Origin: Aminobacter sp. HY435
GTDB lineage: Bacteria > Pseudomonadota > Alphaproteobacteria > Rhizobiales > Rhizobiaceae
Direction of reading: 5' to 3'
DNA: 64,000 nucleotides
Assembly (NCBI RefSeq): GCF_027568395.1
Contig: NZ_JANKZL010000010.1
Location: forward strand, 1-64,000
Within the stretch, counting starts at the first letter, position 1. Each line of letters opens with the position of its first letter. The position numbers and the translations under genes are program-made. The notes under the pieces are model-generated. The model saw nothing but the letters and a program-made list of their open reading frames with translations. It searched no databases and was not told the DNA's origin. Shown one piece after another: positions 1 through 64,000 of the stretch.

Positions 1-1
1 C

Positions 2-139
2 TTCTCCAAGTTGAAGTCCCAGCTCAGGGCACGCGCCATTCGAACCATCGACGGCCTTTGGCAGGCGATCGGCGACATCTGCACACTCTACCCGCCAACC
101 GAATGCCAGAACTACTTCAAAGCCGCCGGATATGTCTGA
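2..139 (+). CDS. IS630-family transposase, C-terminal end only
   Basis: The first 138 bases read as one open frame of 45 codons with no start, cut by the window edge. It contains RTIDGLWQAIGDI followed by ECQNYFKAAGY, the typical closing segment of IS630-type DDE transposases, which cut and paste their element into TA sites. The catalytic DDE residues would lie upstream of the window, so whether the copy is intact cannot be judged. The next gene faces the other way and starts unrelated sequence, so the right end of the element should fall between about 139 and 187. Confidence 0.75.
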   Translation, partial: FSKLKSQLRARAIRTIDGLWQAIGDICTLYPPTECQNYFKAAGYV

Positions 140-187
140 ATGTCCACCGCTCTAGGCGCTACGCGCGCCCGAAGGGGGAGCGGACTG

Positions 188-820
188 TTACCGTTGCGCT
201 TCTGTCGCCATCTTCACGGCGAGCCCGGCCAAAACCGTTCCCATCAGCCAGCGTTGTACCGCTACCCAGCCAGGGTTGTCGGCGAGGAAGCTTGAGATCG
301 AGCCCGCCGAGATGGCGATAATGGCGTTGACGGTGATGCTGATCGATATCTGGATCGTGCCGAGGATGAGAAGCTGGGTCAGCACGCTGCCGTCGGCCGG
401 GTCGATGAATTGCGGCAGCAGCGACAGATAGAGCACGGCGACCTTCGGGTTCAAAAGGTTGGTCAGGAAGCCCATGGCAAACAGCTTGCGCGGCGTGTCG
501 CGCGGCAGCTGGCGCAGCTGGAACGGCGAGCGGCCGCCCGGGCGCAGCGCCTGCCAGGCGAGCCAGAGCAGGTAGGCGGCACCAGCGAAGCGGATCGCGT
601 CATAGGCGTAGGGCACGGCGAGCACGAGTGCCGTGATGCCGAAGGCAGCGCAAAGCATGTAGACGATGAAGCCGAGCGCCACGCCGCCGAGAGAGATCAG
701 TCCGGCCTTGGGCCCCTGGCTGAGCGAACGCGACACGAGGTAGATCATGTTCGGCCCCGGCGTCAGCACCATGCCGAGTGCGATGGCCGCAAATGCGATG
801 AGGCTGGCGGTTTCTGGCAT
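188..820 (-). CDS. LysE/RhtB-family amino acid exporter
   Basis: A 210-residue inner-membrane protein, the usual size for the LysE/RhtB family, which exports amino acids or their analogues. The family signature TPGPNM is at residues 20-25, right after the first hydrophobic segment, and roughly six hydrophobic segments follow, with the conserved NLLNPKVAVLYLSLLPQF stretch in the middle. The frame stays open further upstream, to 1039, but that part encodes the end of an unrelated VOC protein, so the ATG at 818-820, where LysE homology begins, is chosen. The substrate cannot be told from sequence. Confidence 0.85.
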   Translation of the reverse strand: MPETASLIAFAAIALGMVLTPGPNMIYLVSRSLSQGPKAGLISLGGVALGFIVYMLCAAFGITALVLAVPYAYDAIRFAGAAYLLWLAWQALRPGGRSPFQLRQLPRDTPRKLFAMGFLTNLLNPKVAVLYLSLLPQFIDPADGSVLTQLLILGTIQISISITVNAIIAISAGSISSFLADNPGWVAVQRWLMGTVLAGLAVKMATEAQR

Positions 821-910
821 GCGCGTCCCTCCGAGTTGGCCATCCAGCCGGCGCAGGGATGCCCGGAATCTGGTCGTCGCGAAAGGTACAGCCGCCTGCT
901 GTCGATTGCG

Positions 911-1045
911 GCAGCCGGCCTCGATGTTGTTGCCGTCAGGGTCAAGGACATACGCGCCGTAGCAGTTCATTGCAGAGCGCGAGGTCCCGGAGTGCCAACG
1001 CGAAAGCCGACGTGGTCGAACAAAGGCGCTGTCCCGCAATTCCAG
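911..1045 (-). pseudogene. Remnant of a VOC/glyoxalase-family gene
   Basis: On the minus strand, 970 down to 911 encodes YGAYVLDPDGNNIEAGC, which matches the highly conserved last strand of VOC (glyoxalase/bleomycin-resistance) proteins, including the metal-ligand glutamate in NNIEA. Just upstream, in another frame, is the short segment FDHVGFRVG, which resembles an internal VOC strand. The rest of the domain is missing and there is no plausible start. The fragment lies immediately in front of the LysE gene and partly in frame with it, so it is probably a deletion and frameshift relic. Confidence 0.6.
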
Positions 1046-1105
1046 AAATAGTGTTGTGGCGAAACCTCCGCTCCCGGGCGATGGCCGGGCGCGGAGGAGC
1101 GCTGG

Positions 1106-1582
1106 TTATTTCAGCGGCGCGGCCAGTTGCAGCGCGCCGATGGCAAGGGCGGCGTTGAGGCCGGTCTGGGTCTGCAGGCTGACCGGCTGAAGGGCGATGG
1201 ATCGCTGGGATCCTCCGACCAGGACATTGGCGCCAAGGCCGACCGCAACGGTCGCTTCCGCGCTCGCACCAAGATAGTTGCCGGCGAGCGCGCCGGTATC
1301 GTAGACGTCGCGGGTCGGGGCGAATACCAGCCACTCAAGCGCGCCGCCTGTGGTGGTGCCGATGTCGACGCCGTACTTGTTGATCCGGCCGGAATAGACT
1401 TCCTGCGAGCGTTTGCCGAAGGCCGGCGTAAAGGTGCACTGCATGTCCTTGGTCGAGCCGATGACGAAGCCGGTTCCGCCATTGACTGTGCAACTGAGCA
1501 TGCCGAGCTTGGCGCCGAACTGGGCATATGCGGGAGCCGAAATCGGCAGGATCGCAAGAGCCGCGACGAGGAGCTTTTTCAT
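1106..1582 (-). CDS. DUF992 secreted protein
   Basis: A 158-residue protein with a clear Sec signal peptide (about residues 1-20, ending AYA). The body fits DUF992, an alphaproteobacterial family of unknown function: it has LSCTVNGGTGFVIGS near the start, a central GALAGNYLGASAEATV, and VGLGANVLVGGS near the end. It is probably periplasmic. It stands alone between oppositely composed neighbours, with its own ribosome-binding site (GGAACCTCCC read on the plus strand just upstream of the ATG). No catalytic motif is visible. Confidence 0.85.
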   Translation of the reverse strand: MKKLLVAALAILPISAPAYAQFGAKLGMLSCTVNGGTGFVIGSTKDMQCTFTPAFGKRSQEVYSGRINKYGVDIGTTTGGALEWLVFAPTRDVYDTGALAGNYLGASAEATVAVGLGANVLVGGSQRSIALQPVSLQTQTGLNAALAIGALQLAAPLK

Positions 1583-1655
1583 GGGAGGTTCCTTTCAGTC
1601 ATGAAGCGATATCAACCGGATAGCCGCTGAAAGGTTCCGCTGGAGACGGGCGCGG

Positions 1656-2258
1656 CTACGCGGAGTTGCGCAAAATCCGGCGAATCTCGCCGACGAAGCG
1701 CATAACGCGCACGGGCTGCGGCTTTTCTGCGGCATAAAAGGACAGCATGGCGAAGCGCGCCTTGGGCGCGCAGGCGCCGAACACGCCCCATTTGAGGATG
1801 CGGCGCACGGGACGGCGCATCACCAGCCGGTCGACCCACCAGGGGCTGCCCAGTGTGGTGATGGCGACGACATGGTGAAGCTTGTAGAGCAGCGGCCTGA
1901 TCGGGCCGTAATCCTTGCCGTGGTCGAAGGCGATGCCGGGCGAAAAGACGCGGTCGATCCACCCCTTCAGCATCGCCGGCAAGCCAAACCACCAGGTTGG
2001 GAAAACCAGCACCAGAACTTCCGCCTCGCGCAGCGCCGCGGCCTGGGCGTTGAGCGCGGCGGCGTCGAATCGTTCGCTGTAGTAGGAGTTGCGTTCGGCT
2101 GACGTCAGGCGGGGATCGAATTCGCTCTGGTAGAGATCAAGCAACGTCACCTTGTGACCCGCTGCCGTCAATTCGGCGGCCGCGACCTCGGCAAAATGCC
2201 GGTTCAGCGATTCAGCCAGCGGGTGGGCCAGGACAACCAGGCAGTTCAAGGCTCGCAT
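1656..2258 (-). CDS. NAD(P)H-dependent oxidoreductase, flavodoxin-like fold (Flavodoxin_2)
   Basis: A protein of about 200 residues of the NQO1/KefF/MdaB type, which uses FMN or FAD to reduce quinones or similar acceptors in two-electron steps. Family marks are HPLAESLNRHF near the N-terminus (the flavin phosphate-binding loop), PTWWFGLPAMLKGWIDRVF in the middle and the TTLGSPWW loop that packs on the flavin ring. The ATG at 2256-2258 is preferred because the beta strand LNCLVVLAHP follows directly; an in-frame start at 2273 would add only five residues. Whether it is linked to a potassium-efflux system is not shown by the neighbours. Confidence 0.8.
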   Translation of the reverse strand: MRALNCLVVLAHPLAESLNRHFAEVAAAELTAAGHKVTLLDLYQSEFDPRLTSAERNSYYSERFDAAALNAQAAALREAEVLVLVFPTWWFGLPAMLKGWIDRVFSPGIAFDHGKDYGPIRPLLYKLHHVVAITTLGSPWWVDRLVMRRPVRRILKWGVFGACAPKARFAMLSFYAAEKPQPVRVMRFVGEIRRILRNSA

Positions 2259-2360
2259 TGCCTGCGCTTGCACGCAGCCTCTCCGGATAGCTTCCCGGGG
2301 AGGGGCCTGCGCGGGTTCAAGGTCAAGCTGCGTTGCCGGCGGCGGCGCGGCGAAGAGGTG

Positions 2361-3212
2361 TCACGCGCCGGCTCTCGTGCGGGCAAGTCCGTCGACCGCG
2401 GGCTTGTAGTTGGGGTCGAGGCGCACCGCCTCCGAATACGACTTTGCTGCCTTTGCCTTATCACCGCGGCGCTCATAGATCAGCGCCTGGTTGGCCCAGC
2501 TTTCGGCGATCTTGCCGTCGAGCTTGATCGCCATGTTGAAGTCGGCGAAGGCGTTTTCCTCGTCATTGGTGGCGAGGTACGACAGGCCGCGGCCGTTGTA
2601 GGGTTCGGCGGCGTCGGGCGAGAGCGAGATCGACTTCGAGAAGTCCTCGATGGCGAAGGCATGCTGGCCCTGCTGCTGGTAGATCAGGCCGCGATTGTGG
2701 TAGGCGCGGGGATCGGTGGTGTCGAGCTCGATCGCCTTCTGGAAATCGTTGAAGGCGTCCTGCGTGCGGCCTGCCTTGCGGTAGAGATTGCCGCGACCGA
2801 TGTAGGCGGCGTCATAGGAGGCGTTGAGCTGGATGGCCTTGTTGTAGTCGGCCAGCGCCGCCGGCTGGTTGCCCATGAAGCGGTGGATCAGCGCACGGTT
2901 GGAATAGGCCTGGTAGTAGCTCGGGTTGAGCTGCAGGGCGCGGTCGAAATCCTCCAGCGCCTCGCGATACTTGCCGCCCCGGCCATAGGCCGAGCCGCGC
3001 ACATTGTAGGCTTCGGGGTCGTTCGGGTTGCTCGAGATGACGGCGCTAAGCGAGGAGATGTTCTCGCTCGAACCCTGCATGGTGTCGATGCGGGTCAGCT
3101 CGCCGGCCGGGCCGCCGGACTGGCAGCCGGCTGCGGCCAGGGCGATCAGCATGAGAGCCGTCACGGCGCCTCCGCGGACCGATGGCTTGCGGGTGCTCAT
3201 GACTGCGTTCAT
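2361..3212 (-). CDS. TPR-repeat lipoprotein
   Basis: A 283-residue protein starting with a lipoprotein signal (hydrophobic run ending LAAAGC, the cysteine being the lipidation site) followed by six near-perfect 34-residue tetratricopeptide repeats. Each has the A-x-x-N/G-R-x-x-x-Y and A-x-x-D-F/Y pattern. TPR arrays are protein-protein scaffolds; related lipoproteins in rhizobia are NlpI-like, but a direct NlpI assignment is not justified. The ATG at 3210-3212 has GAGGGACA placed upstream. A second ATG four codons in has no such site. Confidence 0.85.
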   Translation of the reverse strand: MNAVMSTRKPSVRGGAVTALMLIALAAAGCQSGGPAGELTRIDTMQGSSENISSLSAVISSNPNDPEAYNVRGSAYGRGGKYREALEDFDRALQLNPSYYQAYSNRALIHRFMGNQPAALADYNKAIQLNASYDAAYIGRGNLYRKAGRTQDAFNDFQKAIELDTTDPRAYHNRGLIYQQQGQHAFAIEDFSKSISLSPDAAEPYNGRGLSYLATNDEENAFADFNMAIKLDGKIAESWANQALIYERRGDKAKAAKSYSEAVRLDPNYKPAVDGLARTRAGA

Positions 3213-3350
3213 CGCTGCTTGTCCCTCGCTTGCGCCCCGGGCAGGTGGCGCGACGTCCGGCTGGCGCCCGGACCAAAACAAAAAGGTGGTGGCGATAAAG
3301 AATCGCCCCACCTCGTCGTTATCCTTCGAAAAGGACCAAAGATTGGCAGA

Positions 3351-3611
3351 TCAACGTGCCGGACGCGCACCAGCGCCAGCAGCAGCAGCCGGACGCGGCG
3401 TGCTGGGCAGCAGGCCTTCGCGCTGGGCACGCTTGCGAGCCAGCTTGCGAGCGCGGCGAACGGCTTCAGCCTTTTCGCGGGCGCGCTTCTCGGAAGGCTT
3501 CTCGTAGTGACCGCGCATCTTCATTTCACGGAAGATGCCTTCGCGCTGCATTTTCTTCTTCAGCGCGCGAAGCGCCTGGTCAACATTGTTATCGCGGACG
3601 AGTACCTGCAC
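3351..3611 (-). CDS. rpsU: 30S ribosomal protein S21
   Basis: An 86-residue basic protein starting [17 protein letters not shown] and continuing with [20 protein letters not shown], which is diagnostic of bS21 from alphaproteobacteria; the C-terminus is an Arg/Ala-rich tail. bS21 sits on the 30S platform near the anti-Shine-Dalgarno and helps initiation. The start is a GTG (plus-strand CAC at 3609-3611) with AGGAT six bases upstream. The frame continues upstream but loses S21 homology, so a longer product is unlikely. Confidence 0.93.
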
Positions 3612-3851
3612 GTGTGATCCTGTCTTTCGGGTTCGAAATCCTAAGGCTAATGGCAATAGCCACGATGCCTCCGCGATGGTTTCCACCGCGAATTGTGGGC
3701 GGCTGATAGCAGAATCATGCCTGCTTGTCCACTGCCAAGGCCTTATTTCATGGGCTGTGGAGAAAGCCGGGTCGGCGCGACGCGCCTACTTCCGCCGCAT
3801 TCATCGCCGAGCAAGCGTTTCCCACCTTCTCGCCAGACATGCAAGGCCTTC

Positions 3852-5039
3852 ATGATGCGCACCATTTTCCTAGCCCTCGCGCTTGCCGCCGCGGCGCCTG
3901 CAGCGCATGCCGCTGATCTGATCGACTTCTGGGACACCGCCCAGCATGGCGGCAACAGCTTCAACCGGCTGCCGCCTGACCAAGCCTATTTCGACGCGCT
4001 GCGCGGTTATGGCGCCACCTGGGTGCGGCTGTCCTACGACAAGTGGAAGCCTGGCAAGCGCGACTTCCTCATCGGCACCGCCGACAAATATGAAGGCCTG
4101 GTCGCTTCGGACGTGAAGACGCTGAGGGACGTGCTCGACCGCGCCGACAAGGCCGGGCTCAAGGTGGTGATCGCGCCGCTGTCGCTGCCCGGCATGCGCT
4201 GGGCCCAGAACAACGACAACAAGTTCGACGGCCGTATCTGGCAGGACAAGGCCTGGTGGGAGCAGGCGGCCGCCTTCTGGCGCGACCTGGCGAGCGAACT
4301 CAAGGACCATCCGGCGGTCGCCGCCTACAACATCGTCAACGAGCCCGCGCCGGAAAAGAAGGGCGGTCTCGCCGAGCATGCCACTATCGCCGAGATGCGG
4401 TCATGGTACACGCAGAATGCCGGCAGCGCGCGCGACCTGAGGGCGTTCTACGAGACGGTCATTGCCGCCATTCGCGAGGTCGATCCCTTGACGCCGGTCA
4501 TGGCCGATGCGGGCTGGTATGCGGCGGCGGATGCGTTTTCCTATTGGCCGGCGGGACTTGCCGACAAGCGCGTGCTCTACTCCTTCCATATGTACGAGCC
4601 CTACGCCGCCACCAGCGCGCCGAACATGAAGCGCGACAAGCCCTATGCCTATCCGGGCAATGTGCCCTTTGGCGAAGGCGAGGAAAAATGGGATGCCGAG
4701 CGCGTCAAGGCCTATCTCGACCAGCCGGTCGACTGGGCCGACAGCCGCGGCATCGCCCGCAACCGCGTCGTTGCCGGCGAGTTCGGCTGCATGCGCCGCC
4801 TGCCGTTCTGCACGCAATATCTCGAGGACGTGCTGACCAGGCTCGACGAGGACAAGCTGCACTGGGCCTTCTACAGCTTCCGCGAGGACGCCTGGGACGG
4901 CATGGACTACGAGCTCGGCGCCGGCAAGGTGAACTGGAAATACTGGGAGGCCATGGACAACAACGAGCCGGACCCGGTCAAGCGCAAGCCGACGCCGGAG
5001 TTCGCGCCGATCTCCAAGCGGCTGGCGGCCGGCAAATAA
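3852..5039 (+). CDS. Secreted glycoside hydrolase family 5 (cellulase-like)
   Basis: A protein of about 395 residues with a signal peptide (hydrophobic core LALALAAAAPAAHA). The rest is a GH5-type TIM barrel: the proton donor is expected at Glu164 in IVNEPAP and the nucleophile at Glu310 in VVAGEFGC, each at the end of a predicted strand, as in retaining endoglucanases and mannanases of clan GH-A. The substrate cannot be told. The start is one of two adjacent ATGs at 3852 and 3855. The gene stands alone; a dispersed repeat follows its stop codon. Confidence 0.85.
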   Translation: MMRTIFLALALAAAAPAAHAADLIDFWDTAQHGGNSFNRLPPDQAYFDALRGYGATWVRLSYDKWKPGKRDFLIGTADKYEGLVASDVKTLRDVLDRADKAGLKVVIAPLSLPGMRWAQNNDNKFDGRIWQDKAWWEQAAAFWRDLASELKDHPAVAAYNIVNEPAPEKKGGLAEHATIAEMRSWYTQNAGSARDLRAFYETVIAAIREVDPLTPVMADAGWYAAADAFSYWPAGLADKRVLYSFHMYEPYAATSAPNMKRDKPYAYPGNVPFGEGEEKWDAERVKAYLDQPVDWADSRGIARNRVVAGEFGCMRRLPFCTQYLEDVLTRLDEDKLHWAFYSFREDAWDGMDYELGAGKVNWKYWEAMDNNEPDPVKRKPTPEFAPISKRLAAGK

Positions 5040-5050
5040 CCGTCCTTTGG

Positions 5051-5095
5051 CGCAATCCGGACGGAAAACCGCGTCACACTTTTCCTGGAATTGCG
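5051..5095. repeat. Dispersed repeat, family C (copy 1)
   Basis: This 45-base intergenic element reads, on the minus strand, as ATTCCAGGAAAAGTGTGACG followed by CGGTTTTCCGTCCGG. A second clearly related copy lies at 14589-14630 in the opposite orientation. Both sit between the ends of genes and have no coding potential. It belongs to the small palindromic repeats common between rhizobial genes. Confidence 0.7.
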
Positions 5096-5506
5096 CTAGG
5101 CCAAAAACTTCAGGCCGTTGACGATCTTGTCCAGAAGCTTGCGGTCGCCGTGCAGGCCGAGCCCGACTATGTCGAGCTCGGCGGCCGGCGTCGCTGCCAC
5201 CGAGGCGCGGTTGTCGGCGTCGTTGCTGGTTGCAAACAGCGGCCGCGTGTAGATCGAAAACGCCAGCCCGCGCGAACGCGCCCGCTCGAAGGTCCGCCTT
5301 ATCGTCTGGCTGTCCGCGCCATAGACGAAAACCGGTTCGCGGATCATCGCGAGATAGAAGTTGTCGTCATTGTCCTTGTAGGGTTCGCCGGCCATCTCGG
5401 GATAGCCATGCATCAGCCCGCCGGCCAGGAAGGCTGAGACGTTCACCTTCTGCCAGGCGGCAAGTTCGTCGAGGAGGATGAGGGCGGTCTTGGTCGGGTA
5501 CATCAT
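5096..5506 (-). CDS. DUF2000 family protein
   Basis: A 136-residue protein matching the DUF2000 pattern: an N-terminal LDELAAWQKVNVSAFLAGG, the central IREPVFVYGAD, and TRPLFATSNDADNRASVAA near the end. The family folds like peptidyl-tRNA hydrolase II and has no established reaction. It is transcribed away from the AraC-type regulator next door, with about 90 bases between them, so the pair probably shares a control region. Two adjacent ATGs (5504-5506 and 5501-5503) are possible starts. Confidence 0.8.
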   Translation of the reverse strand: MMYPTKTALILLDELAAWQKVNVSAFLAGGLMHGYPEMAGEPYKDNDDNFYLAMIREPVFVYGADSQTIRRTFERARSRGLAFSIYTRPLFATSNDADNRASVAATPAAELDIVGLGLHGDRKLLDKIVNGLKFLA

Positions 5507-5596
5507 GGCCCAAGGCTAGCCGCGCCAGGCACCGGGATCTTGAACGTTTGTGCAAGGGCCACGACATTGCGGTCTCAGCCAGCACGGACCCGCCTG

Positions 5597-6409
5597 ATGA
5601 TCAGAGATTTCATCGCCACCGACGAACCGGTCCACGGGCTGCAGCGGCTGGTCGCGCGCTTCGGCGGCCACGCCTACGATCTTCACCGCCATGAGACCTA
5701 TGCCGTCGGCCACACGCTGTCGGGCGCGCAGGCCTTCCGCTATCGCGGCAGCGACAGGATGAGCGTCCAGGACGAGTGCATGGTCATCCATCCCGACGAG
5801 GTGCATGACGGCCATGCCGGAGCGCCCGAAGGTTTTTCCTACCGCATGCTCTACATCGAACCCTGGCTCGTCTGCCGGGCGCTCGGCCGCGACAGGCTCT
5901 TGCCTTTCGTGCCTGGAGTGGTCGAGCGCGACACCGAGCTTGCCGCCCTGATCGACGATGCCTTCACCGATTTCCCCAATCCGATGGAGCCGCTGCAGGC
6001 CGACGCCTTCATATCAGATGTCGCCGCCCACCTCGCGCGCCGCAGCGACGATGCCAGGCCGCATCGCGCGAGTTCGCTCCCCGTCGACGAGGTCGCGGCA
6101 GCCCGCTCGTTCCTGGCCGAGGAGTTCGACCGACAGGCAACCTCAGGCGATCTCGAGCGCATCACTGGTCTCGACCGCTTCGAGCTTTCCCGTGCCTTCC
6201 GCCGGTTGATCGGTACCTCGCCGCACCGCTATCTCGTCGGGCGCCGGCTGGCTTATGCGCGCTCGCTCATGGCCGCGGGCGAGGGGTTGGCCGAGGCTGC
6301 GGCGGCTTCCGGCTTCGCCGACCAGAGCCATATGACGCGTCACTTCCGCGCCCGCTTCGGCATCACGCCAGGCCGCTTTGCTGCCCTTGCGGGTGCTGCC
6401 AGAGACTGA
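5597..6409 (+). CDS. AraC-family transcriptional regulator
   Basis: A 270-residue regulator. The N-terminal half is a cupin-type sensing domain (HRHETYAVGHTLSGAQAF, then HPDEVHDGHA). The C-terminal hundred residues carry two helix-turn-helix motifs with FELSRAFRRLIGTSPHRYL and AAAASGFADQSHMTRHFRARFGITPGRF, the AraC hallmark. An upstream TTG at 5540 is possible, but family homology begins at the ATG at 5597. It lies between the divergent DUF2000 gene and a downstream MFS pump in the same direction, and may control either. The ligand is unknown. Confidence 0.88.
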   Translation: MIRDFIATDEPVHGLQRLVARFGGHAYDLHRHETYAVGHTLSGAQAFRYRGSDRMSVQDECMVIHPDEVHDGHAGAPEGFSYRMLYIEPWLVCRALGRDRLLPFVPGVVERDTELAALIDDAFTDFPNPMEPLQADAFISDVAAHLARRSDDARPHRASSLPVDEVAAARSFLAEEFDRQATSGDLERITGLDRFELSRAFRRLIGTSPHRYLVGRRLAYARSLMAAGEGLAEAAAASGFADQSHMTRHFRARFGITPGRFAALAGAARD

Positions 6410-6505
6410 CAGCTGGACCGTACAGTACCGCAGCGTGCACCATGAAAGGCGTGGCCTCCGGGTCTATGTCAGCCCTGTCCCTTGAAATGCGCCCGGAGTT
6501 ACGCC

Positions 6506-7720
6506 GTGACCGATACAGCCATGCCCGCCCGCTCGTCGTCCGCCGATGGCACGGTGCTGGCGATCCTGCTTGCGGTCAGCTTCAGCCATTTCCTCAACGA
6601 TGTCATGCAGTCGCTGATCTCGTCGCTCTATCCGATGCTGAAGAACGACTACAAACTCGACTTCTGGCAGATCGGCCTTTTGACCACGACCTTCCAGGTC
6701 ACCGCGTCGCTGCTGCAGCCGGTCATCGGCATGTACACCGACAAGAAGCCGCTGCCGTTCTCGCTGCCCGTCGGCATGTGCTTGACGCTCATCGGCCTCC
6801 TGACGCTGGCCTTCGCGCACAGCTATGAGATGCTGTTGGTCGGATCGGCCTTCGTCGGCCTGGGCTCGGCGATCTTCCACCCCGAGTCGTCGCGTGTCGC
6901 ACGCCTTGCTTCCGGCGGCCGCTTCGGGTTTGCCCAGTCGCTGTTTCAGGTCGGCGGCAATTTCGGCTCGGCGCTCGGGCCGCTGCTCGCCGCCTTCATC
7001 GTCGTGCCTTTGGGGCAGGGCGGCATCGCCTGGTTCTCGATAGCCGCGATGGTAGGCATCATCGTGCTCATCCGTGTCAGCATCTGGTACAGCCGCCACA
7101 TCGTCAGTGCCGCCAAGCGCGCCGCGCCGACGCTGTTCAACCCGTTGCCGCGCCGCAAGGTGATGTCGGCGCTGGTGGTGCTTGCCATCCTGGTATGCTC
7201 CAAGCAGGCCTATACGGCGAGCCTGTCGAGCTTCTACACCTTCTATGTCATCGAGCGCTTCGGCGTATCGGTGCAGGAATCGCAGTATCTGCTGTTCCTG
7301 TTCCTCGGTGCGGCGGCGCTCGGCACCTTCCTCGGCGGTCCGATCGGCGACCGTTTCGGCGCCAAGACGGTGATCTGGTTTTCGATCCTCGGCGTGCTGC
7401 CGTTCACGCTCGTGCTGCCTTATGCCGACCTGTTCTGGACCAAGGTGCTGACGGTGCTGATCGGGCTGATCCTGGCGTCGGCCTTCTCGGCCATCGTCGT
7501 CTTCGCCCAGGAGCTGGTGCCGGGGCGCGTCGGCCTCATCGCCGGCATCTTCTTCGGCTTCGCCTTCGGCATCGGCGGCATAGCTGCCGCCGTGCTGGGC
7601 GTGGTGGCCGACGCACGCGGCATCGAGTTTGTCTTCAAGATCTGCTCGTTCCTGCCGCTGCTCGGCCTGCTGACCATCTTCCTGCCGAACATGAAGGCCG
7701 CGCGCTTGGGCGCGGCCTGA
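6506..7720 (+). CDS. MFS transporter, fosmidomycin-resistance (Fsr) type
   Basis: A protein of about 404 residues with 12 predicted membrane helices. The N-terminus SHFLNDVMQSLISSLYPMLK is the mark of the Fsr branch of the major facilitator superfamily, drug/proton antiporters of the inner membrane. FHPESSRVARLASGGRFGFAQ (shortened here as FHPESSRVA) is another conserved loop. The GTG at 6506 is chosen because GGAG sits seven bases before it. It follows the AraC gene by about 100 bases and may form a regulator-pump pair. The natural substrate is not shown. Confidence 0.87.
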   Translation: MTDTAMPARSSSADGTVLAILLAVSFSHFLNDVMQSLISSLYPMLKNDYKLDFWQIGLLTTTFQVTASLLQPVIGMYTDKKPLPFSLPVGMCLTLIGLLTLAFAHSYEMLLVGSAFVGLGSAIFHPESSRVARLASGGRFGFAQSLFQVGGNFGSALGPLLAAFIVVPLGQGGIAWFSIAAMVGIIVLIRVSIWYSRHIVSAAKRAAPTLFNPLPRRKVMSALVVLAILVCSKQAYTASLSSFYTFYVIERFGVSVQESQYLLFLFLGAAALGTFLGGPIGDRFGAKTVIWFSILGVLPFTLVLPYADLFWTKVLTVLIGLILASAFSAIVVFAQELVPGRVGLIAGIFFGFAFGIGGIAAAVLGVVADARGIEFVFKICSFLPLLGLLTIFLPNMKAARLGAA

Positions 7721-7736
7721 TCGGAGGGCAAGCCGC

Positions 7737-8495
7737 TCAAAGCCGGTTGATCGACACCCCGCCATCGGCAAGCAGGGCAGCACCCGTGGTGAAGCTCGAG
7801 GCTTCCGAGGCGAGGTAGAGCGCCGATTGCGCGATCTCCTCGGGCCGGGCAATGCGCTTCAATGCGTGCAGTCCTTCGACGAAGACACGTTCTTCCGGGG
7901 TGTTGGCCGTCAGTGCCGGAGTGTCGGCAGCTCCTGGAAGCAAGGCGTTGACGCGAATGCCGCGCGGGCCGAACTCCGCTGCCAGTGCCTTGGTCAGGCC
8001 GATGACCCCTGCCTTTGACGCGGCATAGGCGGCCATGCCGGGCATGCCGACCGTGTAGCCGACGAAGGTCGAGGTGAAGATCAGCGAGCCTGCGCCGCGT
8101 TCCAGCATCGCAGGGATCTGGTATTTGGCACCGAGATAGGCGCTGGTCAGGTTGGTGTCGAGCGTGTCACGCCAGCCCTGTGTGGACAGGCCGGTCGTGT
8201 CGCCCATCTCGCCCACTGAACCAGCATTGTTGAAGGCGATGTCGAGGCCGCCGAACTCGGTCGTGGCAAGCTCGACGAGGGCGTGCGCAAAACCTTCATC
8301 CTTGACGTCGCCGGCCAGCGCCAGCGCTTCGCCACCTTCGGCCCGGATTTCCCTGGCCAGCGCTTCCAGACCCGCCGCCCCGCGCGCTGCGAGCACGACG
8401 CTCGCGCCTTGGTCGGCGAACAGTCTAGCCGTTGCCCGGCCTATGCCCGAGCTTGCTCCCGTCACGATTGCGACTTTTCCATTCAGTTCAAACAT
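7737..8495 (-). CDS. Short-chain dehydrogenase/reductase (SDR)
   Basis: A 252-residue classical SDR, an NAD(P)-dependent alcohol/ketone oxidoreductase. The cofactor motif TGASSGIG is at residues 12-19, NNAG at 89-92, and the catalytic set is Ser142, Tyr157 and Lys161 (YAASK). The C-terminal ADGGVSINRL closes the fold as in glucose-dehydrogenase-like SDRs. The ATG at 8493-8495 has GGAGG six bases upstream, which rules out the longer frame to 8552. It converges with the MFS gene and diverges from soxB. The substrate is unknown. Confidence 0.88.
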   Translation of the reverse strand: MFELNGKVAIVTGASSGIGRATARLFADQGASVVLAARGAAGLEALAREIRAEGGEALALAGDVKDEGFAHALVELATTEFGGLDIAFNNAGSVGEMGDTTGLSTQGWRDTLDTNLTSAYLGAKYQIPAMLERGAGSLIFTSTFVGYTVGMPGMAAYAASKAGVIGLTKALAAEFGPRGIRVNALLPGAADTPALTANTPEERVFVEGLHALKRIARPEEIAQSALYLASEASSFTTGAALLADGGVSINRL

Positions 8496-8716
8496 GTTTG
8501 CCTCCTGTGGCATTCCGGCCGGAAGCGTCCGGCTCTGATGGACAGGTCGCAATTCGGGGATCGAAGGGCCACCCGATACATGCGCCCTGATGGGCGGTAT
8601 CGATGGCGGCGCAAAGCGGCAGACGCCGTCGCAAACAGGGCAAGGGTGACAGCGCCTTTTCGCTAGTGCTACACCTCGCGCTCACAAGCTTCCGGCACCT
8701 GCGAGGCCCTGAAAAA

Positions 8717-9970
8717 ATGCGGAAATATTCGGTTTTTGCCATAGCCAGAGAGGCCATGCGCGGACACAAGGGCTGGGAGGAACAGTGGTCCTCGCCCGAG
8801 CCGAAGAGCGAATACGACGTCATCATCGTCGGCGCCGGCGGCCATGGCCTTGCCACCGCCTATTATCTGGCCAAGGAGCACGGCATCACCAATGTGGCGG
8901 TGCTCGAAAAGGGCTGGCTCGGCGGCGGCAACACCGGCCGCAACACCACCATCATCCGCTCCAACTACCTCTACGACGAATCGGCCGGGATCTACGATCA
9001 CGCGCTCAAGCTTTGGGACGGGCTGTCGCAGGACCTGAACTACAACGTCATGTATTCGCCGCGCGGCGTCATGATGCTGGCCCACAACGTCCACGACGTG
9101 CAGGTGCTCAAGCGCCATATCCATGCCAACCGGCTGAACGGTATCGACAACGAGTGGCTGACGCCGGAAGAAGCCAAGGCGTACTGCCCGCCGCTGAATA
9201 TTTCCGCCGACGCGCGCTACCCGGTCGTCGGGGCGTCGCTGCAGCGGCGCGGCGGCACCGCCCGCCATGATGCGGTTGCCTGGGGCTATGCCCGCGGCGC
9301 TTCCGATCGCGGCGTCCACATCATCCAGAACTGCGAAGTGACCGGCGTGCGCCGCACGGCGGACGGCCGCGTCTCGGGCGTCGAGACCTCGAAGGGCTTC
9401 ATCGGCGCCAAGAAGGTCGGCGTCGTTGCCGCCGGCCACACCTCTGTGATCATGAACATGGCCGGCGTGCGCATGCCGCTCGAAAGCTATCCGCTGCAGG
9501 CGCTGGTGTCGGAGCCGGTCAAGCCGGTGTTCCCCTGCGTGGTCATGTCGAACACAGTGCACGCCTACATCTCGCAGTCCGACAAGGGCGAACTGGTGAT
9601 AGGTGCGGGCACCGACCAGTACATTTCCTATTCGCAGACCGGCGGCCTGCACATCATCAACCACACGCTCGACGCCATCTGCGAGATGTTCCCGATGTTC
9701 ACACGCATGAAGATGCTGCGCTCGTGGGGCGGCATCGTCGACGTCACGCCGGATCGCTCGCCGATCCTGGCCAAGACGCCGGTGCCGGGGCTCTACGTCA
9801 ATTGCGGCTGGGGCACGGGCGGCTTCAAGGCGACGCCTGGATCGGGCAACGTCTTTGCCCACACCATCGCGCGCGACGAGCCGCACCCGATCAACGCGCC
9901 CTTCACCATCGAGCGCTTCCGCACCGGCCGCCTGATCGACGAAGCGGCAGCCGCCGCCGTGGCGCACTGA
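8717..9970 (+). CDS. soxB: Sarcosine oxidase beta subunit
   Basis: A 417-residue subunit of heterotetrameric sarcosine oxidase, which demethylates sarcosine to glycine using FAD and FMN and passes the one-carbon unit to tetrahydrofolate. The Rossmann motif [15 protein letters not shown] is at about 38-52. His184 in [11 protein letters not shown] is the likely counterpart of the histidine that binds FMN covalently. [13 protein letters not shown] and [15 protein letters not shown] are conserved closing motifs. It opens the soxB-D-A-G operon. The ATG at 8717 follows GAGG at a rather long distance, so the exact start is slightly uncertain. Confidence 0.95.
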
Positions 9971-9983
9971 GGGTGTAGCGTTC

Positions 9984-10322
9984 GTGACCCGGAAGCAGAA
10001 CATATCCTTTGCTAAAGTCGGATTCGCCGCTCTGGCTGGAATGGGTCTCGTTGCCGTCGTCGGTCCGCTTGCCTTGCACTTCGGCCTAGCAAGTTCAGAA
10101 GATCGGGCTGTTCTCAGCGGTCTATTTTCTTTGCTAGGGGTGTTTACATTTATTTTCCTCGGGTGGTTTGGGGTAATGCCTCGGGCGGGCACGACGATGT
10201 ATCTCCGTGGATATTTTGACTCTCCGCGCTACGCGTACATGCACACTTGGCCATTTTACCGTTTTGTTTTCCTAATCACGGACGACCCAAGGGTTCTTTC
10301 AAGAAAGCAGGGCCGTAATTGA
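9984..10322 (+). CDS. Small membrane protein inserted in the sox operon, function unknown
   Basis: A 112-residue frame from a GTG, 13 bases after soxB. It has two predicted membrane segments (about 12-33 and 43-65) and a basic C-terminal tail after a YFDSPRYAYMHTWPFYRFVF segment. I do not recognise a family. Base composition and codon use are visibly AT-richer than soxB and soxD on either side (runs such as TTTACATTTATTTTCC), and sox operons normally run soxB directly into soxD. An 88-base gap follows. It is probably an acquired gene; it is not known to be part of the oxidase. Confidence 0.55.
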   Translation: MTRKQNISFAKVGFAALAGMGLVAVVGPLALHFGLASSEDRAVLSGLFSLLGVFTFIFLGWFGVMPRAGTTMYLRGYFDSPRYAYMHTWPFYRFVFLITDDPRVLSRKQGRN

Positions 10323-10410
10323 TGTTGTCCGTCTTTACTCTTGCTGATGTTTTGCAACTGAGCTCGCAGTTTATGCCACGCCCTTTCTACAACGCTTCTT
10401 TGAGGTCGAG

Positions 10411-10791
10411 ATGCTGCTGATCCATTGCCCCTATTGCGAGGAAGAGCGCCCCGAGCTCGAATTCCGCAACGCCGGCGAGGCGCATATCGCGCGCTCGACT
10501 AACATCGCCGCCGAGAGCGACGAGGATTTTGAAAAATTCTTCTTCATCCGCTCGAACCCGAAAGGCGTGATCTTCGAACGCTGGCGCCACATCCACGGCT
10601 GCGCGCGTTTCTTCAACGTTGCGCGCGACACCATCACCGACCGCTTCCTGTTGACCTACAAGGCCGGCGAGCCGAAGCCCGACATTGCGACCTTGTCGAG
10701 CGAGGCCGGACCCGCCGCCTGGGCCAACCGCCCACCGGACCAGCTCAACGAGAAGCCCAGGGCAAAACGCTCGACCAAGGGAGAGGCATGA
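10411..10791 (+). CDS. soxD: Sarcosine oxidase delta subunit
   Basis: The 126-residue small subunit of the heterotetrameric oxidase. It carries the structural zinc site Cys6, Cys9, His59 and Cys63 (CPYC at 6-9; HIHGC at 59-63), exactly as in characterised SoxD. The ATG follows GAGGTCGAG. Its stop overlaps the start of soxA by four bases (ATGA), so translation is coupled. Confidence 0.95.
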   Translation: MLLIHCPYCEEERPELEFRNAGEAHIARSTNIAAESDEDFEKFFFIRSNPKGVIFERWRHIHGCARFFNVARDTITDRFLLTYKAGEPKPDIATLSSEAGPAAWANRPPDQLNEKPRAKRSTKGEA

Positions 10792-13776
10792 TGGCCGGTT
10801 CCTACCGCATTTCCGGCCAGGGCCGCCTGACGCCTGCCAAGACAGCGCGCTTCACCTTCGACGGCAAGGCGATGACTGGTCTTGCCGGCGACACCGTCGC
10901 CTCCGCGCTGCTCGCCAATGGCGTGCATCTCGTCGGCCGCTCGTTCAAGTATCATCGTCCGCGCGGCATCCTGTCCGCCGGGGCCGAGGAGCCGAACGCG
11001 TTGGTGACGGTCGAGCGCGACGCCGCCCGCAAGACGCCCAACGTCCGCGCCACCGTGCAGGAACTCTATGACGGACTGACGGTCAACTCGCAGAACCGCT
11101 GGCCCTCGCTCTCCTTCGATGTCGGCGCGGTCAACGACCTCGCCTCGCCGTTCTTCTCGGCCGGCTTCTACTACAAGACCTTCATGTGGCCGAAGGCGGC
11201 CTGGCACAAGTTCTACGAGCCCAACATCCGGGCGGCTGCCGGCCTCGGCGTTGCGCCCGATCAGCCCGATCCCGATCATTACGCGGCGCATTACGCGCAT
11301 TGCGAGGTGCTGGTTCTCGGCGGCGGCGCTGCCGGTATCGCCGCGGCGCTGGCCGCCGCCGAGACCGGTGTGCGCGTCATCCTCTGCGACGAGCAGGCCG
11401 AATTCGGCGGTGCGCTGCGCTTCGAAAAGGGTGCCGTGATCGACGGCCAGGACGGCTGGAGCTGGGCGCAAGGTGCGGTGGCGACACTCGCGGCGATGGA
11501 CAATGTGACGGTGCTGTCGCGCACCACCGCCTTCGGCTACTACGCCCAGAACTTCGTCGGTCTCGTCGAGCGCGTCACCGACCATCTGGCGCGTCCCGGC
11601 CGCGACGAGCCGCGCGAGCGGCTTTGGCAGGTCCGCGCCAAGCGCGTGGTCATCGCCACCGGCGCGATCGAGCGCCACATGGTGTTCGCCAACAACGACC
11701 GGCCGGGTGTCATGCTGGCCTCCGCCGCGCGCACCTTCCTCAATCACTACGGCGTCGTCGTCGGCAAGAACGTTGGCGTCTACACCGCCAACGACAGCGC
11801 TTATGCCGCCGCAATCGACCTCAAGAAGGCGGGCGTCGGCGTCGCCGCCATCGTCGACCTGCGCGATAACCCGGCCGGCCCACTCGTCGACGAGGCACGC
11901 GCGCTCGGCATCGAGGTCAATCATGGCCGCGCCGTCACCAGCGCCAATGGCAGCCAGCGCATCAAGTCGATGACCGTGCAGGCCAAGGGCGGCGGTGCCG
12001 AACGCACCATCGCCGTCGACGCGCTCCTGATGTCGGCAGGCTGGACGCCGTCGGTGCACATGTTCTCGCAGTCGCGCGGCAAGGTCGCCTTCGACGACGC
12101 CACCAAGCGCTTCCTGCCCGGCACCTACGCCCAGGATTGCGTCTCGATCGGTGCGTGCAACGGCTCCGACTCGCTTGAGGATACCGTCGCGCAGGCGCTC
12201 GAGGCGGGTGCCAATGCCGCCCGCGACGCTGGTGCCAAGTCGTCCAAGGGCGTGGCGCTGAAGGTCGAGGCCTCCGAAGGCTGGACCGGCGGCATGCTCG
12301 GCGCCGGGCCGGGTGCCGGTGCCGGCACCACGGTCAAGGCCTTCGTCGACTTCCAGAACGACGTCACCGCCAAGGACATCCGCCAGGCGGTTCATGAAGG
12401 CATGCGCTCGATCGAGCACATCAAGCGCTTCACCACCAATGGCATGGCCACCGACCAGGGCAAGACCTCCAACATGCACGGTCTCGCCATCGCGGCCGAA
12501 GCACTGGACAAGCAGATTCCGCAGGTCGGCCTCACCACGTTCCGCGCGCCCTACACGCCGGTCACCTTCGGTGCCATCGTCAATCACGCCCGCCACGGCC
12601 TGTTCGACCCGACGCGCAAGACCCCGACCCACAGCTGGGCCGAGAGCCATGGTGCGGTGTTCGAGGATGTCGGCCAGTGGAAGCGCGCCTGGTATTTTCC
12701 GCGCGCGGGCGAAGACATGCACGCCGCCGTCGACCGTGAATGCGTCACCGTGCGCAAATCGGCCGGCCTGTTCGATGCCTCCACCCTCGGCAAGATCGAG
12801 GTCGTCGGCCCGGACGCCGCGAAGTTCATGGAACTGCTCTACACCAATCCGTGGGAGAAGCTCGAAGTCGGCCGCTGCCGCTATGGCATCATGCTGCGCG
12901 AGGACGGTTTTATCTATGACGACGGTGTGGTCGGCCGGCTGGCGGCGGATCGCTTTCACGTCACCACCACGACCGGTGGTGCAGCCCGCGTGATGAACCA
13001 CATGGAGGACTATCTCCAGACCGAGTTCCCCAATCTCGACGTCTGGCTGACCTCGATCTCCGAGCACTGGGCGGTCATCGCCGTCCAAGGCCCCAACTCG
13101 CGAAAAATCATCGAGCCGCTGGTCGAGGGCATCGACATGTCCGACGAGGCCATGCCGCATATGTCGGTGCGTGAGGGCAAAATCTGCGGCGTACCGACCC
13201 GGCTGTTCCGCATGTCGTTCACCGGCGACCGCGGCTTCGAGGTCAACGTGCCTGCCGACTACGGGCGCGCCGTCTGGGAAGCTTTGTGGGCCGAGGGCCA
13301 GAAGCATGGCGCCTGTGCCTATGGCACCGAGGCGATGCACGTGCTGCGCGCCGAGAAGGGCTACATCATCGTCGGCCAGGATACCGACGGCACAGTCACG
13401 CCCAATGACGCCGGCCTCGACTGGGCCGTCGGCAAGAAGAAGACCGACTTCGTCGGCATTCGCGGCATGATGCGCCCCGACCTACTGGCCAAGGGCCGCA
13501 AGCAGCTTGTCGGCCTCAAGACCAAGGATCCGCGCACTGTGCTCGAAGAGGGCGCGCAGATCGTCGAGAACCCCAAGCAGGCAATCCCGATGAAGATGAT
13601 CGGCCATGTCACGTCGAGCTACTGGTCGGCCAATTGCGACCGTTCGATCGCCTTGGCGCTGGTGGCAGGCGGGCGCGACCGGCTCGGCGAGACGCTCTAT
13701 GTGCCGATGCCGGATGGCGTCATCGAAGTGGAAGTCACCGGTGCCGTGTTCTTCGACGAAAAGGGAGACCGCCTCA

Positions 13777-13784
<8 letters not shown>
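10788..13784 (+). CDS. soxA: Sarcosine oxidase alpha subunit
   Basis: A 998-residue subunit, the normal full length. From the N-terminus it has a 2Fe-2S-like SoxA N domain (GRSFKYHRPRGILSAG), a pyridine-nucleotide oxidoreductase domain with the NAD-binding motif VLGGGAAGIAAALAAAE at about residue 176, the SoxA A3 linker, then a folate-binding aminomethyltransferase (GcvT-like) half with RKSAGLFDASTLGKIEV and a GcvT C-terminal domain. It accepts the methylene group onto tetrahydrofolate. It overlaps soxD by four bases and soxG by eight. Confidence 0.95.
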
Positions 13785-14584
<800 letters not shown>

Positions 14585-14588
14585 AGTA

Positions 14589-14630
14589 ATTCCACGAAAC
14601 GTGTGATGCGGTTTTCCGTTCGGACTGGCG
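14589..14630. repeat. Dispersed repeat, family C (copy 2)
   Basis: This intergenic stretch, ATTCCACGAAACGTGTGATG then CGGTTTTCCGTTCGG, is a slightly diverged copy of the element at 5051-5095, in the other orientation. It lies just past the stop codon of the small LDEGLED gene. Confidence 0.7.
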
Positions 14631-14689
14631 TCAGGACAAGAAGATAGAGCGTTTTTGCGATTCGCAGGAAAGCGAAACCTCAGCTCGGG

Positions 14690-14730
14690 AAACAAGGCAG
14701 GCCGCCCCGAAAGGGCGGCCTGCCTTGTTT
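14690..14730. terminator. Strong hairpin terminator between convergent genes
   Basis: A perfect inverted repeat with 18-base arms (14690-14707 and 14713-14730) and a five-base loop. The outer ends are AAACAAGG and CCTTGTTT, so the stem ends in a short U run in both directions. It lies between the plus-strand gene ending at 14584 and the minus-strand gene ending at 14761, and fits a bidirectional intrinsic terminator. Confidence 0.8.
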
Positions 14731-14760
14731 GAAGCGCGCGGCCGGGTGATCCGGTGCGGT

Positions 14761-15009
14761 TCAGTTGAATGTCGGCATGATCCAGGGATCGATGCCGATG
14801 CCCAGGCGCGGCTTCTGGTCGCCAATCGAGTTGGTGGTCGCAGGGGGCTTGTCCTGGCTGATCGATCCCGTTGGCGTGCAGTCGAGCTTCTGCTTCATTG
14901 TCTGCGTGCAGGCGGCAGGGGCGCGCGGCTTGGCCCCCTGAGCGTCTTTTGCCATTGCAAAACCGGTCGCGGCGATCACGGTCGCCAGTGCCAAAACTGT
15001 CCGTTTCAT
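14761..15009 (-). CDS. Small secreted protein of unknown function
   Basis: An 82-residue frame with a Sec signal peptide (MKRTVLALATVIAATGFAMA) and a mature part of about 60 residues with two cysteines (ACTQTMKQKLDC), rich in Pro, Thr and Lys. I do not recognise a family. Three ATGs occur in tandem (15015, 15012, 15009). GGAG directly abuts the first, so the third, with a six-base spacing, is the likely start. The upstream region has two matching palindromes bracketing a promoter, so the gene is probably under tight repression. Confidence 0.65.
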   Translation of the reverse strand: MKRTVLALATVIAATGFAMAKDAQGAKPRAPAACTQTMKQKLDCTPTGSISQDKPPATTNSIGDQKPRLGIGIDPWIMPTFN

Positions 15010-15030
15010 CATCATCTCCGTAAGGTTTTG

Positions 15031-15103
15031 CCGTACACGTACGGACCGCCTTACAAATACGGCCGCACCATGCGCTCTGCAAGATGATTTCGTACGCGTA
15101 CGG
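15031..15103 (-). promoter_or_regulatory. Promoter bracketed by two matching palindromic operators
   Basis: On the minus strand TTGCAG and TATTTG stand 17 bases apart, a plausible sigma-70-type promoter for the secreted-protein gene. The palindrome CGTACGCGTACG (15091-15102, perfect) lies just upstream of the -35. The near-perfect CCGTACACGTACGG (15031-15044) lies just downstream of the -10. The shared core is CGTACRCGTACG and the centres are about 59 bases apart, close to whole helical turns. The size and symmetry suit a TetR-type repressor, and a TetR gene lies next door. Confidence 0.6.
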
Positions 15104-15157
15104 AGTTTTCGTTTTTGTCAGGCACTGAGAGGCACTAAAGATGCCCGTGGGCAGTTG

Positions 15158-15802
15158 CTAGCAGCTGCCGGGTTGGTCGGTGAGCGGGGCGGTCTCGCCG
15201 TTGGCCAGTCCGGCCAGGGCAAGGTCGCCGACCCGCATCACATAGGCTTTCGGATCGCCGAACGGATAGAACGGGAAGGTGATGAGCAGCGAGATTGCGC
15301 CGTGCGCAACGGTCCAGAGCGCCGTCGCGATGGCGCGCGCGTCGCCCTTCAACCTGCCTGCCGCGATGCAGGCTTCCACACGTTCGACGATGATCCGGAA
15401 CGCCGGGTTCTCGCGTTCCATCTGTGCAAAGGTTTCTTTTGCCGGGTGCTTCGGTTTTTCGGTCATGAACACCGTCCGGTATTCATTCGGGTTGCCGAGG
15501 CCGAATTCGGCATATTCCGACAGCGCCGCCCGGACCGCGTCGAGGGGATCGGCGGGCTGGTTCTGCCGCATGCGCCTGGCCAGATCGACAAAGGCGTCCT
15601 CGGCGAGCGCCATCAGGATCTCGTGCTTGTCGGCGAAGTAGGAGTAAACCGACATCGGCGCGTAGCCGACCCTGGTGGCGAGCTTGCGGATGGTCAGCCC
15701 GTCATAGCCTTCCTCGCGCACCAGCGCATGGGCTGCTGCCACCAGTTCGGCCCGGAGTTCGGCCTTCTGGAGTTCACGTCGGCTTGCAGCGCTGCTCGGC
15801 AA
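15158..15802 (-). CDS. TetR/AcrR-family transcriptional regulator
   Basis: A 214-residue repressor. The N-terminal helix-turn-helix reads LTIRKLATRVGYAPMSVYSYF, the TetR signature, with the remainder a helical ligand domain of the WHG/TetR_C type (NPNEYRTVFMTEKP). The start is a TTG (15800-15802) with GCGGA upstream; the exact start is not certain. It precedes the palindrome-controlled small gene on the same strand and follows MaoC, so it may govern either or both. The inducer is unknown. Confidence 0.85.
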   Translation of the reverse strand: MPSSAASRRELQKAELRAELVAAAHALVREEGYDGLTIRKLATRVGYAPMSVYSYFADKHEILMALAEDAFVDLARRMRQNQPADPLDAVRAALSEYAEFGLGNPNEYRTVFMTEKPKHPAKETFAQMERENPAFRIIVERVEACIAAGRLKGDARAIATALWTVAHGAISLLITFPFYPFGDPKAYVMRVGDLALAGLANGETAPLTDQPGSC

Positions 15803-15926
15803 TTTTTCCGCCTGCTTGACTTTCTCTCACTCGAAGCCGGCGACTTTATACGCGGCCCCAAGATGCGGCAAGGCGAGCGTCCTAGTCCATCAGGGCTAGG
15901 CCGCGGGATGGCTGTCGCCGAGTTGT

Positions 15927-16412
15927 TCAGGCAGTTTCGCGCTTGGGCTCTACGAAGGTCATCGTCAGCCAGCGTGCCGTCAGGGCCGGCTTCTTGGAGT
16001 TCTCGATCTCGATCGTCACCTCGTGCGTCGCCTGAATCCAGCCCGACGGGCGGATCTTGAGGCTGGACAGCACAAAGCGGGTGCGGATGCGCGAGCCGGT
16101 CTTCACCGGAGCCACGAATTTGAGCTCCTCGAAGCCTTGGTTGATGCCCATGCTGCCGCCGTCGACCGACGGCAAGGTGTCGAAGGTCATCGCCGACAGC
16201 AGCGACAGGGTGAGGAAACCGTGCGCGATGGTGCCGCCGAAAGGCGTTTCGGCAGCGGCGCGTTTGGGATCGCAATGGATGAACTGATGATCGTCGGTGG
16301 CGTCCGCAAACTGGTCGATCATCGTCTGCGTGACTGTACGCCACGGCGAAACGCCGATCTCCTTGCCGATGCTGGCCTGAAGTTCGTCGAGCGTGATCGA
16401 ATTCACGGCCAT
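15927..16412 (-). CDS. MaoC-like dehydratase (hot-dog fold enoyl-CoA hydratase)
   Basis: A 161-residue single hot-dog domain. The catalytic pair of (R)-specific enoyl-CoA hydratases, Asp-x4-His, is present at Asp41 and His46 (ATDDHQFIHCD), and the second motif GGTIAHGFLTLSL is at 59-71. It hydrates trans-2-enoyl-CoA to (R)-3-hydroxyacyl-CoA or acts on a related acyl-CoA. It lies upstream of, and in the same direction as, the TetR gene with about 125 bases between. No polyhydroxyalkanoate genes are nearby, so the pathway is open. Confidence 0.87.
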   Translation of the reverse strand: MAVNSITLDELQASIGKEIGVSPWRTVTQTMIDQFADATDDHQFIHCDPKRAAAETPFGGTIAHGFLTLSLLSAMTFDTLPSVDGGSMGINQGFEELKFVAPVKTGSRIRTRFVLSSLKIRPSGWIQATHEVTIEIENSKKPALTARWLTMTFVEPKRETA

Positions 16413-16531
16413 GCTTGCCCGTCCTGAATTAGAAAAATTGCCAATCGGGACGACTGATACAGAAACCCGTTGCCGATGTCATCGTTTGCGGCGGCAAAAC
16501 CGGCGCAGATCGACCACTAATAGACCGGAAG

Positions 16532-19500
16532 CTACTCGGCAGGTTCCACGCCAGCATAGGCGGCTTCTTCGAGCTCGCGCTTCAGGCGGCTTTCTTCCGC
16601 GATCTTGGGCGTGATGAAGCGACCGAGCAGCAGGTAGGCGACGGGCGTCAGGAACAGCGTCGAGACCGTCGCGAGGCCCAGGCCGCCGACGATCACCCAA
16701 CCGAGAGCGATGCGCGCTTCGGCGCCGGCGCCCTGCGCCAGAACCAGGGGCACGCCGCCCAGCACCGTACAGATCATCGTCATCATCACGGGCCGAAGGC
16801 GGATCGTCGCCGCATCCTCGATCGCCTGGCGCACGCCGAGGCCGCGGTCACGCAACTGGTTGGCGAATTCGACGACCAGGATGCCGTTCTTGGCCATCAC
16901 GCCGACCAGCAGCACCAGGCCGATCTGGCTGTAGGCGTTGAGCGAGGTGCCGGTCAGGATCAGCGCGAAGACGGCGCAGGCGAGGCCCAGCGGCACGGTC
17001 GCCATGATGATGATGGCGCTGACGAAGCTTTCGAACTGCGCGGCAAGGACAAGCAGGATGATGACGATGGCGAAGCCGAAGATGGTCAGCATGCTGCTGC
17101 CGGTTTCGTTGAGCGTCGCAGCTTCCGCCAGCGGCAACAGGCGGCTGCCGGCCGGCAGCACAGGGGCTGCGATCTCCTCGACCCTGGTCAGGGCGTCGCC
17201 CAGCGCGAAGTCGTCGGCAAGGTTTGCGGTGATCGCCACCGAGCGCTGCTGCTGCTCGCGCGACAGCGACGGCGGCACGGCGCGTTCGCTGAGCGATGCG
17301 ATCGTCGAAACCGGCACGAAGCGGCCGTCGCCGGTGCGGATGAAGACGTTTTCGAGATCGGTGGAATCGTTGATCGGACTGGTGGTCGAGACGAGCTTCA
17401 CGTCGTAGCTGCGGTCCTCGATGAAGACGCTGGCGATCTTGCGGCCGTCGAGCATCGCCTGCAGCGCCGGCGACAGGCCGGTGATGTCGATGCCGAGATC
17501 GGAGGCGCGGTCGCGGTCGACGGTCACGAAAAGCTGCGGCTGGTTGGCGTCGGTGCTGAGGCGCGGCTGCCGGAAGCGCGGGTCCTTCTCCATCTCGGCC
17601 AGCACCTTGGCGGCGGCGACGCCGAGATCGGCATAGCTGTTGCCCACGAGCGCGAACTGCAGGCCGTTGCCGGCGCCGCGAATGCCCAGGCTATTGGCCT
17701 GGCCGACGGTGGTGCGGACGCCGGGCACCTGGCTGGTGCGAGAGGTGATGTCGGCGGCGATCTGCTGCTGGGTGCGTGTGCGTTCGCTCCACGGCGCCAG
17801 CGACAGAACCATGAAGCCGCTGTTGTTGTTGTTGCCGATGCCGGCGCTGACGAAGGTGCTCTCGATTTCTCCCGACTTGCGCAGCGGTTCGATCAAGCCC
17901 TCGATCAGGCGTAACTGAGAGGCGGTGTAGTCGAGACTGACACCTTGCGGCGCCGAGACACGCAGCATCACCATCGCGCGGTCTTCGGTCGGCGTCAGTT
18001 CCTGGCGCACCGAACCGAAGGCGACATAAGCAGCGCCGGCAAACAGCACCGACACCAGGATCACGATCAGCGGGGCGTTGAGGCAGGCAATCAGGCAGCG
18101 CTTGTAGATTGCGGCGAGCCTGGTTCCGAGCTTGCCGAGAATGCCGGAATGCGAGTGCTCGATGGCCTTTTCGGTCAGCATGCGCGAGGCAAGCATCGGG
18201 CACAGCGACAAGGCGACGATCGACGACAGGAGCACCGCCATTGCCAGCACGAAACCGAACTCGCGGAACAGGCCGCCGGTTTGGCCGGGCAGGAAGGAAA
18301 TCGGGATGAAGACCGCAGCAAGAGTGGCTGTCGTCGCGACCACCGCGAAGAATACTTCCTGCGTGCCAAGCACCGCTGCGGCGCGCGGCCCCATGCCCTC
18401 GTTGCGGCGGCGCACGATGTTTTCGAGCACGACGATGGCGTCGTCGACGACGAGGCCCGTCGCCAGCACCAGCGCCAGCAGGGTCAGGATGTTGATGGAG
18501 AAGCCGGCGAGATAAATGCCGGCGATGGTGCCGATCAGCGCCACAGGCATGGCGAAACCGGGAATCAGCGTGGCGCGCCAATCCTGCAGGAACACGTAGA
18601 TGACCAGAAGCACGATCGTCACCGACAGGACGAGCGCGATTTCGACTTCGTGGATTGCACCCTGGACGAAGGTGGCGTCGTCGGAAGTCACGCGAATGGT
18701 CATGCCCTCGGGCAGCGTGGGCTGGATCTTCTCGACGGCGGCGCGAACGCCCTTGGAGATGTCGAGGGTGCTCGACTGCGCCTGGCGCACGATCCCGATG
18801 CCGATGCCGGTCTTGCCGTCGGAGCGCAGCGAGGTCGAGCCGGGGTCGCCGCCCAGCGTCACTTTGGCAACGTCGCCGAGCCGGGTCTTGCCGTTGATGA
18901 TGATGCTCTCGAAGGCTTCGGGCGTTGTCACCGCCGCGCTGGCCCGGACGATCAGGTCCTGGCTGCCGGCTGTCAGCGAACCTGCCGGCGCGTCGAAGGA
19001 GACGCTCGCCAGCGCATTGGAAAGGTCGGCGAGGGTCAGGCCCAGACTGGCGACCCGTGCCTGGTCGATGTCGACGCGGAAGACCTTGGCGCGGTCGCCA
19101 TAGGTCTGGACGTCGGCGACGCCATCGACTGCGGCCAGCGTATCCACGACCTGATCCTCGACCAGGATGGTCATGTCCTCGACCGGCATCGTGTCCGAGG
19201 TGACCGCCAGCCGCATCACCGCGTCGGCATTGGCGTCGGCCTTGACGATGCGCGGCGCATCGGCGTCGTCGGGCAGGGAGTTGGTCACGCGTCCGACGGC
19301 ATCGCGCATGTCGGATGCGGCGACGTTGAGGTCGACGCCGTCGTTGAATTCGACGGTCACGCGGCTGTTGCCGTAGGACGAGCTCGACGAAATCGACTTG
19401 ACGCCGGTGACGCGCGCGACGGCGCCCTCGACGACGGCCGTTACCTCGCGGTCGACGATTTCGGCGGCAGCGTCGGAATATCTGGTGGATACCGTGATGA

Positions 19501-19660
19501 CCGGCCGGTCGACGTCAGGCAGTTCGCGCACCTCGACGCCGTACCATGCGGCAAGGCCGGCAACGACGATCAGCGTGTTGATGACCAAGGCGAGTACCGG
19601 ACGGCGTACGAAGAGTGCCGTGATGCCTTTTTCGGCGTTGTCGTTCTGGACGGTGCTCAT
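16532..19660 (-). CDS. RND-family multidrug efflux permease
   Basis: A 1042-residue inner-membrane pump of the HAE-1 (AcrB/MexF) type, driven by the proton gradient. The sequence opens with the N-terminal helix (FVRRPVLALVINTLIVVAG), repeats the two-fold RND plan, and contains the proton-relay motif GLVVDDAIVVLENI in helix 4 and GVMAKNGILVVEFANQLRD in the second half. Homology starts at the ATG at 19658-19660; the open frame upstream overlaps the adaptor gene and is not coding. It follows the adaptor by 14 bases. No outer-membrane channel gene is adjacent. Confidence 0.93.
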   Translation of the reverse strand: MSTVQNDNAEKGITALFVRRPVLALVINTLIVVAGLAAWYGVEVRELPDVDRPVITVSTRYSDAAAEIVDREVTAVVEGAVARVTGVKSISSSSSYGNSRVTVEFNDGVDLNVAASDMRDAVGRVTNSLPDDADAPRIVKADANADAVMRLAVTSDTMPVEDMTILVEDQVVDTLAAVDGVADVQTYGDRAKVFRVDIDQARVASLGLTLADLSNALASVSFDAPAGSLTAGSQDLIVRASAAVTTPEAFESIIINGKTRLGDVAKVTLGGDPGSTSLRSDGKTGIGIGIVRQAQSSTLDISKGVRAAVEKIQPTLPEGMTIRVTSDDATFVQGAIHEVEIALVLSVTIVLLVIYVFLQDWRATLIPGFAMPVALIGTIAGIYLAGFSINILTLLALVLATGLVVDDAIVVLENIVRRRNEGMGPRAAAVLGTQEVFFAVVATTATLAAVFIPISFLPGQTGGLFREFGFVLAMAVLLSSIVALSLCPMLASRMLTEKAIEHSHSGILGKLGTRLAAIYKRCLIACLNAPLIVILVSVLFAGAAYVAFGSVRQELTPTEDRAMVMLRVSAPQGVSLDYTASQLRLIEGLIEPLRKSGEIESTFVSAGIGNNNNSGFMVLSLAPWSERTRTQQQIAADITSRTSQVPGVRTTVGQANSLGIRGAGNGLQFALVGNSYADLGVAAAKVLAEMEKDPRFRQPRLSTDANQPQLFVTVDRDRASDLGIDITGLSPALQAMLDGRKIASVFIEDRSYDVKLVSTTSPINDSTDLENVFIRTGDGRFVPVSTIASLSERAVPPSLSREQQQRSVAITANLADDFALGDALTRVEEIAAPVLPAGSRLLPLAEAATLNETGSSMLTIFGFAIVIILLVLAAQFESFVSAIIIMATVPLGLACAVFALILTGTSLNAYSQIGLVLLVGVMAKNGILVVEFANQLRDRGLGVRQAIEDAATIRLRPVMMTMICTVLGGVPLVLAQGAGAEARIALGWVIVGGLGLATVSTLFLTPVAYLLLGRFITPKIAEESRLKRELEEAAYAGVEPAE

Positions 19661-19674
19661 CGTCGGGTTCCCGC

Positions 19675-20838
19675 TCACGAACCGCTGGCGGCCGGCTCGC
19701 GGCCGGCAATCAGCAGGTCGGCGCCCTCGCGGACGGTGTGGATGCCTTCGGTGACGACCTCGTCGCCGGGGGTGAGGGCTGCCTGGACGAGAACCGAGTC
19801 GGTGTTGCGCTGGATGATGCGGACCGGCACGCGCTTGGCCTTGCCGTTGGCCAGCGCCCAGACGAAGGCGCCGTCGCCGCCCCACTGGATGGCCAGCGGG
19901 TCGACCGAGGGAAAGGTGTCGCCGGGGAAGTGCATCTCGACCTGGAATGACATGCCGGCGCGCAGCATGTCGTCTTCATTGTCGAGGCGAGCCTGAACGC
20001 GCAGCGTCCGGCTTTGCTCGTCGAGCCTGTTGTCGATGGCGCTGACTTCGCCGTCGAAGGCCTGGCCGGGGCGGGCCACCGAGCTTGCCGAAAGCGGCGC
20101 GCCGACCGCAATCATGCCGGTAAAGCGCTCCGGCACCCAGAAATCGACAATAATGCGCGAGCGGTCGTCGATGGTGGCCATGGTGCTCTGGCTGGTCACG
20201 TAGTTGCCGGCCTCGACCGGCATGATGCCGACGACGCCTGAAATCGGCGCGGTGATGGTGCGGCGCGCCAGCGCCAGCGCCGCATCGCGGACGGCGAGCC
20301 GCGCATTGTCGGCCGCGAGTTCGGCCTCCCGCTGCTGTACTGCGGTGGCCGTGTTCGATGTCCGCAACGCCTTAATGCGTTCAAGCGAGGCTTCTGCATC
20401 GCCCTGGGCGATGCGGGCGCGTTCGAGCGCAATCTCCTCGGAGTCGGAGTCGAGCTTGGCGATGACCGCGCCGGTCTCGACCTTGTCGCCCGAATTGACC
20501 GCGACTTCGGTCAAGCGCCCGGTCGAGTACGGGTTGACCGCCACCGATGTCAGGGCGCGTCCGGTGCCAATCGCAGCAAGCCGGTCGTTGATGGTGCCTG
20601 TGGTGACGGGCTGTGTGACAACAGGGGTCTGGGGCTGGCCAGGGCGGCCATCCTGTCGCCTGGCGCCGTTGCCGTTCGTGGCTTGCGCCTGGTCGGCTGC
20701 GGCGCCTGTCGATGCCTGTGCCCAATCGATGCCCCAGCGTGCCAGAACGTCACCCGAGCCGGGCACGAACAGCACCCAGCCGGTCGCTGCGGCGAGTACG
20801 ATGACAAGTGCCAAGACAATCTGCTTCCAGGCGGTCAT
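19675..20838 (-). CDS. RND efflux periplasmic adaptor (membrane fusion protein)
   Basis: A 387-residue HlyD/AcrA-type protein with one N-terminal membrane anchor (about residues 6-25), a lipoyl-like half motif (GRLTEVAVNSGDKVETGAVIAKLD), a helical hairpin (VQQREAELAADNARLAVRDAAL) and the returning half RRTITAPISGVVG, followed by beta-barrel and membrane-proximal domains. It bridges the RND pump to an outer-membrane channel. The ATG at 20836-20838 has GGAG six bases upstream. Confidence 0.92.
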   Translation of the reverse strand: MTAWKQIVLALVIVLAAATGWVLFVPGSGDVLARWGIDWAQASTGAAADQAQATNGNGARRQDGRPGQPQTPVVTQPVTTGTINDRLAAIGTGRALTSVAVNPYSTGRLTEVAVNSGDKVETGAVIAKLDSDSEEIALERARIAQGDAEASLERIKALRTSNTATAVQQREAELAADNARLAVRDAALALARRTITAPISGVVGIMPVEAGNYVTSQSTMATIDDRSRIIVDFWVPERFTGMIAVGAPLSASSVARPGQAFDGEVSAIDNRLDEQSRTLRVQARLDNEDDMLRAGMSFQVEMHFPGDTFPSVDPLAIQWGGDGAFVWALANGKAKRVPVRIIQRNTDSVLVQAALTPGDEVVTEGIHTVREGADLLIAGREPAASGS

Positions 20839-20959
20839 CCAAACTCCAGTCCTGCTCAAATTCCCCCGCCCGACCATTGTTTTGGGCGGCTGCACCATCA
20901 AAATTGGTGCGCGTCATCAGGCGATGACTTGCCGCGCCCAGGCCAGGCAGCAAGGTTCA

Positions 20960-20970
20960 CTACATTGTAG
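20960..20970. promoter_or_regulatory. Palindrome upstream of the RND operon
   Basis: CTACATTGTAG is a perfect inverted repeat with one central base, about 120 bases upstream of the adaptor start in an otherwise empty 210-base gap. Its position fits an operator for the efflux operon. The regulator is unknown, and a palindrome this short could be chance. Confidence 0.3.
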
Positions 20971-21048
20971 CGCAATTTCGATGGTCGAGCCTTATGGCAA
21001 TTCGCTGCCAGCCGCACATTAAATCTGTGTAATCTTCGGGCCGTTGGC

Positions 21049-21876
21049 TCAGCGAAGATCCTCGATTTCACGGATCCTGCTTGCGCCTTGCGCCTCGAGA
21101 TTCCTGGTCAGCGCGGCGATGATCGCCTCGGCGGCGACGAACAGCGAGGCCGAGGAGTCCCAGGCCGAGGGAACCGCCGTTCGCCCGGCGATGACGTGGC
21201 GGGCGAAGCGGGCGATCGGCGACAGCCACTGGTCGGTGAACAGCACGATGGTGGTGCCGCGCTGGTGGGCTTTTTCGGCGAAGCGGATAAGGCTGTCCTG
21301 ATAGCGCCTGATGTCGAAGATCAGCAGCGTGTCGCGCTTGCCCATGTCGATCAGCTTGTCGCGCCACAGGCTTTCCTGGCCGACGAGATGGCTGACTTTC
21401 GGACGGATCAGGTTGAGGTGGGCTGCCATGTAGCGCGCCAGCGGATCGGTGAAGCGGCCGCCGACGAGATAAACATGCGAGCGCTGGTTGGCCAACTGGT
21501 CGACAATGTCGGAGAGCTGGCGGTCGGATATGTGGCGGAACGTCTCGCGGATGTTTTCGAGCACGGCTTCGAGTATCGGCGAGGTCGAGGCGGGCAAGGG
21601 GGATCGGGTAGTGACGGTGCGCGAGGCCGGCGACTGAAGCTGCGCGGCGAGCTCGTCCTGCAATGCCGACTGGAATTCGGGATAGTTCTGGAAGCCGAGC
21701 CGCGACACGAAACGCAGGATCGTGGGCGAAGAGACTCCGGCCTGCTGGGAAAATTCGGCAACCGTCTTCAGGCCGATCAGCGGATAGGACGCGATCAGCG
21801 TTTGCGCGGCGCGGCGCTCGCCCGCCGGCATGGTGTCGATCTTTTCGGTAATCAGCTCGGCAACGCTCGAAACCAT
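21049..21876 (-). CDS. MurR/RpiR-family transcriptional regulator
   Basis: A 275-residue regulator: an HTH_6 domain at the N-terminus (GLKTVAEFSQQAGVSSPTILRFVSRLGF) and a SIS sugar-phosphate-type binding domain in the second half (VYLVGGRFTDPLARYMAAHL, then LLIFDIRRYQDSLIRF). It lies divergent to the catabolic cluster starting at 22048, with a 171-base gap holding a promoter and a palindrome, so it is the obvious candidate regulator of that cluster. The ligand is probably a pathway intermediate, unknown here. Confidence 0.9.
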   Translation of the reverse strand: MVSSVAELITEKIDTMPAGERRAAQTLIASYPLIGLKTVAEFSQQAGVSSPTILRFVSRLGFQNYPEFQSALQDELAAQLQSPASRTVTTRSPLPASTSPILEAVLENIRETFRHISDRQLSDIVDQLANQRSHVYLVGGRFTDPLARYMAAHLNLIRPKVSHLVGQESLWRDKLIDMGKRDTLLIFDIRRYQDSLIRFAEKAHQRGTTIVLFTDQWLSPIARFARHVIAGRTAVPSAWDSSASLFVAAEAIIAALTRNLEAQGASRIREIEDLR

Positions 21877-21946
21877 TTGGAATCCCTCTTGCGCCCCAGC
21901 TTAGCCGCCTTCGGCGCTGGCCCAGCGCCAAGTCGGTGCATGTCGC

Positions 21947-21985
21947 CAAATGACATTTGACAAACTCTCCTGATGTGTATGAAAT
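21947..21985 (+). promoter_or_regulatory. Putative promoter/operator of the catabolic cluster
   Basis: A perfect -35 TTGACA (21957-21962) is followed at 17 bases by TGAAAT (21980-21985) as a weak -10. The inverted repeat CAAATGACATTTG (21947-21959) overlaps the -35. The element faces the amidohydrolase gene at 22048 and lies in the gap it shares with the divergent RpiR gene. Confidence 0.45.
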
Positions 21986-22047
21986 CATCCGCAGAGGCGC
22001 AATGAACAAGAATACGTAACATACGATACGGCCTCGGGGATGAGTGA

Positions 22048-22869
22048 ATGGGTATGGGCCAGGCTGCGACGCACGCCATGTCGAATGCCGTCCGGGTGAC
22101 AAACCGGGACGGGCGCAGCCCTTATGTCATCCTTTGCGATCATGCCTCCAACCATCTGCCCGCCGGGTTTGGAACGCTCGGCCTCGAGGCTTCGGACATG
22201 CAGCGCCACATCGCCTGGGATCCGGGCGCGCTGCCGGTTGCGCAGCGCCTCGCCGAAGGGCTCGATGCGACGCTGGTCGAATCCTGCGTGTCGCGCCTGG
22301 CGATCGACTGCAATCGTCCGCTGGGCGTCCACGACCTGATCCCGGAAATCAGCGAAACCACCGTCATACCCGGAAATGCCGGACTTTCGGCAGCCCAGCG
22401 CGAGGCGCGTGTCGCCTTGTCCTGGAAGCCGTTCCACGACGCCATCGACGAAGTCGTCTCGGAGCGGCTCGGCGAAGGACGGCAAACACGACTGGTGTCG
22501 ATCCATTCGTTCACGCCGGTCTACAAGGGCGTTTCGCGGCCATGGCATATCGGCATCATCCATGACGAGGATGCCCGGCTCGCCGCGCCGATGATTGCGG
22601 CGCTGCAGCGGTTGGGCGGTCCGACTGTCGGGGTCAACGAGCCCTATTCACCCGCCGATCGTGTCTATTTCACCTTGGAACACCACGGCAGGTCGCGCGG
22701 GCTGCCATGCGCGATGATCGAAATCCGCAACGACGAAATTTCGGCGCAGGCCGGGCAGCGGAAATGGGCGGATCTGCTCACGGGCATCTTTGCCGAACTC
22801 GAACCGGTAGCCGGCGAGGCCGCGGCCTTCCCGCCGGGCACCGGCCGCACAGCTCAATCGAAGGCATAA
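22048..22869 (+). CDS. N-formylglutamate amidohydrolase family protein (cluster copy)
   Basis: A 273-residue FGase-family hydrolase. Visible family motifs are VILCDHASNHLPAGFG near the N-terminus, DCNRPLG, the HSFTPVYKG motif and MIEIRNDEI near the end. The family releases glutamate from N-formyl- or similar amides. The ATG at 22048 follows GGGGA by seven bases. It is the first gene of the catabolic run and lies 18 bases before the permease. In this context the real substrate could be a gamma-glutamyl or other N-acyl amide rather than formylglutamate; that is inference. Confidence 0.85.
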   Translation: MGMGQAATHAMSNAVRVTNRDGRSPYVILCDHASNHLPAGFGTLGLEASDMQRHIAWDPGALPVAQRLAEGLDATLVESCVSRLAIDCNRPLGVHDLIPEISETTVIPGNAGLSAAQREARVALSWKPFHDAIDEVVSERLGEGRQTRLVSIHSFTPVYKGVSRPWHIGIIHDEDARLAAPMIAALQRLGGPTVGVNEPYSPADRVYFTLEHHGRSRGLPCAMIEIRNDEISAQAGQRKWADLLTGIFAELEPVAGEAAAFPPGTGRTAQSKA

Positions 22870-22887
22870 CAACAAGGGGACACTCGC

Positions 22888-24444
22888 ATGACATCGCCTG
22901 GTTATTCCGAACACGACAAGAGCGAGGACGTAAAAGTCCTCCACAGTATGGGCTACGCCCAGGAACTCGAACGGAGAATGAGCCAGTTCTCCAACTTCGC
23001 CGTTTCGTTCTCGATCATCTGCATCCTGTCGGGCGGCATCAACTCGCTGGCCCAGGCAACGTCGGGCGCCGGCGGTGCCGCCATCGGCATCGGCTGGCCG
23101 CTGGGCTGTTTCATAAGCCTCGTCTTTGCCGTCGCCATGGCGCAGATCAGCTCGGCCTATCCTACAGCCGGCGGCCTCTATCACTGGGGCTCGATCCTCG
23201 GCAACCGCTTCACGGGCTGGCTGACCGCATGGTTCAACCTGCTCGGCCTGGTCACGGTGCTCGGGGCAATCAATGTCGGCACCTACTACTTCTTCATGGG
23301 CGCCTTCGGCACGAGCTATCTCGGGCTCGAGGACACCACCACCACCCGCATCATCTTCCTGGCCATCATTACCGGCCTGCAGGCGCTGGTGAACCACATG
23401 GGTATCGGCCTGACAGCAAAGCTCACCGACTTCTCCGGCTACCTGATCTTTGCCACCGCAATTGCGCTGGCGGTCGTCTGCCTGGCTGCAGCCGATACCT
23501 ACGAGATCAGCCGCCTGTTCACCTTCGCCAACTATTCGGGCGAGGCGGGCGGCAATGTCTGGCCAACCAATTCGGCGATGTGGGTGTTCCTGCTCGGCCT
23601 GCTGCTGCCGATCTACACCATCACCGGCTATGACGCTTCGGCGCACACGTCGGAAGAGACGCTGAAGGCTGCCCATTCGGTGCCGCGCGCGATGATCGGC
23701 TCGGTGCTGTGGTCGGCTCTGTTCGGCTACATCATGCTGTGCTCGTTCGTGCTGATGCTGCCGAGCATGGATGCGGCGGCGGCCCAGGGCTGGAACGTAT
23801 TCTTCTGGGCGATGACCGAACAGGTCCATCCTGTCGTCAAGGACCTGCTCTACCTTGCCATCTTCGTGGCCCAATGGTTGTGCGGCCTGGCGACCGTGAC
23901 GTCTGTCTCGCGCATGATCTTTGCGTTTTCGCGTGACGGCGGCCTGCCGGCCTCGAAGGCGCTGGCTAAGGTCAGCCCGACCTACCGCACGCCCGTGGCT
24001 GCGATCTGGACCGGCTCGATCCTGGCCGTCCTGTTCGTCTGGGGCTCGTCGCTGGTCTCCATCGGCGACACGCCGGTTTACACCATCGTCGTGGCCTGCA
24101 CGGTCATCTTCCTGTTCTTCTCCTTCACCATCCCGATCGCTCTCGGCCTGTTTGCCTGGGGCACCTCGAAGTGGGACAAAATGGGTCCGTTCGATCTCGG
24201 TGAGGGCACCTTCAAGCTGTTTGCCGTGCTCTCGATCATCGCCATGGTGCTGATCTTCGTGCTCGGCATCCAGCCGCCGAACGACTGGGCGCTGTACATC
24301 ACCGTCGGCTTCCTGGTCGTCACCGGCATCGTCTGGTTCGGCTTCGAGGCCCGGCGCTTCCAGGGACCGCCGATCGGCGACGACGTGGCCAAGCGTGCCG
24401 CCGAGATCGCGGCCGCCGAGCGCGCCGTCGGCGAGCGCCACTGA
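22888..24444 (+). CDS. APC-family amino acid/amine permease
   Basis: A 518-residue protein with about 12 membrane helices, of the amino acid-choline transporter branch of the APC superfamily (N-terminal MGYAQELERRMSQFSNFAVSF, ITGYDASAHTSEETL in the middle). These are secondary importers for GABA, choline, amines or amino acids. It starts 18 bases after the amidohydrolase with AAGGGGA upstream of the ATG. A stem-loop follows its stop. Confidence 0.9.
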   Translation: MTSPGYSEHDKSEDVKVLHSMGYAQELERRMSQFSNFAVSFSIICILSGGINSLAQATSGAGGAAIGIGWPLGCFISLVFAVAMAQISSAYPTAGGLYHWGSILGNRFTGWLTAWFNLLGLVTVLGAINVGTYYFFMGAFGTSYLGLEDTTTTRIIFLAIITGLQALVNHMGIGLTAKLTDFSGYLIFATAIALAVVCLAAADTYEISRLFTFANYSGEAGGNVWPTNSAMWVFLLGLLLPIYTITGYDASAHTSEETLKAAHSVPRAMIGSVLWSALFGYIMLCSFVLMLPSMDAAAAQGWNVFFWAMTEQVHPVVKDLLYLAIFVAQWLCGLATVTSVSRMIFAFSRDGGLPASKALAKVSPTYRTPVAAIWTGSILAVLFVWGSSLVSIGDTPVYTIVVACTVIFLFFSFTIPIALGLFAWGTSKWDKMGPFDLGEGTFKLFAVLSIIAMVLIFVLGIQPPNDWALYITVGFLVVTGIVWFGFEARRFQGPPIGDDVAKRAAEIAAAERAVGERH

Positions 24445-24459
24445 CCTGTGCACAACCAA

Positions 24460-24490
24460 GGCAGTGGCCGGTCGAGCGCCGGCCACTGCC
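24460..24490 (+). terminator. Intercistronic stem-loop
   Basis: Arms GGCAGTGGCCGG (24460-24471) and CCGGCCACTGCC (24479-24490) pair perfectly around a seven-base loop. No U run follows, so it is more likely an mRNA-processing or partial-termination hairpin between the permease and ligase genes than a full terminator. Confidence 0.55.
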
Positions 24491-24552
24491 TCCCAACTCT
24501 CAAGCATCAATCCTGAAGACCTGAAGTGGCATTGCCCGGAGCGGAAAACAAA

Positions 24553-25923
24553 ATGGCTGGAACTCTGACATTCGATCAGTTGAAAAAGACGGTGGCCTCG
24601 GGCGAGATCGACACGGTCCTCGCTTGCGCCGTCGACATGCAGGGGCGACTGGTCGGAAAGCGGTTTTTGGCCAAGTACTTCGTTGAATCCGCCTATGACG
24701 AGACGCATGGCTGCAACTATTTGCTGGCCAACGACATCGATATGGAACCGGTGCCCGGCTACAAGGCGGCGAGCTGGTCGAAGGGCTACGGCGACTTCGT
24801 CATGAAGCCGGACCTCGCGACCATCCGCACCGTGCCGTGGCTGGAAAAGACGGCCCTGCTCTTGTGCGACCTGCAGGACCACCACACCCATGAGGACCTG
24901 GCGCATTCGCCGCGCGGCATCCTGCGCAAGCAGGTCAAGCGGTTGCAAGAGCGCGGCTACCTGGCCTATTTCGCATCCGAGCTCGAATTCTACCTGTTTT
25001 CCGAGACCTACGATTCCGCCCGCGCCAAGCACTGGCAGAACCTCGATACCGCATCGCCCTATATCGGCGACTATCTGATCGGCATCACCACCAAGGAAGA
25101 AGGCGTCATGCGCCGGCTGCGCAACGAGATGGAAGCCGCCGGCATTCCGATCGAGAACTCGAAGGGCGAATGGGGGCCGGGCCAGGAAGAGATCAACGTT
25201 CGCTACGCCGAAGTGCTGGAGATGGCTGACCGCCATGTCATCCTGAAGAACGGGGCCAAGGAAATCGCTGCCTCCGAAGGCAAGGCGATCAGCTTCATGG
25301 CCAAGTACAACTATGGCCTGGCCGGCAATTCCAGCCACATCCACAACTCGCTGTGGAGCGCCGACGGCAAGACGCCGCTGTTTTTCGACAGGGGCGCGGA
25401 ATGGACGCTGTCGAAGCTTGGCCAGCAATGGTCGGCCGGGCAGCTCAAATACGCCAAGGAATTCACCTGGTTCCTGGCGCCCTACATCAACTCCTACAAG
25501 CGTTTCCAGTCGGGCACCTTCGCCCCGACCAAGATCATGTGGAGCGAGGACAACCGCACCGCCGGCTTCCGCCTGTGCGGCGAGGGCACCAAGGGTATCC
25601 GCATGGAGTGCCGCATCGGCGGCGCTGACCTCAACCCATATCTCGCCTTCGCCGCGCTGATCGCCGCCGGCCTCGCGGGCATCGATGAAAAGTTGGAACT
25701 GCAAAAGCCGTTCTTCGGTGACGCCTATCAGGCCGCCAGCCTGCCCGAGATCCCGAAAACGCTACGCGATGCCACCGAAACGCTGGCCAATTCGACGATG
25801 TTGAAGGAAGCTTTCGGCGAGGAAGTCGTCGACCACTACGTCCACACCGCGCGCTGGGAGCAGTTCGAATACGACCGCCGTATCACCGACTGGGAGCTGC
25901 ACAGAGGCTTCGAGCGGTACTAA
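24553..25923 (+). CDS. Glutamine-synthetase-family ligase (gamma-glutamyl-amine synthetase type)
   Basis: A 456-residue GS-fold enzyme of the GlnT/PuuA branch, not the GlnA type. It has the N-terminal GS beta-grasp, the catalytic ENSKGEWGPGQEEINV segment and the ATP-binding GNSSHIHNSLW loop. These enzymes use ATP to join the gamma-carboxyl of glutamate to an amine instead of ammonia. The ATG at 24553 has GGAA at good spacing; a GTG at 24526 would add nine residues. The neighbours (permease, dehydrogenases, amidohydrolase) support a catabolic gamma-glutamylation role. The amine is unknown. Confidence 0.87.
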   Translation: MAGTLTFDQLKKTVASGEIDTVLACAVDMQGRLVGKRFLAKYFVESAYDETHGCNYLLANDIDMEPVPGYKAASWSKGYGDFVMKPDLATIRTVPWLEKTALLLCDLQDHHTHEDLAHSPRGILRKQVKRLQERGYLAYFASELEFYLFSETYDSARAKHWQNLDTASPYIGDYLIGITTKEEGVMRRLRNEMEAAGIPIENSKGEWGPGQEEINVRYAEVLEMADRHVILKNGAKEIAASEGKAISFMAKYNYGLAGNSSHIHNSLWSADGKTPLFFDRGAEWTLSKLGQQWSAGQLKYAKEFTWFLAPYINSYKRFQSGTFAPTKIMWSEDNRTAGFRLCGEGTKGIRMECRIGGADLNPYLAFAALIAAGLAGIDEKLELQKPFFGDAYQAASLPEIPKTLRDATETLANSTMLKEAFGEEVVDHYVHTARWEQFEYDRRITDWELHRGFERY

Positions 25924-25948
25924 CCATGGCAGAGAGGCGTTGGAGCTT

Positions 25949-26060
25949 GCCCCTCATCCACCTGCCGGCACCTTCTCCCCGTGAACGGGGAGAAGAAGGA
26001 CTGCCGCGACGCTGACGCCCCCCTCGCCCCGTTTACGGGGAGAGGGTAAGGGTGAGGGGC
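25949..26060. repeat. Palindromic intergenic repeat, family A (copy 1)
   Basis: The ends GCCCCTCA and TGAGGGGC are inverted repeats. Inside are two hairpins, CTTCTCCCCGTGAACGGGGAG and CTCGCCCCGTTTACGGGGAG (each shown in shortened form). Related copies are at 33524, 35802 and 37979. It lies between the ligase and aldehyde dehydrogenase genes. Confidence 0.75.
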
Positions 26061-26097
26061 AGCGCGGCGCGCCCACTTTTCAGGAAGGACAAAAAAC

Positions 26098-27486
26098 ATG
26101 ACCGAAACGGTCAAACTCAAATCCCCCGTCGATGGATCGATCTATGTCGAGCGCCCCATTGCCACCGACCAGGCCATCAATGCAGCGGTCGAGCGCGCCC
26201 GCGCGGCGCAGGCCGACTGGGCGCGCGTACCGGTGGCCGAGCGGGCCGCCTACATGCTCAAGATGCTCGAGGCCCTGGTCGCCATGAGCGACGAGATCGT
26301 GCCGGAACTGGCCTGGCAGATGGGCCGGCCGAGCCGCTATGGCGGCGAGTTCGGCGGTGTCAGGGAACGCACCCAGTACATGGTCGAGATCGCCGAGCGC
26401 GCGCTCGCGCCGGTGCCGGCGTCCAACCCCAAGGACGGGTTCCGCCGCTACGTGAAGAAGGACCCGCTCGGCGTGGTCATGGTCATCGCGCCGTGGAACT
26501 ATCCCTATCTCACCGCGGTCAACACCATCGTTCCGGCGCTGATCGCCGGCTCGAGCGTCATCCTCAAGCATGCCGCGCAGACGCTGCTCGTCGGCGAGCG
26601 CTTCGCCAAGGCTTTCGAGGTTGCTGGCCTGCCGAAATACGTCTTCCAGAATCTGGTGCTGAACCACGCTCAGACCGAGAAGCTGCTCGGTTCTGGCAAG
26701 ATCGACCACGTCAACTTCACCGGTTCGGTCGCCGGCGGCCGCGCCATCGAGAAGGCGGCGGCAGGCACCTTCATGACGCTCGGTCTCGAACTCGGCGGCA
26801 AGGATCCGGCCTATGTGCTGCCGGACGCCAAGCTCGACCATGCTGTCGCCAACCTCGTCGAGGGCGCGTTCTTCAATTCGGGCCAGTGCTGCTGCGGCAT
26901 CGAGCGCGTCTACGTCCATGAGAAAATCTACGACCAGTTCGTCGAGGGCTTCATCGCCGAAACGAAGAGCTATGTGCTCGGCAATCCGCTCGAACAGGCA
27001 ACGACAATGGGCCCGATGGCCCAGGCGCGCTTCGCCGACTTCATTCGCGAGCAGAAGGCCGAAGCCCTGCGCAAGGGTGCGGTCGCGCACATGAACACCA
27101 GGGACGCCCTGGACAAGGAAGGCTCGCCCTATTTGCCGGCCGAGGTGCTGACCAATGTCGACCACCAGATGTCGGTCATGCGCGATGAAAGCTTCGGCCC
27201 GATCGTCGGCATCATGAAGGTGCGCAACGACGAGGAAGCCATCGCGCTGATGAACGATAGCCCCTACGGCCTGACCGCCTCGATCTGGACCGCCGACACC
27301 GAGCACGCCATTTCGGTCGGCGACCGCGTCGAGACGGGCACCGTGTTCATGAACCGCTGCGACTATCTCGATCCGGCACTCGTCTGGACCGGCGTCAAGG
27401 ACACCGGCAAGGGCGCGGCCCTGTCGCAGATCGGCTACGACAATTTGACCCGGCCGAAGAGCTATCACCTGCGCGAGAAGATCTAG
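26098..27486 (+). CDS. NAD(P)-dependent aldehyde dehydrogenase
   Basis: A 462-residue ALDH. The general base Glu231 lies in LELGGKDP and the catalytic cysteine is probably Cys265 in NSGQCCCG; three cysteines in a row are unusual but occur in this family. IAPWNYP and GPMAQ are further family marks. It oxidises an aldehyde to the acid and probably acts after the iron alcohol dehydrogenase encoded two genes downstream. The ATG follows AGGAAGGAC. The exact substrate is unknown; the sequence is shorter than betaine-aldehyde dehydrogenases. Confidence 0.9.
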   Translation: MTETVKLKSPVDGSIYVERPIATDQAINAAVERARAAQADWARVPVAERAAYMLKMLEALVAMSDEIVPELAWQMGRPSRYGGEFGGVRERTQYMVEIAERALAPVPASNPKDGFRRYVKKDPLGVVMVIAPWNYPYLTAVNTIVPALIAGSSVILKHAAQTLLVGERFAKAFEVAGLPKYVFQNLVLNHAQTEKLLGSGKIDHVNFTGSVAGGRAIEKAAAGTFMTLGLELGGKDPAYVLPDAKLDHAVANLVEGAFFNSGQCCCGIERVYVHEKIYDQFVEGFIAETKSYVLGNPLEQATTMGPMAQARFADFIREQKAEALRKGAVAHMNTRDALDKEGSPYLPAEVLTNVDHQMSVMRDESFGPIVGIMKVRNDEEAIALMNDSPYGLTASIWTADTEHAISVGDRVETGTVFMNRCDYLDPALVWTGVKDTGKGAALSQIGYDNLTRPKSYHLREKI

Positions 27487-27506
27487 GGAGCACGGCTGAC
27501 AACAGG

Positions 27507-27992
27507 ATGACCATCGCCGAGCCCCCTGTAGCCGAAGACGAACCCAAAGGTTTGGGGGGCTGGCTCTTGGTCATCATGGCCATTCTGGCAATTGCCCCGA
27601 TCAACGGAGTGTTTGCCCTGGCTGAATATGGGCAGGTCTTTCAGAGTTTTCCGAATCTGACTTACCCGCAGATATTTCTCATGTTGCTAGAGGTGGTCTT
27701 CCTAGTCGTGCTGGATCTCGTTGCACCAGTCGTCCTCCTCTATCTTATGGTGAAGAAGCTCGATATTTTCCCTGGGGCATTTATGCTCTGGCTGCTGGCT
27801 GCAATTGCGTCGCTCTGCGTCGATGCCGCTCTGGGCTATCTCTTCTTTTCCGACTTCATTGAGGCGAATGGGACGCCGTTCTTTAGCAGCGATTTCAAGC
27901 GCAGGTTTATGAGGTCCGTTGCTTATGCCGTGGTCTGTATCCCTTACATGTACAACTCGAACCGGGTTCTAAACACCTTCGTTAACAAGTAG
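27507..27992 (+). CDS. DUF2569 family membrane protein
   Basis: A 161-residue protein with four predicted membrane helices. KGLGGWLLVIMAI near the start and the ending IPYMYNSNRVLNTFVNK match the DUF2569 pattern. Its function is unknown. It is AT-richer than the dehydrogenase genes on both sides (for example TTTATGCTC and TTCTTTTCC runs), which suggests later insertion into the operon. It keeps the operon spacing (20 bases upstream, 28 downstream). Confidence 0.75.
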   Translation: MTIAEPPVAEDEPKGLGGWLLVIMAILAIAPINGVFALAEYGQVFQSFPNLTYPQIFLMLLEVVFLVVLDLVAPVVLLYLMVKKLDIFPGAFMLWLLAAIASLCVDAALGYLFFSDFIEANGTPFFSSDFKRRFMRSVAYAVVCIPYMYNSNRVLNTFVNK

Positions 27993-28020
27993 CCGGTCTG
28001 ACGGCATAGAGAGCAGAATA

Positions 28021-29193
28021 ATGACAAAACTCGTTTCCAAGTGGAACTACCCGACCACCGTCCGTTTCGGCGCCGGCCGCATTGCCGAGCTGCCTGAGGT
28101 GCTCGCCGTCACCGGCATCAAGCGTCCGCTGTTCGTCACCGATCCGGGCCTGGCGAAACTGCCGGTCGTCGCCAGCACGCTGAAGATCCTCGATGACGCG
28201 AAGGTGCCATATGGTGTGTTCTCCGATGTGAAGCCGAATCCGGTGGAATCGAACCTCGTTGCAGGTATCGAGGTGTTCAAGGCGGGCAAGCATGACGGCG
28301 TCATCGCTTTCGGCGGCGGCTCGGCGCTCGACCTTGGCAAGCTGATCGCCTTCCAGGCCGGCCAGACACTTCCGGTGTGGGACTTCGAGGACATCGGCGA
28401 CTGGTGGACCCGTGCAGATTCCGACGCCATCGCGCCGATCATCGCCGTGCCGACCACCGCCGGCACCGGCTCCGAAGTCGGCCGCGCCGGCGTCATCACG
28501 CATGAGGCGTCGCACACCAAGAAGGTCATCTTCCACCCCAAGATGCTGCCGGCAATCGTCATCGCCGATCCGGAGCTGACCACCGGCATGCCGGCCTTCA
28601 TCACCGCCGGCACCGGCATGGATGCACTGGCGCACTGCCTCGAAGCCTATTGCGCGCCGGGCTACCACCCGATGGCCGACGGCATCGCGGTCGAAGGCAT
28701 CCGGCTGGTGTTCGAGAACCTGCCCAAGGCCTATGCCAACGGCAACGACCTGGTCGCGCGCGCGCACATGATGAGCGCCGCGGCCATGGGCGCCACCGCC
28801 TTCCAGAAGGGGCTAGGCGCAATCCACTCGCTGTCGCATCCGATCGGCGCGCTCTACGACACGCATCACGGCATGACCAACGCGGTGTTCATGCCCTATG
28901 TGCTCGCCTTCAACCGTGCGGCCATCGAGGAACGCATCGTCCGTCTGGCTGCCTATTGCGGCATCGCCGGCGGCTTCGACGGTTTTGCGGCGGCAATCAT
29001 CAAGCTGCGCCAGGAGCTGAACGTTCCGCATGCGCTGCCGGGGCTGATCAAGGGCCTTGATATGGACCAGGCGCGCAAAGAACTCGTTGCGGACATGGCA
29101 ATCGTCGATCCGACAGCCGGCGGCAACCCTGTCGAACTGACCAAGAAGGCGGCGCTCGACTTGCTTGAAAACGCCATGCAAGGGGCGGTCTGA
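28021..29193 (+). CDS. Iron-containing alcohol dehydrogenase
   Basis: A 390-residue group III (Fe-ADH) enzyme. The NAD-binding GGGSALDLGK, PTTAGTGSEVG and the metal-binding histidines in HSLSHPIGALYDTHHGMTNAV (shortened: HSLSHP and THHG) are all present. It oxidises a primary alcohol to the aldehyde with NAD. Together with the aldehyde dehydrogenase upstream it could turn an alcohol side chain into a carboxylate. It is the last enzyme gene of the run before a 240-base gap and the ABC importer. Confidence 0.92.
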   Translation: MTKLVSKWNYPTTVRFGAGRIAELPEVLAVTGIKRPLFVTDPGLAKLPVVASTLKILDDAKVPYGVFSDVKPNPVESNLVAGIEVFKAGKHDGVIAFGGGSALDLGKLIAFQAGQTLPVWDFEDIGDWWTRADSDAIAPIIAVPTTAGTGSEVGRAGVITHEASHTKKVIFHPKMLPAIVIADPELTTGMPAFITAGTGMDALAHCLEAYCAPGYHPMADGIAVEGIRLVFENLPKAYANGNDLVARAHMMSAAAMGATAFQKGLGAIHSLSHPIGALYDTHHGMTNAVFMPYVLAFNRAAIEERIVRLAAYCGIAGGFDGFAAAIIKLRQELNVPHALPGLIKGLDMDQARKELVADMAIVDPTAGGNPVELTKKAALDLLENAMQGAV

Positions 29194-29432
29194 GACAAGT
29201 GCGGTGAAGCAAACTGCCATCCTATCAACATCAAAAAATGGGGAGGAGTAGGGCTGGGGAACTCCTAATTAATTAGCCGGAAAACAACGGCAACGATTGC
29301 GACAACCGATTAAAAGTAGTTAACTTTTTTCCACTGCGGGTGGCGGCTTCATCGAACCTTCATGCGACTGTCACATGAAGCCGATACCGCATCGCAGGCG
29401 TCTTGTGGCGTCAGTTCAACAGAGAGGACAAC
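29194..29432 (+). promoter_or_regulatory. Gap before the ABC importer, likely promoter
   Basis: This 239-base AT-richer gap has no gene. It contains the perfect palindrome CTAATTAATTAG (29265-29276) and GTTAAC-containing AT tracts around 29315-29330, which suits a promoter for the binding-protein gene at 29433. No confident -35/-10 pair was picked. Confidence 0.35.
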
Positions 29433-30539
29433 ATGTTCAAGTTTGCAGGGAAAGTGCTTTCCCTAAGCGCGGCGGCGCTGATGGTGACGACGGCTATCGC
29501 CTCGGCTCAGGATTTGGCCGCGCTTGAGGCCGCCGCGAAGGCGGAAGGCCAGCTGACCACCATCGCTCTGCCGCATGACTGGTGCGGTTACGGCGCCGTG
29601 ATCGAGGGCTTCAAGAAGAAGTATCCGGAAATCACCGTCAACGAACTGAACCCCGACGCCGGTTCCAGCGACGAAGTCGAGGCGATCAAGGCCAACAAGG
29701 ACAACAAGGGCCCGCAGGCTCCTGACGTCATCGACGTCGGCCTGTCCTATGGCCCGCAGGCAAAGGCCGACGGCCTGATTCAGCCCTACAAGGTGTCGAC
29801 CTGGGATTCGATCCCCGACACCGCAAAGGACGCTGACGGCTTCTGGTACGGCGATTATTACGGCGTGCTGTCGTTCGAAGTGAACAAGGACCTCGTCAAG
29901 AACGTGCCGGCCGATTGGGCCGACCTGCTCAAGGACGAGTACAAGAACTCGGTTGCGCTCGCCGGCGATCCGCGCGCGTCCAACCAGGCAATCCAGGGCG
30001 TCTACGCTGCCGGTCTCGGCGCGGGTGCCACCGACGCGGCTTCGGCTGCCGAAAAGGGCCTCGCCTTCTTCAAGGAGCTGAACGCCAAGGGCAACTTCGT
30101 GCCGGTCATCGGCAAGGCAGCGACGCTTGCTCAGGGCCAGACGCCGATCCTGATCACCTGGGACTACAATGCCCTTTCGGGCCGCGATACGCTCAACGGC
30201 AACCCGCCGGTTGAAGTCGTCGTTCCGGCATCGGGCGTTGTCGCCGGCGTCTACGTTCAGGCGATCAGCGCTTATGCGCCGCATCCGAACGCAGCCAAGC
30301 TGTGGATGGAATACCTCTATTCCGACGAAGGTCAGCTCGGCTGGCTGAAGGGCTATTGCCACCCGATCCGCTTCAACGATCTCGCCAAGAACGGCAAGAT
30401 CCCGCAGGAAATGCTCGACAAGCTGCCGCCGGCGGCCGCCTATGAAAAGGCCGTGTTCCCGACGCTGGAAGATCAGGCAACCTCCAAGGAAGCCATCACC
30501 AAGCAGTGGGACTCGGTGGTCGGCGCCAACGTCCAGTAA
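29433..30539 (+). CDS. ABC transporter periplasmic substrate-binding protein
   Basis: A 368-residue protein with a signal peptide (ending AIASA). The mature part is a two-lobe binding protein of the spermidine/iron type (SBP_bac_6/8): LTTIALPHDWCGYGAVIEGF, then DVIDVGLSYGPQAKADGLIQPY and ITWDYNALSGRD. The start ATG follows AGAGAGGACAAC. It delivers a small solute to the permeases that follow. Given the upstream enzymes the solute may be an amine or amino alcohol, but this is inference. Confidence 0.9.
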   Translation: MFKFAGKVLSLSAAALMVTTAIASAQDLAALEAAAKAEGQLTTIALPHDWCGYGAVIEGFKKKYPEITVNELNPDAGSSDEVEAIKANKDNKGPQAPDVIDVGLSYGPQAKADGLIQPYKVSTWDSIPDTAKDADGFWYGDYYGVLSFEVNKDLVKNVPADWADLLKDEYKNSVALAGDPRASNQAIQGVYAAGLGAGATDAASAAEKGLAFFKELNAKGNFVPVIGKAATLAQGQTPILITWDYNALSGRDTLNGNPPVEVVVPASGVVAGVYVQAISAYAPHPNAAKLWMEYLYSDEGQLGWLKGYCHPIRFNDLAKNGKIPQEMLDKLPPAAAYEKAVFPTLEDQATSKEAITKQWDSVVGANVQ

Positions 30540-30555
30540 TTCTGTTTCGGCTAGC

Positions 30556-30584
30556 GCGGGCGGCCCTGAGGCCGCCCGCATTTT
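30556..30584 (+). terminator. Attenuating hairpin after the binding-protein gene
   Basis: Arms GCGGGCGGCC and GGCCGCCCGC pair perfectly around a four-base loop and are followed by ATTTTCTC. Such partial terminators after binding-protein genes let the binding protein be made in excess over the membrane components. Confidence 0.75.
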
Positions 30585-30602
30585 CTCAAGCAACGGGGCC
30601 AT

Positions 30603-31520
30603 ATGACCCAAGCCAGCATTTCCGACCCGGCAGTCGCCGCGCATTCCGCTCCACCGGATGCGAACCGCGGTTTCCGATTGCCTACTCATTGGCTCGGCGT
30701 TGCGCCGTTCTTCATTTTCGCGCTGATGTTCCTGATCCTGCCGACGCTCTATCTCGTCGTCGGCGCCTTCCAGAACAATGAAGGCCAGTTCACGCTGGAC
30801 AACATCACGCAGCTTTTCCGTGACGCGTCGATCCGCGACGCATACCGCGCATCGATCAAGATCAGTTTCTGGTCGGCGATCCTCGGCGCTCTTGCAGGCC
30901 TTGCCATCGCCATCGCAATCGTGCGCGGCGGGCTGCCAGGCTGGGTCCGTTCGGCAACGATGACCTTTTCGGGCGTTGCCTCCAATTTTGCCGGCGTCCC
31001 GCTGGCCTTCGCCTATCTGGCGACGCTCGGCCGGCTCGGGCTCGTCACCGTTCTCCTGCGTGACGTCTTTGACATCAACATCTACGCGATGGGGTTCAAT
31101 TTCCTGACCACCTGGGGGCTGGTCGCGGTCTATCTGTTCTTCCAGATTCCGCTGATGGTCGTCATCATCACGCCGGCTATCGATGGACTGAAGCGTGAGT
31201 GGGGCGAGGCCGCCGCCACGCTCGGCGCCACCCAGGTGCAATACTGGCGCATGGTGGTGATCCCGGTGCTGTGGCCGAGCTTTCTCGGCACTGTCATCTT
31301 GTTGTTTGCCAATTCCTTCGGAGCCATCGCAACAGCCTATGCATTTGCCGGCCCATCGCTCAACATCGTGCCGATCAAGCTCTATGCGCAGATCCGCGGC
31401 GACGTGCTGCACAATCCGCATCTCGGCTACGCGCTGGCCTTCGGCATGATCTTCATCACCGGTCTCGCCAACATCTTCTACATCTGGTTTCGGACCCGCA
31501 GCGAGAGGTGGCTCAAATGA
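30603..31520 (+). CDS. ABC transporter permease (first)
   Basis: A 305-residue inner-membrane protein with six predicted helices of the BPD_transp_1 type. The EAA loop that contacts the ATPase is at EWGEAAATLGATQVQYWRMV. It pairs with the permease that overlaps it by four bases (ATGA). It is part of the importer 29433-33389. Confidence 0.9.
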   Translation: MTQASISDPAVAAHSAPPDANRGFRLPTHWLGVAPFFIFALMFLILPTLYLVVGAFQNNEGQFTLDNITQLFRDASIRDAYRASIKISFWSAILGALAGLAIAIAIVRGGLPGWVRSATMTFSGVASNFAGVPLAFAYLATLGRLGLVTVLLRDVFDINIYAMGFNFLTTWGLVAVYLFFQIPLMVVIITPAIDGLKREWGEAAATLGATQVQYWRMVVIPVLWPSFLGTVILLFANSFGAIATAYAFAGPSLNIVPIKLYAQIRGDVLHNPHLGYALAFGMIFITGLANIFYIWFRTRSERWLK

Positions 31521-32308
31521 AGGGTTCCCGGTTCTGGGCCTGGCTCATTTTCGCAGTCGGCACGGCCTATTTCTTCATTCCGCTGATCGCGACGTTCGAA
31601 TTCTCCCTGCGCATGCGGCGCGGCGAATATTCCTTCGACGCCTATCGCGTGGTGTTTGGCGATCCGCGTTTCCAGGAGACATTTGCCTATTCGGTGACGG
31701 TGGCGATCTTCACCATCATCCTTGGCGTCGCCCTGGTCGTGCCCACCGCCTACTGGATCAGGCTGCGCATGCCGCATCTGCGCCCGATCGTCGAGTTCGC
31801 AACGCTCCTGCCGCTGATCATCCCGGCGATCGTCATCGTGTTCGGCTACATCCGCATGTATGGCTCGAGTTCGCCGTTGCCGTTCCTCGCCACGGCGCGC
31901 GGCACCGACGCGCTGCTGGTCATCGGCTATGCGACGCTGGCGCTGCCCTACATGTACCGCGCCGTCGACACGGGCTTGCGGACGATCGACGTGCGAACGC
32001 TGACCGAAGCTGCCCAGATATTGGGTGCCGGCTGGATCACCATCATCGCGCGGATCATCCTGCCCAACGTGCTGATTGCCGTGCTGTCCGGGGCCTTCCT
32101 GACCTTCGCCATCGTCATCGGCGAATTCACCATGGCCAGCCTGCTCAACCGCCCGGCTTTTGGGCCCTACCTGCAGAACATTGGCGCCAACCGCGCCTAT
32201 GAGCCGGCAGCGCTGGCGATCATCGCCTTTGCCATCACCTGGGGCTGCATGTCGGTGATCCAGATCCTCGCCCGTTTCGCGCCGAAGTCGGCAAACCGTC
32301 CGAACTGA
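31517..32308 (+). CDS. ABC transporter permease (second)
   Basis: A 263-residue PotC-type permease with six predicted helices and the EAA loop TEAAQILGAGWITIIARIIL (20 residues shown). The ATG at 31517 overlaps the stop of the first permease, so the two are translated together. The ATPase gene starts 16 bases later. Confidence 0.9.
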   Translation: MKGSRFWAWLIFAVGTAYFFIPLIATFEFSLRMRRGEYSFDAYRVVFGDPRFQETFAYSVTVAIFTIILGVALVVPTAYWIRLRMPHLRPIVEFATLLPLIIPAIVIVFGYIRMYGSSSPLPFLATARGTDALLVIGYATLALPYMYRAVDTGLRTIDVRTLTEAAQILGAGWITIIARIILPNVLIAVLSGAFLTFAIVIGEFTMASLLNRPAFGPYLQNIGANRAYEPAALAIIAFAITWGCMSVIQILARFAPKSANRPN

Positions 32309-32324
32309 AAAGAGCACAAAGCCA

Positions 32325-33389
32325 ATGGCCGATCCCTTCCTTTCCATCCAGAACGTCAAGAAGTCTTTCGGCAATGTCTCTGTCGTCAAGGACTTCAATC
32401 TCGACGTCGGTGCTGGCGAATTCGTCTCCTTTCTCGGACCATCCGGCTGCGGCAAGACGACGATGCTGCGCATCGTTGCCGGCTTCGAGGAGCCTTCGGC
32501 GGGCAAGGTCCTGATCGGCGGCAAGGATGTCACCGGCCTCAAGCCGAACCAGCGCAACATCGGCATGGTGTTCCAGGCCTACGCGCTGTTTCCCAACTTG
32601 ACGGTTGCGCAGAACATTGGCTTCGGCCTCAAGGTCGCCGGCATGCCCAAGGCGGAGGCGCAGCAGCGCATCGACGAGATGCTGAACATCATCAAGCTGC
32701 CCGAGTTCGGCGACCGCTATCCCTACCAGCTCTCCGGCGGCCAGCAGCAGCGCATCGCCTTGGCGCGCGCTCTTGCGCCCAAGCCTAAATTGTTGCTGCT
32801 CGACGAACCGCTGTCGGCGCTCGATGCCAAGGTGCGCATCTCGCTGCGCGAGGAAATCCGCTCGATCCAGAAGAAGCTCGGCATCACCACCATCTTCGTC
32901 ACCCACGACCAGGAAGAGGCGCTGTCGATGTCCGACCGCATCGTGGTGATGAACGAGGGCCGGGCCGACCAGACCGGCACGCCGTTCGAGATCTACAACC
33001 GTCCGTCGACCAAGTTTGTCGCCAATTTCGTCGGCACGCTCAACGTGCTCGAAGGCACGATCAGCGACGCCGCGTCCGGCACGGTCAAGATCAATGCCGA
33101 GGAGATCGGCCTCAAGGGCAAACTCAACGGCTCCAAGTCGGGCGACACCCTGTCGCTCGCGCTGCGCCCCGAGGCGATTTCACTCGGTCGCAAGGCCGGC
33201 AACGACTCCAACCTGACCGGCCAGATCGCCGACGTGCATTTCCTCGGCTCGGTCATCCGCGTCCGCGTCGGCGTCGGCCAGAACGTCGTGTCGCTCGACA
33301 CCTTCAACAGCCCGAGCAGCCCGCCGCCGGTCGTCGGTCAGAAGACCGAAATCAGCTTCTCCTCCGGCGACGTGCTGGTGCTGCATTAG
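32325..33389 (+). CDS. ABC transporter ATP-binding protein
   Basis: A 354-residue PotA/FbpC-type ATPase. Walker A is GPSGCGKTT at 38-46, the signature is LSGGQQQR, Walker B is LLLLDEPLSALD and the switch histidine is in FVTHDQEEAL. A C-terminal TOBE domain follows (ALRPEAISLGR). It energises the importer. It closes the cluster that began at 22048. Confidence 0.93.
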   Translation: MADPFLSIQNVKKSFGNVSVVKDFNLDVGAGEFVSFLGPSGCGKTTMLRIVAGFEEPSAGKVLIGGKDVTGLKPNQRNIGMVFQAYALFPNLTVAQNIGFGLKVAGMPKAEAQQRIDEMLNIIKLPEFGDRYPYQLSGGQQQRIALARALAPKPKLLLLDEPLSALDAKVRISLREEIRSIQKKLGITTIFVTHDQEEALSMSDRIVVMNEGRADQTGTPFEIYNRPSTKFVANFVGTLNVLEGTISDAASGTVKINAEEIGLKGKLNGSKSGDTLSLALRPEAISLGRKAGNDSNLTGQIADVHFLGSVIRVRVGVGQNVVSLDTFNSPSSPPPVVGQKTEISFSSGDVLVLH

Positions 33390-33523
33390 GGGGAGGGCGC
33401 CCGGCGCGCTCCGATCATTGGCTTTCCAACGAGGCGGGATTTTCCCGGCTCGTTGCGTTTCGGGGCTGCATTGCACGAACTGATGAAAAGATGGTTCTGC
33501 CGCTCAGCCGACGCTTCGGCCAT

Positions 33524-33555
33524 CCTCTCCCCGCAAATGGGGCGAGGGTGAGGGC
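33524..33555. repeat. Palindromic intergenic repeat, family A (copy 2, short)
   Basis: CCTCTCCCCGCAAATGGGGC followed by GAGGGTGAGGGC is a shortened copy of the family A element at 25949-26060. It lies between the ATPase and LysR genes. Confidence 0.65.
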
Positions 33556-33590
33556 TTCCCAAACACTGCGCCGCCCTGTTTAGTCCTGAT

Positions 33591-34502
33591 ATGGCCTTCA
33601 CGCTTCGACAGCTCCAGTTTTTCGTCGCAGTTGCCGAGCAGGGAACCATCTCCCGGGCCGCGCAGAACCTGTCGATCTCGCAATCGTCGGTCACCGAGGC
33701 GATCAAGGAGCTCGAAGGCGATCTCGGCGTCGAGCTGTTCGAGCGCCATCCGCGCGGCCTCAACATCACCCACAAGGGCCACCAGTTCCTGCGCCACGCG
33801 ACCAAGATCCTGGCTGACGTGTCGGATGCGCGGCGGACCTTCTTCTCCGGCCAGGCAACGACGACGGGCCAACTCAAGCTTGGCGTCACCTCGCTGGTTG
33901 CAGGCTATGTGCTGTCCGATCTTCTGGCGCGATATCGTCGCGCCCATCCTGCCGTCGAGATATCGGCCATCGAGGACAATGGCGACTATCTCGAACACCT
34001 GCTGGTCGGCGGCAAGCTCGACCTTGCCGTGATGGTGACGTCCAACCTGCGTGATCGCATGGCGCTGCAATCGGAAATTCTCGAGGTATCGGCCTACCGG
34101 CTGTGGCTCCCGCTTGGCCACCCGCTGGCATCCGCCGAAATTATCGGCGTCGGCGACATCGCCTCCGAACCGCTGATCATGCTGACGGTCGACGAAATCG
34201 AAGAGAATACAGGCAAGCTGTTGTCGGCCATCGGCGCCAAGCCGCATGTCGCATTCAGGACCCGCTCCGTGGAGGCTGTGCGTTCGCTGGTGGCGACCGG
34301 CGCCGGCGTCGCCCTGCTGCCCGACCTTGTCTACCGGCCGTGGTCGCTGGAAGGCGACCGCATCGAATCCCGCGACGTCTCCGGTTCGCTGCCGGTGGTG
34401 CAAGTCGGCATGGTCTGGCGACGCGGCTCGTCCTTGCCTGCTGCCGCGCGCGACTTCATCGGCATCGCCCAGGCCCAGCGCACCGTCCGCCAGAAGCTCT
34501 GA
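33591..34502 (+). CDS. LysR-family transcriptional regulator
   Basis: A 303-residue LTTR: an N-terminal winged helix (MAFTLRQLQFFVAVAEQGTI and SRAAQNLSISQSSVTEAIKE) and a two-lobe effector domain. It lies 134 bases upstream of the ydcS-like gene in the same direction, an arrangement that suggests it controls the polyamine operon, although divergent placement is more usual for LysR. The gap contains the short palindrome GATATCGGAAAAACCGATATC near 34510, a possible operator. Confidence 0.9.
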   Translation: MAFTLRQLQFFVAVAEQGTISRAAQNLSISQSSVTEAIKELEGDLGVELFERHPRGLNITHKGHQFLRHATKILADVSDARRTFFSGQATTTGQLKLGVTSLVAGYVLSDLLARYRRAHPAVEISAIEDNGDYLEHLLVGGKLDLAVMVTSNLRDRMALQSEILEVSAYRLWLPLGHPLASAEIIGVGDIASEPLIMLTVDEIEENTGKLLSAIGAKPHVAFRTRSVEAVRSLVATGAGVALLPDLVYRPWSLEGDRIESRDVSGSLPVVQVGMVWRRGSSLPAAARDFIGIAQAQRTVRQKL

Positions 34503-34509
34503 GCATCCT

Positions 34510-34530
34510 AGATATCGGAAAAACCGATAT
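34510..34530. promoter_or_regulatory. Palindrome between LysR and ydcS-like genes
   Basis: GATATCGG and CCGATATC form perfect eight-base arms around AAAAA, eight bases after the LysR stop and about 107 bases before the binding-protein start. It could be a terminator-like hairpin or an operator; no U run follows, so an operator or processing site is favoured. Confidence 0.45.
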
Positions 34531-34636
34531 CAGCCTTCTTTCGAATGAATTTGCGAAACCGGCGCTTTCGCAGCACCTTTCGTTTCAGGGCAACACCGCC
34601 GATGGGAGAGCGGTTCCTGCACAAGGGAGGATCGAG

Positions 34637-35791
34637 ATGAAGGCATTTCTGAAATCCTGCACGGCAATCGCCTTGGCTTGCAGCTTTTCCGGCCAGGCGG
34701 TGGCGCAGGTCAAGGAAATCGGCAAGGCCGAGGGGCAGGTCAACATCATCGCCTGGCCAGGCTACATCGAGCGCGGCGAGACCGACAAAAATTACGACTG
34801 GGTCAGCGATTTCGAGAAGGCGTCGGGCTGCAAGGTCAACGTCAAGACCGCGGCCACCTCTGACGAAATGGTGGCGCTGATGAACGAGGGCGGCTTCGAC
34901 CTCGTAACCGCCTCTGGCGACGCCTCGCTGCGCCTTGTCGCCGGCAAGCGCGTCCAGCCGATCAATACCGACCTCGTCAAGAGCTGGTCGACGGTCGATG
35001 ACCGCCTCAAGGATGCGCCGTGGTTCACCGTCGACGGCCAGCATTATGGCGTGCCCTATCAGTGGGGCCCCAATGTCCTGATGTACAACACCAGCGTCTT
35101 CAAGGAAGCGCCCAAGAGCTGGAACGTGGTGTTCGAGCCGATGGACCTGCCCGACGGCAAGCCCAACAAGGGCCGCGTCCAGGCCTATGACGGCGCGATC
35201 CACATCGCGGATGCCGCCAACTACCTGATGGCGCACAAGCCGGAACTCGGCATCAAGGACCCCTACGAACTGAACGAGGATCAGTACAAGGCAGCCCTCG
35301 ACCTTCTGCGCCAGCAGCGCACGCTGGTCGGCCGCTATTGGCACGACGCCATGATCCAGATCGACGACTTCAAGAACGAAGGCGTGGTGGCCTCCGGCTC
35401 GTGGCCGTTCCAGGTCAACCTGCTCGGCTCCGAGAAGCAGCCGGTCGCCTCGACGATCCCGGAAGAGGGTGCGACGGGCTGGGCGGATACCACGATGATG
35501 CATGTCGACGCCGCCAATCCGAACTGCGCCTACATGTGGCTCGAACACTCGCTGAACCCCAAGTTGCAGGGCGATCTCGCGGCCTGGTTCGGTTCCAATC
35601 CGTCAGTTCCGGCAGCCTGCAAGGGCAATGCCCTGCTGACCGATGCGGGCTGCAAGGCCAACGGCTTCGAGGACTTCGCCAGGATCAAGTTCTGGAAGAC
35701 GCCGGTGTCCAAATGCGCCAGCCAGAACGACCAGTGCGTGCCCTACTACCGCTGGGTGTCGGACTATATCGGCGTGATCGGCGGACGCTGA
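34637..35791 (+). CDS. ydcS: Polyamine ABC transporter substrate-binding protein, YdcS-like
   Basis: A 384-residue periplasmic protein with a signal peptide (ending QAVAQ). It matches YdcS/PotD-type putrescine binding proteins very closely: IIAWPGYIERGETDKNYDWV, ALMNEGGFDLVTASGDASLR, GVPYQWGPNVLMYN and EEGATGWADTTMMH are all characteristic. Four to six cysteines near the C-terminus (for example CVPYY) fit the same family. The start has GGGAGGATCGAG upstream. It is the first gene of an operon with the same order as ydcSTUV-patD. Confidence 0.9.
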   Translation: MKAFLKSCTAIALACSFSGQAVAQVKEIGKAEGQVNIIAWPGYIERGETDKNYDWVSDFEKASGCKVNVKTAATSDEMVALMNEGGFDLVTASGDASLRLVAGKRVQPINTDLVKSWSTVDDRLKDAPWFTVDGQHYGVPYQWGPNVLMYNTSVFKEAPKSWNVVFEPMDLPDGKPNKGRVQAYDGAIHIADAANYLMAHKPELGIKDPYELNEDQYKAALDLLRQQRTLVGRYWHDAMIQIDDFKNEGVVASGSWPFQVNLLGSEKQPVASTIPEEGATGWADTTMMHVDAANPNCAYMWLEHSLNPKLQGDLAAWFGSNPSVPAACKGNALLTDAGCKANGFEDFARIKFWKTPVSKCASQNDQCVPYYRWVSDYIGVIGGR

Positions 35792-35801
35792 ATTCGTCAA
35801 C

Positions 35802-35866
35802 GATGCCCCTCCCAGGGCCGCGACGCGGCCGCCCCTCTCCCCGCGGGGAGAGGGGCGGAGGGCATC
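35802..35866. repeat. Palindromic intergenic repeat, family A (copy 3)
   Basis: The outer arms GATGCCC and GGGCATC enclose CCTCTCCCCGCGGGGAGAGG, a near-perfect hairpin of the same family as 25949-26060. It lies between the binding-protein and ATPase genes of the polyamine operon. Confidence 0.7.
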
Positions 35867-35994
35867 AACCGATCTGAAACGACCGCCTGACAGCGGCAGA
35901 CAAGCATCGGCGGCCGTGGGGCTGCCGGATGCGCAGCCATGGCCAGGGCATATCATCCGATTGCACATGGCCCAGACATCGGAAGCTAAAGACG

Positions 35995-36993
35995 ATGACC
36001 CCTGCAGTCGCCTTTCAAAAGACCTCCCGCCATTTCGGCGCGGTGCGCGCGGTCGATGCCGTCGACCTCGAAATCAAGCCCGGCGAGTTCTTTGCCATGC
36101 TGGGGCCGTCGGGCTCGGGAAAGACCACTTGCCTCAGGCTTATCGCCGGCTTCGAGCAGCCGACATCGGGCAGCATCTCGATCTTCGGCGAACGCGCCGA
36201 GGGCGTGCCGCCCTACCGGCGCAACGTCAACACGGTGTTCCAGGACTATGCACTGTTCCCGCATCTCAACGTGCTCGACAACGTCGCCTACGGGCTGATG
36301 GTCAAGGGCGTCAGCCGGGACGAACGCCACCGTGCCGCCGAAGACGCGCTCAGGCTTGTGCAACTGCCGGGCTATGGCAGCCGCAAGCCGGGCCAGCTGT
36401 CCGGCGGCCAGCGGCAGCGCGTGGCGCTGGCGCGTGCGCTGGTCAATAAGCCCAAGGTGCTGCTGCTCGACGAGCCGCTCGGCGCACTCGACCTCAAATT
36501 GCGCGAGAGCATGCAGGAAGAGCTCAAGCAGCTGCAGAAGGCGCTCGGCATCACCTTCGTCTTCGTCACCCACGACCAGGGCGAGGCGCTGTCGATGGCT
36601 GACCGGGTCGCCGTATTCAACGACGGCCGGATCATGCAGGTCGGCGCACCCGAGGATATCTACCAGCGCCCGGCGTCGCGCTTCGTCGCCGATTTCGTCG
36701 GCTCGTCCAATGTGCTGCCGCCCGACTTCGTCCAGCGTTATGCCGGCCAGCACCGCTGGGGCAGCCTCAGGCCGGAACAGATCAGCGTCCGCCGCGATAC
36801 ATCGGGAGACGGCGTCGCGGCACGCGTGGTCTCGCGCCACTATCTCGGTGCGGCCACCAAGCTTTCGCTCGACGCCGACGGCCTCAGGCTGCATGCGACT
36901 GTGCCATCGGGCACGGCGGTGCCCGAGGATGGCGCCCACGTCATACTCACCTTCAACCGCGACCAGCTCCATCTGATGGAGGAGCAGGCATGA
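35995..36993 (+). CDS. ydcT: Polyamine ABC transporter ATP-binding protein, YdcT-like
   Basis: A 332-residue PotA-type ATPase: Walker A GPSGSGKTT at 37-45, signature LSGGQRQR, Walker B LLLLDEPLGALD, switch histidine in FVTHDQGEAL, and a TOBE domain at the end. The ATG at 35995 has GGAAG upstream; the frame open to 35929 has no better start. The stop overlaps the first permease by four bases. Confidence 0.92.
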   Translation: MTPAVAFQKTSRHFGAVRAVDAVDLEIKPGEFFAMLGPSGSGKTTCLRLIAGFEQPTSGSISIFGERAEGVPPYRRNVNTVFQDYALFPHLNVLDNVAYGLMVKGVSRDERHRAAEDALRLVQLPGYGSRKPGQLSGGQRQRVALARALVNKPKVLLLDEPLGALDLKLRESMQEELKQLQKALGITFVFVTHDQGEALSMADRVAVFNDGRIMQVGAPEDIYQRPASRFVADFVGSSNVLPPDFVQRYAGQHRWGSLRPEQISVRRDTSGDGVAARVVSRHYLGAATKLSLDADGLRLHATVPSGTAVPEDGAHVILTFNRDQLHLMEEQA

Positions 36994-37961
36994 GCGTCCA
37001 CGCCGTCCCCGGGACGACTGATGTCGCCGCGGCGATCCTGCCCAGGCGCGGCGGGCTGGCCGGGTCGCTGTCGGATCTGTTGTGGCGCAAGCCGGGCCTG
37101 CTGCTGTTTCTTATGCTGGCGCCGCCGCTGCTCTGGCTCGGTGTCGTCTATATCGGCTCGCTGATAGCACTTTTGGCGCAGAGTTTCTTTTCGATCGACG
37201 AGTTCTCCGGGCTGATCAGCCGCCAGTTCACGCTCAAGACCTATGGCGATCTGTTCCAGGCGGCCAATCTCGACATCATCGTCCGGACGGTGACGATGGC
37301 GGCAGTGGTGACGCTGGCCTCGGCCGTCATTGCCTTCCCCATCGCCTACTACGCGGCGCGCTATGCCCGCGGCACCTGGAAGGCACTGTTCTATCTCGGC
37401 GTCATGCTGCCCTTGTGGTCGAGCTACCTGGTCAAGGTCTATGCCTGGAAGCTGATCCTCGCCAAGGAAGGCATCCTGACCTGGCTGTTTGGCAAACTGC
37501 ATCTGTCGTGGCTGCTCGACGGCTGGCTGTCGCTGCCTGTGGTCGGGGGCAACTCCTTGTCGGTCTCGTTCACCGGCACGTTCATCGTCTTCGTCTATGT
37601 CTGGCTGCCGTTCATGATCCTGCCAATCCAGGCAGCCCTCGAGCGCGTGCCCGGCAATCTGGTCGAGGCCTCGTCCGATCTCGGAGCTTCGCCTGGGCAG
37701 ACGTTCCGCAACGTGCTGTTTCCACTGGCGCTGCCCGGCATCGTCGCCGGCTCGATCTTCACCTTCTCGCTGACGCTCGGCGACTACATCATCCCGCAGA
37801 TCATCGGCACGTCGAGACTGTTCATCGGCCAGGCCGTCTATGCCCAGCAGGGAACCGCCGGCAACATCCCGCTCGCCGCAGCCTTCACCGTGGTGCCCAT
37901 CGTCATCATGGGTTTCTATCTCTGGGGCGCCAAACGCATGGGAGCCTTCGATGCGCTGTGA
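36990..37961 (+). CDS. ydcU: Polyamine ABC transporter permease, YdcU-like
   Basis: A 323-residue PotB-type permease with six membrane helices and the EAA loop VEASSDLGASPGQTFRNVLF (20 residues shown). The ATG overlaps the stop of the ATPase gene (ATGA). It is separated from the second permease by about 160 bases filled by a family A repeat. Confidence 0.9.
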   Translation: MSVHAVPGTTDVAAAILPRRGGLAGSLSDLLWRKPGLLLFLMLAPPLLWLGVVYIGSLIALLAQSFFSIDEFSGLISRQFTLKTYGDLFQAANLDIIVRTVTMAAVVTLASAVIAFPIAYYAARYARGTWKALFYLGVMLPLWSSYLVKVYAWKLILAKEGILTWLFGKLHLSWLLDGWLSLPVVGGNSLSVSFTGTFIVFVYVWLPFMILPIQAALERVPGNLVEASSDLGASPGQTFRNVLFPLALPGIVAGSIFTFSLTLGDYIIPQIIGTSRLFIGQAVYAQQGTAGNIPLAAAFTVVPIVIMGFYLWGAKRMGAFDAL

Positions 37962-37978
37962 TGTCGTAGTTCAGCGTT

Positions 37979-38094
37979 GCCCCTCACCCTTACCCTCTCC
38001 ACTTGAGGACGGGGAGAGGGGGGCTTGGACGTCGCGGCAGCGTCTCCTCTCCCCGTTGTTGCGGGGAGAGGATGCCGGCAGGCAGGTGAGGGGC
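37979..38094. repeat. Palindromic intergenic repeat, family A (copy 4)
   Basis: The ends GCCCCTCACCC and GGTGAGGGGC are inverted. Inside, ACCCTCTCCACTTGAGGACGGGGAGAGG and CCTCTCCCCGTTGTTGCGGGGAGAGG (both cut here) each form a hairpin: CCTCTCCCCG pairs with CGGGGAGAGG. It interrupts the operon between the two permease genes. Confidence 0.75.
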
Positions 38095-38122
38095 GGCGCA
38101 AGCTTGGAAGAAGGAGGCGTCC

Positions 38123-38938
38123 ATGCGCTCTGACCGCTCGCAATCAGCACCCCTCGGCATCAAGATCGCAGCCGCCGCGGGCCTCGCTTTCCTGCACCTG
38201 CCGATCCTGCTGATCTTCGTCTACGCCTTCACGACTGAAGAGAAGAGCTACCAGTGGCCGCCGCCCGGGCTGACGACGCAGTGGTTCGCAGCCACCTGGG
38301 CACGGCCCGATGTCTGGCAGGCGCTCGGCCTGTCGGTGCAGGTGGCGGCGATCTCGACGGCGATAGCGCTGGTGCTCGGCACGCTCTGCGCCGCAGCCGT
38401 CAGCCAGACACGCTTCTTCGGCCGCGAGGCGATCTCGCTGCTTGTCATCCTACCGATCGCGCTGCCCGGCATCATCACCGGCATCGCCTTGCGCTCGGCC
38501 TTCAGCCTGGCGGAAATCCCGTTCTCGTTCTGGACGATCGTGCTCGGCCACGCCACCTTCTGCGTCGTGGTCGTCTACAACAATGCGGTGGCGCGGTTCC
38601 GCCGCACCTCGGGCTCGCTGATCGAAGCCTCGATGGATCTCGGCGCCGACGGCTTCCAGACCTTCAGGCACGTCATCCTGCCCAATATAGGCACGGCACT
38701 TCTGGCCGGCGGCATGCTTGCCTTCGCGCTGTCGTTCGACGAGGTCATCGTCACCACCTTCACCGCCGGGCAGCAGCAGACGCTGCCGATCTGGATGCTC
38801 GAGGAGTTGGTGCGCCCGCGCCAGCGCCCGGTCACCAATGTCGTCGCCATGGTCGTGGTTCTCGCGACCCTGCTGCCCATCCTCGCCGCCTATTACCTGA
38901 CCCGCGAAGGCGACCAGATCGCCGGGGCGGGCAAATGA
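38123..38938 (+). CDS. ydcV: Polyamine ABC transporter permease, YdcV-like
   Basis: A 271-residue PotC-type permease with six membrane helices and the EAA loop [20 protein letters not shown] (20 residues shown). GAAGAAGGAGG sits in front of the ATG. It forms the heterodimeric channel with the YdcU-like permease. Confidence 0.9.
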
Positions 38939-38955
38939 AAACAGCGCATCAACAT

Positions 38956-39061
38956 GGTGCGTCCTTCGAGGCTCGGCTGGGCCTCGCACCTCAGGGTGAG
39001 GACCTGGCACCAGCATCCCTCATCCTGAGGTGCCCGCGCAGCGGGCCTCGAAGGACGCACC
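38956..39061. repeat. RIME-like palindromic element, family B
   Basis: Two perfect 17-base arms, GGTGCGTCCTTCGAGGC (38956-38972) and GCCTCGAAGGACGCACC (39045-39061), enclose a second inverted pair, CACCTCAGGGTGAGG and CCTCATCCTGAGGTG. The architecture is that of the intergenic mosaic elements of rhizobia. It fills the gap between the permease and aldehyde dehydrogenase genes. Confidence 0.8.
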
Positions 39062-39082
39062 GGAACATCTGAGGAGGAATAC

Positions 39083-40510
39083 ATGGACACCCAAATGCTC
39101 ATCGGCTCGAAGTTCGAGCGGGGAACCGAGACGGAAGAGGCGATCCTCAACCCGCGCACCGGCGAGACGATTCTCAGCCTGCCGGAGGCATCGCCGGCCC
39201 AGATCGAGGCGGCGGTCGCGGCTGCCCAAAAGGCTTTCGTGACGTGGTCCAAGACCACGCCGGCGCAGCGCTCCGGCTATCTGCTCAAGATCGCCGACCG
39301 GATCGAGGCCGAGGCGGAAGGCTTTGCCAAGCTCGAAGCGCTCAACTGCGGCAAGCCGATCAACGCCGTGCTCAATGACGAGATTCCGGCGATCGTCGAC
39401 TGCTACCGCTTCTTTGCCGGTGCGGTGCGCTCGATGCCCGGGCTGGTGGCGGGTGAATACCTGCCCGGCCACACCTCGATGATCCGCCGTGATCCCGTCG
39501 GCATCGTCGCCTCGATCGCGCCGTGGAATTATCCGCTGATGATGATGGCGTGGAAGCTGGCGCCGGCGATCGCTGGCGGCAACACTGTTGTCTTCAAGCC
39601 GTCGGAACAGACGCCGCTGACTGCGCTGAAGCTTGCAAGACTCCTCGCCGATGTGCTGCCCGAAGGCGTGGTCAATGTCGTGCTCGGCCGTGGCGAGAGC
39701 GTCGGCAACACGCTGATCAACCATGCCGCGGTCAGCATGATCTCGATCACCGGAGACGTCGCCACCGGCAAGAAGGTGCTGCAGGCGGCGGCCAAGTCGG
39801 TCAAGCGCACGCATCTGGAACTCGGCGGCAAGGCGCCGGTCATCGTCTTCGACGATGCCGACATCGACGCCGTGGTCAGCGGATTGCGCGCCTTCGGCTA
39901 TTACAATGCCGGCCAGGACTGCACGGCGGCCTGCCGCATCTATGCCGGCAAGAAGGTCTACGACAAGCTCGTCGCCGACCTGTCGTCGGCGGTGTCGACA
40001 ATTCGCTTCGGCCAGGCCGACGACACCGAAAACGAGATCGGGCCGCTCATCTCCAGGCGCCAGCGCGACCGCGTCGCCTCCTTCGTCGAGCGTGCCTCCG
40101 AGCTCAAGCACATCGAGATCACCACCGGCGGCAAGCCGGGCGAGGGCGGCGGTTTCTACTATGAGCCGACGGTGGTTGCCGGCGCGCTGCAGGAAGACGA
40201 GATCGTGCGCCGCGAGGTATTTGGCCCGGTGGTGTCGGTGACGCGGTTCTCCGACGTTGACGAGGCGGTCAACTGGGCCAATGACAGCGACTACGGCCTG
40301 GCGTCGTCGGTGTGGACCAAGGACATCTCGCGCGGCATGTCGACCGCTGCCCGGCTCCAATATGGCTGCACCTGGATCAACACGCATTTCATGCTGACCA
40401 ACGAGATGCCGCATGGCGGCCTCAAGCAGTCCGGCTATGGCAAGGACATGTCGGTCTATGCGCTGGAGGACTACACCGCCGTCCGCCACGTCATGATCGC
40501 GCATGGGTGA
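39083..40510 (+). CDS. patD: Gamma-aminobutyraldehyde dehydrogenase, PatD-like
   Basis: A 475-residue ALDH of the PatD/YdcW branch. Glu246 is in LELGGKAP and the catalytic Cys280 in [19 protein letters not shown] and [19 protein letters not shown] fit the aminobutyraldehyde/betaine aldehyde group. It oxidises 4-aminobutanal (from putrescine) to GABA with NAD. Its place at the end of the ydcSTUV-like operon mirrors E. coli. No putrescine aminotransferase gene is in the operon, so the aldehyde must be made elsewhere. Confidence 0.88.
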
Positions 40511-40587
40511 ACTCTCCGGCTCCGGAGGCGAGCGATCGGAGATGTCAGCCCAGGTCAATCCACCGTCGGGAAGTTCAGGACCGCACG

Positions 40588-40621
40588 GAACGCCATGGCC
40601 GCTGACGCGACCATGGCGTTC
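40588..40621. terminator. Hairpin between convergent genes
   Basis: Arms GAACGCCATGG (40588-40598) and CCATGGCGTTC (40611-40621) pair perfectly in the gap between patD and the convergent DUF1344 gene. There is no U run on either side, so termination is only likely. Confidence 0.5.
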
Positions 40622-40643
40622 GACAAATCATTTGCAAGTTCGT

Positions 40644-40886
40644 TCAAGGATTCATCAGAACCGTGACCACCTTGGTGGCGTCGTTTTTGTCGGTCTGCAC
40701 ATCGACCTTGGCGCCGACTGCAACTTCCGGCGGAATGGCGACATCCTCAGGGACGGTGTAGCTGGTGCCGTCTTCAAGCGTGATGACGCGGGTTTCCTTG
40801 TTGTACTCCTTTACCACGCCGCTACCGGCGAAGGCGGGAAGCGACAGGGCGCCGGCGACTGCGAGTGCGAGAACGATCTTCTTCAT
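40644..40886 (-). CDS. DUF1344 small secreted protein
   Basis: An 80-residue protein with a signal peptide (MKKIVLALAVAGALSLPAFA). The mature part GVVKEYNKETRVITLEDGTSYTVPEDVAIP (shortened: RVITLEDGTSYTVPE) is the DUF1344 beta-barrel motif seen in rhizobial periplasmic proteins. Function unknown. AAGGAG lies seven bases before the ATG at 40884-40886. Confidence 0.85.
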   Translation of the reverse strand: MKKIVLALAVAGALSLPAFAGSGVVKEYNKETRVITLEDGTSYTVPEDVAIPPEVAVGAKVDVQTDKNDATKVVTVLMNP

Positions 40887-41011
40887 CAAAGTGCTCCTTT
40901 GAGTGCATCAGCGTTTTCGATATTTTTGGGGTGCGGGGCTTTGCGAGGCCCGTGCTGAAATGCTTCAGCGCGAGCTAAACCCGCAAACCGCTGATTGGTT
41001 CCGATTGGTGT

Positions 41012-41812
41012 TCAGTTGTCCGTCACGTCGGGAAAATTGCGGCCCTGCGGCTCGACAGGGTCGAAAAGCCAGTTGAGCAAGCCTGCGGTCAACGCAATGG
41101 CAACACCCGGCCAGATCATCAGCCCGGGGTTGTCGAAGATGAAGATGCGGTATTCGAACAGCATCGAGCCCCAATCGGGCTTGGATGGGTCCGCGCCAAG
41201 CCCAATGAAAGCCAGCGAGGCATAGGCGACGACCGCAAGGCCGGACTGGCTGCCGACATAAGTGAATGTCAGCGGTATCGTGTTGGGCAGGACATGGCGC
41301 AGCATCAGCCTGGGCGTCGTTGCGCCCAGCGCCCGTGCAGCCTGCACATATGTGCGACCAAGGACGCGCCGGGTCAGCGAGTGCGACAACAGGGCCTGCG
41401 GCCCAACCCCGGCCAGCCCGAGCGCCAGGCCGGCCGTCAGCGGCGACAGCCCGAACAGCGCCGCGGTGGTCAGCGCCACGATCAGCGTTGGCACGACGAT
41501 GAACATTTCGGCAAAACGCAGGATCAGGGCCTCGCGCCAGCCGCCGAGGATCGCCGCACCGGTTCCCAGGATCGATCCGCCGAAGAAGCCGATCAGGCCG
41601 ACGGCGAGGATCACAAGCGCCGTCCGCCAGCCGCCGGCCATGATCCTCGATGCCAGATCCCGCCCGAGATGGTCCGTACCGAGCAGATGGTTCAGCGAAG
41701 TTGGCGCATGGCGAGCGGCCAGGTCGACAGCGTCTGGATCGTGCGGCTGCCACAGCCCGCCCAGCACGAGGCAAACGAAAAAACAGACTGCGATGGTCGT
41801 GCGCAAGGTCAT
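41012..41812 (-). CDS. ABC transporter permease, peptide/nickel family (DppC-like)
   Basis: A 266-residue permease of the oligopeptide/nickel type: LLGTDHLGRDLASRIM near the N-terminus, the EAA loop VQAARALGATTPRLMLRHVL (20 residues shown) and DPSKPDWGSMLFE near the end. The start overlaps the stop of the DppB-like permease by four bases. It is the last gene of the B12-riboswitch operon. No ATPase gene follows before the DUF1344 gene, so the ATP-binding subunits must be encoded elsewhere. Confidence 0.9.
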   Translation of the reverse strand: MTLRTTIAVCFFVCLVLGGLWQPHDPDAVDLAARHAPTSLNHLLGTDHLGRDLASRIMAGGWRTALVILAVGLIGFFGGSILGTGAAILGGWREALILRFAEMFIVVPTLIVALTTAALFGLSPLTAGLALGLAGVGPQALLSHSLTRRVLGRTYVQAARALGATTPRLMLRHVLPNTIPLTFTYVGSQSGLAVVAYASLAFIGLGADPSKPDWGSMLFEYRIFIFDNPGLMIWPGVAIALTAGLLNWLFDPVEPQGRNFPDVTDN

Positions 41813-42735
41813 GCGCTGATCGGATCGAGCCGGCGCATGGCCAACTCGAGGCAAGCGTTCATCAGCAGCATCCAGCAGGCAATCACCATGACATAGGCCT
41901 GCAGCACCATGTGATCGCGGGCGGCAATGCTCTGCACCAGGAATTGGCTGATGCCTGGCAAGCCAAACAGGATCTCCAGCGCGGCGGTGCTGCCGATCGC
42001 CCAGCCGGCTTCGGAACGTATCGCCGAGAGCAGCGCGTATGCGGCGCCGCGGTGACCATGGCGCCATAGTGCCTGGCGCCGCGACAGGCCCTTGGCAAGC
42101 GCGGTTCGAAAATGCGGCTTGTAGGTGAACTCGACGAGATCGCGGCGGTAGACGCGCGACAACGTTCCCAATGCATGCAACGCGACCAGAAATATAGGCA
42201 GCAACCATGAACTGGCGTCGCCGGAAAAGGGGCGGATCAGCCGCGCCTGCACGCCGAGTAGCCAGATGAGCAGCAGTCCGAGCCAGAAGGACGGCACGGC
42301 CTGGACACCGATCGACAACAGGCGGCTGGCCTTGTCGGCCATGCCGTTGGGCTTGAGTGCGGCGGCAAAGCCGAGGGGGACGGCAAGCAGCGCGGCAAGC
42401 GCGAGTCCGCTGATGCCGATGGCGAGCGAAAGCGGCAGGCGATGGAAAAACTCCGCGATCACCGGCTCGCCAGTGCGGAACGACCGTCCCCAGTCGCCCG
42501 CGACGAACTGCGACAGCCACAGGCCGTAGCGGGCGGGCACGGGTTGGTCGAGGCCCCACTGGCTGCGCATGGCTGCGACCGTTTCGTCGGTGGCGGGCAA
42601 ATTCCAGGCGCGCAGGGCAATGTCCACCGGATCCGAAGGCATCGACGCGATGATGGCAAAGGCCAGGGCGGAAATGGCCAGCATGCTGGCGACCGAACGC
42701 AGTCCTATCCGGGTAGCGGTCGCCAGCACTTGCAT
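41809..42735 (-). CDS. ABC transporter permease, peptide/nickel family (DppB-like)
   Basis: A 308-residue protein with about six membrane helices. SMPSDPVDIALRAWNLPATDETVAAMR (cut: PSDPVDIALRAWN) and the EAA-like loop RTALAKGLSRRQALWRHGHR fit DppB/NikB proteins. The gene follows the binding-protein gene by three bases and overlaps the DppC-like gene. Confidence 0.9.
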   Translation of the reverse strand: MQVLATATRIGLRSVASMLAISALAFAIIASMPSDPVDIALRAWNLPATDETVAAMRSQWGLDQPVPARYGLWLSQFVAGDWGRSFRTGEPVIAEFFHRLPLSLAIGISGLALAALLAVPLGFAAALKPNGMADKASRLLSIGVQAVPSFWLGLLLIWLLGVQARLIRPFSGDASSWLLPIFLVALHALGTLSRVYRRDLVEFTYKPHFRTALAKGLSRRQALWRHGHRGAAYALLSAIRSEAGWAIGSTAALEILFGLPGISQFLVQSIAARDHMVLQAYVMVIACWMLLMNACLELAMRRLDPISA

Positions 42736-42738
42736 AGC

Positions 42739-44232
42739 CTATTGCGTTTCGCCGATGTCGGCGCGCAGCACGTGGTAGTCCGAACCCCAGGGCTGGTAGT
42801 TCTCCAGGCGCCTGGATGTGCCGACATACCAATCCGGCGAGACCAGGAACGACACCGGCACGTCCTCGAACAGCTTCTGCTGGGCGTCGAGCGCAATTTC
42901 GGCGCGCTTTTCGCTGTCGCCTGCCACTGCGAAGCGGTCGAGGATCGCGTCGAATTGCGGCGAGGCGTAGCGGGCGTGGTTGAGCGACGCGCCGCTGCGC
43001 AGCATCGAGTTCAGGAAGAAGGCGGGATCGCCGCTCGGAGCGGTGTGCTGCGCCCACAGGAACATGTCGAAATCACCGGTCGCGGCAACCTCGTTGCTGT
43101 TTTCGACAACGCCGGTCTCAACCTCGAATCCGAGCTTGGACAGATCGGCCTTGACCACCGGCAGCATGGTAACGAGGTCGGGGCGCTGCGGATAGGCAAG
43201 TATCCTCAGCTTCAATTGTTGACCATCCCTGGCGCGCTTGCCGTCGCTGCCTGCGACCCATCCGGCTTCGTCGAGCAAAGCTGCCGCCTTGGCCGGGTCG
43301 GTCGGGCGCTGGTCGCGCGCGGCGAACGGGAAGTAAGGTGCATAGGCGCCAGTCGCCGGGGCGCCGCCATTGATGGCCGCGGCAAGCTGCACGCGGTCGA
43401 TGGCCAGGTCGATCGCCTGGCGCATCCTGACGTCCTGCATGTGCTCGCGGGCGGTATTGATGAAGGCCAGGTACTGGTAGCCGACAGGAAAGGACTTGAT
43501 GTGCGTGTCGGGGCTGGCTTGCAACCTCGGCACCACTTCCGACGGCAGGCCAAAGGCCAGATCGAGTTCACCAGCTTCGAATGCCAGCGCCATCGACTGG
43601 GCATCGCCGAAACGCTTGTAGGAGATCTCCGAGCGCTTGTCGGCGCCGGGATAATGGGCGTTGGGCTTGAGACCGAGCGCGGCATCGGGCGTAAAGCCGG
43701 CGATTTCATAAGGGCCGGTGAACACCGCAGCGCCATCGGCCTTGAGGTGGTAGACGACAAGCGGCCATTCGGCGAAAAGCGCCTGGATCAAGGCGACCGG
43801 CTTCTCGGTGGTTACCCTGAGCGTGAGCGGATCAAGCGCCTCGAACGAAAGCTTTCCGCCTGTCGCCAGGGCAATCTTGTTTTTCTCGAAGGTGTTCTTG
43901 AAGCCGCCTGCCACGGTTTCGGCAGTCACCGGCGTGCCGTCCGAGAAAAAGCGGTCGGGGGTCAGCGCGATCTTCCAGTTCAGGTCGTCCAGGCGCTCGG
44001 CACTTTGCGCCAGTTCAGGTGCCAGGCGGCCGTCCTTGTCGACGGTGAACAGGTTTTCGCCGACGCCGTGGCTGGTCAGGGCCCAACCGTTGGAGCCCTT
44101 GGCAGGGTCCAGCCCGCTGGTGATGTAGGTGGCGCCGATCTTGAGGGCGTCCGCCTTGGCAGGTAGCGCGCCCGTCAGGACAATTGCCACCAATGCGGTG
44201 GAGACAAAGCTCGATTTGAGGACATGTCGCAT
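42739..44232 (-). CDS. ABC transporter substrate-binding protein, peptide/nickel family
   Basis: A 497-residue SBP_bac_5 protein with a signal peptide (ending LPAKA). It shows the family's ALTSHGVGENLFTVDKDGRL, LTPDRFFSDGTPVTAETV and QAIDLAIDRVQLAAAI segments. The family includes binding proteins for peptides, nickel and other metal chelates. Its ATG overlaps the stop of the CbiX-ferredoxin gene by one base. The B12 riboswitch suggests cobalt, a corrinoid or a precursor as ligand; that is inference. Confidence 0.88.
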   Translation of the reverse strand: MRHVLKSSFVSTALVAIVLTGALPAKADALKIGATYITSGLDPAKGSNGWALTSHGVGENLFTVDKDGRLAPELAQSAERLDDLNWKIALTPDRFFSDGTPVTAETVAGGFKNTFEKNKIALATGGKLSFEALDPLTLRVTTEKPVALIQALFAEWPLVVYHLKADGAAVFTGPYEIAGFTPDAALGLKPNAHYPGADKRSEISYKRFGDAQSMALAFEAGELDLAFGLPSEVVPRLQASPDTHIKSFPVGYQYLAFINTAREHMQDVRMRQAIDLAIDRVQLAAAINGGAPATGAYAPYFPFAARDQRPTDPAKAAALLDEAGWVAGSDGKRARDGQQLKLRILAYPQRPDLVTMLPVVKADLSKLGFEVETGVVENSNEVAATGDFDMFLWAQHTAPSGDPAFFLNSMLRSGASLNHARYASPQFDAILDRFAVAGDSEKRAEIALDAQQKLFEDVPVSFLVSPDWYVGTSRRLENYQPWGSDYHVLRADIGETQ

Positions 44233-45137
44233 CAGACGGCGCCTTTCTCTTTGAGTTCGGTTTCGTTGGGTTTGGCGGGAGCATGTTGGCGCAATGTCTG
44301 TTTGCGGCCGGTGGCGGAATAGGCGAACTCCTCGACGACGACGCCGCCAAGCAGGTGGTGGGTGACGATGCTGTCGATGGCGGCCTCCGTAACCCCGCCA
44401 TAGTAGGTGCCTTCGGGAAACACCTGGATCACGGGTGCGAGGTTGCAGGGGCCGAGACAGGTCGATTTGCAGGTCATTGTGCCGTCGCCAGCAAAGCGCA
44501 GTTTCTGCCGTTCCTGCTGGTTGCGCAGGTGCCCCCAGATCAGGTCGGCACCGGCTGCATTGCATGGGCCACCCTGGCAGACCAGCACGCGCCGCTTCTG
44601 CGCCGGCACAAGCGATCCCTCCGCAGTGGCCTTTGCCGCAGCAGCGATTTCGGGCGCGTGGACCGCATCCTGCACGAGTGACCCCATGAGATTTGCCAGC
44701 AGCGGACTGTCGGCGAGCCCCTGAGCAATGCGGATGCGCGGCCAGGCGGCAGAGTCTTCGGCCTGCCATCGGCGCAGCGACTTCGTCAGCCAGGTGGTGA
44801 AACTGGGCTCGATCGGCAGCATCAGCGGCAAGATCAGGATATCGCTGAAGCCCTCGGCACGAAGATCGCCGAGCGCGTCACGCAGTGACGGCGTGCCTTG
44901 TTCCGTGAAGCCGAAACGTGCCCCGGCGACACCGGGCAATGCCGCCACGATGGCGGCCAGTTGCTGCATCTGTTGGTGCGGCGCTGCGGCGAACGCCGAT
45001 TTCGCCACGAGCAGGACCGCCCGTCGCGCAACATCGTTGAGGTCCTGATCGATCGACAAAACTTGCAATCCCTGACCAACCGCTGCGGGATTTGCAAAAC
45101 GCGAACTGAAGGCGCTGGCCGGAGATGGCCACCGCAT
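44232..45137 (-). CDS. CbiX-like domain fused to a thioredoxin-fold 2Fe-2S ferredoxin
   Basis: A 301-residue protein. The first 155 residues resemble a CbiX/SirB chelatase (AIVAALPGVAGARFGFTEQG, then DILILPLMLPIEPSFTTWL). However, the first strand reads VLLVAKSAF where active chelatases have a metal-binding His (LLVxHGS), and the second His is also not evident. The C-terminus is a 2Fe-2S ferredoxin-like domain with Cys187, Cys192, Cys223, Cys227 and Cys231 (CQGGPC, CKSTCLGPC). AGGAG lies seven bases before the ATG. It is the first gene after the B12 riboswitch. A metal-handling role is likely, but chelatase activity is doubtful. Confidence 0.82.
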   Translation of the reverse strand: MRWPSPASAFSSRFANPAAVGQGLQVLSIDQDLNDVARRAVLLVAKSAFAAAPHQQMQQLAAIVAALPGVAGARFGFTEQGTPSLRDALGDLRAEGFSDILILPLMLPIEPSFTTWLTKSLRRWQAEDSAAWPRIRIAQGLADSPLLANLMGSLVQDAVHAPEIAAAAKATAEGSLVPAQKRRVLVCQGGPCNAAGADLIWGHLRNQQERQKLRFAGDGTMTCKSTCLGPCNLAPVIQVFPEGTYYGGVTEAAIDSIVTHHLLGGVVVEEFAYSATGRKQTLRQHAPAKPNETELKEKGAV

Positions 45138-45179
45138 CGCTCGCGCTCCTGTGGTACACCCCGCCCACGGAACTACACT

Positions 45180-45360
45180 CGGTCAGGCAGGTCTCCTGGC
45201 TCACGGGTCTCAGCTACGATGCCTGTCTTCCCGGCTTCTCAATGCCAGTGACAATATCGGCAGCGCGGCTCGCCGCTTACAGTTGCGGGGCAGCTTCGGT
45301 CTTACACCGAATTCCCTCTTAGCTTCCGCTCACCGAACGGAAGAACCATAACCGAGCGGC
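45180..45360 (-). promoter_or_regulatory. Cobalamin (B12) riboswitch
   Basis: Read on the minus strand, the region shows the successive conserved parts of the cobalamin aptamer: GGTGAGCGGAAGC, AAGAGGGAATTCGGTGTAAG, GCTGCCCCGCAACTGTAAGC, the B12-box neighbourhood CACTGGCATTGAGAAGCCGG and GAAGAC, and the closing GTGAGCCAGGAGACCTGCC. The end lies about 40 bases upstream of the CbiX-ferredoxin start. In that stretch GTGG and CCAC near the AGGAG could sequester the ribosome-binding site. Adenosylcobalamin binding should lower expression of the four-gene operon. It does not face metH, which diverges. Confidence 0.95.
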
Positions 45361-45439
45361 AAGCTATCCGGCGACGGCGCCAAGTCAAGAGCTGAGTTGC
45401 ACATTCAGGATAATGGCGGGATATTGGATGGACATATTG

Positions 45440-45459
45440 ACATAAAGATGTCTTTATGT
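45440..45459 (+). promoter_or_regulatory. Palindromic operator upstream of metH
   Basis: ACATAAAGA and TCTTTATGT are perfect nine-base arms around TG, 34 bases upstream of the metH start. The size and position suit a dimeric repressor. Methionine-cycle genes of many Proteobacteria are controlled by the ArsR-type S-adenosylhomocysteine sensor SahR, which binds palindromes of this kind; assignment to SahR is inference. Confidence 0.6.
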
Positions 45460-45492
45460 GACAGCGCATTGCTGTCGCCGAAAGGACGTAAA

Positions 45493-49287
<3,795 letters not shown>

Positions 49288-49757
49288 AAACCACCGGCTC
49301 GGGGTGAGGGGGGATGCCCGTGTGGCCAAGGGCAGCAACCCGGCATTGACCGGTCGCGTGCGGGGCTCGCGGCATCAGGGCTTACGCAATTGCACCGGTC
49401 GTGCCTGATCTCGCGTGCGAATCTTCCGCGCCAGCGCGAGCAGGTAGCTGTTAAGCCCCACGTTGTTTGCTGCGTCTCGTTGCTACGGCCATGGGCGGAT
49501 CTCGCGGGAGAATATTTCGACCGCTTCAACCAGAGGTCGCCGATGGACGTAAAAGCCTTCCAAAAAGTCAACATGGGCAAGGGATCGGGCTGACTCGCCG
49601 GCTGTCGCCAGCAAATCCATGCGGAACCTGTGAACTGCAGGAGTGCGGGGGGGGGCGATGTGCTGCAGGGTCCGCTGGCACGTCCGGCGGCTTGCGGATT
49701 TGGCTGAAATCGGTGACAAAGTTCTTGTTCGCAATTCCATTGGGCAGGAGTTTGCGC
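49288..49757. other. 470-base gap with no recognised gene
   Basis: Between metH and the GNAT-TPR gene no frame shows a recognisable family, a good ribosome-binding site and sensible length together. A run of nine G lies near 49649. Short frames exist on both strands but look like chance. The gap may hold the left junction of an acquired segment and the promoter of the following gene. Confidence 0.5.
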
Positions 49758-51452
49758 ATGCAGATTGATGTCGTCGAAAGCATCGAGGATTTGCAACGCC
49801 TCAAAGAGGATTGGGACGCAGTCTACGCGGCCGATCCTGAAGCCCACCTGTTTCTTGGCTGGACATGGATCTCAAACTGGGTGCGCAAGGTCGGGCACCC
49901 CTGGGTCGTGCTTGCTGCAAAAGCGGACCCGTCCGGAAGCTACGTCGGGTTCTTGCCGCTCCAGCTTCGCGCCGAACTCGATGAAGCGTCGGGATTCTTC
50001 AATAGCTTGCGAATGGGAGGGTCCTATTTCGCCGTCTATACCGGGCTGCTCTGCCAGCCTGAGCATGAAGGCCAAGCCATTCCCGCCTTCGCGGAACAAA
50101 TGAAGGCACTGCATTGGAAGCAAGTGCACCTGGACGATATTTTCATGTCGGCGCGACGGCGCCAATTACTTCTGGAGCCATTCGGCGCCGATGACTACGT
50201 TGTCGAAAAAATCATCCGACGACCACACATCACCGCTAGCGGCGACAATATCAATCACGACGTGTACATCTACGTGGATTTGCCTGGCGATTGGGAGGTG
50301 TACCTCAATTCGCAACTCGGTCCGAAGGCACGATATCATGCGCGAAACCGCCTACGCAAAGTCGACGCCGGGGACGAGTTTCGGATCACAATAGCCGACG
50401 CGTCGACGATTGAACGGGACCTCAGTACGCTTTTTCGCTTCTGGATGGGGCGATGGGAGCCGAAGAACCCAGGTTATGCCCGGGGCATACTTAACAACTG
50501 CCGTGCAATGTTGCCTGCCTGCTTTCGCGACGGAATGCTGTTCGTTCCAGTGTTTTGGCAGGGCGATGTTCCTGTCGGAGCGCATCTCAACTTTCTTGAC
50601 CGGGACAAACGCACACTGATCAACCTTCTCGGCGGCCGCGACATGACGGCAAGCAAGGTGCCCGTCGGCTTCTCCTTGCATGTCTTCACAATGCGTTGGG
50701 CAATCGAAAACGGCTTTACCTCGTACGACCTCGGAACCGGAGATTTTGGCTACAAGTATGATTTTGGGTCCAAGGAGAGGCTGATTGAAGGCGTTCGGAT
50801 CAGCACCAGGAGCGGGCGCAATCTCGGTGTTCAACTCGACCGAAGGACCTTGCCCGCGATCTTGTCATGGTCGCAGCGATTGCTGGATGACGGCAAGCTC
50901 GATCTCGCAGCAGTTGGATGCAGGCAAATATTGGATGCGGATGCAACCAATGCCGAGGCCGCGCAGATGCTGGAGAAGATCGATTCTGCAGAATCGAGGA
51001 GATTGGCCAGCGCAGTCCAATTGCATCGCGAAGGCAAGCTGGTGGACGCGGCCAGGATATACACAGCAATTCTAGCGGACAATCCTCGCCAATTCGATGC
51101 GAACTACATGTTCGGCGTTGCTTGCCTGCAGCGAAACGAGTTTCAGGCTGCCACGGTCTATTTGGGGCGCGCTGTCGAAACCAGGCCTGAACACGCCTCG
51201 GCCCACAACAACCTCGGCAACGCCATGCGCGCATTGAACCGATTCGAGGACGCGACGGCCGCATATCGGAGCGCCATCGCGTCGAATCCCAACTTCGCGG
51301 AAGCTTTCAACAACATGGGACTGGCGCTGCGGGAGCTCGGAAAGTCCGACGAGGCCGTCGAATGGTTCGACAAGGCGCTGCACATCAAGCCAGACTTTGA
51401 AAAGGCGACGCGCAACCGCGAGAATCTGCTGCGGGAGCTTGGACGCGCTTGA
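49758..51452 (+). CDS. GNAT/FemAB-like acyltransferase fused to TPR repeats
   Basis: A 564-residue protein in two parts. Residues 1 to about 375 match the Acetyltransf_6 (CelD/BcsL-like, FemAB-related) fold: HLFLGWTWISNWVRK at the start, KARYHARNRLRKV in the middle and SYDLGTGDFGYKYDFGS, the acyl-transfer core motif, near 330. Residues about 430-560 form TPR repeats (ASAHNNLGNAMRALNRFEDA, AEAFNNMGLALRELGKSDEA). Such acyltransferases often modify cell-wall or exopolysaccharide components. The ATG has AGGAG seven bases upstream. Base composition is AT-richer than metH, and the flanks hold duplicated metH and tRNA ends, which suggests acquisition. Confidence 0.82.
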   Translation: MQIDVVESIEDLQRLKEDWDAVYAADPEAHLFLGWTWISNWVRKVGHPWVVLAAKADPSGSYVGFLPLQLRAELDEASGFFNSLRMGGSYFAVYTGLLCQPEHEGQAIPAFAEQMKALHWKQVHLDDIFMSARRRQLLLEPFGADDYVVEKIIRRPHITASGDNINHDVYIYVDLPGDWEVYLNSQLGPKARYHARNRLRKVDAGDEFRITIADASTIERDLSTLFRFWMGRWEPKNPGYARGILNNCRAMLPACFRDGMLFVPVFWQGDVPVGAHLNFLDRDKRTLINLLGGRDMTASKVPVGFSLHVFTMRWAIENGFTSYDLGTGDFGYKYDFGSKERLIEGVRISTRSGRNLGVQLDRRTLPAILSWSQRLLDDGKLDLAAVGCRQILDADATNAEAAQMLEKIDSAESRRLASAVQLHREGKLVDAARIYTAILADNPRQFDANYMFGVACLQRNEFQAATVYLGRAVETRPEHASAHNNLGNAMRALNRFEDATAAYRSAIASNPNFAEAFNNMGLALRELGKSDEAVEWFDKALHIKPDFEKATRNRENLLRELGRA

Positions 51453-51530
51453 GTGGGTAGCGAACAGTCTTCAAGGGCGCCTCGCGTCGGCGGAGGTGCA
51501 TTGTTGCCTGGCAACCCTTGGCGATCAGTG

Positions 51531-51640
51531 GCGTTTGCCGTGCATCTCTGCCGGCATTTCGGTGGCGCCAAGGCCGAGAGCGACCAGGTTGAGGGCTACG
51601 CCAGGCGCAAGGGCACGGCTGTCGCAGCCGCGGGCGCCCA
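51531..51640 (+). pseudogene. Decayed copy of the metH 3' end
   Basis: From about 51556 the DNA aligns without gaps to metH at about 49149: 63 of the first 83 bases agree by eye, with the best match in the first 60. In the same frame it reads FGGAKAESDQVEGYARRKG against [19 protein letters not shown] in metH. Further upstream the match fades. No upstream MetH coding sequence accompanies it. It is a degenerate duplicate, about 2.4 kb from its source. Confidence 0.75.
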
Positions 51641-51740
51641 GGCGGGCGAGGCGGAAGGCCGGGCACTTGTTGGTCTGCCTGTAGCGACCTGTGCCGTGCT
51701 CGCCTTCTACGGGCGAAGTGCGGCGCGCCTGCATTGAAGG

Positions 51741-51769
51741 AATGGCGGGCGCGACAGGGATCTAACCTG
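51741..51769. repeat. Duplicate of the tRNA-Val 3' end
   Basis: This 29-base stretch matches 24 positions of 51840-51868, which spans the CCA, acceptor stem and T-arm end of the adjacent tRNA-Val gene: AATGGCGGGCGCGACAGGG against GATGGTGGGCGTGACAGGG and then ATCTAACCTG against ATTGAACCTG. Direct repeats of a tRNA 3' end are the footprint left by tRNA-targeting integrases. No integrase gene is in the window. Confidence 0.65.
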
Positions 51770-51841
51770 ACGGAGAAGCCAAATCCAACGGACGTTCAGG
51801 AAGGGACAGAAAGAAATCTATTTTGTTTTCAGTCTGTTGGA

Positions 51842-51916
51842 TGGTGGGCGTGACAGGGATTGAACCTGTGACCCCTGCAATGTCAATGCAGTGCTCTCCC
51901 GCTGAGCTACACGCCC
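51842..51916 (-). tRNA. tRNA-Val (GAC)
   Basis: On the minus strand the sequence starts GGGCGTGTAGCTCAGCGGG and ends CACGCCCACCA, with seven-base acceptor pairing GGGCGTG/CACGCCC. The D-arm is AGCTCAGCGGGAGAGC, the anticodon loop TTGACAT gives anticodon GAC for valine, and the T-arm GGTTCAATCC is standard. The CCA end is encoded. Confidence 0.97.
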
Positions 51917-52020
51917 ATCCGATGGAGGCGGATACACCATTTTTGATCCGGCGCGTCAATAGCGGTTTTGGCGGAAAATGCGCCGGATCAAGTTTTCCCC
52001 TGGCGACGCAGGGGAAGCCG

Positions 52021-52383
52021 CTATGCGGCGTGCAGCATCTTCTCGACCTCGTTGACGAGATCGCGCAGATGGAAGGGCTTCGACAGCACCTTGGCGTCGC
52101 GTGGCGCCTTCGAATCAGGATTGAGAGCGACCGCCGCGAATCCGGTGATGAACATCACCTTGAGGTCGGGATCGATCTCGGTGGCGCGGCGCGCCAGTTC
52201 GATACCGTCCATTTCCGGCATGACGATATCAGTCAAGAGCAGCGAAAAAGGTTCCTCGCGCAGCCGCTCGTAAGCGCTCGCGCCATTGTCAAAGTCGCTT
52301 ACCTGGTAGCCGGCGCGTTCCAGCGCCTTGACCAGGAAGCGGCGCATATCGTCGTCGTCTTCTGCCAGAAGAATGCGTGCCAT
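52021..52383 (-). CDS. cpdR: Single-domain response regulator CpdR
   Basis: A 120-residue receiver with no output domain. Acidic pocket EDDDD at 8-12, phosphoacceptor Asp52 in LLLTDIVMPEMDG, and conserved Lys in VLSKPFHLRD. The whole sequence is near the rhizobial CpdR consensus (MARILLAEDDDDMRRFL, then GFAAVALNPDSKAPRDAKVL). CpdR targets ClpXP to cell-cycle substrates and is phosphorylated by the CckA-ChpT relay. The divergent neighbour is the usual formylglutamate amidohydrolase. TTAACCAT at 52435-52442 in the shared gap resembles a CtrA half-site; that is tentative. Confidence 0.95.
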   Translation of the reverse strand: MARILLAEDDDDMRRFLVKALERAGYQVSDFDNGASAYERLREEPFSLLLTDIVMPEMDGIELARRATEIDPDLKVMFITGFAAVALNPDSKAPRDAKVLSKPFHLRDLVNEVEKMLHAA

Positions 52384-52587
52384 CAGTTTCCCGTCCGAAT
52401 CAGCGGTCGAAGCCGCCCCCCATCAGGGGCTTCGTTAACCATCTTGTATATGAGTTCGGGACGGTAAACATCAAGTGAACGTAGCCTCGGGGTGCGGCCC
52501 GATGCACCGCGAAATGCTGGACACAGGCGGCAGCCGGTGGCACTTTCGTGCCATGAGTGAGCGCAGTCCGCAGGTCCATCAGCCAAG

Positions 52588-53478
52588 ATGACGCCAGCCG
52601 AAGATTTCTCGGTGTCGCCGCCGTTCGAAGTTCGAACGAGCGCCGAACAGCGTGTGCCGTTCGTGTTCAACTCGCCGCACAGCGGGCGTTGCTATCCAGA
52701 CCGCTTCCTGGCCATGACCAGGCTCGACTCGACCTCCATCCGCCGGTCGGAAGACTGTTACGTCGACGAACTGTTCGGCGCGGCGGTGGCGCTTGGCGCG
52801 CCGATGCTGGCGGCGCATTTTCCGCGCGCCTATCTCGATGTGAATCGCGAGCCCTGGGAACTGGACCCCAGGATGTTTGCCGAGCCGGTGCCGCCTTTCG
52901 CCAACATCCGCTCGGCGCGCGTCGCTGGCGGGCTGGGCACGGTGCCGAAGCTGGTGGGCGAGGGCCTCGACATCTATCCAGGTCGGCTGCCCCTGGCGGA
53001 GGCGGTCGGGCGCATCGAGAGTGTCTACAAACCCTATCACGAGACGCTCAAGCGGCTGGTTACCCGCACCCATGCGCGGTTCGGCTATGCGGTGCTGATC
53101 GATTGCCACTCGATGCCGACGTCGATTCGAATCGGTGAGAATGGCGCGCGGCCCGATTTTATCGTCGGCGACCGGTTCGGGACTTCGGCGAACCCAGCCC
53201 TTTCCGAAAGGGCCATCGGGCTGCTGGCCGCCATGGGTTATGCTGTGGCGCACAATAGACCATACGCGGGCGGCTTCATCACCGAGCACTATGGCAGGCC
53301 GGCGCGCAATCTTCACGCGCTGCAGATCGAGATCAATCGCGGTCTGTACATGGACGAGCGGACGTTCAGGAAATCGGCGGGCTTCTATGCTCTGGCTGAC
53401 GATCTGGCCCGGTTTTCCGCGGATTTGATGGCTATTCCAGACCATCATTTCATCGACCTGCCGCTCGCGGCGGAATAA
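52588..53478 (+). CDS. N-formylglutamate amidohydrolase family protein (cpdR neighbour)
   Basis: A 296-residue FGase-family hydrolase: FVFNSPHSGRCYPDRF at the start, HFPRAYLDVNREPWELDP, the metal/catalytic IDCHSMPTS and LQIEINRGLYMDE near the end. It is a distant paralogue of the protein encoded at 22048. The pairing with cpdR is conserved in rhizobia. It could release formate from N-formylglutamate in histidine catabolism, but no hut genes are near, so the physiological substrate is open. Confidence 0.87.
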   Translation: MTPAEDFSVSPPFEVRTSAEQRVPFVFNSPHSGRCYPDRFLAMTRLDSTSIRRSEDCYVDELFGAAVALGAPMLAAHFPRAYLDVNREPWELDPRMFAEPVPPFANIRSARVAGGLGTVPKLVGEGLDIYPGRLPLAEAVGRIESVYKPYHETLKRLVTRTHARFGYAVLIDCHSMPTSIRIGENGARPDFIVGDRFGTSANPALSERAIGLLAAMGYAVAHNRPYAGGFITEHYGRPARNLHALQIEINRGLYMDERTFRKSAGFYALADDLARFSADLMAIPDHHFIDLPLAAE

Positions 53479-53497
53479 TCCAGGCGACCTTCCGGGC

Positions 53498-53576
53498 AAA
53501 AAAAGACCGCTCCGGAGAGCGGTCGAGTCTAGGGAGGAAACGCCCAAGAAGGGCATGAACAGGAGAACCTGTTCGA
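53498..53576 (-). ncRNA. mmgR: MmgR/suhB (alpha-r8) family small RNA
   Basis: On the minus strand a transcript of about 79 bases can be drawn: hairpin GAACAGG-TTCT-CCTGTTC, hairpin GCCC-TTCTT-GGGC, the unpaired anti-Shine-Dalgarno TTTCCTCCCT, then a terminator hairpin GACCGCT/AGCGGTC followed by seven U. The promoter TTGACT with TAGTTT 16 bases on lies just upstream (53609-53582). Length, the TTTCCTCCCT core and position upstream of a suhB-type gene are those of MmgR, the Rfam suhB family, which in Sinorhizobium limits polyhydroxybutyrate accumulation. Confidence 0.85.
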
Positions 53577-53702
53577 ATTTGAAACTATTGTGCGCTGCAC
53601 AAAAGTCAAGGCGCTGCAGCATTTTGTAAATCAGGTTGATGTGGTTATTGCCGAACGGCTATGCGGCGTGGCATCCACGCAACAGTTGAGATGGGGTGAG
53701 CG

Positions 53703-54476
53703 ATGGTCAACGCCGAATTCCTGCGTCGGATTGCAGGCGCCGCAGCTGCTGAAACACTGCCGCGGTTTCGCCGGCAGGGCGCGGTTGCAAACAAGCTGGC
53801 CGGCGGTTTCGATCCGGTCACCGAGGCCGACCAGGAGGCCGAACGCGCCATCCGGGCTCTGATCAACGCCGAATACCCCGATCACGGCATCCTGGGCGAA
53901 GAGCATGGCAGCGAAAACACGTCCAACAGTCATGTCTGGGTCATCGATCCGATCGACGGTACCCGCGCCTTCATCTGTGGCCTGCCGGTTTGGGGCACGC
54001 TGGTCGGACTGACGGTGAACGCCGACGCGGTCGCCGGCCTGATGTCGCAGCCTTTCACCGGTGAGCTGTTTTATGCCGACGGCAACGGCGCGCATTACGA
54101 GGGGCCAGGCGGGCCGCGCAAGCTCAGCGTGCGAAACACCACCAGCCTTGCCGACGCGACCATTTTCACCACCACGCCGTCGCTGTTCAAGGGCGAGATG
54201 CGCAAGCGCTACGACCAGCTTGAGACCCAGGTCCAGCTGGCGCGCTACGGCACCGATTGCTACGCCTTCGCCATGGTGGCGGCCGGCCACGTCGACATCG
54301 TCGTCGATCCGGGCCTGAAACCCTACGACATCGTGGCGCTGATCCCGATCATCGAGCAGGCCGGCGGCATCGTGACCACGTTCGAAGGCGGACCTGCCGA
54401 AAACGGCGGCGACATCATAGCGGCGGCAACGCCCGAGTTGCATGCGGCGGCATTGGCGGTGCTGACCGGAAAGTAG
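53703..54476 (+). CDS. hisN: Inositol-monophosphatase family phosphatase, HisN-type
   Basis: A 257-residue member of the lithium-sensitive phosphatase family. The metal-binding motifs are GEEHG at 65-69 and DPIDGTRAF at 82-90, with KPYDIVALIPIIEQAGG near the end. The branch with RAFICGLPVWGTLVGL is the histidinol-phosphate phosphatase (HisN) type used by actinobacteria and alphaproteobacteria in place of HisB; a suhB-like inositol phosphatase is the alternative. It lies about 130 bases beyond the divergent MmgR-type RNA. Confidence 0.85.
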   Translation: MVNAEFLRRIAGAAAAETLPRFRRQGAVANKLAGGFDPVTEADQEAERAIRALINAEYPDHGILGEEHGSENTSNSHVWVIDPIDGTRAFICGLPVWGTLVGLTVNADAVAGLMSQPFTGELFYADGNGAHYEGPGGPRKLSVRNTTSLADATIFTTTPSLFKGEMRKRYDQLETQVQLARYGTDCYAFAMVAAGHVDIVVDPGLKPYDIVALIPIIEQAGGIVTTFEGGPAENGGDIIAAATPELHAAALAVLTGK

Positions 54477-54493
54477 ACCGGGGCCGTTCGACG

Positions 54494-54598
54494 GTTAGAG
54501 CGCCGTGCGTCCGAATGGACGCACAGAGGACGCTCTAACTTACTGAGTTGGCGCATCGTGCTTTCCGAAAATCGGGTCCGATTTTCGGGCCGATGCGC
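54494..54598. repeat. Tandem palindromic repeat, family D
   Basis: Two adjacent palindromes. GTTAGAGCG and CGCTCTAAC enclose GTGCGTCC and GGACGCAC. GCGCATCG and CGATGCGC enclose CCGAAAATCGG and CCGATTTTCGG. The pair fills the gap between the convergent hisN and lipase genes, where it may also act as terminator. Repeats of this plan are common in Mesorhizobium-type genomes. Confidence 0.75.
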
Positions 54599-54604
54599 TA
54601 TGGT

Positions 54605-55564
54605 CTACGCGACAGTCTCGGCCGATCCCGGAACAAACGCCTCGAAGGCGGCAAGCAGCTGCTCGCGGTAGAGGTCTACTTCCTGCAGAATCTCGTGACG
54701 CGCCCCGTCGATAGTCAGCAACGAAGCAGCGCGCGTGCACGCCGCGAGCTGTTCGACGTCGCCGACCGACACGACCTGATCCGCGCCGGCGGTGACGATC
54801 AGCATCGGCACCTTGAGCGCCGCGGTGAAGGCCGGATCGCTGACGGTCTCGGAGGCTTTCGCGGCGGCACGCAGCCAGGCGATGGTCGGTCCGCCGACCG
54901 ATAGCTCGGGGTAGGTTTCGTACAGCTGGATGTTGCGGCGATAGCGGCGTTCGTCGCTGGTCAGCTTGTTGGTTTCAAACGGGGTGCCTTCGCGCGGGCG
55001 CGGCCCCCAGGCGGCGTAGAACCGGCCGAAGCCGAGCCAGCACAGCAAGGTGGTGATACGCTTGATCGCCGTCATCGAGAGCGGCGAACCGAACACCGAC
55101 AGGAATGGCGCAACCAGCACCATGCGCTGGATGCGGTTGGCCATCGCCGGGGCGGCGAGTAGCGCAATCAACGCGCCGCTCGAATGCGCCAGCATGAAGA
55201 ATGGGCCGCGGCAGTCGGGCAACACGATCTGCTCGAAGAAAGCCTCGAGGTCGCGCACATATTGCTCGAAGCTCTTGACGTAGCCGCGATGGCCGTCGGG
55301 CAGCAGGCGCTCGGAAGCGCCCTGACCGCGCCAGTCGAAAGTGGCGACTGCGTGCCCGCGGGCTGTCAGGTCGCGGATGGTCTCGAAATATTTCTCGATG
55401 CACTCGTTGCGGCCGTTGAGAAGGATGACCGTGCCCTTGAACGGCTGCGACGTCGCCGGAAACAGGCCGTAGCGCAGGCGCTTGCCGTCATGGGCGGTGA
55501 AGTCGCCGCCAGTGCCGCGTTCGGGTGCCGGATTGCCGGGGATTTCGTGGAACAGGTCCGTCAT
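54605..55564 (-). CDS. Alpha/beta hydrolase, lysophospholipase/monoglyceride-lipase type
   Basis: A protein of about 319 residues of the PldB/monoacylglycerol lipase group. The oxyanion region is VILLNGRNECIEKY, the order is FDWRGQGAS, then the nucleophile elbow AHSSGA (Ser in HSSG, a variant of GxSxG with Ala-His in front), an Asp in TAGADQVV and His in GARHEIL. It cleaves acyl esters of glycerol or lysophospholipids. The ATG at 55562-55564 is preferred over a TTG at 55609; neither has a strong ribosome-binding site. Confidence 0.83.
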   Translation of the reverse strand: MTDLFHEIPGNPAPERGTGGDFTAHDGKRLRYGLFPATSQPFKGTVILLNGRNECIEKYFETIRDLTARGHAVATFDWRGQGASERLLPDGHRGYVKSFEQYVRDLEAFFEQIVLPDCRGPFFMLAHSSGALIALLAAPAMANRIQRMVLVAPFLSVFGSPLSMTAIKRITTLLCWLGFGRFYAAWGPRPREGTPFETNKLTSDERRYRRNIQLYETYPELSVGGPTIAWLRAAAKASETVSDPAFTAALKVPMLIVTAGADQVVSVGDVEQLAACTRAASLLTIDGARHEILQEVDLYREQLLAAFEAFVPGSAETVA

Positions 55565-55685
55565 CTGGCGCTTCGGCTCGAACTCGCTGCCCGGGATCAG
55601 GTCAAGCAAGGGTGATAGAAAGCCAGATCAGGAAAATCAAAGGAATTCCGCGTCGCGGTAGTTCGCGTTCGGCTCGATCCGGCAA

Positions 55686-55800
55686 AATACGAGGCCGGAA
55701 GCAGCTTGCGGGATGCTTCCGGCCTCTGTCGACCCGGGAGGAAGGGACGTTACACCCGGTTCGGCCTCGTCGGCGGCCATTTTGGCTGGCCGCCTGTCTG
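55686..55800 (-). ncRNA. Candidate trans-acting small RNA
   Basis: On the minus strand there is a perfect hairpin GGCGGCCA/TGGCCGCC (near 55776-55798), an unpaired CCCTTCCTCCCG with anti-Shine-Dalgarno character, then a 12-base perfect stem GAGGCCGGAAGC/GCTTCCGGCCTC (55691-55726) followed by GTATTTTG. This is the plan of rhizobial anti-SD small RNAs. No coding frame explains the structures. No clear promoter was found, and I do not recognise the family. Confidence 0.4.
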
Positions 55801-55912
55801 TGAACTTGCAGTCACATTACGAGGCACCTGCTGAACGGAGGCCGAAGGCGCGGTTCATCTTCGGTTCATCAAGGGCGTTGGAACAGGCTCGGCAAAGCTC
55901 CTCGCAAGACGT

Positions 55913-55941
55913 CTTGAAAAGCCTTCGGGCGGTTCCCAAAT
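55913..55941 (+). promoter_or_regulatory. Heat-shock (RpoH-type) promoter of hsp20
   Basis: CTTGAAA at 55913-55919 and CCCAAAT at 55935-55941, 15 bases apart, resemble the -35 and -10 elements of alphaproteobacterial sigma-32 promoters. They stand about 105 bases upstream of the Hsp20 start, which leaves a long leader. Confidence 0.6.
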
Positions 55942-55949
55942 GTCTCCTG

Positions 55950-56044
55950 CGGCGCCCAGAATGGGGCCGCTGATCACCGCCGAAAGCGCCAGAAGGGCTT
56001 CGGCACAGATCAAACGCAAACCTTGTTGCTCAATGGAGAACACC
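55950..56044 (+). promoter_or_regulatory. ROSE-type RNA thermometer in the hsp20 leader
   Basis: The leader of about 95 bases ends with CCTTGTTGCTCAATGGAGAA before the ATG. The TTGCT-loop-GGAG arrangement, in which UUGCU pairs with the Shine-Dalgarno GGAG, is the core of ROSE elements that block translation of rhizobial small heat-shock genes until warming. An upstream hairpin can be formed from CCGAAAGC and GCTTCGG (55979-56002). The fold was drawn by eye only. Confidence 0.7.
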
Positions 56045-56512
56045 ATGCGTCAAGTCGATTTTTCTTCGCTTCACCGTTCGACCGTCGGTTTCGACCGCCT
56101 CTTCAACATGCTCGATTCGCTCGGGCAGCCGGATGGCGGACAGACCTATCCGCCCTACAACATCGAGCGTACCGGCGAGGACACCTACCGCATCAGCATG
56201 GCGGTTGCCGGCTTCTCGGAATCAGAGATTTCGATCGAAGCCCATCGCAATGTGCTGACCGTGAAAGGCGAGCGCGCCAATGAAGGCAATGGCGAAGGTT
56301 CGGAGCTGCTTTATCGCGGCATCGCTTCGCGCGCCTTCGAGCGCCGTTTCCAGCTCGCCGACCATGTCGAGGTCGTCGGTGCTGCCCTCAAGAACGGTCT
56401 GCTGCACATCGATCTGAAGCGCAACATCCCTGAGGAGATGAAGCCGCGCAAGATCGAGATCACGGCTGCTCCAGCCAAGGCCAAGCAGATCGAGACCAGC
56501 ACGGTCAACTAA
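56045..56512 (+). CDS. Small heat-shock protein, Hsp20/IbpA type
   Basis: A 155-residue class A rhizobial small heat-shock chaperone. The N-terminus HRSTVGFDRLFNMLD is typical; the alpha-crystallin domain runs from about 37 (YNIERTGEDTYRISMAVAGF) to 130 with GVALKNGLLHIDL-like GAALKNGLLHIDL; the C-terminal PRKIEI is the I-x-I-type oligomerisation motif. It binds unfolding proteins and hands them to DnaK/ClpB. GGAG lies six bases upstream of the ATG, inside the thermometer. Confidence 0.94.
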   Translation: MRQVDFSSLHRSTVGFDRLFNMLDSLGQPDGGQTYPPYNIERTGEDTYRISMAVAGFSESEISIEAHRNVLTVKGERANEGNGEGSELLYRGIASRAFERRFQLADHVEVVGAALKNGLLHIDLKRNIPEEMKPRKIEITAAPAKAKQIETSTVN

Positions 56513-56540
56513 GCTGCAAGACAGCTCCTCCCAAGGAGAA

Positions 56541-56570
56541 AAGGCGGTGCCTCCAGGCGCCGCCTTTTTT
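56541..56570 (+). terminator. Rho-independent terminator of hsp20
   Basis: AGGCGGTGCC pairs with GGCGCCGCCT (one G-U pair) around CTCCA-type loop bases and is followed by TTTTTT. It lies about 30 bases past the hsp20 stop. Confidence 0.85.
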
Positions 56571-56578
56571 GCATGCGA

Positions 56579-57637
56579 TCAGCTCTGCAGCAGATCGCCG
56601 AAGCGGCTGATGTCGTCAGCTGTCGTGGCGAAGCTGGTGACGAAGCGGTAGAGCGTCTCGTCTTCGCCAAGCTGGCCGCCGAGGCCGGCCGGCACATTCC
56701 AGTTGTAAAACACCGCGCCGGCTGCCTGGGTGCGTTCCGCGACGCTGGTCTTGATGATGGCGAAAACCTCGTTGGCCTGCGGCTGCCAGGCCAGGCGAGC
56801 GACCGATGAGTTCTCGAACACCGCCGCCAGCTGCCGTGTCATGGCGTTGGCGTGACGCGCGGTGTCGAGCCACAGCCCGCCGTCGAAATAGGCGTCGAAC
56901 TGGGCCGAGATGAAGCGCGACTTGGAGAACAGCTGGGCCGCGCGCTTGCGCAGGAAGGCCATTTCCCTGGCGCGGTCGAGATCGAACATGACGATCGCTT
57001 CGGCACACCAGCAGCCGTTCTTGGTGCCGCCGAAGGAGACGATGTCGACGCCGCGCTTCCAGGTCATTTCGGCCGGCGTCGTGTCGAGCGACACCAGCGC
57101 ATTGGCAAAGCGCGCGCCGTCCATGTGCAGTGGCAACGAATACTGGCTGGCGACGCCTGAAATCGCCTTGATCTCGTCCAGGCTGTAGACGGTGCCGACT
57201 TCCGTCGACTGGGTCAGCGAGATTGCCGAAGGCCGGCCGGCATGGACATTCTCCGATGCGAAGCGGTCCACGGTGCGTTCCAGGGCCTTCAGGTCCATGC
57301 GGCCGAGCGGTCCGTCGACCGGACATAGCCGCGACCCTTGCGAGAAATATTCCGGTGCGCCGCACTCGTCCTCGATGATGTGCGCCTCGCGATGGCCGAA
57401 CGATATGCCGCCAGGTTTGCCGTAGGCCGCGAGCGCCAGTGAGTTGGCCGCGGTGCCCGTTGCGACGAAGAAAACGGCCACTTCGCGCTCGAATATCTCG
57501 CCGAAACGCTCGTAAGCCGCACGATCGAGGGCGCCATCTCCATAGCCGCGGCTGAAGCCAGCGGCGTTGGCCGAGAGACGCGCGGCGATCTTCGGGTGCG
57601 CGCCGGCCCAATTGTCAGATGCGAAGATCATGGTCAT
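56579..57637 (-). CDS. ltaE: Low-specificity L-threonine aldolase
   Basis: A 352-residue PLP enzyme of the beta-eliminating lyase family that splits L-threonine (and allo-threonine) into glycine and acetaldehyde. The PLP lysine is Lys206 in SFGGTKNG; the ring-stacking and phosphate parts are in VATGTAANSLAL and HMDGARFANAL. Full length. ATG at 57635-57637, with a second ATG two codons later. Confidence 0.9.
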   Translation of the reverse strand: MTMIFASDNWAGAHPKIAARLSANAAGFSRGYGDGALDRAAYERFGEIFEREVAVFFVATGTAANSLALAAYGKPGGISFGHREAHIIEDECGAPEYFSQGSRLCPVDGPLGRMDLKALERTVDRFASENVHAGRPSAISLTQSTEVGTVYSLDEIKAISGVASQYSLPLHMDGARFANALVSLDTTPAEMTWKRGVDIVSFGGTKNGCWCAEAIVMFDLDRAREMAFLRKRAAQLFSKSRFISAQFDAYFDGGLWLDTARHANAMTRQLAAVFENSSVARLAWQPQANEVFAIIKTSVAERTQAAGAVFYNWNVPAGLGGQLGEDETLYRFVTSFATTADDISRFGDLLQS

Positions 57638-58141
57638 CAGTCCGTCTTGGGGCCATGGGCCGTCTTGGGGCTAAGGGAAGCTGCTGGGAGATAGAGCGGA
57701 TTTGGTCCTGGCCAGCAAGTCCGGTGTCTGGAAATCGGTTGAGGCAGCGAAAAACCGGCTTTTGACCGCTTGTTCAAAAATTACGCCGCGCAGGCGGTTG
57801 TTGTAATTTTCTGTCCCGGATGATGCGGAAAGTTCGTGAATCGGTCTTGTGCGATTTCGAGAATTCTGTCATACGAAATTTAGGACAGCAGTGCTGTCTT
57901 ATTTATCTGCCCAAAGCGGACCGGATTTGGCGTATGATAGCGTCACGTCCGTCTGCCGCCGCGAGCCAGGGTCAGATGTCGCGCCGGGTCATGCCCGGCC
58001 TTGTCTGCCCCGACTGGCGGTTCGGTGCCGGCCAACGGCACCGCGCCGCAAGCATATCGAAGCATATCTGAAGGTGCGCGGATCGGCATGTTGCCGTCCC
58101 AAATTGAACTGCCCAAAACGGGCCGGAATGGAGAAGAGACG
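57638..58141 (+). promoter_or_regulatory. gltB control region (504 bases)
   Basis: No gene is evident. Two inverted repeats stand out: AAAATTAC/GTAATTTT (57777-57784 and 57803-57810), and GACAGCAGTGCTGTC (57884-57898, perfect about one central base). CTGTC and GACAG also flank 57876-57888. They fit operators for nitrogen-responsive or Lrp/AsnC-type control of glutamate synthase. From the second palindrome to the gltB start is a leader of about 240 bases without recognised RNA motif. Confidence 0.4.
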
Positions 58142-62872
<4,731 letters not shown>

Positions 62873-62991
62873 CCGCGGCCATCCGGCCGGCGCGGCGCCT
62901 GCAAGCGGGCGCCCGCCATCGCATGCTTCATTTGAAGTGGTGGAATTCTACGCCCGCGCCGAGCCGCCGGGCATGATTGACGAGAGTTACG

Positions 62992-64000
62992 ATGGGCAAG
63001 GTTACAGGTTTTCTCGAAATCGACCGGCAGGTGCACAAGTACCAGCCGGCCTCCGATCGCATCCGGCATTTCCGCGAGTTCACGCTGCCGATGTCGGACA
63101 AGGAAGTGGAAAAGCAGGCCGCGCGCTGCATGGATTGCGGCATTCCGTTCTGCCATGGCCCGACCGGCTGCCCGGTCCACAACCAGATCCCCGACTGGAA
63201 CGATCTGGTCTACAATGGCGACTGGGACAACGCGATCCGCAACCTGCACTCGACCAACAACTTTCCCGAGTTCACAGGCCGCATCTGCCCCGCGCCTTGC
63301 GAGGAAGCCTGCACGCTGAACCTCGAGGACATTCCGGTCGCGATCAAGACCGTCGAGCAGGCGATTGCCGAAAAGGCCTATGAGACCGGCTACGTCAGGC
63401 CCTATCCGCCGGAAACAAAGACCGGCAAGAAGGTTGCCATCATCGGCTCCGGCCCCGCCGGCATGGCGGCGGCGCAGCAACTCGGCCGCGCCGGGCATGA
63501 CGTCCATGTCTATGAGCGCGAGAGCCGTCCGGGCGGCCTGCTGCGCTTCGGCATCCCTGATTTCAAGATGGAGAAGCACTATATCGACCGCCGCGTCGAA
63601 CAGATGGCGGGCGAGGGCGTGAGCTTCCATTGCGGCGTCAATGTCGGCGTCGACAAGAAGGTCGAGGACCTGCTCGCCGAATATGACGCCGTGCTTTATT
63701 GCGGTGGCTCCGAGACGCCGCGCCCGGCCGGCATTCCCGGCAGCGACCTCCAGGGCGTCCACGACGCGATGCCCTATCTGGTCCAGCAGAACAAGCGCGT
63801 CGGCGGCGAAGACATCCAGTCGGTCGCCTGGCCATCCGAGGCGATCGTCGCAGGCGGACAGCACGTGGTCGTCGTCGGCGGTGGCGACACCGCTTCCGAC
63901 TGTGTTGGCACCGCGTTCCGCCAGGGCGCCGTGCGGGTGACCCAGCTCGACATCCGCCCGCAGCCGCCGGAGAAGGAAAACAAGCTCGCGGTGTGGCCCT
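62992..64000 (+). CDS. gltD: Glutamate synthase small subunit, 5' part
   Basis: 336 codons of gltD are present before the window ends. The protein feeds electrons from NADPH through FAD and iron-sulfur clusters to GltB. The N-terminal cysteine motifs CMDCGIPFCHG and GCPVHNQIPDWN, then CPAPCEEAC, bind the 4Fe-4S clusters. The FAD motif IIGSGPAGMAAAQQLGRAGH begins near residue 148 and an NADPH-binding VVVGGGDTASDCVG near 290. The start at 62992 matches the family MGKVTGFLEIDR. Confidence 0.95.
   Translation, partial: MGKVTGFLEIDRQVHKYQPASDRIRHFREFTLPMSDKEVEKQAARCMDCGIPFCHGPTGCPVHNQIPDWNDLVYNGDWDNAIRNLHSTNNFPEFTGRICPAPCEEACTLNLEDIPVAIKTVEQAIAEKAYETGYVRPYPPETKTGKKVAIIGSGPAGMAAAQQLGRAGHDVHVYERESRPGGLLRFGIPDFKMEKHYIDRRVEQMAGEGVSFHCGVNVGVDKKVEDLLAEYDAVLYCGGSETPRPAGIPGSDLQGVHDAMPYLVQQNKRVGGEDIQSVAWPSEAIVAGGQHVVVVGGGDTASDCVGTAFRQGAVRVTQLDIRPQPPEKENKLAVWP

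Follow-up and report, generated by a model that had tools for sequence, protein, structure and literature searches.

A cobalamin riboswitch operon of Aminobacter and other Alphaproteobacteria encodes a degenerate CbiX/ferredoxin protein and a peptide/nickel-class importer without an ATPase

The DNA analysed here, referred to as the window, is a stretch of 64,000 nucleotides from Aminobacter sp. HY435 (contig NZ_JANKZL010000010.1). On its minus strand, a cobalamin riboswitch aptamer (RF00174; 45169..45366) precedes four genes whose neighbours overlap or abut. These encode a fusion of a CbiX-like and a ferredoxin domain (44232..45137), an SBP_bac_5 substrate-binding protein (42739..44232), a NikB-like permease (41809..42735) and, as the last importer gene, a NikC-like permease (41012..41812). 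A sequence-only reading of the window had described a clear riboswitch followed by this gene set; both are borne out. The covariance model is matched over its full length (positions 1-189) at 123.9 bits in cmscan, against a gathering cut-off of 31.5 (E 1.2e-30), and the Pfam domains agree with the gene assignments. The extent given in that reading, 40887..45492, does contain the importer operon, but no importer gene lies in positions 40887-41011, where a DUF1344 gene (40889-40644) begins and the rest is a gap.

The aptamer is followed by a putative expression platform of about 110 nt (45057..45168, minus strand), which reaches to the likely conserved start of the first gene. A hairpin can be drawn here whose 3' arm tentatively carries a purine-rich, Shine-Dalgarno-like stretch; in the window, the region folds only weakly (z -0.41; 68 of 200 shuffles are equally stable), and no terminator was called in it. 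For 19 loci, it is possible to select a start codon 89-115 nt past the aptamer; these starts were hand-picked among several, and locus L178, missed by the motif search, was left out. By visual inspection, many of the 19 loci allow a hairpin that holds the Shine-Dalgarno stretch ahead of the start, but z falls below -2 in only two. Since the conserved core of the fusion protein begins near residue 38 in the longest frame, translation may start, tentatively, at a TTG near 45059 (picked by the spacing seen in other loci) and not at the ATG at 45137.

The first gene product joins a class II chelatase fold (PF01903, 31.1 bits, cut-off 22) to a NuoE-like [2Fe-2S] ferredoxin domain (PF01257, 41.8 bits, cut-off 24.8). 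Foldseek matches its chelatase-fold domain, in a model of low overall confidence, to 3lyh and to CbiX/CfbA, including sirohydrochlorin- and uroporphyrin-bound entries. Both catalytic histidines are absent from all 17 fusion proteins compared; the first is replaced by Lys or Arg and the second by Ser or Gly, at positions set by alignment to His-bearing CbiX lobes and, for the second, also to 3lyh. Non-aligned histidines are found eight residues past the first position (16/17 proteins) and two residues past the second (8/17, the window protein not among them). The [2Fe-2S] ligand pairs CxxxxC and CxxxC, four cysteines in total, are present in 17/17. The earlier label of a CbiX-like/ferredoxin fusion is thus correct for the domains and does not extend to a working chelatase: as both catalytic histidines are missing, the product is probably not a chelatase. 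An active cobaltochelatase was rejected on the same grounds; CobN is also present in the same genome.

In Halorussus and Thermus, there are CbiX proteins whose C-terminal domain is of [2Fe-2S] type and which likewise combine a chelatase fold with a thioredoxin-like [2Fe-2S] region. In contrast to the window protein, which has one lobe lacking the histidines and precedes an importer, they contain a pair of chelatase lobes, with His motifs in the first, and are encoded among cobalamin-synthesis genes. Full-length alignment suggested a degenerate second lobe of haloarchaeal CbiX; this candidate was dropped, as lobe-by-lobe alignment does not decide (27/116 and 25/111 positions, about equal similarity to the two Halorussus lobes).

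An SBP_bac_5 protein, two BPD_transp_1 permeases and their EAA loops place the importer among type I ABC importers of the peptide/nickel class. The binding protein is Opp5A/NikA-like (PF00496, 221.8 bits); its nearest NCBIfam model is NF045468 (246.6 bits, under the cut-off of 600) and its nearest PDB entry 3t66. The NikB-like permease (PF00528/PF19300) scores 234.3 bits with NF045470, under the cut-off of 350, and the NikC-like permease (PF00528, 73.7 bits) scores 169.4 bits with NF045474, under the cut-off of 300. Both permeases have an intact EAA loop, the site of ATPase docking. Confidence is low to medium in the two AlphaFold models (mean pLDDT 63.7 for the binding protein). His55 and His396 are conserved in the binding protein. 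The same two histidines occur in relatives from Fusobacterium and Aerococcus (35-36%), which have ATPases and around which no riboswitch was found in the examined stretch; the pair is therefore no evidence for cobalt.

Riboswitch, ferredoxin-type protein, binding protein and both permeases occur together in 19 distinct alphaproteobacterial genomes, that of the window included; in two of the 19 loci, a DUF1636 protein replaces the ferredoxin-type protein. The cobalamin riboswitch and the docking loops of both permeases are retained in 19/19 loci, and no Opp-type ATPase follows the operon in any of these genomes. An importer without an ATPase is thus kept in many soil bacteria. Permeases are 37-74% identical to those of the window (17 loci measured), and the four proteins diverge in step (rank correlation 0.76-0.92, phylogeny ignored). 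All four are full-size in the other loci except in G094, where the reading of the binding protein runs through two frames. Neighbours of the operon in Shinella WSC3-e are metE and nrdHIE, each under its own cobalamin riboswitch. CobN is present in 10/10 operon-bearing genomes, a raw count uncorrected for its base rate.

The ferredoxin-type protein is also found apart from this importer. The binding protein of the operon is absent from 6/14 CbiX-ferredoxin genomes, and the first gene lacks this importer behind it in five relatives (G001, G003, G005, G006 and G007) and in G061. In four relatives, a related ferredoxin-type protein lies behind a cobalamin riboswitch beside a different binding protein system which has ATPases. 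All three Azospirillum loci combine a cobalamin riboswitch and a ferredoxin-type protein with an iron-type ABC transporter and a TonB receptor; in Rhodococcus PD04, the protein lies behind a cobalamin riboswitch beside an iron-type ABC transporter, while no riboswitch was found at a second Rhodococcus locus. The Azospirillum and Rhodococcus proteins have no CbiX domain recognised by Pfam. In the window's genome, another cobalamin riboswitch precedes a gene for the cobalt transporter CbtA; consequently, uptake of cobalt ions alone would be redundant. The sequence-only proposal of a cobalt or corrinoid context fits these related proteins and importers, as well as the presence of CobN.

The absence of an ATPase, also pointed out in that reading, is confirmed for the window and conserved in the 18 other genomes with this gene set. 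Since the docking loops are retained throughout, use of an ATPase borrowed from another transporter is the most likely arrangement. A search of the window's genome, in which 150 of 179 first-look candidates were scored, found no orphan Opp-type pair among the examined ATPases; each of the 16 Opp-type systems counted comes with its own permeases, and the remaining ATPases examined are those of amino-acid, thiamine, sulfate and C-P lyase systems. Where Opp permeases are missing, the ATPases turned out to be of other types: at L125 they serve amino acids and thiamine, at L126 they are PhnK/PhnL, and at L127 they are of sulfate type.

Docking-loop similarity names no lender. For the first permease, the best matches are the L131 system in genome G016 (15/29) and the L124 system in the window's own genome (14/29). 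For the second permease, L124 is equalled by L118 at 14 in the own genome, and in G016 L138 (15) and L133 (14) rank above L131 (12). The L124 ATPase frame exceeds both the NikD and NikE cut-offs, with a score that sums two ABC domains. The L124/L131 system occurs in 10/10 operon-bearing genomes and, at the same threshold, in 39/61 relatives, two of the ten included; its co-occurrence with the operon is weak.

Divergent from the operon and outside it lies metH (45493..49287, plus strand; TIGR02082 and NF007024 above cut-offs, the latter at 2183 bits). It is preceded by a palindromic operator (45442..45457, plus strand; ATAAAGATGTCTTTAT) which is separate from the riboswitch. The operator pattern, ATAAAGA-NN-TCTTTAT, occurs in 0 of 100 window shuffles and at four sites in the 4.6-Mb genome (reversed control, 0), including sites close to ahcY and to two further methyl-transfer genes. 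Adjacency of metH to the operon was seen only in the window's own genus, and MetH was not found beside 18/18 other operon loci (E up to 1e-6, examined flanks). A control region common to metH and the importer was therefore rejected, and a functional link through metH is not supported.

Several known systems resemble the operon in part. NikABCDE and Opp5A-type nickel importers likewise have an SBP_bac_5 protein and NikB/NikC-like permeases, and a B12 riboswitch has been predicted upstream of NikABCDE in C. tetani and D. hafniense (PMC2667541). Unlike NikABCDE, the operon has no NikD or NikE (0/19 loci), its NikA, NikB and NikC equivalog scores all lie under the curated cut-offs, and it is headed by a ferredoxin protein. 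CbtJKL-type importers have their own ATPase. In Sinorhizobium meliloti, CbtJKL is an ABC-type cobalt uptake system under a cobalamin riboswitch, with CbtJ described as BtuF-like (PMC7689651). In contrast, the binding protein of the operon matches PF00496 only, its permeases match PF00528, and no ATPase is encoded. The proposed cobalt transporter CbtA(B), whose CbtA component is, like the operon, preceded by a cobalamin riboswitch in the window's genome, belongs to an unrelated protein family and is not known to be a binding-protein-dependent importer. Sharing of ATPases has been described for MsmX-type multitask ATPases among type I sugar importers (PMC7658222) and for FhuC with IsdF in the uptake of metal compounds (PMC10147376). 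In both cases permeases are served via the coupling helix by an ATPase from elsewhere, as proposed here; these importers take up sugars and iron compounds, whereas the operon is of the Opp/Nik class. No description of the operon was found in the freely accessible literature searched, nor in passages of PMC12239276, PMC8305020, PMC2732905 and PMC5315480; the operon may be listed in some regulon database.

The reading preferred here, at a probability of about 50%, is a B12-repressed operon for scavenging cobalt, most likely as a cobalt chelate, with borrowed ATPases. The riboswitch would permit expression during a shortage of coenzyme B12. The periplasmic binding protein would capture the cobalt compound, perhaps via His55 and His396; the NikB/NikC-type pair would move the cargo across the inner membrane, powered by the ATPases of another peptide/nickel transporter. 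In the cytoplasm, the dead chelatase with its [2Fe-2S] domain may bind and reduce the cargo, and the cobalt thus freed or handed over would enter CobN-dependent B12 synthesis. A more speculative version, which we consider doubtful, is a cobalt module of new design: an Opp/Nik importer that has long had no ATPase of its own and runs on those of other peptide/nickel transporters, paired with a dead chelatase-ferredoxin acting as a reductive 'dechelatase' for imported Co(III) chelates, such ferredoxin proteins having joined several importer types independently under cobalamin riboswitch control.

The cargo could instead be a corrinoid or precursor such as cobinamide or cobyric acid, the chelatase fold binding the tetrapyrrole and the [2Fe-2S] domain reducing its cobalt. 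Cobalamin riboswitches control corrinoid uptake as well (PMC3766115). The tetrapyrrole-bound Foldseek matches, the CbtA gene already in the genome and a heme-binding protein among SBP_bac_5 relatives favour this idea, but the closest relatives of the binding protein are of nickel type, no TonB-dependent receptor is annotated in the three operon loci that have annotation, itself incomplete, and CobN in all ten genomes tested makes own use of cobalt possible; corrinoid import is rather unlikely. An importer for nickel or metal chelates in general (e.g. metal-histidine), with incidental B12 control, is less likely still: nickel models are the best NCBIfam matches for all three importer proteins, but none reaches its cut-off, and a riboswitch at every locus points to cobalt or corrinoids.

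Two further explanations, both very improbable, concern the missing ATPase. The operon could be a decaying remnant which lost its ATPases and with them transport, as the split G094 frame and the genomes keeping the first gene without the importer might suggest. A dead operon, however, would hardly persist intact so widely, with full-size frames, conserved docking loops and permeases, and proteins that co-diverge. Alternatively, a dedicated ATPase could be encoded elsewhere and not borrowed. In G016, one Opp-type pair (L132) has no permeases in the examined 14.5 kb and another (L129) has its nearest about 4 kb away on the other strand; in Paracoccus, a complete two-ATPase transporter lies directly upstream of the operon. 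Against this, the closest counterparts of the L132 pair in the window's genome (54-58%) have their own permeases at a distance of about 2.6 kb (L113), and no Opp-type pair among those examined there is left unassigned.

Cobalt is needed for B12 synthesis, and growth of a rhizobium at trace cobalt is poor once its cobalt transporter is missing (PMC7689651, PMC12239276). With a conserved importer that lacks ATPases, the peptide/nickel class would join the uptake of sugars and iron compounds, for which sharing of ATPases has been described, and a working transporter can be overlooked if operon completeness is taken as the criterion. The ferredoxin protein is a candidate for a poorly understood step, the extraction of cobalt from an imported complex.

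The anatomy of the operon is directly observed. The only cobalamin riboswitch that the Rfam scan found in the window lies on the minus strand at 45366-45169 and scores 123.9 bits against a gathering score of 31.5. It is followed on the same strand by four overlapping or abutting genes, which encode in order a CbiX-like/2Fe-2S fusion, an SBP_bac_5 protein and two BPD_transp_1 permeases. Each importer protein is matched best by an NCBIfam nickel model, in every case below the curated cut-off. No ATPase gene follows the last permease gene on the operon strand; a DUF1344 gene (81 aa; 40889-40644, minus strand) comes next, 122 bp further on. The sequence-only reading, which described a riboswitch ahead of this four-gene set and an importer operon lacking an ATPase, is confirmed on both points.

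The N-terminal domain of the first protein folds as a class II chelatase (it passes the PF01903 cut-off; top Foldseek matches CbiX 3lyh and CfbA); the structure model (mean pLDDT 53.4) is of little use beyond this domain. Compared with its two-lobed relatives, the protein resembles one lobe about as closely as the other. According to PMC7689651, active class II chelatases use two histidines. Aligned to the histidine-bearing lobes of Halorussus and Thermus proteins, the window's protein has Lys46 at the first position and Ser112 at the second (the latter also when aligned to 3lyh). All 17 aligned CbiX-ferredoxin proteins have Lys or Arg at the first position and Ser or Gly at the second. Judging from this alignment, the CbiX-like domain may have an altered metal site, since histidines occur near both catalytic positions: eight residues after the first in 16 of the 17 proteins, and two residues after the second in eight, the window's protein not among these eight. 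The four ferredoxin cysteines are kept throughout (17/17).

CbiX-ferredoxin proteins (E up to 1e-50) occur in 14 of 297 genomes of the family, and eight of these 14 also contain the window-type binding protein. Three more (G002, G004 and G017), together with G009 from outside the 14, have another binding protein instead, with about 30% identity and permeases of its own; in G004 it is split across two frames. In this type the second permease is joined to an ATPase in one frame of 584-603 residues, and a second ATPase gene was called at three of the four loci, the gene picker leaving L045 uncalled. No such importer lies directly behind the CbiX-ferredoxin gene in the rest of the 14 (G005, G007 and G061), nor in G001, G003 and G006 outside them; G001, G003 and G007 have an Opp-type cluster several kilobases away on the opposite strand. 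RF00174 was present at all ten CbiX-ferredoxin loci scanned (L039-L048, leaving out the remnant L049 and L189). More distant ferredoxin proteins, in which Pfam recognises no CbiX domain, are found in Azospirillum and Rhodococcus (27-29% identity). The Azospirillum genes follow a cobalamin riboswitch at 3/3 loci and adjoin genes for an ATPase, a binding protein, an iron-type permease and a TonB receptor. The protein of Rhodococcus PD04 is also encoded behind a cobalamin riboswitch; none was seen at a second Rhodococcus locus. The PD04 plasmid region (L155) contains two convergent iron-type ABC operons with low-scoring riboswitches at 501-634 and 10057-10179 (39.3 and 41.7 bits); one operon has the ferredoxin protein as its last gene, and in the other a different (2Fe-2S)-binding protein and a hypothetical gene come last.

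Both permeases retain their EAA loops, including the conserved glycine, at all 19 alphaproteobacterial operon loci. Opp-type ATPases were sought in the same strain's genome with PF08352 and a NikE-like query, which scored 150 of 179 candidates. Among 18 regions fetched, 16 Opp-type systems were counted, every one with its own permeases (in L113 the ATPases lie ~2.6 kb from them); in the three regions without Opp permeases the ATPases are of other classes. A dedicated orphan ATPase pair is consequently unlikely in this genome, and the simplest reading is that the importer shares the ATPase of another transporter. In G016, another operon-bearing genome, one ATPase pair (L132) has no permeases within the fetched stretch. 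The docking loop of the window's first permease is most similar to that of one transporter, L124 in the same genome (14/29) and L131 in G016 (15/29); for the second permease, other systems equal or beat it. This transporter is present in 10/10 operon-bearing genomes and, at the same threshold, in 39/61 relatives, with the window's genome and G016 among them. Its candidacy as lender is a lead rather than a result.

On a Shinella WSC3-e plasmid (L151), the importer operon, metE and nrdHIE are adjacent, each behind its own cobalamin riboswitch, forming a B12-shortage island; Shinella yambaruensis (L141) has the same three riboswitches. As to the suggested check for co-occurrence with cob genes, CobN is encoded in 10/10 operon-bearing genomes, a count that covers operon-bearing genomes only. 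The window's own genome has three further cobalamin riboswitches. These precede a CbtA gene and two downstream genes, which we take from sequence to be cobU and cobO; a CobW gene and cob cluster; and a nitroreductase-family gene, presumably bluB.

The main rival to cobalt import is that the importer brings in corrinoids. All nine aligned orthologues of the binding protein share His55 and His396, and the pair also occurs in Paracoccus, G117, G141, Fusobacterium and Aerococcus. Asn and Cys replace them in the relatives' ATPase-bearing type, the L124 binding protein shares His396 alone, and neither histidine is present in the nickel-binding proteins 3t66 and SaNikA when these are aligned. The pair alone is no argument for cobalt, since the fetched stretch contains no riboswitch at the Fusobacterium and Aerococcus loci; the structure model is too weak to place the two residues against a ligand.

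A functional link between the operon and metH is not supported. Of the loci examined, only those of G005 and G006, plus a remnant in G009, share the metH neighbourhood, and a perfect palindrome, ATAAAGA-NN-TCTTTAT (45442-45457), precedes metH. It occurs at just four sites in the genome; the other three (L190, L191 and L192) are near ahcY, a homocysteine S-methyltransferase gene and a pterin-binding methyltransferase gene. This set of sites matches SahR control, and the palindrome is probably the SahR operator. In G009, two CbiX-ferredoxin gene fragments beside metH (L049/L027; contig C1 4940041-4940472) are what is left of a degraded version of the window locus; that genome also has, at another place, an unbroken copy accompanied by a complete transporter. 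Downstream of metH are an mmgR/suhB-type small RNA (RF00519, 62.6 bits; 53490-53561) and a tRNA gene (51845-51916).

Parts of this system have precedents in earlier papers: NikABCDE following a B12 riboswitch was predicted in two Firmicutes (PMC2667541), and ATPase sharing between importers is already known (PMC10147376, PMC7658222). The literature search, which took in few subscription papers, found no account of this operon. We infer that riboswitch repression would be lifted by B12 scarcity and operon expression switched on. The binding protein and permeases would then take in a cobalt compound, powered by a borrowed ATPase, and the ferredoxin protein would bind and reduce this cargo, so that cobalt could be delivered to CobN.
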